Source: Rhodothermales bacterium (GTDB lineage: Bacteria > Bacteroidota > Rhodothermia > Rhodothermales > JABDKH01). From it: a DNA stretch of 38,458 bases. This document shows positions 1-38,458 of the stretch, piece by piece. The position numbers were made by a program, and so were the translations under genes. Below the pieces are notes generated by a model. It had not been told where the DNA came from. It worked only from the letters and a program-made list of their open reading frames with translations, and made no database searches. The first letter of the stretch is position 1. Every line of letters starts with the position of its first letter. Where the stretch lies: NCBI GenBank assembly GCA_013002345.1, contig JABDKH010000141.1, positions 1 to 38,458 on the forward strand. The letters are read 5' to 3'.

Positions 1-69
1 GCGCAGAGAGTGTATGCCGCTCTGGATCGAGGTCAGATAGGGAAAACTCATGCTACCCGGAGGCTCGCG

Positions 70-1518
70 TCATTCCAGGCCCAGCGCGACGACGATGAAC
101 AGGAACAACGTCGACAAGGCCATCAACTGCAGGAACAGCGGCAACATGAACTTGAGCCACTTGTCCCATGGGATGCCGGCCAGGCTGAGCATGGCCATGA
201 GGACGCCTGACGTCGGAACGATGGTATTCGAAAACCCGTCGCCGCACGTGAATGCGAACACGGCCGTCTGTCGAGTCAGTCCGAGGACGTCGGCGAGCGG
301 CGCCATCAGCGGCATCGTGACGGCCGCCTGGCCCGAGCCCGACGGAATGAAGAAGTTCAGCACCGTCTGGAACCCCAGCATGCCCGCAGCCGCCAGGTAA
401 GACGGCAGATGCTGCAGCACTCCCGCCGCCGAGTAGATGAGGGTATCCAGAATCTGGCCGTCATCCAGAACAACCTGAATGGCTCGTGCGAATCCGACCA
501 CGAGCGCCGCAACGACCATCTCCTCCATGCCCTTTACGGCCGCCTTCGCCGCCTCAGTCAGGGAGAGTCCGGAAACAACAATCGCGACGAGTCCCATCAG
601 AATGAAGCCGCCACCCATCTCCGCCAGCCACCATCCCATCTCCTGAATTGCGAACAGAATGAATCCGAAGATGACTACACAGGAGACCAGAATGATGAGG
701 TGACGGCGATTAAACTCCTCAATGACGTAGTCGTGATGCGACAGATCGAAATCGTCATCCGGCATGACGGACGCCGAGGGATCCTTCTTGACCCGCGCAC
801 CATACCGCAACACGTAGGTGAGTGTTACCGCCAGGCACGAGACAAGAAAGACAAGCCGAAAGGGAATAAGGCTGTTCAGCGGGAGCTCGGCAATGCCCTG
901 TGCGATGTTCACCGTGAACGGATTGGTCGTGGCGGCGGCAAAACCGACATCCGCTGCCACCATGACGAGTGCCAGTCCGAAAATGCGATCGTAGCCCAGC
1001 TCTTTCGACACCAGAAGGAACAGGGGTACGAGCGGAATGAACTCCTCTCCCATTCCCAGCGTCGAGCCACCGACGGCAATCGACGTCATGAGGACGATCG
1101 TGAGCAGTGGTCCCGAATCCCGAAACCGACCAAGCAGCTTGTGGAGTCCGGCGATGATCGTCCCTGTTCGCTGCAGGATTCCGAAAACGCCGCCAAGCAC
1201 GAAGATGAAGAAGATGATGTCCGCCGCCGCTTCCATGCCACGCGGAATCGCACTCAGGAAGCCTTCAAGACTGACGGGTGACGCCTGTCCTTCCACCGGC
1301 TGACCGAAGATGAGACCCTTCGCGGAATAAACCTTCGGGATGCGCTCGAAGCTGTCAGGCACGATGACATTGCGCTCCAGCGACCCGACTTGAATGGCCT
1401 CGCGGTCATACGACCCGGACGGCACGAGATAGGTCAGCAGGCTGCAAAAAAGAACGACGCCGGTCAGCAGCGTAAAGACGTGCGGAACTTTGATGCGATC
1501 AAGTAGGGACTTGGACAT
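70..1518 (-). CDS. YfcC family membrane transporter
   Basis: A 482-residue polytopic inner-membrane protein of the YfcC / C4-dicarboxylate anaerobic carrier-like family. The N-terminus has a short cytoplasmic stretch, then a first hydrophobic helix (about residues 13-32) followed by a roughly 80-residue extracytoplasmic segment. The rest is almost continuous hydrophobic helices. Family-like stretches are visible: GEEFIPLVPLF near residue 160, a TTNPFTVNIAQG segment near 200, and the paired C-terminal signature IPSGSGQAAVTMPLM plus CGDGFSNTIVPTSG. Members are predicted to carry small organic acids or basic amino acids, but the substrate is not established. The start is ATG at 1518; the stop is TGA at 70-72. 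It lies 87 bp downstream of the Ser/Thr kinase gene on the same strand and could be co-transcribed with it. Family assignment is fairly sure; substrate is unknown. Confidence 0.85.
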   Translation of the reverse strand: MSKSLLDRIKVPHVFTLLTGVVLFCSLLTYLVPSGSYDREAIQVGSLERNVIVPDSFERIPKVYSAKGLIFGQPVEGQASPVSLEGFLSAIPRGMEAAADIIFFIFVLGGVFGILQRTGTIIAGLHKLLGRFRDSGPLLTIVLMTSIAVGGSTLGMGEEFIPLVPLFLLVSKELGYDRIFGLALVMVAADVGFAAATTNPFTVNIAQGIAELPLNSLIPFRLVFLVSCLAVTLTYVLRYGARVKKDPSASVMPDDDFDLSHHDYVIEEFNRRHLIILVSCVVIFGFILFAIQEMGWWLAEMGGGFILMGLVAIVVSGLSLTEAAKAAVKGMEEMVVAALVVGFARAIQVVLDDGQILDTLIYSAAGVLQHLPSYLAAAGMLGFQTVLNFFIPSGSGQAAVTMPLMAPLADVLGLTRQTAVFAFTCGDGFSNTIVPTSGVLMAMLSLAGIPWDKWLKFMLPLFLQLMALSTLFLFIVVALGLE

Positions 1519-1605
1519 CTCGACTCAGTTAGCTTCGGGAAAGCGGGAAGATAGGGGTGAGATGCCGAAGTCGCAGTCGCGTCGGCCGCCGTTCTCTTTC
1601 TGCAG

Positions 1606-4587
1606 TCAGGACGGCAAGGTTGCGGTCGGCTCGCGCGACGAACTCCCCAGCAACACGTCCAGGCGTTCGCGAGCTTCGTCTACGAGAGGAACGTATTCCG
1701 GATCACAGTCGGACCACAGTGCAATGAAACGCGTGTAGTATTCGATGGCCTTTTCAGTCTGACCGAGTTCGTCGTACGCCTGTGCCAGACCTCGATACGA
1801 GGGTCCGAGATACATCGTCTCGGCCTGGTTCAGCCACGCGATCGAATCATACCACCGGACAGCGTCCTCATACCGACCCGCCGCGAGCAGGAGTTCCGCC
1901 TTCATGAAGCGATCTGCCGTTCCAAACGCGTGAAACGCCAGCTGGCCGAAGTTCGTCGAGCTGTCCAGCGTAAGCTTCTCCAGCAAGGCCAGTGCGTCAT
2001 CCGTCCGGCCGTGCGCCAGCGCGATCTCTGACTCGATCCGAATCGGTACGTCGCGGAAGAAGCTGCCGGACTGGTCCACCGTCGGCAGTTCCTTGAACCG
2101 GGTCACGAGATCCCGTGCCTTGTCCGCATCACCGCCCCGGGCGGCCAGCGCCGCACGGAGATAGAGTCGCTCGGCAGGTCCGACCACCAGCAGTTCATCG
2201 CCCAGCAAAGTGAGCAGGAAGGGTGAGACGGAATCCCCGAGCGCCTCGAGTCGGTCTGCCGTCGCAGTAACCAGTTCCTTCGGCCAATCAATGAACGGAA
2301 TAAGGACGGGTGACAGATGCATCATATGCGGCTCAATCTCTTCGCCCTCCGCTGCGAGCCGCAACGATTCGTCAAACTTACCCTGCGCCGCGGCGAACGC
2401 CGCCAGTACGCTGTATTCATAGCTTCGCATCCCCGATCCTCGCTCCGACGCGACACCGAGCCTTGCAAGCCGTTCGGCCCCTTCGGGCCTCCGGCTATAT
2501 AATCCTACACCTTGAGTTGCATACATCAAGGTCGTACTAGGTGCGGCACTGAGCTCCGATACAATGCTGTCCTGCATCGACGTGTTGTCCGTGCCGAACG
2601 CAAGCATGGCGGCGACCTCAAGCCGGAATCGATCGGACGCTGCCGTGACGAGGTCATGGTATTTCTCAAGGTCATCTGTACGTCCGTCGGCGGCGGCAAG
2701 GCGGGCGAGGTGCACAGCGGCAGGGTAGTTGTGCGGTTCCAGTGCGAGGATCTTTTCAAACAGGTCCCTGGATTCGGCTGGCGACCGACCTTTCGTAGGC
2801 GCACCATGAAAGAGCGCCTCGCCGAGTTGCCAGAGTGCCTCCACATCGTTGGGATACTGACCGAGATAGGCACGAAATCGATCTTCCGCTTCAAGCACCC
2901 GACCATTCCGCCAGACGAAGAAGGCCGTAAGCAGCTGACGCTCGCGATCCGGTAGCCGATTCGCAAGCGAGAGCGCCTTCTTGGCCGGCTCGTAGATGAG
3001 ACCTGTACTGCCCCACTCGTTTGCAATACTCAGTCGATAGTAGGCGAGCGCGAACAGCGTGTCCAGCCTGACGGCCTCTTCAAGCGAGACCGTCGCAGCC
3101 GGGAAATCGCCCGCCCGAATCCACCGCTCGCCCTCCAGATACGCCTTCAAGGCCGGAAGCGACGAGGTCGTCACAGAAGCGAGTTGCCGAACACGCCCCT
3201 CACCCTCCAGTCCCAGCTTTCCCAGCAGTCTTGCGGAGAGCTCGTCGATGGCGTCAAGGATTTCGGATTGCGCGGCACTTACGCCGACCTCGCCAGTGAC
3301 GGACGCCTCGTCAAGATCATACGTCGCGGCGCTCATCTCTACCTGATCGCCGATAGCCACGAGGTCGCCCATGATGAATCGCTTCGCTCCGAAGTGGAGC
3401 GCCACCGTTCGGGCCGCGTCAGGGTCCAATCCGTCAGCAAAGTTGTTGCTGACGTATGCAATCAGAGCACGCGGATCCACCGTGCTCAGCGCGCCAGCCC
3501 CGTCCAGCTTCGTACTCACAAGATTGACGAGTCCCTCACCGAGATACTGCAAGTCGTCGCCACCCCGGATCACAAAGGGCATGACTGCCACCGTTCTCTC
3601 CGAGACCGCAAGACCTTCCGTATCGTCGCTGCCACTTCGACTCCATAATCCGATCGCCATGAGCAGTGCCGCCAGTACGACCACAGCCGCGCCCGCAAAC
3701 AGAGCAGTCCTGTTCCGCGACGCAGGCGAAGGCGCGGCAGTAGCCACGTGAGATCCCGAGCCACTCGACCGAGTCGGACGGAATGCGTCCAGCGCGCCGA
3801 CCACGTCCAGCGCCGACTGGAACCGGGCCTCTGGATCCTTCGCAAGAAGCCGCCCGACCACCGCCGACAACTCATCTGAAACACCGTCGACCAGAGTCGA
3901 AACCGGGACGGGATCTTCATTCAAGATGGCATACGCGACGGCCGCCTCGTAGTCGCCCGCAAACGGCCGCGCGCCGGTCATCATCTCGTACAGAACCACA
4001 CCGAGGGCCCAAAGATCGGCCCGCTGATCAACCGGCTCGGCTCGCGCCTGCTCCGGGCTCATGTATGCTGCCGTGCCGAGCGTCGAACCCGTCTGCGTAA
4101 GCTCCACGGACGAACCTTCCAGCTTGGCCACGCCAAAATCCAGGATCTTCACGATGCCCCGATCCGTGACCATAATGTTCGCCGGCTTCACGTCACGATG
4201 CACGATTCCCGCTTCGTGCGCCCGGGCGAGACCCTCCGCCATCTGTGCCGCAATGTCGACCGCTTCTTCAACCGGGAGGCACCCGTCCCGCATGAGGTAC
4301 TTCAGCGTCTGGCCGTCGTAGTAGGCCATGACGATGTACAACTCACCGTCGTCCGTCTCACCGATATCAAAGATCGTGCAGATGTGTGCGTCGTCCAGCG
4401 CCGACGCCGACTTCGCCTCCTGCACAAACCGGTCGTTTGACGACTTGTCCTTGCTGAGTCGTGCCGGCAGAAACTTCAGCGCCACGGTCCGATCGAGTCG
4501 CGTGTCCACGGCCTTGTAGACCACGCCCATGCCACCCTCGCCCAGTTGCTCGAGGATCTCATAGTGGGATATGGTACGACCGATCAT
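1606..4587 (-). CDS. Membrane Ser/Thr protein kinase with TPR sensor region
   Basis: A 993-residue Hanks-type kinase. The kinase domain (about 8-270) has the glycine loop GEGGMGVVYKA at 16-26, the ATP-binding lysine K38, the catalytic loop HRDVKPAN (130-137), DFG at 150-152 and an SPE in place of the usual APE at 177-179. A low-complexity linker leads to one transmembrane helix at about 294-315, so the C-terminal part is predicted to be periplasmic. That part begins with a TolB/FlgO-like segment (VAVMPFVIRGGDDLQYLGEG) and continues with many TPR-like helix pairs, including one ending the protein. Such kinases phosphorylate Ser/Thr on cytoplasmic targets; the TPR region probably binds a protein partner. 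The start is ATG 4585-4587 without a clear Shine-Dalgarno. The gene lies 42 bp downstream of a small membrane protein gene. Confidence 0.93.
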   Translation of the reverse strand: MIGRTISHYEILEQLGEGGMGVVYKAVDTRLDRTVALKFLPARLSKDKSSNDRFVQEAKSASALDDAHICTIFDIGETDDGELYIVMAYYDGQTLKYLMRDGCLPVEEAVDIAAQMAEGLARAHEAGIVHRDVKPANIMVTDRGIVKILDFGVAKLEGSSVELTQTGSTLGTAAYMSPEQARAEPVDQRADLWALGVVLYEMMTGARPFAGDYEAAVAYAILNEDPVPVSTLVDGVSDELSAVVGRLLAKDPEARFQSALDVVGALDAFRPTRSSGSGSHVATAAPSPASRNRTALFAGAAVVVLAALLMAIGLWSRSGSDDTEGLAVSERTVAVMPFVIRGGDDLQYLGEGLVNLVSTKLDGAGALSTVDPRALIAYVSNNFADGLDPDAARTVALHFGAKRFIMGDLVAIGDQVEMSAATYDLDEASVTGEVGVSAAQSEILDAIDELSARLLGKLGLEGEGRVRQLASVTTSSLPALKAYLEGERWIRAGDFPAATVSLEEAVRLDTLFALAYYRLSIANEWGSTGLIYEPAKKALSLANRLPDRERQLLTAFFVWRNGRVLEAEDRFRAYLGQYPNDVEALWQLGEALFHGAPTKGRSPAESRDLFEKILALEPHNYPAAVHLARLAAADGRTDDLEKYHDLVTAASDRFRLEVAAMLAFGTDNTSMQDSIVSELSAAPSTTLMYATQGVGLYSRRPEGAERLARLGVASERGSGMRSYEYSVLAAFAAAQGKFDESLRLAAEGEEIEPHMMHLSPVLIPFIDWPKELVTATADRLEALGDSVSPFLLTLLGDELLVVGPAERLYLRAALAARGGDADKARDLVTRFKELPTVDQSGSFFRDVPIRIESEIALAHGRTDDALALLEKLTLDSSTNFGQLAFHAFGTADRFMKAELLLAAGRYEDAVRWYDSIAWLNQAETMYLGPSYRGLAQAYDELGQTEKAIEYYTRFIALWSDCDPEYVPLVDEARERLDVLLGSSSREPTATLPS

Positions 4588-4630
4588 CTAGACGCGATTG
4601 CAGAAGGTAGGATGGGGCTTACCTTCTGTT

Positions 4631-5086
4631 TCACTCTTGCGTCTCCGCCGGAGACGAGCCCTTGAGCTTGCTACCGTAGAAGACGCCGACCGCTCCCAGA
4701 ATGGGGTTCAGCCATGAAAGCCAGACGGGCTGAATTCCGTTGGTCATCGCCTCAAACATGGGGATGTCGTCGGGACGGAGGCCCGCGGCACGCTCCATAC
4801 CCATCTCATAGAACACGGAAATGACACCCAGCACGATTACGACCCCGATCAGAATCTTGACAGAAAGATCGGTGCGCCCGATCGCTTTACAGACGAATCC
4901 TCCGGCGACGGCGGCCGCGAGGCTCAGGATGATCGTCGCGACAATCCAGATACCGGTTACTTCGTAGGAGCCCGGCTGAAACGCACCGTTGGCGCCAAGA
5001 ACCATCCATGCGGCCGACATGAGGACCATGATGGATATGAAGATGACGATGTAGCCGGCGATTGCGGCGAGTATGCTGCGCAACAT
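4631..5086 (-). CDS. Small four-helix membrane protein of unknown function
   Basis: A 151-residue protein with about four predicted transmembrane helices: residues 5-28, a second around 45-70, a third around 77-95 (VKILIGVVIVLGVISVFY), and a C-terminal one (WLSWLNPILGAVGVFYG). It ends in a short charged tail. An in-frame start exists upstream at 5269, but ATG 5086 is preferred because a perfect Shine-Dalgarno AGGGAGG lies 7 nt before it and because it starts directly with a membrane helix. I do not recognise a family. It is first in a same-strand run with the Ser/Thr kinase and the YfcC transporter, so a role with the kinase is possible but only inferred. Confidence 0.75.
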   Translation of the reverse strand: MLRSILAAIAGYIVIFISIMVLMSAAWMVLGANGAFQPGSYEVTGIWIVATIILSLAAAVAGGFVCKAIGRTDLSVKILIGVVIVLGVISVFYEMGMERAAGLRPDDIPMFEAMTNGIQPVWLSWLNPILGAVGVFYGSKLKGSSPAETQE

Positions 5087-5093
5087 GTTGATA

Positions 5094-5100
5094 CCTCCCT
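5094..5100 (-). promoter_or_regulatory. Strong ribosome binding site fixing a start
   Basis: On the minus strand this reads AGGGAGG, 7 nt before ATG 5086. It decides in favour of the 151-residue form of the small membrane protein over the longer form starting at 5269. Confidence 0.75.
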
Positions 5101-5204
5101 GGCGATGTGAGTCGACCGAATTTACACGATTGGTGCGGCATTCCAATTTGCAGGGAATGAGCGCCGCCTCCGCTGACCGCGACTCGGACTGGCATCGCTC
5201 TTCA

Positions 5205-5234
5205 TTGACTTGGCCACCAGGCACGTCTATTTTG
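5205..5234 (+). promoter_or_regulatory. Candidate promoter of the FG-GAP protein gene
   Basis: TTGACT at 5205-5210, a 17-nt spacer, then TATTTT at 5228-5233 followed by G. This fits a sigma-70-type promoter and also resembles the Bacteroidota -33 TTG / -7 TAnnTTTG arrangement. It would give a leader of about 90 nt before ATG 5328. Seen by eye only. Confidence 0.4.
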
Positions 5235-5327
5235 AGTGAATCGACCCCTGACCCCCGCCATGTCGGCAACAGGGCTTCGGTACCACTTCTATTTGATGAC
5301 GAAACGCAATAATCCGAGGCTTAAGAA

Positions 5328-7199
5328 ATGCGAATAGTTACGGTCTTGTCGCTCGCGGCGCTTTTTATCCTGGGCACGTCCACCGTGTCCGCACAGGACT
5401 CCGAGTACAATCTGAACGTCCCGACATCCGACGATATTAATGTCGGATACAATACGGGTATTCACTCCGGTGCGCGAGACATCGCCGGCCCGCTGGACGG
5501 TGACGGTGACGGCAAGTATGAGGTGTATGTTGCCGACTACAGCGGCGGCGGCCGGGTGCACGTCGTCGAGAATGTCTCGCCGGACGTCTGGGAGCTGGTG
5601 TACAGTACGCCCGTACTTGACTCCACTGCCACGACCAACAACATCCGCACGATGAATGTCGGCGACATGGATAATGACGGTAAAGGTGAGATCTATTTTC
5701 TGTCCGGTCGGGGCTTCAGCGCCACGAACCCGAACATAGCAAACTATCCGCCAGGCATGTATGTCTTCGAAAATGTCGGGGATAATGACTGGGGTACCGC
5801 GCCGGCGACTGTCTTTGAGTTCAACGGTGACCTGCCGGACCGCTGGCGCGCAGAGCGCATGGACGTGGAGGACGTTGACGGCGATGGCCGCGATGAGGTC
5901 CTGCTGGCCAACAATGGCTCCTCGAACGACGACGATACGTGGTACGTGATTGGAGCATCGGGCGACATCGGTTCCGGATTTGAGGTCTTCGTCGAGGAGC
6001 TGAAGCTTGCATCCAGAAGCGCATCGTATGATACTCAGGAGCGCGGCGGCGGCAGCCCCTATTCAGCCATTGCAGCCGATTTTGACGGCGATGGCATGTG
6101 GGAGATCAGCCTGCACTCGTGGAATTTTTACAACTTTACGAACGCGCGGGCCACAGGAGTCGATACGTACACGACCCCAGAGGCCGAGAACCTGACCAAC
6201 ATCAACCTTCAGGCGGCATTTCCGGCCGACCATGTCGCGTTCTTCGGTTGCGTGGCTGTCGACATCAATGGCGACAACGATGATGAAGTCGTCTGCCCGA
6301 ACCTCGACACCGGTGACGGAAGCATCATCAACTACGAGGCGGGCGAAGAGACGCTGGAAATCGTGGCTGACAACATCGCAGTGGGAGTCCTCGAAGGGCT
6401 GTCAACGCTGGGCGTCGGGGCCGGAGACCTCAATGGGAATGGCTTGATGGAGATCTTTGGGACCGGCCTTTCCTATACGGGCGGTCAATTTGACAACGGA
6501 AGTTCCCCGGGCTGGATTAACAGGTGCGAGTACACGGCCGGCGACGTCGAAGATTCCGCGAGCTATGTGTGTGATCGGCTTTTCTTCGATGCCGACCGGC
6601 TGGAGTCGAAGTTCCGTCGCATTGAGCGCGACTCGGCAGGCGTCATGACCGTCTATCACGAGGATGGAGCGCAGGGGCCGGAATTCGTTTCGAAGTTCGC
6701 CTACCTGGGTGATGCGGACATGGACGGCAAGAACGAGCTCGCTTTCGCCCTGCAGGGCGTTGACGATTCTACGTTCGTTATCGACGAGGTCTGGGACGGC
6801 TCTGCCTATGTGCGCACGGTGCGCACGGCCGAGGCGAACCCGAACCGCACGTTCATGAAAGTTATTTCGGGCGCCGGCGACGTAGTCAGCATTGAAGACG
6901 AGTGGATCGTGCTTCCGTCCGACTACAAGCTGTACGAGGCTTATCCAAACCCGTTCAATCCGAGCACAACGATCTCGTTCGAACTGCCGATTGACAAGAA
7001 CATCCGGCTCAACATCTACGACATGACCGGACGTCTGGTGAGATCGCTCATCAGTGATCAGACTCTTGCATCCGGTCGCCACGAAATCACGTGGAACGGG
7101 CGGAGCGATTCGGGTCTCGCGGTCGCCTCCGGTACGTATGTCTACTCCCTCGAGTATGGCAATTTCCGTCAGAGCAAGACGATGGTTCTCGTCAAGTAG
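5328..7199 (+). CDS. Secreted FG-GAP/VCBS repeat protein with T9SS sorting domain
   Basis: A 623-residue exported protein. Residues 1-23 form a signal peptide ending VSAQ. The body carries repeated Asp-rich calcium-binding loops typical of FG-GAP/VCBS beta-propellers: DGDGDGKYEV near 58, DNDGKGEIYF, DVDGDGRDEV, DFDGDGMWEI, DINGDNDDEV, DLNGNGLMEI and DADMDGKNEL. Residues about 529-623 are a type A T9SS C-terminal sorting domain: YPNPFNPSTTISFELP, then NIYDMTGRLVRSL, then SGTYVYSLEYG. The protein is therefore expected on the cell surface or released through the type IX system. Its ligand is unknown; propellers of this type bind proteins or glycans. The gene has its own candidate promoter and a terminator-like hairpin just after it, so it is probably a single-gene unit. 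Confidence 0.9.
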   Translation: MRIVTVLSLAALFILGTSTVSAQDSEYNLNVPTSDDINVGYNTGIHSGARDIAGPLDGDGDGKYEVYVADYSGGGRVHVVENVSPDVWELVYSTPVLDSTATTNNIRTMNVGDMDNDGKGEIYFLSGRGFSATNPNIANYPPGMYVFENVGDNDWGTAPATVFEFNGDLPDRWRAERMDVEDVDGDGRDEVLLANNGSSNDDDTWYVIGASGDIGSGFEVFVEELKLASRSASYDTQERGGGSPYSAIAADFDGDGMWEISLHSWNFYNFTNARATGVDTYTTPEAENLTNINLQAAFPADHVAFFGCVAVDINGDNDDEVVCPNLDTGDGSIINYEAGEETLEIVADNIAVGVLEGLSTLGVGAGDLNGNGLMEIFGTGLSYTGGQFDNGSSPGWINRCEYTAGDVEDSASYVCDRLFFDADRLESKFRRIERDSAGVMTVYHEDGAQGPEFVSKFAYLGDADMDGKNELAFALQGVDDSTFVIDEVWDGSAYVRTVRTAEANPNRTFMKVISGAGDVVSIEDEWIVLPSDYKLYEAYPNPFNPSTTISFELPIDKNIRLNIYDMTGRLVRSLISDQTLASGRHEITWNGRSDSGLAVASGTYVYSLEYGNFRQSKTMVLVK

Positions 7200-7221
7200 A
7201 CTGAAAAGGGGCATTTGTGTC

Positions 7222-7253
7222 GAAGGGAGGGGCCCGGCGCTCCTCCCTTCTTT
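7222..7253 (+). terminator. Rho-independent terminator-like hairpin
   Basis: GAAGGGAGG (7222-7230) pairs perfectly with CCTCCCTTC (7242-7250) across an 11-nt loop and is followed by TTT. It sits 22 bp after the stop codon of the FG-GAP protein gene. The U tract is short, so efficiency is uncertain. Confidence 0.6.
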
Positions 7254-7400
7254 GCCCTTCCTGAGCCCCGTTTGAACGTTCAGTTCAGTTTTGGCGGCCG
7301 AAGGCTTCAGATCGTGCGACTGCCTCGAATCGCCACGACATTTTCCGTATCATCCGGTTCATTCATCGGATTTCGACTCTTCCAGCCTAAGGAATCGCAT

Positions 7401-10187
7401 ATGACTCGTCGTTCCACCTGGAGACTCTCACGCGCAATCTCGTCCGGCCGCGTCGTCGCACTCCTCGTTCTGACAGCCGCTTTGTACGCCCCTGCCGCTC
7501 TTGGCCAGGGAAAAATCGCCGGAACGGTCACCGACGGCAACAACGGTGATCCGCTGATCGGCGTCAACGTGCTGATCGCGGGCACGATGCAGGGCACCGT
7601 GACAGATGTCAACGGCGACTACATCATACTCAACGTTCGACCCGGCGACTATTCACTGGTGTACTCATACATCGGCTTCAAGAAGCAGACCGTCTCCGGT
7701 GTACGTGTCTCAACCGGCCAGACGACCCGATACGACGTTCGACTGACGGAACAGGTCTTCGAGGGGGAGGAAATCATCGTACAGGCTGAGCGACCGCTCG
7801 TCCAGCGGGATCTGACGGCCTCCAAGAAGACTGTCGTTGCCGAGGAGATTGCATCACTGCCCGTTGAAAGCTTCTTCGGCGTTCTTCTGACGCAGGCCGG
7901 CGTGAACACAGGACCCAGCGGCGAAATCCATATCCGCGGCGGGCGCTCGAACGAGGTAGCCTACCTCGTCGACGGTATGTCCGTGGGCAACCCGTTCAAC
8001 ACGAACGGCCTTGCTACGAGCGTTTCTACCGACGCCATCCAGGAAATGACGGTTATTTCTGGCGCCTTCAATGCCGAGTACGGCAAGGCCATGTCGGGCA
8101 TCGTGAATCTCGTCACCAAAGAGGGGGGCGATCAGTACACCGGCTCGATCAGCGCCTGGGGAGGCAGCACGGTCACCGCCAACGACGACGTGTTCTTTAC
8201 ACCTTCAGGCGTTGGTATGCGAAACTACACGCTGGAGGGCAGTCTGAGCGGACCGGTACCGTTCTGGAAGAAGCTGCGGTTCTTCGCCTCCGTACGGCAC
8301 GATGACGACGAGGGGCACATTTACGGGAAGCGGGAGCACTCGCCCGGCGACTCCGCTAATTTCAACGTCGATCCCTGGTATTACGAACTCCAGGGAACGC
8401 CGGTATCCCCTGACGACGTCGGCCCGGTGGATGCGGAGACTGTGCCTATGAATCCGAGCAAGGGCACCAACTTCATTGGCAAACTCTCGACGCGACCGTT
8501 TTCCGGTACGAAGATCGAGTACTCCTTCCTGCTCGACAAAGACGAATGGACGCCGTTCGATTTTGCCGACCGCTTCAATCCCGACGGTCTGGCGTCGAAT
8601 TACGACCTCGCCATGAACCACAGCCTGCACTGGACGCACACCCTGAACGAAAGGACGTTCTACACGCTGCGGGTGTCGTACCAGAAACAGGATTTCGAGA
8701 GCTACCTGTACAAGTGCGACGAGGCGTGCAGAGCCGGCGACACGCCTGTCGATCCCCGATACGTTTCAACCGGAAGCATTCTTGGATTTCCCGGCAACAA
8801 CTTCACCTTTGGTGGCGACGACAAGGGTCACGTGTACGAGTCCTCGCGGACCTTCCGTGGCAAATTCGATGTCACGAAACAGTTCGGTACGATCCACGAG
8901 GCCCGCGCCGGTCTGGAAGCCGAATTGACGAGTCTTGATCGCGAGAACTTCGTCGTACTGTACGACAACGATCAGTTTCGACGGCCGACCGTCCCCTCCC
9001 TCGAATCACCGCTTCACGACAAGTACGTGAATCAGGATGTTCAGCAAATCGCGGCATACGCACAGGACAAACTGGAATTCGACAACTTCATCATCAACGC
9101 GGGCGTGCGCGTCGAGCACTTCCGCCCGAACGGATTCACCGTGGGGAGCCTGCTGAATCCGCCGGAGCCGGGACTTGACCAGGAGCAAACGAATGCGCGT
9201 CTGCTCGCGGCCGGAAACAAGACGTACGTCTTGCCCAGAATAGGCGTTTCGTTCCCGATCACGAACCGAGGAATCCTCCATTTTTCCTACGGTCATTTCG
9301 CACAGATGCCACCCCTGCGCAACATGTACGTCAACCCGGAATTCGAGTTTGGCGCCGGCGAAACACCGACGTTTGGCAACGCCAACATGCGGCCGGAACG
9401 CGCTGTGCAGTATGAGATCGGATTGCAGCAGCAGATCAGTGACCAGCTCGCCTTCGACGTCACAGGATTCTTCAAGGATATCCGTGACTATCTGGCTCCA
9501 CAGAACGTGCAGTTCAGCACGATTTCAGGTCAGAGCAATTATGCGATCTACCTGAACAAGGACTACGCAAACGTGCGAGGCGTCACCTTCGCCCTGACGA
9601 AGCGAAGGTCACGCAACGGTCTGCTCTCAGCCACCATCGACTACACATTCCAGAATGCGGAGGGCAATAACAACGATGCGGGCGCCTTCTTCTTTAACTT
9701 CCTCAGTGGGCGGGAGACCGAGCTTGAAATCGTTCCGCTCGATTTCGATCAGCGACACATCGTTTCCTCAACCGTGACGCTCACGAAACCGGGCAACTGG
9801 AACGTATCGTTTATCGGCTCCTTCAGCACGGGCTATCCCTATACACCATCGCTCATTGACCAGAAGCTGGACCAGCTCCCGAATCAGGGACGCAAGCCCA
9901 CGCAGATCGACCTGGATGCCACCGTGTCCAAGCAGATCAATATCGACCGGTTCAGCGTGCGGCTGTTTGCCAAGGTGTTCAACGCGCTTGATCGGCTCAA
10001 TGAGCGATTTGTGTTCGACGAGACGGGCCGTGCGAGTTACTCGCTCAACGAGCGACTCAATGTCCATGCTCCGTGGAAATCTCTGTACGGACAGCCCGGC
10101 ATTCACACGCTCGAGGAGTGGGACACAAGACCACAATGGTACTCGCGCCCCCGCGAGATCAAGATCGGTGCGACCTTAAGTTTCTAG
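7401..10187 (+). CDS. TonB-dependent outer-membrane receptor with CarboxypepD-reg domain
   Basis: A 928-residue outer-membrane receptor. ATG 7401 is chosen over in-frame starts further upstream because it opens a signal peptide (residues 1-36, ending AALGQ) and has AAGGA about 8 nt before it. Residues 38-115 form a carboxypeptidase-regulatory-like beta-sandwich (GKIAGTVTDGNNGDPLIGVN). A plug domain follows at about 126-260, with EIHIRGGRSNEVAYLVDGM and the GAFNAEYGKAMSGIVNLVTK stretch. The remainder is a long beta-barrel ending in phenylalanine (KIGATLSF), as expected for BAM-dependent insertion. It should take up a bulky substrate using the TonB-ExbBD system, or act with the T9SS. No SusD partner follows; instead three genes for secreted or outer-membrane proteins follow with almost no spacing. 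The substrate cannot be told from sequence. Confidence 0.92.
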   Translation: MTRRSTWRLSRAISSGRVVALLVLTAALYAPAALGQGKIAGTVTDGNNGDPLIGVNVLIAGTMQGTVTDVNGDYIILNVRPGDYSLVYSYIGFKKQTVSGVRVSTGQTTRYDVRLTEQVFEGEEIIVQAERPLVQRDLTASKKTVVAEEIASLPVESFFGVLLTQAGVNTGPSGEIHIRGGRSNEVAYLVDGMSVGNPFNTNGLATSVSTDAIQEMTVISGAFNAEYGKAMSGIVNLVTKEGGDQYTGSISAWGGSTVTANDDVFFTPSGVGMRNYTLEGSLSGPVPFWKKLRFFASVRHDDDEGHIYGKREHSPGDSANFNVDPWYYELQGTPVSPDDVGPVDAETVPMNPSKGTNFIGKLSTRPFSGTKIEYSFLLDKDEWTPFDFADRFNPDGLASNYDLAMNHSLHWTHTLNERTFYTLRVSYQKQDFESYLYKCDEACRAGDTPVDPRYVSTGSILGFPGNNFTFGGDDKGHVYESSRTFRGKFDVTKQFGTIHEARAGLEAELTSLDRENFVVLYDNDQFRRPTVPSLESPLHDKYVNQDVQQIAAYAQDKLEFDNFIINAGVRVEHFRPNGFTVGSLLNPPEPGLDQEQTNARLLAAGNKTYVLPRIGVSFPITNRGILHFSYGHFAQMPPLRNMYVNPEFEFGAGETPTFGNANMRPERAVQYEIGLQQQISDQLAFDVTGFFKDIRDYLAPQNVQFSTISGQSNYAIYLNKDYANVRGVTFALTKRRSRNGLLSATIDYTFQNAEGNNNDAGAFFFNFLSGRETELEIVPLDFDQRHIVSSTVTLTKPGNWNVSFIGSFSTGYPYTPSLIDQKLDQLPNQGRKPTQIDLDATVSKQINIDRFSVRLFAKVFNALDRLNERFVFDETGRASYSLNERLNVHAPWKSLYGQPGIHTLEEWDTRPQWYSRPREIKIGATLSF

Positions 10188-10204
10188 CCTAATTGATTCA
10201 GCGC

Positions 10205-13200
10205 ATGACTGCGAAGACGTCAATCTTGACAAAACTCATTGCCCTGGCCCTGGTGTCCATCCTGCTCTCACCGACCGTGAGTGCCCAGGAAAATAGAACA
10301 AGGCAACGCGGATGGAACGTCCAGGAAGTATCCCGGTGGTTCGATTCCCAGGCGGCTCGCGGATCCACGAGCGCACAATATGCCGACTGTCCTGACTTCA
10401 CGTCCCGCCGGGATGTGATCATGAACGGTAACCGGATCCGGACTCAGATCCAGAATTTTGGATCGATTTCATCGCCCGGCAACCGGATTACGGACATTGT
10501 CTGGAACGACCTGGGCTACGGGTATGAGTTCGGTCCCTTCGTAGCTGCGGAGATCGTCGACGAAGGCCGGCAGGACCCGAAGAGTGTCGAACTACTTGAC
10601 GAACAGGGTAATCCCGTTCTGGACGACAGCGGCAATCCGATCTACGTCATGCACATCGTCTCGGACGGACTGACATCGAATGGTGGCGAGACCGCACCCG
10701 ACGGCCGTGAGTGGTGGGGCTGGCAGCCCATCCCGTGCGCTCTACCCGTCGGCGGGTTCGAGGGTATTGAAGTCGTCAACCCGGATTCTGACCTGATTCC
10801 AACCAGTGACGCCGAGGACCTGCCGCCCAGGGATGGGAAGCCCGATTCGTGGCCGGACTCCTGGTACAACGAAAACTTGCAGCAGTATGTCTGGCCTGGC
10901 GCACTCCAACAGGGCGCCTCCAACGCCGACAAGGAACTGCTGTACTTCATGAATGACTACTCGAATCGGGAGTTTGTGTATGAGCCGTTCGAGAACGACA
11001 CGACCCGGAAGGGACTCGGACTGGAAGTTGAGACCCGCATCTACCAGTGGGCGAATCCTCTGGCTGAAGACGTCATGTTCCTGATCTACAAGATCACAAA
11101 CAAGAGTGACAAGGATCTCGAGAAGGTCATCTTCGGCATGTGGGGAGATCCTCACGTCGGTGGTCCAAGTGACTGGGCGGACGACTGGGCGTTCTTCGAT
11201 CGTGATCGAAACCTCGTATATGCCTGGGATGACGACGGACGATCGGATCTTCCGGGTGTAGTGCCTGGCTACTTCGGTTACAAATTTCTTGAGAGCCCGG
11301 GCGTCGGGACCGAAATCCTGAATGGCGTCCTGGTCCCCGGAGACGGAATCGACAATGATGGAGACGGCCTCATTGACGAATCGTGGACGGACGGGATCGA
11401 TAACGATGGTGACTGGGAGGTAGAGAACGACGACGTGGGAGTGGATGGGCGACCGGGCACCGGTGACGAGGGAGAGGGCGATGGGGTGCCGACCGCCGGC
11501 GATCAATTCGACATCACGAAGCCCGGCGAGCCGGATTTTGAATTCACGGACATCGACGAGAGCGATCAGATCGGACTGACGTCTTTTGCGTCGCCGCCAT
11601 TTGCCGGATATCGGATTTCGAACGACGAACTTGTCTGGCAGACCATTCAGCCGGGCCGATTCGATGTTGTGCCTACCGAACCCGGAGACTACGTGTTTCT
11701 GTATGGTTCAGGGTCCTTCAGCCTTCTCGCCGGACAGACGAAGCGATTCTCGATCGCCCTGATCGTCGGCGACAACCTCGAAGATCTCTTTCTCAATGCA
11801 GAGACCGCCCAACAGATCTACGACGTCGGCTATCGTTTCGCACGGCCACCGGACAAACCACAACTCACGGTTGTCCCCGGCGACGAGAAGGTCACACTCT
11901 ACTGGGGCAGTGTATCGGAAGAATCTGAAGATCCGTTGTCGCGTGAGAAGGACTTTGAGGGGTACGTCGTTTACCGTTCTACAAATCCCGAGTTCAGTGA
12001 CCTCCAGACCATCACGGACATCAACGGGTCCAGATTCCTGTTCAGGCCGCTTACTACTTCGAGAGGTGTTGAGGCCAAGTTTGATCTTGACAATGGCCTG
12101 AAAGGGCCATCTCCGATTCCTTTCCCAAGACGAGGCGTTTCCTTCGACCTCGGCGACGATACCGGCATCGTTCATTCCTTCGTCGACTCGAACAATGTGA
12201 TCAATGGACAGACGTACTACTACGCGGTAACGGCGTATGACCGCGGGTTCAGCGGTGGCGACGAAGGAAGTCTGCAGGGTGGCATCCCGCCCTCTGAGAC
12301 GAGCAAGACCATCACGTACGATCCCACAACCGACAAGTACATCTTTGACGTCAATACGGCGCGGGTCATTCCGGGACCTCGAGTAGCCGGGTATGTTGCG
12401 CCGTCAATCGCGGCGGCGGGTGGGTTGATTCACGAGACGGGCAACGGCACGGGCGTGATCAACATCGAAGTGGTCGATGAGTTTGCCATTCCAGATGGCG
12501 GCCAGTATCGCCTGGACTTCGACAAACTCGACGGCCAGACCGTCTACTCCGTGGTAGACGAAGTCATCAAGGAAGCGTGGTTTGTACCCAAGCCCGGCAA
12601 AGGAGTCAGCGTTCTTTACCCGAACATCATCCCGTCGTCGTTCAGTCTGAGGACCGTCGACGGAACGGCTCTGCAAGAAGGTGTTGACTTCACCCTCAAC
12701 GCCGAGGGTGGGTCCGTGGTGGTCGTTGAGGGTAGCGCCAGTGCAAATGCTGACTCGTTGCTCGCGATGTTCCAGTACCGGCCGATAGCTGACAGCGACC
12801 TGTTGGATCTTGAGGAAGCCAACCCAATCTGGGAGGGGCTTCACGTCTCCGTTCTTGATCAGCCACTCGCGCTTGATACACTCCAGATCGGCTGGACAAC
12901 AGGTGGCGGCGGGGTCGGATTCGAAGTCCGCACCGCGACATCAGGTCCGGGACGAATCCCGCAACCATCTGACTACGAAATCACTTTCGGAGGTACGACA
13001 ACCTCGATCGTAACCGGACTGGAACTCCCGTTCACAATCGTGAACCTGACACGCGCCAACGAACAGATTGAGGCCTTCACGCCGGATCTAAACAATAACG
13101 GTGTCTGGGACCTGAGTGAACAGGTAATCTTCGTCGAGACGCTCGACGGCCGCCAGACCGCGACGTGGCAGGTGAAATTCATTGACGAGGGCGGCTTCCC

Positions 13201-13630
13201 GTCCGACGGCGATGTCTTCTATGTTCGCACGACCAAGCCATTTACGGACGACGATTCGTTCACCTTCGCCACATCCGCGGCGACCGTAGATGCGGATGTC
13301 GTCAAAGAGCAACTGCGCGACATTTACGTCGTGCCCAATCCATACGTGGCGGCAAACGAGATTGAACCTCGCAACCCCGTATCACGCTCCGAGCGTGGCG
13401 ATCGCCGATTGTACTTCGCCAATCTGCCTCGCGAGTGTACGATTCGGATATACACGATCGCCGGAGAGCTTGTCGATACGATCCAGCACAGCGGAACGCT
13501 GGACAACGGCAAAGCCTTCTGGGATCTGCGAACGAAGGACAACATGAACATCGCGTACGGGCTCTACATCTTCCATGTAGATGCGGGCGATGACGGATCA
13601 TTCATCGGCAAGTTTGCAGTCATCAAGTAG
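10205..13630 (+). CDS. Large secreted protein with T9SS-type C-terminal domain
   Basis: A 1141-residue exported protein of unknown function. ATG 10205 is preferred over TTG 10193 four codons upstream; it begins a signal peptide ending in TVSAQ (about residue 27). Residues about 379-437 form an Asp/Gly-rich, thrombospondin-3-like calcium-binding stretch (DGIDNDGDGLIDE, repeated as DGIDNDGDWEVE). A fibronectin type III-like region lies at about 549-680 (VVPGDEKVTLYWGSV, GYVVYRSTNPEF, YYYAVTAYDRG). The last ~100 residues, starting VVPNPYVAANE and containing RIYTIAGELV and AYGLYIFHVDAG, resemble a T9SS/FlgD-like sorting domain. The gene starts 17 bp after the TonB receptor stop and ends exactly at the PorV-like gene, so it is almost certainly in the same operon. 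It may be the surface partner of the receptor. Confidence 0.85.
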   Translation: MTAKTSILTKLIALALVSILLSPTVSAQENRTRQRGWNVQEVSRWFDSQAARGSTSAQYADCPDFTSRRDVIMNGNRIRTQIQNFGSISSPGNRITDIVWNDLGYGYEFGPFVAAEIVDEGRQDPKSVELLDEQGNPVLDDSGNPIYVMHIVSDGLTSNGGETAPDGREWWGWQPIPCALPVGGFEGIEVVNPDSDLIPTSDAEDLPPRDGKPDSWPDSWYNENLQQYVWPGALQQGASNADKELLYFMNDYSNREFVYEPFENDTTRKGLGLEVETRIYQWANPLAEDVMFLIYKITNKSDKDLEKVIFGMWGDPHVGGPSDWADDWAFFDRDRNLVYAWDDDGRSDLPGVVPGYFGYKFLESPGVGTEILNGVLVPGDGIDNDGDGLIDESWTDGIDNDGDWEVENDDVGVDGRPGTGDEGEGDGVPTAGDQFDITKPGEPDFEFTDIDESDQIGLTSFASPPFAGYRISNDELVWQTIQPGRFDVVPTEPGDYVFLYGSGSFSLLAGQTKRFSIALIVGDNLEDLFLNAETAQQIYDVGYRFARPPDKPQLTVVPGDEKVTLYWGSVSEESEDPLSREKDFEGYVVYRSTNPEFSDLQTITDINGSRFLFRPLTTSRGVEAKFDLDNGLKGPSPIPFPRRGVSFDLGDDTGIVHSFVDSNNVINGQTYYYAVTAYDRGFSGGDEGSLQGGIPPSETSKTITYDPTTDKYIFDVNTARVIPGPRVAGYVAPSIAAAGGLIHETGNGTGVINIEVVDEFAIPDGGQYRLDFDKLDGQTVYSVVDEVIKEAWFVPKPGKGVSVLYPNIIPSSFSLRTVDGTALQEGVDFTLNAEGGSVVVVEGSASANADSLLAMFQYRPIADSDLLDLEEANPIWEGLHVSVLDQPLALDTLQIGWTTGGGGVGFEVRTATSGPGRIPQPSDYEITFGGTTTSIVTGLELPFTIVNLTRANEQIEAFTPDLNNNGVWDLSEQVIFVETLDGRQTATWQVKFIDEGGFPSDGDVFYVRTTKPFTDDDSFTFATSAATVDADVVKEQLRDIYVVPNPYVAANEIEPRNPVSRSERGDRRLYFANLPRECTIRIYTIAGELVDTIQHSGTLDNGKAFWDLRTKDNMNIAYGLYIFHVDAGDDGSFIGKFAVIK

Positions 13631-13636
13631 GTGGCC

Positions 13637-14719
13637 ATGCACAACCAGCATACGACTATCGGTACAAGAACCGTGGAACGAATTTCTACTCTGGTACTCG
13701 CCTTGATGCTCGTGGCCGGATCCGCAGCAGCACAGGCGGATAACCCCGGCGGTGAGACTATCACCAAAGTCGGCACAACCTCGGCGCAGTTTCTGAAGAT
13801 TGGTGTTGGCTCCCGGGCCATCGCACTGGGAGGCGCCTATGTAGCAGAGGCAAACGATCTGTCGGCGCTGTACTGGAACCCGGCAGGCCTGACGCGCATG
13901 CGCGGAAGTGCCGTGCAGTTCGCATATACGGACTATCTGGCCGACGTCCAGTACAACTTCGCGGCTGTAGGTACGAATCTCGGGACTCTGGGAAGTGTAG
14001 CCGCTTCGATCATATTCCTCGACTCCGGAGACATGACGGTGCGGACCATATCGAGACCCGATCCGGATGTCGCCACGGCGGAGCGCTTTTCCGTGCAGGA
14101 CCTCGCGATGCAGTTGTCGTACGCCAAAGCGCTCACCGACCGCTTCTCCATTGGCACCACCGTCAAGTATGTCCGGGAAAAGATCTGGAATAGCTCCGCA
14201 TCCAGCATGGCGTTCGACATTGGACTTGTCTTCACGACACCCTTCGAGGCGCTTCGCCTCGGCGCGAGCATGTCAAACTTCGGACCGAAGATGCAGATGA
14301 GCGGGCGTGACATTCTGTTCAGTGATGATCCGGATGCCGTCCAGAGCGGAAATGTCGAAGTTGTCAACGCAGAGTTCCTGACGGACGAGTTCTCGCTTCC
14401 ATTGATATTCAGAATCGGACTGGCCTGGGACGCGGTCGCGACGGCCAACCACCGGATCGTTCTGCTCACGGATGCGGCTCACCCGAATGACAACAGCGAA
14501 TACCTCAATGTCGGCGGTGAATACTCCTTCCGCGATCTGATTTTCTTCCGCGCCGGTATGCGGAATCTGTTCGAAGAGGATGGCGAACAGGGCCTCACAT
14601 TCGGGGGCGGACTGAATCTGCGTATCGACCGGGCACTACGCGTCCGGGTCGATTACGCATACGCGGACTTCGGACGTCTCGAACAGACCCACTGGTTCAC
14701 GCTCGACCTTTCGTTCTAG
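13637..14719 (+). CDS. PorV/PorQ family outer-membrane protein
   Basis: A 360-residue outer-membrane beta-barrel of the PorV/PorQ (UPF0164) family. Residues 1-33 form a signal peptide (LVAGSAAAQA). The family hallmark follows: GVGSRAIALGGAYVAEANDLSALYWNPAGL, here split as GVGSRAIALGGAY and ALYWNPAGLTRMRG. The C-terminus ends in a barrel strand with a terminal phenylalanine (HWFTLDLSF). PorV is the T9SS shuttle that collects cargo from the translocon and delivers it to the attachment complex; many Bacteroidota carry paralogues of unproven role. GTG 13631 directly abuts the upstream stop and could also be the start; ATG 13637 is listed. Its place between two sorting-domain proteins suggests it handles those cargos, which is an inference. 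Confidence 0.85.
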   Translation: MHNQHTTIGTRTVERISTLVLALMLVAGSAAAQADNPGGETITKVGTTSAQFLKIGVGSRAIALGGAYVAEANDLSALYWNPAGLTRMRGSAVQFAYTDYLADVQYNFAAVGTNLGTLGSVAASIIFLDSGDMTVRTISRPDPDVATAERFSVQDLAMQLSYAKALTDRFSIGTTVKYVREKIWNSSASSMAFDIGLVFTTPFEALRLGASMSNFGPKMQMSGRDILFSDDPDAVQSGNVEVVNAEFLTDEFSLPLIFRIGLAWDAVATANHRIVLLTDAAHPNDNSEYLNVGGEYSFRDLIFFRAGMRNLFEEDGEQGLTFGGGLNLRIDRALRVRVDYAYADFGRLEQTHWFTLDLSF

Positions 14720-14731
14720 CCGGGAACCACA

Positions 14732-16171
14732 TTGGACACCCGCCCAACAGCCTATCGGAATCGTATCAGTCAGGCGGTGGGTGCCTTCATCCTGCTGGCT
14801 CTTCTGGTCTTTGGTCCCGCGACACAATCCGCGGCCCAGCTGCTGGATGACATCGTTGATGCCCGCGTGTCGATGGCAAAAGTCGTGACTACGCCAATGG
14901 GCAAGGCCACGTTTGTCGAGACACAAACGGATCCCGTGTCCTTCGAGTACAACGGTGTCGCATTCAGCGCGCGGACAAACGCCGGCGTAGTAGAAGGCTG
15001 GGCTCGCTTCCTGACCGACACCGGCTGGACGGAGTGGATCGAAATGCACATCGTGTATTCGGCTACTGGTGGAACGGTGATGGGTGGCGTCCGGGGAGAC
15101 GCGGTTAGGGCGGGTCCCTACGCACTGCGATTCAGCATCGATTCCGGGATGACGCTCCGCATCACAGGCACCGGCGTTTTTGACACGCGCAAGGACGTCG
15201 ACGGGCAGCCGGCATCCCACTCCGACTCCGAAGAGACCTCGGGCTCGTTCGGAGAACTGGCCGTCGATCCCCCGCCGCTGATCACGAGGACAGAATGGTC
15301 GGCCGACCCGTTCATCGGGACGCCCGTGCCACTCGCCGATCCGTCATACAACTACATGACGTTTCATCACGCCGCCGGGTTTTCGGCCACAAGTCGTGAA
15401 GACGGGCTTGCCCAGGTCAAGGCAATCCAGGACCTGCACCAGAACGTCCGAGGATGGAGCGACATCGGTTACCAGTTTGTGATTGACCGCGGAGGTCGCA
15501 TCTACCAGGGCCGCCCGTTCCTTGATGGCAGCACGTCTCTCGGCGAACTCCCACGACTCGCAATGGGAGCACACGTAGGTGGCGCAAACACAGGCAACAT
15601 CGGCATCTGCCTTCTCGGTTGCTACCATCCATCCGAAGGCTCGTTCTGCACGGAAACGATTACGACGGAAGCCTACGACACGTACGTCCGGACCTTCGCT
15701 TTTCTCAGCGAAAACTATGGAGTAGACCCGGCGCTGATCCGTGGACACCGCGATTTTAGTAGCACGGCATGCCCCGGCGATAACAACTATCGCCTGTTAT
15801 GCAGCGGACCAGTGCGCGACACCGGCTGCACGGGACCGCAACTCCGTGTCGACGTCCAGAACCTGATCTCAACAGGCATCGTTCGGCCGGACGATCTTAC
15901 GCTTTCCCAGAACTTTCCCAACCCCTTCGCCGACGCAACCGCGATTGACTACTACCTCAAGGAGGACGGGGTGGTAACGCTCAAAGTCTACGATTCGGTA
16001 GGTCGCGAAATCAACACTCTTGCCGACGGATTCCAGGACGGAGAGCGGTGGTATAACGTCACGTTCGACGGTGGGAAAGTGGCCGCCGGAACCTACTTCG
16101 TTCGTCTGGAAGTTCTCGGGATCGGTAACAAGAAATCGAGTCGTACAGCGACGATGACGGTCGCCAGATAG
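14732..16171 (+). CDS. PGRP-type N-acetylmuramoyl-L-alanine amidase with T9SS sorting domain
   Basis: A 479-residue exported enzyme. The start is TTG 14732, since no ATG precedes the signal peptide (residues about 11-36, ending QSAAQ). Residues about 40-155 form a beta-rich domain of unknown type. An Amidase_2/PGRP domain spans about 183-360: it opens RTEWSADPF and shows the zinc ligands H212 (FHHAAG), H339 (RGHRDF) and C347 (TACPGD), plus Y247. It should cleave the amide between MurNAc and L-alanine. Extra cysteines (C293, C297, C306, C357, C366) suggest disulfides outside the cytoplasm. Residues about 388-479 are a T9SS sorting domain (LSQNFPNPFADATAIDYYL, KVYDSVGREINTL, AAGTYFVRLEV). It starts 12 bp after the PorV-like gene and ends the operon. 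Export beyond the outer membrane points to target walls outside the cell, which is inferred. Confidence 0.9.
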   Translation: MDTRPTAYRNRISQAVGAFILLALLVFGPATQSAAQLLDDIVDARVSMAKVVTTPMGKATFVETQTDPVSFEYNGVAFSARTNAGVVEGWARFLTDTGWTEWIEMHIVYSATGGTVMGGVRGDAVRAGPYALRFSIDSGMTLRITGTGVFDTRKDVDGQPASHSDSEETSGSFGELAVDPPPLITRTEWSADPFIGTPVPLADPSYNYMTFHHAAGFSATSREDGLAQVKAIQDLHQNVRGWSDIGYQFVIDRGGRIYQGRPFLDGSTSLGELPRLAMGAHVGGANTGNIGICLLGCYHPSEGSFCTETITTEAYDTYVRTFAFLSENYGVDPALIRGHRDFSSTACPGDNNYRLLCSGPVRDTGCTGPQLRVDVQNLISTGIVRPDDLTLSQNFPNPFADATAIDYYLKEDGVVTLKVYDSVGREINTLADGFQDGERWYNVTFDGGKVAAGTYFVRLEVLGIGNKKSSRTATMTVAR

Positions 16172-16423
16172 ACGAGCGGTACGCCAGCCGGCGAGACTAC
16201 TCCCGATACGTTCGCGCACAGTGGTGTTCTGGAAACCGGCAATGCAGTGTCGGTACTCGACGACCCTACCGGTGCTTCTGTCTCCTTTACCGCTGGCCAT
16301 CCACTTGCCCACCGCGGGCGCCCGTCCAATCAGTCCGGCAGGATTACCTGAACATCCAGGGGCTCTCTTCATGCGTCCAATACACTCCCGACAGACGCTG
16401 ACGACACTTTTCACGTCGACCCA
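16172..16423. other. Intergenic gap between amidase and CDF genes
   Basis: A 252-bp convergent gap. I see short open frames but none with a signal of coding, and no clean terminator with a U tract; a GGGCGCCC palindrome is present near 16317. Nothing else supported. Confidence 0.4.
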
Positions 16424-17041
16424 TCACGGATGACACGTATCACACTGTTCACCCCTGAGGGCGCGGATTCCTTCCGAAATCATGATGACTACCATCCCAA
16501 GCGCCGCAGCCGGATCGGCCCACCACCACCCGAAGAGCGCATTCAGCCCGAGCCCTGCCAGCAAGACAACCGACAGATAGGCGCATAAATCGGTCTGTCG
16601 TGAGTCCGACTCCATGGCCAGACTGCCAAGTTCACGGGACACGGCGCGCTTTTTCCTCGCAAGAATCGGCATGACGATGATCGACGCCACAGCGAGGGCG
16701 ATACCAACGGGACTGACGGCAGCCGGCTCGCGCTGGATCAGCGACTCGGCGGACTCGTACGCGACGTATGCCGCCAGAACGAAGAAGGACAGACCCACCA
16801 GCTTCTGCGCCCTTCGCTCCCGTTCCTCGCCGACCTCTCCGTCGCGAAGCCGCCACAACAGCACACCCCCCGACAGGCTCTCAATAATCGAGTCGAGTCC
16901 AAAGCCGACCAGCGATGTACTTCCTGCCAGTGATCCAGCCGTGATCGCCACCGCTGCTTCGACCGTGTTCCAGCCTACCGTGAGGTACTCGAGCATCCGC
17001 GCCCGCGATAGTGGGCTCTGTGCCGACGTAATCTCGATCAC
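16424..17041 (-). CDS. Cation diffusion facilitator-like transporter
   Basis: An inner-membrane protein of the cation efflux (CDF) superfamily, about 205 residues from GTG 17041; an in-frame TTG at 17107 would give 227, and ATG 16996 would give 190. The GTG start leaves about 15 residues before the first helix (LEYLTVGWNTVEAAVAITAG), as in relatives. Metal-site-like motifs are GFGLDSIIES in the second helix and ESDSRQTD in the fifth. Six helices are predicted, but the usual C-terminal cytoplasmic domain is missing; the protein ends in a short EQCDTCHP tail with two cysteines. Such short forms are annotated as cation transporters; the metal is unknown. It is divergent from acs and convergent with the amidase gene. 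Confidence 0.8.
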   Translation of the reverse strand: MIEITSAQSPLSRARMLEYLTVGWNTVEAAVAITAGSLAGSTSLVGFGLDSIIESLSGGVLLWRLRDGEVGEERERRAQKLVGLSFFVLAAYVAYESAESLIQREPAAVSPVGIALAVASIIVMPILARKKRAVSRELGSLAMESDSRQTDLCAYLSVVLLAGLGLNALFGWWWADPAAALGMVVIMISEGIRALRGEQCDTCHP

Positions 17042-17206
17042 AAAACTATTACCCTGCCACAAAAGGCAGCATTCGCTCGTGGTTAGTCGTCGCGGTCCCA
17101 CCCCCAAGCCCTTCTCCCAGGCGTAGGCCCTTATTCCAACCCGTCCTTTGCATGAAGATCCCCAAAAATCGGTACAAGACGGTCAAACACGCCTCTTTCC
17201 TACCTC

Positions 17207-17224
17207 CGGGTAAGGCGTTACCCG
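17207..17224. repeat. Perfect inverted repeat between the CDF and acs genes
   Basis: CGGGTAA (17207-17213) and TTACCCG (17218-17224) are exact inverted copies with a 4-bp spacer. It lies about 22 bp upstream of the candidate acs -10 element, where an operator would be expected for either divergent gene. Confidence 0.5.
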
Positions 17225-17245
17225 ACGAACATTCTCAACTGCCGT

Positions 17246-17254
17246 TGCTATACT
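17246..17254 (+). promoter_or_regulatory. acs: Candidate extended -10 promoter of acs
   Basis: TGCTATACT at 17246-17254 is a TGnTATACT extended -10 element. No good -35 is visible, which is common for extended -10 promoters. It would give a leader of about 50 nt before ATG 17313. Confidence 0.4.
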
Positions 17255-17312
17255 AACGACCCATTGGAAGTGAGTCTGTTTCATAATAAACATCTCAGGA
17301 GCGGTTGTCGCG

Positions 17313-19274
17313 ATGTCGCAAAACGGTCAAGACCTTCAAGTCCTGTATCCGCCGTCCGAGGCGTTCAGGACCAGAGCCCATATAAAATCACTAGAAGAAT
17401 ACCACGAGCTCTACGAGCAATCGGTGAAAAACCCGGATGCGTTCTGGGCCGAGCAGGCGCAGCGTATTGACTGGTTCGAGGATTTCCATACCGTCAAGGA
17501 TGTCTCGTTCGCACGCGACGATGTACACATCCGCTGGTACCTCGGCGGCAAACTGAACGCTGCGTACAATTGCATCGACCGGCATCTCCCCACGCGGGCC
17601 GGTCAGACAGCGCTCATCTTCGAACCCGACGATCCAAAAGACCCGTCGAAACACATCACGTACCAGGAGCTGTACGAGGAGGTAGGACGGTTCGCCAACG
17701 TCCTCAAAGCGCGAGGCGTCAAGAAGGGTGATCGCGTCACGATTTACCTGCCGATGATTCCTGAGGCCGCGTACGCGATGCTCGCATGTGCCCGCATCGG
17801 CGCGATCCACTCGGTCGTGTTCGGTGGATTCTCTCCCGACTCGCTCGCGGATCGAATCCTGGATTGCGACTCCACGATTCTAATCACGTCCGACGAAAGC
17901 CTGAGAGGCGGGAAGCCCATTCCTCTGAAGAAGAACGCCGACAAGGCGCTCGAAAGGTGCCCGGACGTTGAGACCCTGCTCGTTGTTCGCCACACAGGCG
18001 GCCCGGTCGAATGGAAAGAAGGACGCGACTGCTGGCTGCACGAGGAAGCCGCGAAGGTGTCCGTCGACTGCGCACCCGAACCCATGGATTCCGAAGATCC
18101 GCTGTTCATTCTTTATACGAGTGGTTCGACCGGTAAACCGAAGGGCGTACTGCATACGACCGGCGGCTACATGGTCTTCACGTCGCTCACGCATGAGCTG
18201 ATCTTTGATTATCACGAGGGGGATATCTTCTGGTGTACGGCTGATGTCGGCTGGGTTACCGGCCACTCGTACATCGTGTACGGTCCACTTGCCAACGGCG
18301 CAACCCAGGTCTTCTTCGAGGGCATACCGACGTACCCGACGGCGTCGCGATTCTGGGAGGTCGTTGACAAGCACAAAGTAACGCAGTTCTATACCGCCCC
18401 GACAGCAATCCGTGCGTTGATGCGGCTGGGAGAAGAGCACGTACGATCGACGGATCGATCATCGCTTCGGCTGCTCGGATCGGTTGGTGAGCCAATCAAT
18501 CCGGAGGCGTGGCGCTGGTACAATGATGTCGTTGGAGATGGCCGCTGCCCGATTGTCGATACCTGGTGGCAGACGGAGACAGGCGGAATCCTGATCACGG
18601 GTCTTCCGGGAGCCGTCGCGCAGAAGCCCGGATCCGCTTCCCTCCCGTTCTTCGGTGTTCAGCCGGAGATCGTTGACCAGGAGGGGATTGTGCTTGAAGG
18701 AGCTACGGATGGCATCCTTGTGCTGACCGGTTCCTGGCCGGCGCAGGCTCGTACCGTCTATCGTGATCATGCCCGGTTCGTGACTACGTACTTCTCGACC
18801 TACGAAGGCAAGTACTTTGCCGGCGACGGCTGCCGACGGGACGAGGATGGCTATTACTGGATAACCGGGCGCGTTGACGACGTGATTAATGTCTCCGGGC
18901 ACCGCATGGGTACGGCAGAGGTCGAGAGTGCCCTCGTGCTTCACGAAATGGTCGCCGAAGCCGCCGTCGTGGGTTTCCCTCACGCCGTGAAAGGCCAGGG
19001 CATCTACTGCTACGTGACGCTCATTGCTGATGCCGAGCCGACAGAAGATCTGCGGAAAGAACTCGTGCAGCATGTTCGGAGCGAAATCGGACCGATTGCG
19101 AAACCGGACGTCATTCAGTTCGCGCCGGCGCTGCCCAAGACTCGGTCCGGCAAGATCATGCGTCGCATCTTGCGGAAGATTGCGGAGAACCGGATCGATG
19201 ATCTCGGCGACACGTCGACCCTTGCCGATCCGGGAGTGGTCCAGGATCTGACGAAGAACCGACAGACCGCCTGA
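17313..19274 (+). CDS. acs: Acetyl-CoA synthetase (acetate--CoA ligase)
   Basis: A 653-residue cytoplasmic AMP-forming ligase making acetyl-CoA from acetate, ATP and CoA; length is typical for the family. An ACAS N-terminal region covers about 20-80. The adenylation core has the P-loop [11 protein letters not shown] at 268-278 and [10 protein letters not shown] near 420, which includes the acetate-pocket tryptophan. The C-terminal domain has [14 protein letters not shown] and the catalytic lysine K614 in TRSGKIMRR, the site that is acetylated in characterised enzymes. A GGAG-like ribosome site (CAGGAG) sits about 14 nt before ATG. The gene stands alone: divergent from the CDF gene, with a candidate extended -10 promoter and a strong terminator downstream. 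Confidence 0.97.
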
Positions 19275-19376
19275 TCGCCACGGCCGATCACCGGCTGGAG
19301 CTTCACGCGTCGACGCGCGCGGGCTGCGTGGAATACTCGCAGCCAGAAGCGCCTCGCGCCGCGCTCAAGCAAAAAG

Positions 19377-19416
19377 AAAGGCGGGCCGTACGGAAAACCG
19401 TGCGACCCGCCTTTTT
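19377..19416. terminator. Bidirectional Rho-independent terminator
   Basis: A 17-bp stem (19377-19393 with 19398-19414) with an AAAA loop, one C-A mismatch and one G-T wobble, preceded by an A-rich run and followed by TTTTT on the plus strand. It separates the convergent acs and DUF4382 genes and can serve both. Confidence 0.92.
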
Positions 19417-19449
19417 ACATCAAAGCGCCATCAAATTCCGTGTCCAGGG

Positions 19450-20031
19450 CTATTCGATCGGCTCATCGTTCAGAAGAAACGTCTCAGTCTGCAGCACCGG
19501 TGTGTAGACGAAGGACTCTATCGCCTGCGTGTCGGGATTGCGCTGAACCGTGAACGACTCATCCATCGCAAAGTCCACGAGCGCATGGGCATCATCCTCA
19601 CCGTGGTCAAACGTGAACTGAGGTACGTCCACGATAACCGGTGCGTCCGATCCACGATCACCCGTAATCGTCATTCCATCCGATAGGACCAGATCGGCGT
19701 CCGAGCTCAGATGAACACGGATACCCGTGTAATCACCTGCAGGAATCTCGATGTCCTCAACAAGGGTGGTCGTGTTGCCATCGCGAAGCGTCAATAGATC
19801 GATTTCGCGGGAGAGGTCTGCGACCAACCAGTTCTGCGTTCCCGTCGAGCCCATGATTTCTATCCGATTGATCGTAATCCGCGCTTCGGACACGTCCGTG
19901 TAAGGAAACGGATCATCCTTGAGTTCGATCGTGATCTTGCCTGCATCTCCGACGAACAGATCGCAGCCGCTGAAGAAGAGCGCTCCGGCTATAACAAGCA
20001 CGCCCAGCGATGAAAGGTTCTTGAAACTCAT
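19450..20031 (-). CDS. DUF4382 domain lipoprotein
   Basis: A 193-residue predicted lipoprotein. ATG 20031 is chosen because it opens a lipoprotein signal (GALFFSGC, with Cys23 as the lipidation site); an upstream in-frame start at 20112 would bury it. Residues about 30-180 match the DUF4382 pattern: an opening strand GKITIELKDDPFPY, then SEARITINRIEI, and an EIPAGDYTGIRVHL segment. It is probably a beta-sandwich facing the periplasm. Function is unknown. It is convergent with acs and divergent from the universal stress protein gene, with a large hairpin in the shared upstream region. Confidence 0.8.
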   Translation of the reverse strand: MSFKNLSSLGVLVIAGALFFSGCDLFVGDAGKITIELKDDPFPYTDVSEARITINRIEIMGSTGTQNWLVADLSREIDLLTLRDGNTTTLVEDIEIPAGDYTGIRVHLSSDADLVLSDGMTITGDRGSDAPVIVDVPQFTFDHGEDDAHALVDFAMDESFTVQRNPDTQAIESFVYTPVLQTETFLLNDEPIE

Positions 20032-20082
20032 GGCTATCCGGTAGGTGTAGGTGGAGGGGAACGGTGAGAGTATCGACCGGAA

Positions 20083-20126
20083 AAAAGGACTGTTAAGTGC
20101 AACCGGGGGCACTGCTGAGTCCTTTT
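20083..20126. repeat. Two-tier hairpin between divergent genes
   Basis: AAAAGGACT (20083-20091) pairs perfectly with AGTCCTTTT (20118-20126). Inside, after 4 unpaired bases on each side, AGTGC (20096-20100) pairs with GCACT (20109-20113) around an 8-base loop. Read on the minus strand it is followed by six T's, so it looks like an intrinsic terminator or attenuator in the leader of the DUF4382 gene. Confidence 0.6.
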
Positions 20127-20184
20127 GTGTTCCCTCCTAATCCCGTATCATGCGGGGCAAAGCGCTAACCGATTCGGAACTAAC

Positions 20185-20640
20185 ATGGTTGTTCTATTTG
20201 CCGCCAAACTGACCGAACCGGAGGCTGTGACACGTGCAGTGTCAGAGCTGATCGGACGCCTCGATGCCGAACTGTGGGTGCTCCACGTGGCACCGCCGGT
20301 GCCCACGTCTGCGTTCACAAGTGTCGATCCCATGACCGGGCTCGGGGATCTGGCCTCGTATGCGCTCTATGACCCCGAGCTTCAGGAAGAGCTCGAAAAG
20401 GCTGAGGCCTCCGCCTTTGATAGCTTCCTGACTCAACGGTTCGAGCGACCGGTACATGCGTCGCTGAAGACCGGCTACCCTGCCGCCATGATTCTCGAGG
20501 ACGCGCGCGAGCACAACGTGGATCTGATCATCGTCGGGAAAAGACAGCACGGACGTATCGAGCGTTTCCTGATGGGCGATGTTGCGCGCGAAGTCGTCGA
20601 GCAAAGCACCCTTCCTGTCCTGCTCATGCCGTTTGACTGA
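20185..20640 (+). CDS. Universal stress protein (UspA family)
   Basis: A 151-residue single-domain Usp protein. ATG 20185 is chosen over TTG 20125 because the fold begins directly there (MVVLFAAKLTEPEA, first beta strand). The second strand WVLHVAPP, the helix region rich in Glu, and the last strands DLIIVGKRQHGR and LPVLLMP are all present. The nucleotide loop is altered: ATP-binding relatives have G-x2-G-x9-G-S/T, whereas here it reads GKRQHGRIERFLMGD, with the second glycine out of register and Asp in place of Ser/Thr. It may therefore not bind ATP, as in E. coli UspA. Stands alone, convergent with dsbD. Confidence 0.88.
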   Translation: MVVLFAAKLTEPEAVTRAVSELIGRLDAELWVLHVAPPVPTSAFTSVDPMTGLGDLASYALYDPELQEELEKAEASAFDSFLTQRFERPVHASLKTGYPAAMILEDAREHNVDLIIVGKRQHGRIERFLMGDVAREVVEQSTLPVLLMPFD

Positions 20641-20711
20641 TCCGGCACGTCGATCCGATTGCGTCGAACGGGGCCGGCCAGACATGGCGACCGTTCCCGA
20701 ATCACCGGGCG

Positions 20712-22769
20712 CTACCTCGTTGCAAGATGATTCTCGACGTAGTCGCGAGAGCCTCGATCGAGGAATGCCACAAAATCGTCAAGCGACATCACTCCACTTT
20801 TTTTCGCCACGAGCAGACGTCCTACAGGATTGACGACCGCGTACGTGGGAAGAGCGACCGTGCCTGTCAAACCGAGTTGGTATCTCTGAAAACGCTCACC
20901 GTGGTCGAGTCCGTCGGTGTATAACCGCGAGAGGACGTAGTCCCGTTCGAACCGCTCGGTTACCTCGGCGCGAGTGAACACATTCGCCTCCATCTGCCGG
21001 CAGTTAGTACACGTATAGCCCGTGAAATCAATCAGCAGGGGCTTTCCAGCAGCCGCTGCAGCGTTCATTGCGCCATCAATGTCGTCCGTAATCCACAGGT
21101 CATCATGGCTAGCCATCGACTCGGGAAAAGCGGAATACAGACTCATGTCAGTAACCTGCCGTGGAGGCAGGAATGCGTCGATGGCGTTGAGCGGAGCGCC
21201 GAAAAGACCGGGCAGCATATAGAGCGCGAGTGCCATGAAGGCAACGGCCGAAACGAGTCGACCGACACCTATCGACGCAGGTCGCTCCTCGTGGCCCAGT
21301 GACAGCTTTCCTAGCAAGTACAGGCCTGCTACTCCAAATATGACTATCGTCGCGGCAATCGCAAGCGGTCTCGAGATGATGTCCCATCCCCAGACGAGAT
21401 CAACATTCGAAAGGAACTTGATGGCGGCGGCCAGCTCGATGAAGCCCAGTGTCACCTTGAACACGTTCATCCACGACCCGGACCGCGGCAGGGCATCAAG
21501 AGCCTTCGGAAAGAGCGCCAGAAAGACAAACGGAAAAGCGAACGCCGCACTGAATGCCAGCATCCCGACAATCGGGTAGAACCACTCCCCTCCTACCGTC
21601 GCAGCCAGCAGTCCGCCGACGAACGGTGCCGTGCAGGAGAAAGAGACCAACGTCAAGGTGAATCCCATGAACAGGACACCCAGGTATCCGGAACGGGAGG
21701 TCCCCTGCCGATTGAAGAAGTTGACGACACCAGTCGGAAGGCGAAGCTCAAAAAGGCCCAACAGCGACAACGCAAACAGCACAAGTACGGTGGCGATGAA
21801 CAGGTTCACCCACGGACTCGCCGCGATACTCTGGGCACCCGCGGCACCCACAAGCAACGACATCAGAACACCAAGGCCGGTGAACGTTGCGACGATGGCA
21901 ACGCCATACGTCGTTGCCATTCGGACGGCCTCGGACCGGCGCTTCGAGTGCCTCGTGAAGTACGAGATGGTCAGCGGAATCATGGGAAAGACGCATGGAG
22001 TCAGCAGTGCCGCCAGGCCTGCACCGATCGCGAGTAAGAGAAACGCGAAGAATCCGCCCGCGCGGCTTTCCACGAGAGAATCCGAATACGATGGCGAAAC
22101 GGTCCCGCTATCTCCATTGCGTGGAAGCTCCAGGTCGTCTATCCCAGCTGCGAACCCGAGCGAAAGGTCACCCACTTCGCAATCTTCCGTAGCGGTCGCT
22201 TCCCCGTTCTCGGCCAGACAGTCCTCAGAAGGCACCAGTGAACCATCGAGTCTGATGCGCAATGGGCGTGTCGTTGGTGGCAGGCAGATGCCCAGTGCGT
22301 CGTTGCATATCTGGAAGAGGACATCAACGCCGAGCATCGCTGACGACCTGTCGACTTCCGGCCCGACATCGAGGTCGAAGACAAAGTCTGCCGTGCCAAC
22401 GAAGTAGGTGACGTCAATCTGGAAATTCGGATCGAAGGCCTGCCGGGGATCTGCCTGACGCACGGACCCGACAACCTTTACGTCGGCCGGCGCATCTGTC
22501 ACCGTGATATCGACGCCACGGCTTGGTCGCGGTGAATCCATGGCGTACATCTTCCAGCCGTCGGTGATATCAGCCCTCAGCGACAACTGAAGATTGATGC
22601 CCGGCTCTGCATCCGCCTCAACCGCCTCAGCTGACCACCGGACGTATACATCAGCGCCCTGGCCATTCGCCACGGGTACAACAGCGCATAGCGTCAGCAG
22701 GAGCAAAGCGACGCGCATCGGGACGTGCGGCAATCGCAACGACCGAATGTGGCGTGGGATGGGTTTCAT
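20712..22769 (-). CDS. dsbD: Thiol:disulfide interchange protein DsbD
   Basis: A 685-residue protein that passes electrons from cytoplasmic thioredoxin to the periplasm. It has a signal peptide (ending VANGQG), an N-terminal immunoglobulin-like alpha domain with its cysteine pair (CNDALGIC), an eight-helix-type membrane core with the two redox cysteines (LLTPCVFPMIPLT and SFSCTAPFVGG), and a C-terminal thioredoxin domain with CTNC at about 587-590 and the cis-proline in VALPTYAV. The start is uncertain: GTG 22808 lies inside a terminator hairpin and is unlikely; ATG 22769 is listed; ATG 22718 would give a shorter and very typical signal peptide. None has a clear ribosome site. It is last in the minus-strand run, after rplI. 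Confidence 0.9.
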   Translation of the reverse strand: MKPIPRHIRSLRLPHVPMRVALLLLTLCAVVPVANGQGADVYVRWSAEAVEADAEPGINLQLSLRADITDGWKMYAMDSPRPSRGVDITVTDAPADVKVVGSVRQADPRQAFDPNFQIDVTYFVGTADFVFDLDVGPEVDRSSAMLGVDVLFQICNDALGICLPPTTRPLRIRLDGSLVPSEDCLAENGEATATEDCEVGDLSLGFAAGIDDLELPRNGDSGTVSPSYSDSLVESRAGGFFAFLLLAIGAGLAALLTPCVFPMIPLTISYFTRHSKRRSEAVRMATTYGVAIVATFTGLGVLMSLLVGAAGAQSIAASPWVNLFIATVLVLFALSLLGLFELRLPTGVVNFFNRQGTSRSGYLGVLFMGFTLTLVSFSCTAPFVGGLLAATVGGEWFYPIVGMLAFSAAFAFPFVFLALFPKALDALPRSGSWMNVFKVTLGFIELAAAIKFLSNVDLVWGWDIISRPLAIAATIVIFGVAGLYLLGKLSLGHEERPASIGVGRLVSAVAFMALALYMLPGLFGAPLNAIDAFLPPRQVTDMSLYSAFPESMASHDDLWITDDIDGAMNAAAAAGKPLLIDFTGYTCTNCRQMEANVFTRAEVTERFERDYVLSRLYTDGLDHGERFQRYQLGLTGTVALPTYAVVNPVGRLLVAKKSGVMSLDDFVAFLDRGSRDYVENHLATR

Positions 22770-22778
22770 ACAAACATA

Positions 22779-22815
22779 AAAAGGGATGGACGTCCAACTA
22801 ACGACCACCCCTTTT
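22779..22815 (-). terminator. Intrinsic terminator after the rpsF-rpsR-rplI genes
   Basis: On the minus strand AAAAGGGGTGG (22815-22805) pairs with CCATCCCTTTT (22789-22779) through 11 pairs including one G-U, with a 15-base loop, then continues into T's. It sits about 50 bp after the rplI stop and 10 bp before the dsbD ATG at 22769. Confidence 0.75.
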
Positions 22816-22866
22816 GAATTGTTGCTCCTGACAACGTGCGCGTGCCGCCGGGAAAAGGACTTCTGA

Positions 22867-23325
22867 TCAGGCTTCGGGCGTCTCTTCCGCCTCGACTCTC
22901 ACCTTCACCTTCGCCACCACGTCGTGATACAGCTTAATGGTGCCTGTGAAGACGCCCAGCGTGCGTATATCTTCGTCCAACTCGATCTTGCGCCGGTCGA
23001 TCTCGATTCCACGCTCCGCCAATCCGGCAGCAATCTGCTGTGCCGTGATGGTACCGAAGATCCGGTTCTCCTCGCCCGCTCGCGCCGTCATGACCACTTC
23101 TTCCTTCTCGATCAGGTCGCGCAGTGCCTCGGCATCTTCCTTCTGCTTCAGGATCTTGTGCGCGGCTTGCCTGCGGAGTTCCTGCTGATGCCGAACAACC
23201 GAATCGGTTGCGACGAATGCCATCCCTTTCGGAATCAGATAGTTCCGGCCAAAACCAGGTTTGACAGAGACAATCTCGCCGCGCTCGCCAAGATTGTCGA
23301 CATCCTGCGTCAGAATAACTTTCAT
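22867..23325 (-). CDS. rplI: 50S ribosomal protein bL9
   Basis: A 152-residue ribosomal protein, normal length. The N-terminal RNA-binding domain opens with the conserved MKVILTQDVDNLGERG and has VKPGFGRNYLIPKGMA; a long connecting helix (about 45-75) leads to the C-terminal domain ending in a Glu-rich tail. It binds 23S rRNA near the L1 stalk and helps keep the reading frame. It is third in the classic rpsF-rpsR-rplI order, 55 bp after rpsR, and is followed by an intrinsic terminator. Confidence 0.97.
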   Translation of the reverse strand: MKVILTQDVDNLGERGEIVSVKPGFGRNYLIPKGMAFVATDSVVRHQQELRRQAAHKILKQKEDAEALRDLIEKEEVVMTARAGEENRIFGTITAQQIAAGLAERGIEIDRRKIELDEDIRTLGVFTGTIKLYHDVVAKVKVRVEAEETPEA

Positions 23326-23380
23326 AGCGTTCTACTGTGGAGGTGCGGCGGGCCATGACAGCCCATCAGTCCGAACCTGA

Positions 23381-23602
23381 TTACTTCACGTTGTCGGCGA
23401 CGTATGGGACCAGCGCAAGGTGTCTCGCACGCTTGGCGGCTCGTGTCAGCTGACGCTGAAACCTGGCCGAAACGCCCGTAATACGACGCGGCAAAAGCTT
23501 GCCTTGCTCGTTAATAAACCTCTTCAGGAGGTCGACATCTTTGTAGTCGACGTACTCCGCATCGAGTGCTGAAAATCTTTCTTTGCTCTGTGGTCTGGCC
23601 AT
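23381..23602 (-). CDS. rpsR: 30S ribosomal protein bS18
   Basis: A 73-residue small-subunit protein that pairs with bS6 on the platform. It shows the family core: [19 protein letters not shown], then [20 protein letters not shown], then [13 protein letters not shown] 23602 is used; a GTG one codon upstream is also possible. It lies between rpsF and rplI, 30 bp after rpsF. No cysteine zinc motif is present, so this is the zinc-independent form. Confidence 0.97.
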
Positions 23603-23632
23603 CACTATTACCGCGTTCTAAGTACGTTGTGC

Positions 23633-24001
23633 CTATTCTGCCACTGCCGCCGCTTCCAGAGCTGCAGCACGGTCCTTTCTACCCTCGAAGTGACGGAGCA
23701 TCTTTGCGTCCATCTTCAGGGTCAGGTAGCGCAGGACTGAATCGTTGATCTCGAGGGTACGCTCCAGCCGCTGGATCATCTCGCCAGGGGCCCGAAAATA
23801 CATGTTGACGTAGGCGCCATTGCGCTTCTTGTTGATCGGGTAGGCAAGACGCTGGCTACCCCACTCGTCGACCTCGATGATCTCACCACCATTGTCGGTG
23901 ACGAAACTCGATACGCGCGACACGACGTCCTTGATTTGATCGTCGCTCAGAGCTGCGTTGATGATGTACGTGAATTCGTACGTGTTGACCTGTGCGGCCA
24001 T
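23633..24001 (-). CDS. rpsF: 30S ribosomal protein bS6
   Basis: A 122-residue protein of the ribosomal platform. The ferredoxin-like fold is clear: NTYEFTYIINAALSDDQI at the start, then GSQRLAYPINKKRNGAYV and the final strand segment with SVLRYLTLKMD, followed by an Ala-rich tail. A good ribosome site GGAGGG lies 3 nt before ATG 24001. First gene of the rpsF-rpsR-rplI set, with paired direct repeats and a -10-like element in the leader. Confidence 0.97.
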   Translation of the reverse strand: MAAQVNTYEFTYIINAALSDDQIKDVVSRVSSFVTDNGGEIIEVDEWGSQRLAYPINKKRNGAYVNMYFRAPGEMIQRLERTLEINDSVLRYLTLKMDAKMLRHFEGRKDRAAALEAAAVAE

Positions 24002-24065
24002 GATCCCTCCGGCAGATACGTGAAAGTAGTGCCCCCGAGCATGGGCCCGGGAGCAGGGATTTCGA

Positions 24066-24095
24066 GCCCGGAAATATAGTACTTTCGCCCGGAAA
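24066..24095 (-). promoter_or_regulatory. rpsF upstream region: -10-like element within 21-bp-spaced direct repeats
   Basis: GCCCGGAAA occurs exactly at 24066-24074 and 24087-24095, i.e. 21 bp apart (two helical turns). On the minus strand a TATATT (-10-like, 24078-24073) overlaps the promoter-distal copy. A plausible promoter/operator for rpsF; no good -35 is seen. Confidence 0.35.
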
Positions 24096-24145
24096 GAGCA
24101 GACCGTCGCGATGGATTCGCCGAATCTACACGGCCCCGATCGGTC

Positions 24146-25228
24146 CTACTTGGTCAGATTCGCCATTCGCTCGGCGCTATCGGCCGTGCGCAGGGCCCTG
24201 ATAATCTCGCTGAGGTCTCCTTCAATCACCCTTTCGAGAGCATGGTTCTTCTGGTCTCCCTCGAGGCGGTGGTCAGTGACTCGTCCCTGCGGCCAGTTGT
24301 AGGTTCGGATCTTTCCTGACCGATCGCCACTTCCGACCATCGACCGGCGCGCCTCACTGCGCTCGGACGCCAGCTTCTCGCGCTCCAGCTCGTACAGACG
24401 CGAACGCAGCACCCTGAGCGCCTTGTCCTTGTTCTTGTGCTGGCTCTTCTCATCCTGACAGGTAACAACCTCTCCCGTCGGTATGTGGGTTATCCGAACA
24501 GCGGAGTCCGTCGTATTCACGCTCTGGCCGCCCGGACCGCTCGATCGGTAGACGTCGATCTTCAATTCGTTTGGATCCAGACTGATGTCGACTTCCTCTG
24601 CCTCAGGAAGGACGGCGACCGTCGCTGCGGACGTATGAATGCGGCCGCTGGACTCCGTCGCCGGTACGCGCTGCACACGATGCACACCGCTTTCAAACTT
24701 CAGCTTCCCGAACGCATCCGAACCGCTCACACCGAAAATAATCTCCTTGAACCCACCCTTGGCGCCGTGAGACGATGCCATGACTTCCATCCTCCAGCCA
24801 TTCTGCTCGCAGAAGCGGCTATACAGCCGGAACAAATCGCCGGCAAAAAGGGCTGCCTCGTCTCCGCCGGTCCCTGCACGAATTTCGACAATCGCATTCT
24901 TCGAATCCTGTGGATCCTTCGGAACCAGCATCAATGCCAGGTCGGCCTCGAATTCCTCGATCTTCCCGGTTATCTGCTCGTGCTCGTCGCGCGCCAGTTC
25001 CAGCAATTCGGGGTCCCCGTCGGACGCTATGATCTCGTCGAGATCATGCTCCTCGGCCAGCAGCTCTTCGTAGTGAACGATGGCCTCCACAACCTCCTTC
25101 AGCTCCACATGCTCCCTCCCCAGAGTGGTCATGCGGGCTACATCGGTCGCGACCTCCGACCTTGACATCAGGGCCTGGATTTCCTGATACCGGTCTTTTA
25201 TGCGCTTTAGCGAATCTAGATTGATCAT
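24146..25228 (-). CDS. prfA: Peptide chain release factor 1
   Basis: A 360-residue class I release factor that reads UAA and UAG stop codons. It has the PAT anticodon-like tripeptide at 189-191 ([16 protein letters not shown]), which marks RF1 rather than RF2, and the catalytic GGQ at 233-235 ([18 protein letters not shown]); its glutamine is normally methylated by PrmC. Length is normal. Starts 69 bp after the glmS stop and is likely in the same minus-strand run. Confidence 0.98.
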
Positions 25229-25297
25229 GACGGTTAGCGGTCGGGCCGGAAAGCTACGGTTGTACGCCCGAGAATGGGTTCGGCTTCCTGAAACCCG

Positions 25298-27130
25298 CTA
25301 TTCCACCGTCACACTCTTCGCAAGGTTTCTGGGCTGATCCACATGGCAGCCGCGCATTACGGCCACATAATACGAGAGGAGCTGCAACGGCACGACTGTC
25401 AGAAGGGGCGTCAGGTACTCGTGCGTCTCCGGAATGCGGATCACGTATTCGCACAAACGCTCGATGTCGTCTCCGTTGTCGGTTATCGCTATGACCGATC
25501 CCTCGCGAGCAGCGACCTCCTCGATGTTCGACACGACCTTGCTGTATGTGCTGTCGTGCATGGCGATAAACACGACCGGCATGAACTGATCGATCAGCGC
25601 GATGGGACCGTGCTTCATCTCAGCGGCCGGGTATCCTTCCGCATGGATGTACGAAATCTCCTTTAGCTTGAGCGCACCTTCCAGTGCCACCGGGAAATTG
25701 TAGCCGCGACCCAGGTACAGGAAGTTCGACGCATAGCGGTACACGCGTGAGATGATCTCAATCATCGGGGCCTGCTTCAGGATCTCCCGAACCTTGTTCG
25801 GGATAGCCACGAGCGCGTGCAGACACTTTGAAAGCTCTTCCTCCTCAATCGTCTTCCGCGCTTTTGCCAATTTGAGCGCGAGCATGGCCAGCACCAACAC
25901 CTGGGCACTGAATGCCTTGGTTGACGCCACTCCGATCTCCGGACCCACATGCAGGTACACGCCGGCGGCCGTTTCGCGGGCGATTGTGCTTCCCACTACG
26001 TTCGAGATGCCGATAGCAAGGTTGCCCTGCTCCTGGGCTTCACGAATTGCGGCAAGCGTATCGGCTGTTTCGCCGCTCTGAGAGATGGCGATGACCACAT
26101 CCGTCGGTCGCAAGATCGGATTGCGGTACCGGAACTCGCTGGCGTACTCCACCTCAACCGGAATGCGAGCAAACTGCTCGATGAGATACTCGCCGACCAG
26201 TCCGGAGTGCCATGATGTTCCACAGGCGACGATGATGATCCGGTCTGCATTAACGAGCTGGTCGAACACGTCAGCCAGACCGCCGAGCTTGATCGCGTTC
26301 TCGGCGAGACGAACGCGCCCCCTCAGACAGTCTTCCAGGGCATCGGGCTGCTCCATGATCTCCTTGAGCATGAAGTGATCAAAGCCGTGCTTTTCAATCT
26401 GATGCAGGTCCCACTCGAGCTCGTGCACCTCCTTCTCGAGGGGTACGTTGTCGATGGATCGCACCTCGAATCCCTCCCTTCGGATGACAACCATCTCACC
26501 ATCATTGAGATAGACTACCTTTCGCGTGTGCTCCACAAGCGGCGCGGCATCCGATCCCAGGAAGTACTCCCCTTCCCCGACTCCTAGAATCAGCGGGCTC
26601 CCCTTTCGGGCCGCGATCAGCATGTCGGGATCGTTCCGCGACACGATCGCGATTCCGTACGTCCCGACAACCTGCGTGAGGGCCTGCCGGATCGCTTCGG
26701 GCAGTGGCAGACCGGTTGACTTGCGAACGTCGTCAATCAGGTTTGCCAGCACCTCGGTGTCGGTGTCACTGAAGAACTCGTACCCGCGGGAGATAAGACG
26801 CTCCCGGATGGTATCGTAGTTCTCGATGATCCCGTTATGAACCAGAGCGAAATCACCCGACTTGCTGACATGCGGATGCGCATTTGCATCGTTGGGCGCA
26901 CCATGCGTGGCCCAGCGAGTGTGTCCGATGCCAATCGTGCCCGCCGGCTTTCTTTGTTTGACCAGCTGGTCCAGCGCATCCACCTTGCCCTCCTTCTTCA
27001 GGACCTCGAGCTCACCATTGACAAGTGCGACGCCGGCCGAATCATAACCGCGGTACTCGAGTCGCTTGAGGCCATCAACGAGTATCCCGGCTGCGTACTT
27101 TTCACCGATGTATCCGACAATACCACACAT
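25298..27130 (-). CDS. glmS: Glutamine--fructose-6-phosphate aminotransferase
   Basis: A 610-residue enzyme making glucosamine-6-phosphate from fructose-6-phosphate and glutamine, the entry step to UDP-GlcNAc for peptidoglycan and lipid A. The glutaminase domain begins MCGIVGYIG with the nucleophile Cys2 and has GIGHTRWATHG and HNGIIENYD. Two SIS sugar-isomerase domains follow (IIIVACGTSWHSG, AISQSGETADT and, in the second, YLGRGYNFPVALEGALKLKE). It ends in the typical PRNLAKSVTVE. The region before the ATG holds nested inverted repeats; I see no glmS ribozyme. Confidence 0.98.
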   Translation of the reverse strand: MCGIVGYIGEKYAAGILVDGLKRLEYRGYDSAGVALVNGELEVLKKEGKVDALDQLVKQRKPAGTIGIGHTRWATHGAPNDANAHPHVSKSGDFALVHNGIIENYDTIRERLISRGYEFFSDTDTEVLANLIDDVRKSTGLPLPEAIRQALTQVVGTYGIAIVSRNDPDMLIAARKGSPLILGVGEGEYFLGSDAAPLVEHTRKVVYLNDGEMVVIRREGFEVRSIDNVPLEKEVHELEWDLHQIEKHGFDHFMLKEIMEQPDALEDCLRGRVRLAENAIKLGGLADVFDQLVNADRIIIVACGTSWHSGLVGEYLIEQFARIPVEVEYASEFRYRNPILRPTDVVIAISQSGETADTLAAIREAQEQGNLAIGISNVVGSTIARETAAGVYLHVGPEIGVASTKAFSAQVLVLAMLALKLAKARKTIEEEELSKCLHALVAIPNKVREILKQAPMIEIISRVYRYASNFLYLGRGYNFPVALEGALKLKEISYIHAEGYPAAEMKHGPIALIDQFMPVVFIAMHDSTYSKVVSNIEEVAAREGSVIAITDNGDDIERLCEYVIRIPETHEYLTPLLTVVPLQLLSYYVAVMRGCHVDQPRNLAKSVTVE

Positions 27131-27142
27131 AGAGTCTCACAA

Positions 27143-27218
27143 TAGTAGAATTACTGACAATTCAGGGATCGGACCCCTGATATCGACCTTAATCAGAGCG
27201 ATACTTCTACTAATCAGA
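27143..27218 (-). repeat. Nested inverted repeats and paired direct repeats upstream of glmS
   Basis: An outer inverted repeat TAGTAGAA (27143-27150) / TTCTACTA (27205-27212) encloses an inner hairpin TCAGGG (27162-27167) / CCCTGA (27175-27180). In addition TAATCAGA occurs at 27190-27197 and 27211-27218, 21 bp apart. All lie between the aroF stop and the glmS start. Confidence 0.5.
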
Positions 27219-27220
27219 AT

Positions 27221-28255
27221 TCATGCCACGATTCGATTTGGAGCGATCGACCGCCCAATCACGGCCGCAATGGCTGTAATCTGGACCATGAGATCAGCGA
27301 ACTGATCTACAAACAACGACTGTGGTCCATCGCTGAGTGCTGCCGGTGGGTCGGGGTGGACCTCGATCATCAGGCCGTCTGCGCCAGCCGCCACGGCCGC
27401 TCTGGCCATCGGAATCACTTTGTTTCGCAGGCCGGTCGCGTGACTGGGATCCACAAACACGGGCAGATGGCTCTTGGACTTCAGAACCGGCACTGCCGAA
27501 AGGTCGAGGGTATTGCGGGTGGACGTCTCAAACGTACGGATGCCGCGTTCACACAGCATCACGTGAGAGTTGCCATGTGCCATCAGGTACTCCGCACTCA
27601 TCAGCCACTCTTCTACAGTGGCCGAAAGACCTCGCTTCAGAAACACCGGACATTCCGCGGCGCCCAGCTCCTTCAGCAGCGAGAAGTTCTGCATGTTGCG
27701 CGCACCGACCTGTATGACGTGTGCGTAGGACACTACTGTCTCGATCTGACTGATTTCCATGACCTCGGTAATGACTCGTAGCCCGTGGGCGTCAGCCGCT
27801 TCCCGGAGCATTCGGAGACCTTCAAGTCCAAGACCTTGAAACGAGTACGGTGAAGATCGAGGCTTGTACGCACCCCCGCGGAGGAACGTGGCACCGGACC
27901 CGGCGACAGCCGCAGCCGCCTGTTGAATCTGCTCCTCACTTTCTACCGAGCAGGGACCGGCCATGACGACAATCCCGTCTCCCCCGACCAGGACCCCGGC
28001 CACGTCGAACGCCGTGTTTTCTTTCTTCCATGACCGGCTTGCGAACTTGTAGGGCTCGGTCACACGATAGACGGCAGCCACACCGTCCAGAATCTCGATC
28101 CGGCGGGTATCGAAAGCCTGCTTCACGCCGATCGCACCAAGAACAGTCTGGTTGACACCACTGGAGCGATGCACGTCAAAGCCGAAATCGTTGAGATTCT
28201 GGATCACAGCCTCAACCTGCGACTCCTCCGCTCCGACCTCCATTACAACAACCAT
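27221..28255 (-). CDS. aroF: 3-deoxy-7-phosphoheptulonate synthase (class I-beta)
   Basis: A 344-residue DAHP synthase, first step of the shikimate pathway (phosphoenolpyruvate plus erythrose-4-phosphate). ATG 28255 is chosen over TTG 28267 because GAGG lies about 6 nt before it and the fold starts there. Residues 1-70 form the ferredoxin-like regulatory domain seen in Thermotoga-type enzymes ([17 protein letters not shown]). The barrel has [32 protein letters not shown] and, near the end, DPSHATG and [10 protein letters not shown]. Feedback control by Tyr or Phe is likely through the N-terminal domain. It sits 49 bp after tyrS, an interesting pairing for tyrosine supply and use. Confidence 0.95.
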
Positions 28256-28304
28256 GTCTTGCCTCAACTGATTAGGCGAACCGCAAAATCCGGCGGGTCT
28301 CGTT

Positions 28305-29576
28305 CTAGACGATCTTCACGAGCCGATAGGTCTTCTGGCCGCGACGGAGTACCAGGATGCGCTGCTCGATCGCATCGTCCAGAGAAACACGATGATTCTC
28401 GTCTTTGATACGACGGTTGTTCACATTGATTCCACCGCCTCTGACGAGACGGCGCGCTTCTCCGCGAGACGCGACCAGTCCGGCGTCCGATATGAGTTGC
28501 ACGATATCGATCCCCGACTCATCGAAGACGGCTCTCTCCATCTCAGTCGACGGGACATCCTCAAACACTTCCATCAGATCGGCGGCGCGCATCGCCGAAA
28601 CCTCGCCACCAAATAGAACGCTGGACGCCGCCTGCGCCTTCTCCAGCTCCTCGGAACCGTGCACGACGCGAGTCACTTCCTCGGCGAGTCTGATCTGCGC
28701 CGAGCGATTCCCAGGATTCTCGAGCAACTCCGTCTCGAGCGCGCTGATCTCCTCTTCTCCGAGCCAGGTGAAAAACCGCAGGTATGGTAGTACGTCGCGG
28801 TCGTCCGTGTTTAGCCAGAACTGATAGAACTTGTAGGGTGACGTGCGTGCGGAATCGAGCCAGATGGTGCCCTCCTCCGTCTTGCCGAACTTCGTTCCGC
28901 CGGCCGTCACAACCAGCGGAAACACAATACCGTGAACACGATCAGATCGGAGACGTCGCACAAGATCCGCGCCGGCGAGGATGTTGCCCCACTGGTCGCT
29001 TCCACCCATCTGCATCTTGCAGCCATACCGGTCATAAAGGACCAGGAAGTCATGAGCCTGCAAGAGCATGTAGGAGAACTCCGTGAACGAAAGACCATCT
29101 TCGGAGTCAAGGCGGCGCTTCACAGACTCCTTCGCCATCATGTAGTTCACCGTGAAGTACTTCCCGGTGTCGCGAAGGAAATCTACCAGCGAGATACTGG
29201 CCAGCCAGTCCGCATTATTAACGAGCATTGCGGGATTGTCGGGTCTCTCAAAGTCGAGGAAGCGCGCGATCTGGGTTCGCAGCCCTTCGACATTCCGTTC
29301 TACCTGCTCCTGATCCAGCAGTATCCGCTCCTGGCTCTTGCCGCTGGGATCGCCAATCATTCCGGTACCGCCACCTACGATGGCAATGGGTGTATGGCCG
29401 GCACGCTGCAGGCGGGCGAGACCCATCAGCGGAAGCAGAGAACCCACGTGAAGACTGTCGGCCGTCGGATCAAAGCCCACGTACACCTTGAGGCTCTCGG
29501 TACCGAGTGCCTCCTCCGCATCGGGCGTCGCGTCGTACACGATGCCCCTCCATCTCAACTCATCGAAAACATTCAT
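28305..29576 (-). CDS. tyrS: Tyrosyl-tRNA synthetase
   Basis: A 423-residue class Ic synthetase that charges tRNA-Tyr. The HIGH motif is HVGS at 43-46 (TADSLHVGSLLPL), the KMSKS loop is KFGKT at 229-233, and the tyrosine pocket segments GGSDQWGNI and YMLLQAHDFLVLYDRYG are present. An S4 RNA-binding domain occupies about 355-420 (GLVASRGEARRLVRGGGINVN). This is the long bacterial TyrRS type. Lies 72 bp after lptB on the same strand. Confidence 0.97.
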   Translation of the reverse strand: MNVFDELRWRGIVYDATPDAEEALGTESLKVYVGFDPTADSLHVGSLLPLMGLARLQRAGHTPIAIVGGGTGMIGDPSGKSQERILLDQEQVERNVEGLRTQIARFLDFERPDNPAMLVNNADWLASISLVDFLRDTGKYFTVNYMMAKESVKRRLDSEDGLSFTEFSYMLLQAHDFLVLYDRYGCKMQMGGSDQWGNILAGADLVRRLRSDRVHGIVFPLVVTAGGTKFGKTEEGTIWLDSARTSPYKFYQFWLNTDDRDVLPYLRFFTWLGEEEISALETELLENPGNRSAQIRLAEEVTRVVHGSEELEKAQAASSVLFGGEVSAMRAADLMEVFEDVPSTEMERAVFDESGIDIVQLISDAGLVASRGEARRLVRGGGINVNNRRIKDENHRVSLDDAIEQRILVLRRGQKTYRLVKIV

Positions 29577-29648
29577 AGCAGGTGTCCACCGGTGCTTCGC
29601 AACGTCGCTCTGTTCGCCGATCTGCGAACGGCCGTCATTGACGCAAGA

Positions 29649-30461
29649 TCATTGATAACGTTCCAGCGAGAACTTCTCCCCGAGGTACCGCTTCCGTACC
29701 TCCGGATCCGCAGCCAGCGACTCAGCCGATCCCTGTTTCAGAACCCGGCCTTCGTAGAGCAGGTACGCGCGATCGGTGATCGCGAGCGTCTCGTGCACAT
29801 TGTGATCCGTTATCAGGACCCCTATTCCGCGGTGCTTCAGGCCCGCGACGATCTCCTGGATGTCCTCAACCGCGATCGGGTCCACTCCGGCAAACGGCTC
29901 GTCCAGAAGAAAAAACTTGGGTCGCGTAACCATGGCGCGGGCGATCTCCGTTCGACGTCGCTCACCTCCGGACAGGGTGTATCCTTTGGAGTCCCTCACC
30001 TTTTCGAGTCTGAACTCAGAGATAAGCTCGTCGACGCGATCCTTGCGCGTCTGACGCGTCAGCTTCTGGTATTCGAGCACCGCGTTGAGATTGTCTTCCA
30101 CGCTCAGATGCGTAAAGATGGACGCCTCCTGCGCAAGATACCCGATGCCCCGCCGCGCCCTCTTGTACATAGGCAGGTTCGTGATATCCTCGCCATCCAG
30201 CAGTATCCGACCACCGTTCGGTCGCACGAGGCCGACAATCATGTAGAACGTCGTCGTCTTCCCTGCACCATTTGGTCCAAGAAGACCAACGATTTCTCCC
30301 TGCCGCACGGACAGGCTCACCGCGTCGACGACCACCTTCCGTTTGTACTTCTTCGTGACACCGGCAGCGACGAGTTCGATCCCGGGGTCAGCGTCGGCGA
30401 GCGTTTCCTGAGCTTCTTTCGGCAGAAGGTCGCCGGGGTAGTAAAGTCTGGGATCTGTCAT
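29649..30461 (-). CDS. lptB: LPS export ABC transporter ATP-binding protein LptB
   Basis: A 270-residue ABC ATPase that powers LPS extraction from the inner membrane with LptFG. Walker [10 protein letters not shown] (62-70), Q-loop region [19 protein letters not shown] (the Q and IF pattern is typical of LptB), signature LSGGERRR at 163-170, and Walker [14 protein letters not shown] (183-195, catalytic E188). About 30 residues precede the ABC fold, which is longer than in E. coli LptB (about 240 residues). LptFG are not in the window. It lies 124 bp after the OstA-like gene and before tyrS. Confidence 0.95.
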
Positions 30462-30585
30462 GACTTTAGGAAGTGATCACGCCGCATTCCGGCGACTTCC
30501 CGATGTTTCGTAATGGGCCGCCTCAACATACGACGTTCACCCGCTCAAGAGAAACCGGGCCAGCGGGACATCGCGCCCGATCCCG

Positions 30586-32448
30586 TTACATGTCTGGTGA
30601 AATGGCCAGAATCCAGCTATCCGCGGGGACAGCGCCGCTGAGGCGTCGCAAGGCCTGATTTGCCGCCGACCGATTTGCGAAGGCTCCGACACACACCCGG
30701 TAAGCGAACCTGCTGTCTACAAGCGCTTTGAGGATGTCAACCGGATACTCTGAGAGATCGATTCCAGACGCTGTCGAGCGGGCAATGTCGAGGGCCTCCT
30801 TGACCGAAGATCGAGACGCCACGACAATTGTATAGCCGCGTCGCGATGTGTCAATCGTTCCAGGAACCCACTGACTCTTAACAACAGATATCGGCGGCTC
30901 CGGCGCTACGTCCGTCGCCGGAGGTTCGTCGACTGCAGGTACGATCTCTGGCACGGTCGGCGTACGGTTACGGTCGGCGAGTGAAGATGCCGTCGGGATA
31001 TCCTCAACCTGAAGGCGTGGATTTGCGAGCAGAGCCTCGCGATCCGGCCGCCGCTCAGGTACCCACCGGAACCCTGCGAGCTCCATGTCCGCCGGTAACA
31101 ACTCCTCCGGATAGTACGTCCCTTCCACCCCGTCCTCGACACGGATCCTCTTCAGGTCGTCGTCCTGAAGCTCGAAAACAATTCGGTCGGCTGATGTCCG
31201 AACCGCTCCATCCGGTCTGTTGTCCTTCCGCAGGTAGTAGATCGATTCGGCATTCGGACCCACAATCATCTCCCTGCGACCGCCCTCGAAGAAGAGGCCC
31301 AGGAGATTCCGGCCACTCACCTGATGAATACGGTCGAGCACGCTGTCTCGGTCGGCGAGTATGGTGTTCTCCTGGACCCTGAGGGTATCGATCGAGCCGT
31401 CCGTCGAATCGATGATCAAGCTGTCTCCGCTCACCTGCGAGGTACCAAACCATGCGATCGGATTTCCGAAGATTTCGATCGTCTCGCGGCGTACAGACAA
31501 CAGATTGTCGCTTCGGGATGAAACGGAATCCCCAACGGCAGACGTCTCCGGATTCCAGATCAACACACTCCCCGCCGCTGACATAGACTCCGTCGAATCG
31601 GTCCTGGTCGACTCCAGCGCGTCGCTGCTGATGAGCAACGTGTCTGTCTCCGTGGAATCGTGCCGAACCTGAAACAACAACACGTTCTCCCTGATACGGC
31701 GGACGCCGGCCGGATCGTCCGTGAAAGCCCAGTCGCCGACGACAATAGTTACGGATGTCGTATCGATATCCGGCCCCGTACCATCGGTCTCATACGATTC
31801 CACGTAGACATTTCCGGAGGCAATCGACACCTCAGTTTCGCGAAGGTAGGTTAGCGAGTCGGCACGCACGTCGGTATCATCCCCATCGAGCACGACGCTC
31901 CCCGCAAATTCCGCACGCTTCCGCTCCGACCAGTAGGTGCCCGTGCGACTGGTCAACACAGAAGCGCTGTCCACGAGCGAAACGCCGTCGTTAAACGTAG
32001 TGCGTTTTTCGGATGTGTAATATGTTGCTGACGGCGCAGTCACCCTCACCTCCCCGTCCGTCAGCCTAACGTTTCCGGTGGCCCGACCGACTTTGGTGAC
32101 GCGATCATAAAGAACTGCATCGGAGCGCAACGTATCTCCGCGCTCGAAGATCAGCACGTTGCCCTCGAAGAGAATCTCGTTACGATTCGTGTACTGCGTG
32201 GCGCGGTCGGCCAGAAGCACCGTAAGGTCCTGATTGAGCCGAACATCCCCGATCAACATCCGGACGGGCTCACCGTCAATCTCACGGCCCGTCGCAAAGC
32301 TCGCACTCAGTTCGACACGCTTCGCCTCCCGATCCCCTTCGTCCTGAGCGAATGCCGTGGGTGCCGAGATCATCTGAAATAGCAGGATGACGCTCGCGAC
32401 GCTCCCGATTCCTCGTCCTCCAGGGTAGTTCAGCCTATTCGTCGACAT
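30586..32448 (-). CDS. OstA/LptA-like LPS transport protein with C-terminal SPOR domain
   Basis: A 620-residue periplasmic protein. Signal peptide at about 1-34 (MISAPTAFAQ). Residues about 45-480 contain OstA/LptA-type beta-jellyroll repeats, with recurring strands such as LFEGNVLIFERGDTLRSDAV, VRLTDGEVRVTAPSATYY and VEDGVEGTYYPEELLP, as in the OstA-like proteins of Bacteroidota. A Pro-rich linker follows, then a SPOR-like domain at 536-620 (RRGYTIVVASRSSVKEAL and AYRVCVGAFANRSAANQAL). SPOR domains bind denuded septal peptidoglycan. Its start overlaps the lptC end by 14 nt, so the two are co-translated. It should carry LPS across the periplasm; the SPOR part suggests attachment to the wall. 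Confidence 0.85.
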   Translation of the reverse strand: MSTNRLNYPGGRGIGSVASVILLFQMISAPTAFAQDEGDREAKRVELSASFATGREIDGEPVRMLIGDVRLNQDLTVLLADRATQYTNRNEILFEGNVLIFERGDTLRSDAVLYDRVTKVGRATGNVRLTDGEVRVTAPSATYYTSEKRTTFNDGVSLVDSASVLTSRTGTYWSERKRAEFAGSVVLDGDDTDVRADSLTYLRETEVSIASGNVYVESYETDGTGPDIDTTSVTIVVGDWAFTDDPAGVRRIRENVLLFQVRHDSTETDTLLISSDALESTRTDSTESMSAAGSVLIWNPETSAVGDSVSSRSDNLLSVRRETIEIFGNPIAWFGTSQVSGDSLIIDSTDGSIDTLRVQENTILADRDSVLDRIHQVSGRNLLGLFFEGGRREMIVGPNAESIYYLRKDNRPDGAVRTSADRIVFELQDDDLKRIRVEDGVEGTYYPEELLPADMELAGFRWVPERRPDREALLANPRLQVEDIPTASSLADRNRTPTVPEIVPAVDEPPATDVAPEPPISVVKSQWVPGTIDTSRRGYTIVVASRSSVKEALDIARSTASGIDLSEYPVDILKALVDSRFAYRVCVGAFANRSAANQALRRLSGAVPADSWILAISPDM

Positions 32449-33025
32449 ATACCTGACCGGTCACGCTCGCTAGACTGTATGACGACAAGTTCTCGGTGGC
32501 CTCGAGTTCATACCCCTGAATGTTCTCATCGGGCGTGTAGATGCGTGCAAATCCTGGAGCCCGAATCATGTCCGACTCCTCATCCCAGTTGAGGTGTTCC
32601 GTCTCCAACCGCTTGCCGGACTCCGCCAGCACGACGACTGCACCGTAGGCTTCGAAGCGTCGACTCTGCTCCACATAACGTATTTCATCGGCAGTCACCG
32701 TGGACGACTTCCGACCATCGTCATCGAACACGGTTGCGACAACCCTTTCGGCTTCTGTGGCAGACAACACCGTGAGTGTGCTGTCTTTGTAGTCATATTG
32801 GCGAGTATATGGCGCCGTAATCACAACAAGCGGTACGGCCTCTTCACTCACGTAGAACTCGGTACCCCAACTCTCATGGGCTGGCTGTTCGGCAAGATCC
32901 GCTTCCCGGGGCGCAGTCATCTCCGGGCTCCGACGTTCACATCCCGACAGTGTCGCAAACAGAACGGCCGCGAGGATAGCAGATCCCCGCAACGACGCCA
33001 TGGTATGTTCGGTCCGCTCTAACAT
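32435..33025 (-). CDS. lptC: LPS export protein LptC, lipoprotein form
   Basis: A 196-residue protein. ATG 33025 is chosen because AGAGGAGA lies just before it; the open frame runs further up but overlaps the previous gene. The N-terminus is a lipoprotein signal (VLFATLSGC, Cys29), rather than the single helix anchor of E. coli LptC. Residues about 60-190 show the LptC jellyroll: DYKDSTLTVLSATEAERV, SSTVTADEIRYVEQSRRFEAYGAV, then LETEHLNWDEESDMI. It hands LPS from LptB2FG to the OstA-like bridge encoded next. Starts within the last 7 nt of the B3/4 gene and ends inside the OstA-like gene. Confidence 0.9.
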   Translation of the reverse strand: MLERTEHTMASLRGSAILAAVLFATLSGCERRSPEMTAPREADLAEQPAHESWGTEFYVSEEAVPLVVITAPYTRQYDYKDSTLTVLSATEAERVVATVFDDDGRKSSTVTADEIRYVEQSRRFEAYGAVVVLAESGKRLETEHLNWDEESDMIRAPGFARIYTPDENIQGYELEATENLSSYSLASVTGQVYVDE

Positions 33026-33732
33026 GATCTCCTCTCGCCGGGGCAGACGACGGTGACAGCCGTGACCGCATCGTCGTCGGAACGTCCGAGCCATTCGGCG
33101 AATTCATCGCAAGCATTCCGGACAACGGACTCGTCCAGACTTGCAGGCGCGTATATACTCGCCGCGACGTCGGTCGTCGACGGGCTCGTTTTCGTCGCCA
33201 TGCTATCCTTGATCGGGTTCACGATGGGGATTCCATTCTCGTCATCCGCGCCACGAACCGCACAGCCTACCACCAGGTCACAAAGGCCGATCTCCTGTCC
33301 GGCGGTGTTGAAGACATAATCCTCTCCGGGCAGCCCCAGGCGAAACACGAAAACTTCTGCGCTCGCCGCATCAAGATCCCAGATCGAAATCGGCAGAATG
33401 TATTTGAGGCTGATGAAATTGCAGATATCGACCGGCCAGTTTACGCGCGGGAAGGAATCGGGTTGGCTCGCAGCTCGCAGCAAGTATTCGCTGGCAGGTT
33501 TGCCGCGTCCGGTAGGTTTGTAGGTCCCGTTCCGAAGCATGTTTCGAGATTCGGCTCGTACGTTTTCGAGCTCGCCAGTGACACCGTCCGCGCGTTCCGA
33601 GATCAGGTCAGACAGTGAGTCGTCAAACATATCGTCCTGATATCCGGTCACGATACCGCGCGCGCGGACGATACCGAGTACGACCCGATCGACGCGATTG
33701 TGAACGACTATTTCTGTTGATGCATCAGTCAC
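33019..33732 (-). CDS. Freestanding B3/B4 (PheT-like) domain protein
   Basis: A 237-residue protein, start GTG 33732 with AGAAGG about 8 nt before it. The centre resembles the B3/B4 editing domain of the phenylalanyl-tRNA synthetase beta subunit: NWPVDICNFISLKYILPIS followed by WDLDAAS aligns with its VVDxTNYV...hafDlDk region, and GEDYVFNTAGQEIGLCDLVV plus GCAVRG with its substrate-pocket strand region. In PheT this domain hydrolyses Tyr-tRNA-Phe. COG3382-like freestanding versions exist; their function is not settled, so trans-editing is an inference. It heads the lptC operon: lptC begins inside its last 7 nt. Confidence 0.82.
   Translation of the reverse strand: MTDASTEIVVHNRVDRVVLGIVRARGIVTGYQDDMFDDSLSDLISERADGVTGELENVRAESRNMLRNGTYKPTGRGKPASEYLLRAASQPDSFPRVNWPVDICNFISLKYILPISIWDLDAASAEVFVFRLGLPGEDYVFNTAGQEIGLCDLVVGCAVRGADDENGIPIVNPIKDSMATKTSPSTTDVAASIYAPASLDESVVRNACDEFAEWLGRSDDDAVTAVTVVCPGERRSC
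33028..33035 (-). promoter_or_regulatory. Ribosome binding site of lptC inside the upstream gene
   Basis: Reads AGAGGAGA on the minus strand, just before ATG 33025 and within the end of the B3/4 gene. It fixes the lptC start and implies translational coupling. Confidence 0.75.
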
Positions 33733-33751
33733 GACGAGACCTTCTCTTCAG

Positions 33752-33775
33752 CGGCCGACAAAGAATCGTCGGCCG
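33752..33775. repeat. 8-bp inverted repeat between divergent genes
   Basis: CGGCCGAC (33752-33759) and GTCGGCCG (33768-33775) are exact inverted copies around an 8-bp spacer. It lies 20 bp upstream of the B3/4 start and next to the candidate promoter of the STAS operon, so operator or leader hairpin are both possible. Confidence 0.45.
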
Positions 33776-33778
33776 GTT

Positions 33779-33808
33779 TTGAAAAGTAATGATCCTAACG
33801 CTTATTAT
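33779..33808 (+). promoter_or_regulatory. Candidate promoter of the partner-switching genes
   Basis: TTGAAA at 33779-33784, an 18-nt spacer and TATTAT at 33803-33808. Close to the sigma-70 consensus; it would give a leader of about 145 nt before ATG 33961. Confidence 0.4.
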
Positions 33809-33960
33809 GGGTCCGAATCGCGGCCCGCAAACGACCGTTCCCACCGGCCAAAAAGCGGGGCCTTCCACCTGATTAGGCCGATTTCTGTGCCTTTAGTTTC
33901 CCTACCCCGCGCCGATACTACGCGCAAATGCCGCGTTCACTATCAAGAAGTATTTAGGCC

Positions 33961-34314
33961 ATGCAAGTCACAACCATGAGTTTCACGGTGGAGCCCTGCA
34001 ATCAGGAGACTGTTATTGTACGGATCGGCAAGGCGCTCGATTTCCGGAATGCCGCCGAGTTCAAGTCGACCTGTCAGACGCAGGTACGTTCCGGAGCCCG
34101 CAACTTCATTCTGGATTTCTCAGAGACGGGAATTCTGGATTCGACAGGGCTCGGATCGATTTTCTCCCTTTATCGCCAGGTTTCTCCGCTGGAAGGCCAG
34201 GTGGTCTTTGCGGCGGTATCACGGCCGGTACAGGTCGTCGTCCAGCTTACACGCACCTACAAGGTATTCAGACAGTTCCCGTCCGTCGAGGCTGCCGAAG
34301 AAGCCCTGTTGTAA
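33961..34314 (+). CDS. STAS-domain anti-sigma factor antagonist
   Basis: A 117-residue single STAS domain, like SpoIIAA/RsbV. The conserved phosphorylation region is FILDFSETGILDSTGLGSI, with Ser61 as the predicted target of the cognate kinase. Final helix and strand segments (VVVQLTRTYKVFRQF, SVEAAEEAL) are typical. When unphosphorylated such proteins bind the anti-sigma kinase and release its partner. ATG 33961 is listed; ATG 33976 is an alternative. First of three same-strand genes that form a complete partner-switching set with the ATPase and phosphatase that follow. Confidence 0.9.
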   Translation: MQVTTMSFTVEPCNQETVIVRIGKALDFRNAAEFKSTCQTQVRSGARNFILDFSETGILDSTGLGSIFSLYRQVSPLEGQVVFAAVSRPVQVVVQLTRTYKVFRQFPSVEAAEEALL

Positions 34315-34375
34315 AAGGTCCCTGAGTTCGCCACCACTACCCACCCGATGACCCTGTCACGACGTTGACGGCGTT

Positions 34376-34828
34376 ATGGAATCTGTAAAACAACGGTTTT
34401 GCGAACTGAGCACTCTCGTAGCGGGTGTGCATCAGATCTTTGACCAGCTTTGCGGTGATAGTGGTGGGTACGCGTGCCTGGACGAGGACACGTTTTACCG
34501 GGCGAAGCTTGCCGCCCACGAATGGGCGGCAAATCTCGTTCAGCATGCGTCCTTCGACAACCGGAAGCCGGAAGTCGACGTGGATGTGTGGCCGAACGGT
34601 AACAAGATCGAGTGCGTGTTTGAAGACAACTCGGATGGTTTCGACCTCGACTCCATCCTCGAGCAGCGGTCTAACGGACTCAGCCCCCTGCCGGAGCGCG
34701 GTATGGGCCTGCTCATGTTGAGTGCCTGCACGTCGGAACTCTCCTACGAAAAAACGGAAGGCGGTATCTACCGTCTTCGCTTCTCCGTCCATTCCGAAGC
34801 GGATCCATGGCTGAACATTCCATTCTAG
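34376..34828 (+). CDS. RsbW-like anti-sigma ATPase/kinase
   Basis: A 150-residue GHKL ATPase of the HATPase_c_2 (RsbW/SpoIIAB) type. The N-box is KLAAHEWAANLVQHA, with the conserved E and N; the G1 box is FEDNSDGFD; the G2-like loop is RGMGLLMLSACTSELSY. It would phosphorylate the STAS protein encoded upstream and bind a sigma factor or another effector. The start is ATG 34376, 61 bp after the STAS gene, without a clear ribosome site. Its last 22 nt overlap the next gene. Confidence 0.88.
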   Translation: MESVKQRFCELSTLVAGVHQIFDQLCGDSGGYACLDEDTFYRAKLAAHEWAANLVQHASFDNRKPEVDVDVWPNGNKIECVFEDNSDGFDLDSILEQRSNGLSPLPERGMGLLMLSACTSELSYEKTEGGIYRLRFSVHSEADPWLNIPF

Positions 34829-35961
34829 TCGTTGAAGACGAGCATACGCTTCGAAGGCTGTTGGAATACCGCCTCAGTAAGCTCTACGACGTCCGCACCG
34901 CGGCGAACGGAGAAGAAGCGCTCGAACAAATCGCGGAGAACATTCCTGACCTGATCATCTCGGATATCATGATGCCGAAGATGGACGGGTTCGCGTTACA
35001 AAGCGCCGTTCAGAGTCAGCACGAAACGAAGGCGATACCCTTCATCTTTCTTACGGCGAAGGCCGACGAGCAGAGCAGGCTGAAGGGGATGCGAACCGGT
35101 GTCGACGACTACATCACGAAGCCGTTCGACATTGAGCAATTGCTCATCCGCGTACAGAGACTTCTTGAACGGACGAAGATGTTTCAGACGCAGCTCGACG
35201 CAAAGATCGGGCAAGACTTCTCACAGCGTTTGATGCCGAAGAGCCTGCCCCAGGTACCGAACTACTCCGTCTTCTTCCATAACAACCCGAGGGAGCACGG
35301 CGGCGGCGACCTTTTCGACTGGATGGAAGCAGCGCCCGGAACATACTTTCTGACGATCGGCGACGTCATGGGCAAAGGATTGCAGGCCAAGTTCTATGCC
35401 TTCAGCTTCCTCGGCTACGTCCGCAGTACTATCCACGCCATGCTCCGGACGACACAATCTCCTGCGGAAATCATGACGCGTGTCAATCACGTATTGATGG
35501 ATGACCCGCCCATGCAGGAGACCTTCGCATCGCTGCTGCTCGTTCGATGGGAGCCGGAGGCGCATCGGCTGACGTATGCGAATGCCGGACACTGTCGGCC
35601 GTTGCTCATCACTCCAGATGGCCCGGAGATCGTCGAATACAGCGATATGATTCTGGGACTCGATCGCAACGCCGAGTTCAAGGATACCGAAGTCGAACTA
35701 CCCGCAGACTCTGCGCTCATCGCCTATACGGATGGATTGACTGAACAGGTTCTCCAGAGTGGACAGATCGCCGGAGAGCAGGGCATCGTTGATGCCTCGA
35801 TGAGAGCCTATGGCCGGGACGCCCCTATCGACGCGATGCTGGACGATGTTCTGAATCGCTCGGAAGAAGACGAATTCGGCGATGACATTCTGGTTCTCTG
35901 GCTTCAGCGCGAGCCGCTGGAAATTGACTGGTTCTCCCCTTTCGCTGCAGACGTGAAGTAG
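34807..35961 (+). CDS. Response regulator with SpoIIE-type PP2C phosphatase domain
   Basis: A 384-residue RsbU-like protein. The receiver domain (1-125) has the acidic pair E10/D11, the phospho-acceptor D53 (IISDIMMPKMDGF), T83 and K105 (DYITKPFD). A short helix (about 118-140) links to a PP2C/SpoIIE domain (150-372) with the metal aspartates in GGGDLFDW, TIGDVMGKG, AYTDGLTE and GDDILVLWL. It should dephosphorylate the STAS protein when the receiver is phosphorylated. The cognate histidine kinase is not in the window. Overlaps the RsbW-like gene by 22 nt, indicating coupled translation. Confidence 0.93.
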   Translation: MAEHSILVVEDEHTLRRLLEYRLSKLYDVRTAANGEEALEQIAENIPDLIISDIMMPKMDGFALQSAVQSQHETKAIPFIFLTAKADEQSRLKGMRTGVDDYITKPFDIEQLLIRVQRLLERTKMFQTQLDAKIGQDFSQRLMPKSLPQVPNYSVFFHNNPREHGGGDLFDWMEAAPGTYFLTIGDVMGKGLQAKFYAFSFLGYVRSTIHAMLRTTQSPAEIMTRVNHVLMDDPPMQETFASLLLVRWEPEAHRLTYANAGHCRPLLITPDGPEIVEYSDMILGLDRNAEFKDTEVELPADSALIAYTDGLTEQVLQSGQIAGEQGIVDASMRAYGRDAPIDAMLDDVLNRSEEDEFGDDILVLWLQREPLEIDWFSPFAADVK

Positions 35962-35985
35962 ACTCGGCGACGCGTGGCCACTCAG

Positions 35986-36001
35986 CCGGTTTGAGAACCG
36001 G
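35986..36001. terminator. Short hairpin between convergent genes
   Basis: CCGGTT (35986-35991), loop TGAG, AACCGG (35996-36001). A perfect 6-bp stem with a tetraloop between the convergent phosphatase and menE genes, but with no U tract on either side, so its terminator activity is doubtful. Confidence 0.35.
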
Positions 36002-36049
36002 ACGGCAGCCCTCTCACACTTCGCACGCGGAATCCCGGAGCGTTGCGAT

Positions 36050-37519
36050 CTATCCGCTATGAGAGCGTCGACTCAGCGCGATCTCCCGGAGCAAATGACG
36101 GCTGGGCTTCGACAACTCCCCTTCCGCACCGTCGGGAAAGACGTGCACGGCGACGGGATGCTTGAAGCGTGGGAGCAGAGGCACAAGGCGGAGTCTGACT
36201 TCGTCGATCGACAACTCGTGATCTGCAAACTCAAGAAACGCGACAGGTCGGGCGCCGAATTCTGCATCAGGTATGTCTACCACGACTGATCGTTCGATCT
36301 CGTCAAAACTGCAAAGTGCGCGCTCGATTTCCTCCGGCTGAATGTTCTCTCCGCCAGATATGAACATATTGTCTCGTCGTCCTTCCACAATCAGTTGACG
36401 ACGGGCTGTGAACCGACCTGTGTCGCCGGTCGAAAACCAGCCGTCAACGGATGGTGCGGGCTCCAGATCACCATCAACGAAGTAGCCCGCGAAGAGCGTC
36501 TCTCCTCGTACAAGCAACTCTCCACTTTCATCGATTCGGACCGATCTGAACGGGAGCACGCGGCCGCAGTGACCGGACTCAAGAACGTGTTCACCGCCGG
36601 TCGTTGCGCAAACCTGCGAACCCATTTCGGTCAAGCCGTACGAAACATGCAGCGGCGCGCCCGCACACACGAACGCCTCTTCCAGGTCCGGTGGGACCGG
36701 GCCTCCGCCGGCCAGGATCGCCTTGAGGCCATCTAGCCGGACGCCCTCACGAAGCATTTGCTGCATCTGAGTGGGCACCACTGAGATGTGGGTGACGTGC
36801 GTACCGGCCATCGAATCGCTCAGCGTACTTTCGCGGTCTGGAATAACCATGGTCGCGCCACCCAGCAGACAACGCAACAGAATTCCGAGCCCACCGACAT
36901 GATAAAGTGGCAGCGACAACAACCAGCGATCGCCGGTCACGAGCGGGAGATTCCTGCTCGACCCGAGCGCAGAGTAGTACAGGTTGGCGTAGGTGAGAGC
37001 GGCAGCCTTCGGACAGGAGCTGCTGCCGGATGTGAACACGGCGATGCAGGGTCGGGCAGGATCGAAATCGACTTCGGCCATCAGCTCTCGAGCGCCCATG
37101 TCCTTCGTGATCTCACTCAACGGATATGCCGCCATACCGTCAAGATCGATTCGCCGTGGTTCGAGCACGGTTTGTGGACCGAAGAGCACTAGTCGCGATC
37201 CGACGGTCGCCATGGTTGAGCCCAGCACTTCCAGAGGCAGGCGCGTGGATATCGGCACACACACCGCGCCGAGACGGATCAAAGCCAGAATCACAACCAC
37301 CGTTTCCAGTCCATTATGCGCCAGCACGCCAATACGATCTTCCTTGGCAACACCAACCGACACAAGATTGCGGGCCGCAGCACGGACTCGGACGTCGAGT
37401 TCCGCAAAGGATATCGAACCCGTGTCTGCAGCAATGGCTTCGGCTGAACCGAATTGCGCTGCCGCAGAAGTCGTCGGACAAATGAGAGGAACCCTGGCCG
37501 GGCGGATGGGGACGTTCAT
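36050..37519 (-). CDS. menE: o-Succinylbenzoate--CoA ligase
   Basis: A 489-residue AMP-forming ligase of menaquinone synthesis, activating o-succinylbenzoate with CoA. The P-loop is VFTSGSSSCPKAA at about 161-173, with Ser/Cys where many relatives have Thr/Gly-Lys; other core motifs are SYGLTEMGSQVCAT, STGDTGRF and, near the end, GELSKPSRHLLREI with the probable catalytic lysine. The MenE call over other acyl-CoA ligases rests on the ATGA overlap with menC upstream. Start ATG 37519. Confidence 0.9.
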   Translation of the reverse strand: MNVPIRPARVPLICPTTSAAAQFGSAEAIAADTGSISFAELDVRVRAAARNLVSVGVAKEDRIGVLAHNGLETVVVILALIRLGAVCVPISTRLPLEVLGSTMATVGSRLVLFGPQTVLEPRRIDLDGMAAYPLSEITKDMGARELMAEVDFDPARPCIAVFTSGSSSCPKAAALTYANLYYSALGSSRNLPLVTGDRWLLSLPLYHVGGLGILLRCLLGGATMVIPDRESTLSDSMAGTHVTHISVVPTQMQQMLREGVRLDGLKAILAGGGPVPPDLEEAFVCAGAPLHVSYGLTEMGSQVCATTGGEHVLESGHCGRVLPFRSVRIDESGELLVRGETLFAGYFVDGDLEPAPSVDGWFSTGDTGRFTARRQLIVEGRRDNMFISGGENIQPEEIERALCSFDEIERSVVVDIPDAEFGARPVAFLEFADHELSIDEVRLRLVPLLPRFKHPVAVHVFPDGAEGELSKPSRHLLREIALSRRSHSG

Positions 37520-38458
37520 TGGATCTCGATCGGTTGCAGCAAATCCTCAGAGGGACGAATAGCCGGACCTGAGATCTCGCCGAATGAGAGAAAGGGACGG
37601 TCGAAATCGACAGGCGCGGCAAGGGAATCGCGTGTCAACCACGCGTGAGTCCCAATACCAACTGCTTCACGAACTGTCCCGGGTCCTGGCAGCGCCCGCG
37701 CCACCGCAGCCGTACCCACTCCGCTCTCATAACACGAACTCATCACAATCTTAACCCCTGCGGCACGTCCCGCTTCCACGAGTTGCCGGGTACGACGACC
37801 TAGAATAGTCGGCTTCAACACGAGCGCCGCGATGAAGTCAGGAAGTTCGAACACCGACACGGCATCCCAGTCCCTGATCGTCTCGTCGAACGCGATTGCG
37901 AGGCCGGTTTCCTTTGCGAGTTGCCTGCTGCGTGCAGGATCGGCCAGCGGTTCTTCTACAAACTCGACGTCCGCCGACTCGATGCCACTCGCAAAACGAA
38001 CAGCATCCGACCAGGTCCATGCCCGGTTTGCGTCGATCCGGATCTTGACCCGCGTCCCGGTCAATTCCCGCACCGATGTTACAAGTCCGATATCGTCGTC
38101 GACGGAGCCCCGGCCAACCTTCAGTTTCATGGAGACAAAACCGCGGTCGACAAGAGACTTCGCCTGTCTGAGCACCTGCGCCCGCTCTCCCTGTAGAAGC
38201 CCGGTCGTGTAAACCCGCGCGTTCGGGTCGAGGTCGACCGAAGTGAGGGACTCAACGGCGGTATCCAGAGCGAACTCCAGAGACGGCAACCCCGCTGCAA
38301 GGTGGTGGAGTGCCGCCGGGACGTCGTCGTCGATCGAACTCGTCTCGTGATGGCGTCCCACACTTCGTACCAGCGATCTTGCAGCGGCCTCCACCTCATC
38401 GAGCGATTCAGTGCTGAAGCTTTCGAGCGGCGCTGCCTCTCCCCAACCCGTCCTACCA
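37516..38458 (-). CDS. menC: o-Succinylbenzoate synthase, cut by the window edge
   Basis: An enolase-superfamily enzyme that dehydrates SHCHC to o-succinylbenzoate in menaquinone synthesis. The visible frame runs open to the right edge; the part before the GTG at 38394 reads GWGEAAPLESFSTESLDE, a typical MenC N-terminal segment, so the true start lies outside the window. The catalytic lysines are in the FVSMKLKVGRG segment and LVLKPTILG, with metal ligands in RIDANRAW, EFVEEPLADP and IAFDETIRD. A C-terminal MSSCYESGVG segment is also present. It overlaps menE by 4 nt (ATGA). Confidence 0.92.
   Translation of the reverse strand, partial: GRTGWGEAAPLESFSTESLDEVEAAARSLVRSVGRHHETSSIDDDVPAALHHLAAGLPSLEFALDTAVESLTSVDLDPNARVYTTGLLQGERAQVLRQAKSLVDRGFVSMKLKVGRGSVDDDIGLVTSVRELTGTRVKIRIDANRAWTWSDAVRFASGIESADVEFVEEPLADPARSRQLAKETGLAIAFDETIRDWDAVSVFELPDFIAALVLKPTILGRRTRQLVEAGRAAGVKIVMSSCYESGVGTAAVARALPGPGTVREAVGIGTHAWLTRDSLAAPVDFDRPFLSFGEISGPAIRPSEDLLQPIEIQ

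Follow-up and report, generated by a model that had tools for sequence, protein, structure and literature searches.

SusC/SusD (RagA/RagB) systems consist of a TonB-dependent receptor (TBDR) that is encoded with a surface partner, several paralogues being found per genome and some of these lying beside regulators and glycoside hydrolases. A different kind of pairing is known from the T9SS, where SprB-SprF type pairs (a type B C-terminal domain (CTD) with a PorP/SprF protein) have their own outer-membrane shuttle gene right after the cargo gene, and where, as put in PMC12618676, this shuttle is thought to set the final location. According to the same source, PorV recognises every type A CTD, whereas private shuttles have been described for type B CTDs. 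In model species, the general carrier that type A CTDs share is a single member of the PorV family. A PorV-family barrel can also keep a CTD protein on the surface, as in the PorU:PorV, PorZ:PorQ attachment complex (PMC5562754).

The operon described here lies in a window of 38,458 nucleotides (the whole stretch of DNA analysed) from a Rhodothermales bacterium, and its core is a three-gene cassette of a TBDR, a large T9SS cargo and a PorV-family barrel, which has the above traits in common with each of these systems. It is probably one member of a widespread, multi-copy module in which a TBDR importer, a T9SS-exported surface subunit and a cognate PorV-like barrel would serve the capture and import of glycans. 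Unlike in SusC/SusD, the receptor scores below the SusC cut-off, an adjacent SusD (PF07980) is absent, and the partner is a beta-rich T9SS cargo on a (proposed) PorV-like anchor instead of a lipoprotein. Compared with the type B/PorP-SprF pairs, the CTD is PorZ-like, the shuttle is a PorV-family member and the unit includes a TBDR, whereas PorU:PorV and PorZ:PorQ differ in being parts of the secretion machine, the modules being multi-copy and tied to an importer. Among the matches listed from the open-licence PMC literature, no earlier description of PorV paralogues paired with TBDRs was found, judged by title and start of the abstract.

Organisation and distribution of the module

The operon comprises four genes on the forward strand, and its coordinates and the gaps of 17, 6 and 12 bp between successive genes, as given in the initial annotation, were confirmed. 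The TBDR (7401–10187, ATG start, 928 aa, with CarbopepD_reg_2, Plug and OMP_b-brl_3 domains) is followed by the cargo (10205–13630, ATG, 1141 aa), the PorV-like barrel (13637–14719, ATG, 360 aa) and a secreted amidase of the PGRP/Amidase_2 type (14732–16171, TTG start, 479 aa). An FG-GAP repeat protein with a type A T9SS tail (5328–7199, forward strand, 623 aa; Pfam FG-GAP_3 at 2e-14, TIGR04183 at 38 bits) is encoded upstream, its gene ending 201 bp before that of the receptor. Scans for sigma-70 promoters and for terminators returned 3 and 5 sites, compared with 4.7 and 10.3 in shuffled sequence.

The order of the genes is not a matter of chance, since it recurs in dozens of genomes. With the window's single PorV-like protein as query, 79 loci were collected, in which the cargo gene lies directly upstream of the PorV-like gene in 72 of the 73 with enough sequence, and the TBDR gene adjoins the cargo gene in 57 of 61. 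These loci come from Rhodothermales, Ignavibacteria, Neomarinimicrobiota, Calditrichota and KSB1. The module is inherited together, in line with the self-contained module of the initial annotation, and the order, for which a check in relatives had been advised, is kept well beyond Rhodothermales. The cassette is also present in many copies: TBDR-cargo-PorV modules take in 43 of the 73 PorV-family genes of six genomes (PorV_fam matches at E ≤ 1e-10), with 3 more in a variant order, and each of ten genomes outside the f13 family has 9 to 18 PorV-family genes. About two thirds of these genes are tied one-to-one to a CTD cargo in the five genomes examined by gene order. Conversely, in four single-contig genomes each of the 45 strong matches (≥ 65 bits) to a cargo-CTD model built from module members has a PorV paralogue linked to it, in 42 cases directly.

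Among the paralogues of one genome, CTD, PorV and TBDR diverge in step (CTD-PorV r 0.65–0.93, P ≤ 0.002), which would also be expected from physical linkage; for the long-class paralogues by themselves, the CTD-PorV correlation misses significance in G006 (r 0.22, P 0.32), G015 (P 0.056) or G037 (P 0.096). The translocon SprA is encoded in all 60 genomes of the order (59 above cut-off), including the genome studied here, where it is found on contig C200 at 1932 bits, as well as in 12 of 13 distant module hosts. The f13 genomes have kept SprA, and modules are next to absent from them.

Receptor, barrel and possible second clients

The best NCBIfam match of the TBDR is to SusC/RagA at 93.9 bits, far under the TIGR04056 cut-off of 368, and the protein does not qualify as a SusC. 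A genome-wide search for SusD (PF07980, E ≤ 0.001) gave a single match on contig C74 and none on the window's contig C141, in line with the initial view of a receptor without SusD partner. No SusD-like fold is found among the 50 VIA-align matches listed for the cargo model, from which nothing can be ruled out.

The barrel belongs to the PorV/PorQ family (NF033709, 227.1 bits against a cut-off of 90, 4e-67), and PorV (6h3i_F, E 7e-9) is its sole PDB relative with an E-value below 0.5. It does, however, fall short of the models for the T9SS PorV equivalog (NF033710, 81.9 bits, cut-off 250), PorQ (NF033711, 102.4 bits, cut-off 220) and PorV2 (NF052325, 89.2 bits, cut-off 325). The true PorV of the genome is encoded on contig C325 (NF033710, 285.8 bits against a cut-off of 250) next to PorU (964.7 bits), which settles the question, left to be checked by the initial annotation, of whether the window's barrel is the main PorV: it is a paralogue, and not the only PorV of the genome. 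PorQ is on the separate contig C172 (268 bits) and a PorV2-like protein on contig C321 (290 bits, below its cut-off of 325). Six further PorV paralogues are present in this genome, each with a CTD protein.

It had also been proposed that the barrel serves as shuttle for both cargos of its operon. As a default reading this sharing was dropped: the one-to-one partner of a PorV paralogue is the large cargo, and the amidase (PF01510 at 8.7e-15, with PGRP structures as relatives) has a type A tail (TIGR04183, 23.9 bits against a cut-off of 23) that gives no match at E 1e-5 or better to the cargo-CTD model. Moreover, the amidase goes with the Rhodothermales orthologues of the module only, its gene lying downstream in all 34 loci of that type versus 1 of 37 elsewhere, where the sole case (in locus L132) is a match of 24% identity. 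The FG-GAP protein precedes the TBDR in 16 of the 18 Rhodothermales-type loci with ≥ 7.6 kb upstream and in 3 of 28 others, and is part of the locus as kept in Rhodothermales; as it scores 29 bits with the cargo-CTD model, it would, if a second client exists, be the better candidate. Of the earlier interpretation, the module as a unit, the barrel as other than the main PorV, the missing SusD and the kept order are supported, and the one shuttle for both cargos is not.

Fold and C-terminal domain of the cargo

The cargo has a signal peptide (read by eye) and no Pfam domain above cut-off. In its AlphaFold model (pLDDT 84.9, pTM 0.77) a super-beta-sandwich stretch, further beta domains and a C-terminal domain are predicted. 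Within residues ~62–708 (10388–12328, forward strand), VIA-align places 234–273 residues on the super-beta-sandwich of GH15/GH94/GH116-type proteins, with Z-scores of up to 19.4 (19.3 for 9ju0; 19.1 for glucoamylase 1lf6, at 3.0 Å over 234 residues), and the model of a short-class cargo has the same super-beta-sandwich at Z 16. In the models, long and short cargos thus share a super-beta-sandwich that resembles that of glucoamylases and GH94 phosphorylases. The stretch contains a DxDxDG-rich (Ca-binding-like) insert, with conserved D/G columns at 380–426. The cargo is like GH15, GH65, GH94 and GH116 enzymes and cyclic glucan synthase in having this fold over a large part of the stretch, but differs from these GH enzymes in that sequence identity is only ~10%, a helical catalytic barrel is absent from the models, and the protein is a proposed extracellular T9SS cargo. 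A shared fold is by itself no proof of function.

The large sorting-domain cargo of the initial annotation holds in so far as a CTD can be recognised, albeit not by the type A model TIGR04183, among whose matches the cargo is not listed even at E 0.1. Nor is it listed at E 0.1 for Pfam CHU_C, which we take to be the type B CTD model, and no PorP/SprF name occurs among the window's matches at E 0.1, NCBIfam being assumed to hold such models. Instead, the end of the cargo (residues 1041–1141; 13325–13627, forward strand; 131.9 bits to CTD model A2) is counted as a CTD of the class paired with PorV paralogues, because its profile (A3) gives a weak match to the CTD of PorZ (5m11, 690–758, E 0.0056) and because it shares a family with the short-class CTDs, one sequence model matching those of long and short cargos. 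A short-class CTD superposes on PorZ 687–776 at Z 12.7 (2.6 Å, 87 residues, 24% identity). Foldseek lists PorZ at rank 2 for the window cargo, with a low TM-score and no aligned range given. The cargo CTD therefore resembles that of PorZ, which is the closest solved relative found; the PorU CTD is a weak one (E 0.49 by profile; E 5.6e-4 by Foldseek with the complete model as query).

Proposed function of the module

Following these results, it seems that the cargo would reach the periplasm via Sec. In the SprA translocon, its divergent CTD would be collected not by the general PorV but by the PorV paralogue encoded with it. The cargo would then stay docked through the uncleaved CTD, with the PorV-like barrel as membrane anchor, as PorU on PorV and PorZ on PorQ. 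At the surface, the carbohydrate-type super-beta-sandwich may capture a ligand, which in many paralogues could be a poly- or oligosaccharide released by co-encoded hydrolases, and pass it to the neighbouring TBDR, so that the cargo would do SusD's job without being a lipoprotein. Dedicated export, permanent anchoring, hand-over of the ligand and the substrate are what we infer, and glycan binding with TonB-dependent import is suggested by the predicted fold together with the gene neighbourhood.

As to the latter, LacI regulators make up at least 7 of 53 upstream neighbours and PF10091 proteins at least 4 of 57 downstream neighbours of modules, GH10 and a CBM9 protein stand next to some copies, and KduI and a solute-binding protein adjoin others. 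One copy in the genome studied here has an alpha-amylase, CBM48 and LacI nearby. Among identified neighbours, sugar genes are more frequent than lipid genes; among the matches listed, a CAZyme or LacI is directly adjacent in a minority of modules only, and the window's module has neither, its neighbour being the amidase. A xylan locus of R. marinus has been published, and the copy with GH10 would seem to have its gene order; that locus, as presented in PMC6987092, appears to include such a module under the names TonB-dependent receptor and hypothetical proteins. Since the same locus also holds SusC/SusD (PMC6987092), the module is no simple replacement of SusC/SusD. For the copy in the window, muropeptides or glycopeptides are a tentative first guess as ligand, because an amidase of peptidoglycan type takes the place of the co-encoded hydrolase there.

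Whether the PorV paralogue is the shuttle itself can be questioned. The plastic pocket of F. johnsoniae PorV accepts type A CTDs of various kinds (PMC10994853). Export of the cargo could thus be the work of the general PorV, and close linkage does not in itself prove a dedicated pairing. The PorV-like protein would then be a structural outer-membrane subunit and anchor of the TBDR-cargo complex, as PorQ is for PorZ (PMC5562754), which would fit the fact that all six PorV-likes found in modules of this genome score too low for the PorV equivalog model. This is rather unlikely, given that CTD classes and PorV paralogues are linked one-to-one and that it is in the CTD that long and short cargos match one sequence model, both of which suggest CTD recognition; besides, export and anchoring are compatible with each other.

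The two other readings are less probable still. One would make the module an adhesin or a coat of the cell surface, its cargo being structural, with beta domains like those of S-layers or biofilms, and its TBDR acting as sensor or signal transducer. This could be read from the Foldseek matches to S-layer and biofilm proteins (7ptp, 7c7u) and the FG-GAP repeats nearby, but the TM-scores of these matches are 0.07, while carbohydrate enzymes score 0.16 (and reach Z 19), and the catabolic neighbours of other copies make it improbable. Least probable is that the barrel conducts a hydrophobic solute as a FadL-type channel, its position next to a CTD protein being incidental to secretion. PorV is itself FadL-like, and the barrel has a Toluene_X (FadL) Pfam match of 25.4 bits, below the cut-off of 29.7. 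BamG, also an outer-membrane barrel in these bacteria, can be superposed on FadL (PMC12611786). The NF033709 match, PorV as sole PDB relative with E below 0.5, the linkage of all 45 strong cargo-CTD matches to a PorV paralogue and the preponderance of sugar over lipid genes among identified neighbours all argue against such a channel.

Beyond this operon, import through a T9SS-exported super-sandwich partner on its own PorV-family barrel might constitute, across the FCB group, a third outer-membrane nutrient-import design beside classic TBDRs and SusCD, with private shuttles and anchors, one per client, as the rule and the general PorV as the exception; the chances of this are about even. If PorV paralogues are private shuttles, the generalisation that all type A CTDs pass via PorV fails outside the model species, and a ready system would be at hand for how shuttles choose their clients. 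Many genes annotated as 'hypothetical', 'PorV/PorQ family' or 'TonB-dependent receptor' in little-studied phyla would then acquire a function, and glycan uptake loci that are missed by SusC/SusD-based searches would be predicted. The module looks like a little-noticed route for the capture and import of polysaccharides in many bacteria.

The window operon and the PorV-family genes of its genome

The initial annotation had described a four-gene operon in the window (TonB-dependent receptor (TBDR), 1141-aa T9SS cargo, PorV-like gene and Amidase_2 protein), and the sequence confirms all four genes at the sizes given, with gaps of 17, 6 and 12 bp between them. Pfam and NCBIfam also bear out the identities of the TBDR, the PorV/PorQ-family protein and the Amidase_2 protein with its type A tail; the cargo has no Pfam domain above cut-off, and 201 bp upstream of the receptor lies the gene of an FG-GAP protein that carries a sorting domain.

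The genome (G000; 4.1 Mb, 381 contigs) contains nine PorV-family genes over cut-off and one weak match. The window's gene, which could have been the main PorV, is a paralogue, since the equivalog PorV (286 bits versus a cut-off of 250) lies on contig C325 directly after PorU (965 bits). PorQ is found on C172 (268 bits versus 220) and a PorV2-like gene on C321 (290 bits, under the cut-off of 325), while the other six, including the window's, are each accompanied by a protein with a T9SS C-terminal domain (CTD). TBDR, cargo and PorV are contiguous (i.e. a module) on the window contig C141 and on C257 and C107; on C309 and C295 the contig end cuts the cargo of a cargo-PorV pair, so that the TBDR position lies beyond the visible sequence, and C277 has a variant order in which two genes separate the CTD protein from the TBDR and PorV comes last. 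Contig C188 breaks off within a TBDR-cargo pair, perhaps the part missing from C309.

Conservation and distribution of the cassette

With the window PorV-like protein as query against 84,980 species genomes, the gene order proved to be conserved in Rhodothermales and beyond (79 loci among the matches listed). Among the Rhodothermales-type loci (38 in all), 33 of the 34 with at least 400 bp of upstream sequence have the cargo CTD immediately before the PorV-like gene, and in 22 of the 25 with at least 4.5 kb the TBDR adjoins the cargo. For the 41 other loci, labelled Ignavibacteria, Melioribacteraceae, Neomarinimicrobiota/Marinimicrobia, Calditrichota and KSB1 (some labels being unspecific or doubtful), these figures are 39/39 and 35/36. 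Exceptions are L144 (a match of 31 residues), L067 (a small ORF separates TBDR from cargo), and L090 and L137, where the cargo is split in two, perhaps through assembly frameshifts, with a second ORF of 137 and 98 aa. Modules on contigs titled Chloroflexi and Caldisericaceae (L108, L122) probably come from mislabelled MAGs, and in G020 (two contigs, 3.4 Mb) the orthologous cargo (L054) is not on the main contig but on the second (C2, 125,133 bases), perhaps a plasmid.

As the 79 loci were selected via similarity to a module PorV, a less biased test is the survey of every PorV-family match at E<=1e-10, 73 in all, in six genomes out of a set of twelve. Forty-three lie in modules, where the cargo immediately precedes PorV and is itself preceded by a TBDR (G006 9/14, G011 11/18, G015 10/16, G037 12/17, G048 1/5, G017 0/3), and three more have the C277-like order; TBDR and cargo are separated by 0.5-1.6 kb with one or two short ORFs in L175, L179 and L187, and L147 and L152 have a short or split TBDR frame. 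The remaining 27, named from position and size, comprise genes after PorU-sized frames (L145, L169, L191, L199), PorQ-/PorV2-like genes, tandem PorV pairs and others, and none of these has a same-strand TBDR above 100 bits in the ~11 kb fetched upstream.

In a second conserved pairing, without TBDR, the gene of a ~520-577 aa protein is immediately followed by a divergent PorV-family gene (L153, L161/L162, L185/L186, L194, L209/L210, L217), with weak CTD matches (18-33 bits) in L161, L185, L194 and L217. A second PorV-family gene comes next in G011, G015 and G037, and the pairing also occurs in two genomes of family f13.

Of 296 genomes sampled from the window's phylum, 146 have matches to the cargo-CTD model at E<=1e-15. 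Scoring covered at most 16 candidates per genome, so the copy numbers, which reach 16, are lower bounds; in some families a lone weak match may represent a different CTD protein. Within the order, 54 of 60 genomes (the window's among the 60) have a cargo match at E<=1e-10. Family f13 has kept SprA and has almost no modules, the cargo match being absent in 5/6 genomes and single and weak in the sixth. Few SusD genes occur in the window's family (weak matches in 3/6 genomes), but 45/60 genomes overall have SusD; therefore, SusD systems and modules coexist.

Following these results, the proposal of a self-contained surface module, with a shuttle serving both cargo proteins of its operon, proves partly right but too narrow: the module is a cassette of three genes in which a private PorV paralogue would serve the large cargo, and it is present in multiple copies and across several phyla.

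Cargo sorting domain, co-divergence and fold

The cargo-CTD model (A2) was built from 12 module CTDs and therefore favours module members; with it, 45 matches of at least 65 bits were obtained in G006, G011, G015 and G037, all 45 linked to a PorV-family gene. Forty-two end 90-293 nt ahead of the PorV-family domain start and three, of variant order, lie 6.9-7.7 kb upstream, while the next matches (60 and 56 bits) are open frames of 1440 and 1460 aa without a PorV neighbour. In the window's genome six matches above 80 bits are PorV-linked and one at 64 bits (C328, subtilase plus FG-GAP) is not. TIGR04183 type A tails number 47-109 per genome, far above the number of PorV genes. In five of five genomes the model also picks up, at 28-32 bits, the CTD of the protein whose gene immediately precedes the main PorV; in G000 this protein is PorU.

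The FG-GAP protein encoded upstream has a CTD (window 6906-7163) that matches the model at 29 bits; the equivalent CTDs in G006, G011, G037 and G015 (the last assigned by position) score 32-41 bits. The amidase has no match to this model, so the FG-GAP protein is a possible second client of the barrel.

Tree distances among the paralogous modules of one genome (1000 permutations) correlate between CTD and PorV (r of 0.93 in G006, n=9; 0.84 in G011, n=11; 0.65 in G015, n=10; 0.76 in G037, n=12; P 0.001-0.002), and more highly between TBDR and PorV (0.88-0.97). The CTD-PorV correlation is weaker once split by cargo class, both for the long, window-type class (G006 r 0.22, P 0.32; G015 P 0.056; G037 P 0.096; G011 P 0.008) and for the short class (G011 P 0.01; G015 P 0.039; G037 P 0.003). 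Nearest PorV and nearest CTD belong to the same module in 31/43. The trees thus point to cassettes inherited as units, a co-divergence that falls short of proving contact.

In the predicted structure of the window cargo (80 homologues; mean pLDDT 84.9, pTM 0.77), much of the stretch from residue ~62 to 708 superposes on a super-beta-sandwich, with matches to cyclic glucan synthase (Z 19.4), dextran dextrinase (19.3) and glucoamylase 1lf6 (19.1; 3.0 A, 234 residues), and further to glucodextranase, GH94 phosphorylases and GH116; no helical catalytic barrel was seen in the secondary structure of the model. Short-class cargos (open frames of 615-880 aa) match the long-class model mainly via the CTD. 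The one modelled member, L164 (pLDDT 76, pTM 0.79), has a sandwich (Z 16.0 to GH94; 4.0 A, 271 residues), a fibronectin-like middle and a CTD that superposes on PorZ (Z 12.7, 2.6 A, 87 residues, 24% identity). The window cargo is strongly conserved. Median identity to Rhodothermales orthologues, counting best alignments with a coverage of 80% or more of the window protein, is 65% for the cargo (n=26), 67% for the PorV-like protein (n=35), 61% for the TBDR (n=22), 50% for the FG-GAP protein (n=18) and 47% for the amidase (n=8).

Neighbouring genes and likely role

On C257 the order is LacI regulator, PPIase, TBDR, cargo, PorV, CTD protein and an alpha-amylase with CBM48 and T9SS tail, and in module L146 of G006 it is LacI, TBDR, cargo, PorV, a CBM9 protein with T9SS tail and GH10. 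A published Rhodothermus marinus xylan locus (PMC6987092, Table 1) runs from LacI (Rmar_1067) through two enzymes, a TonB-dependent receptor (1070), a hypothetical protein with CTD (1071), a hypothetical protein (1072) and another with CTD (1073) to GH10 (1074); the terms 'PorV' and 'T9SS' are absent from the paper's text. From this description we infer that L146 corresponds to the xylan locus and that Rmar_1072 is the PorV-like gene. Other modules adjoin PF10091 enzymes, a solute-binding protein or a CBM4_9 protein. Tallied among the 25 commonest families, LacI accounts for 7/53 upstream neighbours, and Por_Secre_tail for 13/57 downstream and 7/53 upstream. The PPIC-type PPIase (~560 aa; L028, 16461-18134) directly before the TBDR on C257 is possibly a folding helper; a homologue precedes the TBDR in 12/28 non-Rhodothermales loci with enough sequence and in 0/18 of Rhodothermales. 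The window module has the amidase instead, as do 34/34 Rhodothermales-type loci, and because of this companion we would guess that its ligand is cell-wall fragments.

PorV loops carry type A substrates out of SprA (PMC10994853), PorU and PorZ retain their CTDs and are surface-held by PorV and PorQ, respectively (PMC5562754), and for type B substrates the shuttle is often a cognate one whose gene lies just downstream (PMC12618676). SprA is encoded in 60/60 genomes searched in the order, the window's among them, and in 12/13 distant host genomes (11 over cut-off), with no match in the L108 record set (1.6 Mb). The cargo CTD is PorZ-like, carried with its own PorV-family barrel, and as with type B substrates the shuttle-family gene sits just downstream of the cargo; the module differs in adding an importer (the TBDR) beside them. 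The PorV paralogue would export the cargo, which would stay permanently docked and hand over its ligand. No description of the TBDR-cargo-PorV combination was found in the literature searched; each part has a known relative, and the role of the cassette is most likely glycan capture and import.

Follow-up and report, generated by a model that had tools for sequence, protein, structure and literature searches.

The closest described systems to the locus reported here are, on one side, the LptA/OstA-like bridges of lipopolysaccharide (LPS) export (Pfam PF13100 OstA_2 and PF03968 LptD_N; E. coli LptA, 2r1a; P. aeruginosa LptH, 4uu4) and, on the other, the SPOR proteins FtsN, DamX, DedD and RlpA, in which the SPOR domain is joined to a transmembrane (TM) anchor or to a wall enzyme. 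Well-studied SPOR domains recognise denuded glycan, in which the septum is enriched (PMC6895207). The residues with which they contact the glycan include a conserved Gln on strand β1 (Q270 in RlpA, Q351 in DamX) and a conserved Phe (F274 in RlpA) (PMC6895207). The same paper, citing earlier work, gives DamX Q351 as key for septal localisation (PMC6895207). In the SPOR domain of RlpA, Gln270 and an arginine patch touch the glycan by their side chains, whereas the remaining contacts come mostly from the main chain (PMC6895207).

The window (the whole stretch of 38,458 nucleotides that was analysed, from a Rhodothermales bacterium) carries a gene in which these two kinds of protein are joined in a single unbroken reading frame with an ATG start (Table 1). 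Its product shares with the described bridges a β-jellyroll, a signal-peptide-like start, the lptC-lptA-lptB gene order and the status of sole copy, and with the SPOR proteins the Pfam match, the predicted β-α-β-β-α-β order and a C-terminal place behind a flexible linker. It differs from the former in that its jellyroll spans about 430 residues in one chain, whereas the matched LptA and LptH structures have 130-175, and in that, among the OstA proteins examined, a linker and SPOR domain occur only here and in the OstA protein of Rhodothermia bacterium isolate HDS-18; from the latter it differs in that an LPS-transport protein takes the place of the TM anchor or wall enzyme. We read this fusion of an Lpt bridge to SPOR as a new domain architecture within a known system. 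In line with the preliminary description, which knew of no such fusion, we found no description of the pairing in open PubMed Central papers, a scope outside which most subscription journals lie.

Table 1. Features of the fusion gene and of its flanking lpt genes (positions in the window).
Feature	Position	Strand	Evidence
lptC (LPS export periplasmic anchor)	32435..33094	-	directly upstream, overlapping fusion gene; TIGR04409 46.6 bits (cut-off 38)
Fusion gene: LPS bridge of LptA/OstA-like type, SPOR domain at the C-terminus	30586..32448	-	620-aa ORF; Pfam OstA_2, LptD_N, LptC-like, SPOR; fusion also in L072/G003
Signal-peptide-like start, residues 1-34	32347..32448	-	by eye, hydrophobic core up to ...PTAFA|Q; AlphaFold2 helix 16-27
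OstA/LptA β-jellyroll, residues ~45-480	31009..32316	-	AlphaFold2, Foldseek, ortholog across order
Pro-rich flexible linker, residues ~481-530	30859..31008	-	AlphaFold2 low pLDDT; longer in L072
SPOR-family domain, residues ~531-618	30595..30858	-	Pfam SPOR, leave-out profile, identity with L072
lptB (LPS export ATPase)	29649..30461	-	downstream of fusion gene; TIGR04406 366.9 bits (cut-off 240)

That the N-terminal part (some 430 residues) is of OstA/LptA type, as the preliminary description had it, is borne out by a Pfam OstA_2 match at residues 59-197 (74 bits, E 1.4e-20; gathering cut-off 21.2), by weaker LptD_N and LptC-like matches in the same region, by an AlphaFold2 model built from 29 sequences in which the jellyroll has pLDDT values mostly above 90, and by Foldseek matches of that jellyroll to LptD, LptA and LptC in the PDB (E down to 2e-9). 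With 32.0 bits against TIGR03002, the NCBIfam equivalog for LptA with a cut-off of 71.7, the protein is not filed as a TIGR03002 LptA. The Pro-rich linker claimed to precede the tail was likewise found, pLDDT falling below 50 across most of residues 495-544 and disorder being predicted at about 495-540, and the domain boundaries proposed earlier proved correct to within a few residues. The signal-peptide-like start, read by eye, suggests that the protein is secreted.

The fusion gene lies between lptC and lptB, in an lptC-lptA-lptB order that is maintained across the order Rhodothermales. Family searches of the genome, an assembly of 381 contigs that is 97% complete, found LptD (LptD_2), two LptF/G proteins and one Amidase_3, the kind of enzyme that produces denuded glycan, and the fusion protein as the sole OstA_2 and sole LptD_N protein, a sole-copy status that rests on these family searches at that completeness. 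As the other Lpt parts are present and no further OstA_2 or LptD_N protein was found, the searches leave no candidate for the periplasmic bridge other than the fusion protein, which we propose plays the LptA role in the Lpt export machine. At the same locus, a B3/4-lptC-lptA-lptB-tyrS cluster (29649-33732, minus strand) diverges from a STAS / HATPase / response-regulator-SpoIIE trio (33961-35961, plus strand), an arrangement retained at many Rhodothermales loci. Elsewhere in the window (10193-16171, plus strand) a 1145-aa protein that matches no Pfam family precedes a PorV-like and an Amidase_2 protein.

For the tail, the Pfam check proposed beforehand returned a SPOR (PF05036) match, so that the refuting outcome of no SPOR match did not occur: at residues 537-604 the whole protein reaches 21.0 bits, which equals the gathering cut-off (21), and the isolated tail exceeds it with 26.3 bits (E 9.6e-6). 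Because the whole-protein score sits exactly at the cut-off, the match was put to further profile and shuffle tests. A profile built from SPOR domains of Rhodothermales and E. coli but from neither fusion tail, and in which Rhodothermales tails that themselves match Pfam SPOR predominate, gave the fusion protein 83.8 bits at residues 532-617, the best of 2000 tail shuffles reaching 8.1 bits, which rules out a chance SPOR-like pattern. In the AlphaFold2 model residues 540-615 follow the β-α-β-β-α-β order of SPOR domains, albeit at a low confidence (pLDDT about 43-62), so that the structural prediction asked of the tail delivers the order of elements but not a confident fold; predicting the tail from two sequences gave a poor model (pLDDT 49.5). 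A sequence search of the PDB with the tail profile gave chance matches only, which is weak evidence against SPOR given that SPOR domains share less than 20% identity (PMC6895207). To our minds, homology of the tail to the SPOR family is secure on these profile comparisons, and a genuine joining of an LPS-bridge (LptA/OstA) fold to a SPOR-family domain is supported.

An OstA ortholog is present in at least 112 of the 114 genomes of the order; the fusion, among the matches listed, is found in two only, namely the window genome (G000) and its nearest relative HDS-18 (G003; locus L072, JAHHLP010000601.1), where it again sits between lptC and lptB. The places of tail matches and OstA matches were compared by eye, and C-termini were read directly for about 75 orthologs of the order; as to relatives among the genome contigs, a single-protein scan gave none and an alignment query 28. 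Orthologs from three genomes of the same family (G001, G002, G004) end soon after the jellyroll without a SPOR tail, and that of G005 is cut off by its contig. No SPOR domain was seen in any of 110 OstA loci scanned, of which 49 came from the order, 47 were distinct loci from other Bacteroidota and 14 were long loci fetched a second time. The proposed search of related genomes for the same architecture thus succeeds in the nearest relative, where the tail is conserved, and finds nothing in the rest of the order among the matches listed. As the G001, G002 and G004 orthologs can be read to their ends and lack the tail, members of the family can do without the fusion, which is a rare addition, specific to one lineage yet retained there, and no core feature of the order. 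Three OstA_2 proteins of other Bacteroidota carry C-terminal tails of their own of about 120-220 aa (L223 in G524, 802 aa; L226 in G319, 898 aa; L237 in G439, 723 aa), which are of low complexity or have an internal repeat and none of which is SPOR. In family f12, across several genera (G061-G077), the matches listed show an OstA insertion of roughly 75-130 aa near residues 309-322 of P0001.

The fragmented assembly and the whole-protein Pfam score at the very cut-off might have pointed to an artefact, be it a chimeric contig or a chance pattern. Since HDS-18 was deposited separately and shows the same fusion between the same two genes, a chimeric assembly is ruled out, and with the wide gap between profile and shuffle scores reported above we regard an artefact as scarcely conceivable. 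A less drastic alternative holds that the copied domain is close to neutral, a harmless extension in this lineage with little function, and is favoured by the small number of carriers among the matches listed and by the tail-less relatives. Comparison of the two fusions speaks against it, however. Both genomes keep the reading frame open, and while the jellyrolls are 56% identical and the linkers, the longer being that of HDS-18, have diverged to 26% with indels, the tails share 39% identity without a gap across 90 aa. The tail shows a pN of 0.46 against a pS of 0.77, the latter being saturated, so that no dN/dS is claimed. Higher conservation of the tail than of the linker is, as far as an alignment of two proteins can tell, what one would expect of a folded domain that hangs on a free tether, and the neutral alternative seems to us improbable.

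As for the origin of the tail, its nearest other SPOR tails (33-43% identity) belong to TM-helix proteins with a C-terminal SPOR domain, several of which have an HU-like N-terminal domain with weak Pfam matches only (PF18175 HU-CCDC81_bac_2, PF00216 Bac_DNA_binding). One such HU-like/TM/SPOR protein is encoded in the window genome (C178), and counterparts occur in G001, G002 (C259), G004 and G005 of the same family. Both fusion tails and these tails have in common a first strand of GYTIVV type and, at the C-terminal end, W-[IV]-L-x-I, and compared with C178 and C259 the fusion has an Lpt bridge in place of the HU-like domain and TM helix. On this resemblance, a resident HU-like/TM/SPOR protein was the likely donor, with its SPOR end copied onto lptA. 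We discarded the idea that the OstA gene lost its stop codon and ran into a SPOR gene beside it, as among the matches listed no relative has SPOR beside its OstA gene (judged by eye). Since the OstA proteins of the window genome and HDS-18 are sisters in the OstA tree (99% SH-aLRT), a single gain in their common ancestor would be the simplest reading; trees of the tails, at 89 columns too short, leave one versus two fusions and the donor undecided, and a topology that forces the two fusion tails together fits no significantly worse (p-AU 0.35).

What the tail may bind is less straightforward. In an alignment with FtsN, DamX, DedD and RlpA both fusion tails have Val at the conserved Gln and Arg at the conserved Phe, and so lack the glycan-contacting pair of the studied domains. 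They share this with the group of SPOR tails to which they belong, where the Gln column holds Gln in none of 43 and the Phe column Phe in 3 of 43; Gln-less tails of this group are found across Rhodothermales (for example L004, L013, L016, L046 and L060). These changes weaken the case for glycan binding, and binding of denuded glycan by the tail cannot be assumed from its family membership. Given that the contacts of the RlpA domain are mostly main-chain, glycan binding is nonetheless possible, and by analogy the tail may bind through main-chain contacts together with its own arginines. A SPOR fold that no longer binds glycan and contacts a protein instead, for example LptD or, by like-with-like pairing, an HU-like/TM/SPOR protein, would fit the lack of Gln throughout the group and the fact that the group's tails stand at the end of membrane proteins, several of which have an HU-like domain; as the sequence indicates no particular partner, we think such a switch rather unlikely. 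Alternatively, the tail could serve as a general peptidoglycan anchor that binds the wall anywhere (or at strand ends), does no more than hold the bridge in its path through the mesh and is not directed to the septum. The altered residues are ones linked to denuded-glycan recognition, and one report places an Acinetobacter SPOR protein at both periphery and septum (PMC11975115). As well-studied SPOR domains prefer denuded glycan, in which the septum is enriched, we deem such a general anchor unlikely too, albeit deserving of some weight.

We therefore favour, at a probability of roughly 0.45 for the explanation as a whole, a scenario in which the fusion protein would be the periplasmic bridge of the Lpt machine, onto whose C-terminus a copied SPOR end was attached, through a disordered linker, in an ancestor shared by the window genome and HDS-18. 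The jellyroll would pass LPS from LptC toward LptD. In E. coli LptA the C-terminal end faces LptD, and an analogous orientation here would turn the end of the jellyroll toward LptD and bring the tail close to both outer membrane and peptidoglycan. In that place the tail would most likely tether the protein to glycan strands and so hold or concentrate LPS bridges at sites of peptidoglycan processing, plausibly the constriction site. Such a wall tether would be of use, since LPS is inserted at the division site in E. coli (PMC11898776) and in Brucella (PMC9938171), where the insertion sites are set by the inner-membrane Lpt complex (PMC9938171). Peptidoglycan tethering, general or septal, thus appears the likeliest role of the tail; its specificity for the septum, and with it recruitment of bridges there, we put at below even odds.

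That a single natural protein should physically link an LPS-export bridge to peptidoglycan, possibly septal glycan, is an idea that we hold tentatively and consider somewhat more doubtful than not. If true, outer-membrane assembly would be spatially coupled to cell-wall remodelling in these bacteria. An Lpt bridge with a wall-binding-type domain of its own would offer a test case for how the Lpt machine is placed relative to the wall, and the fusion also bears on whether the Gln-less SPOR group of Rhodothermales binds glycan.
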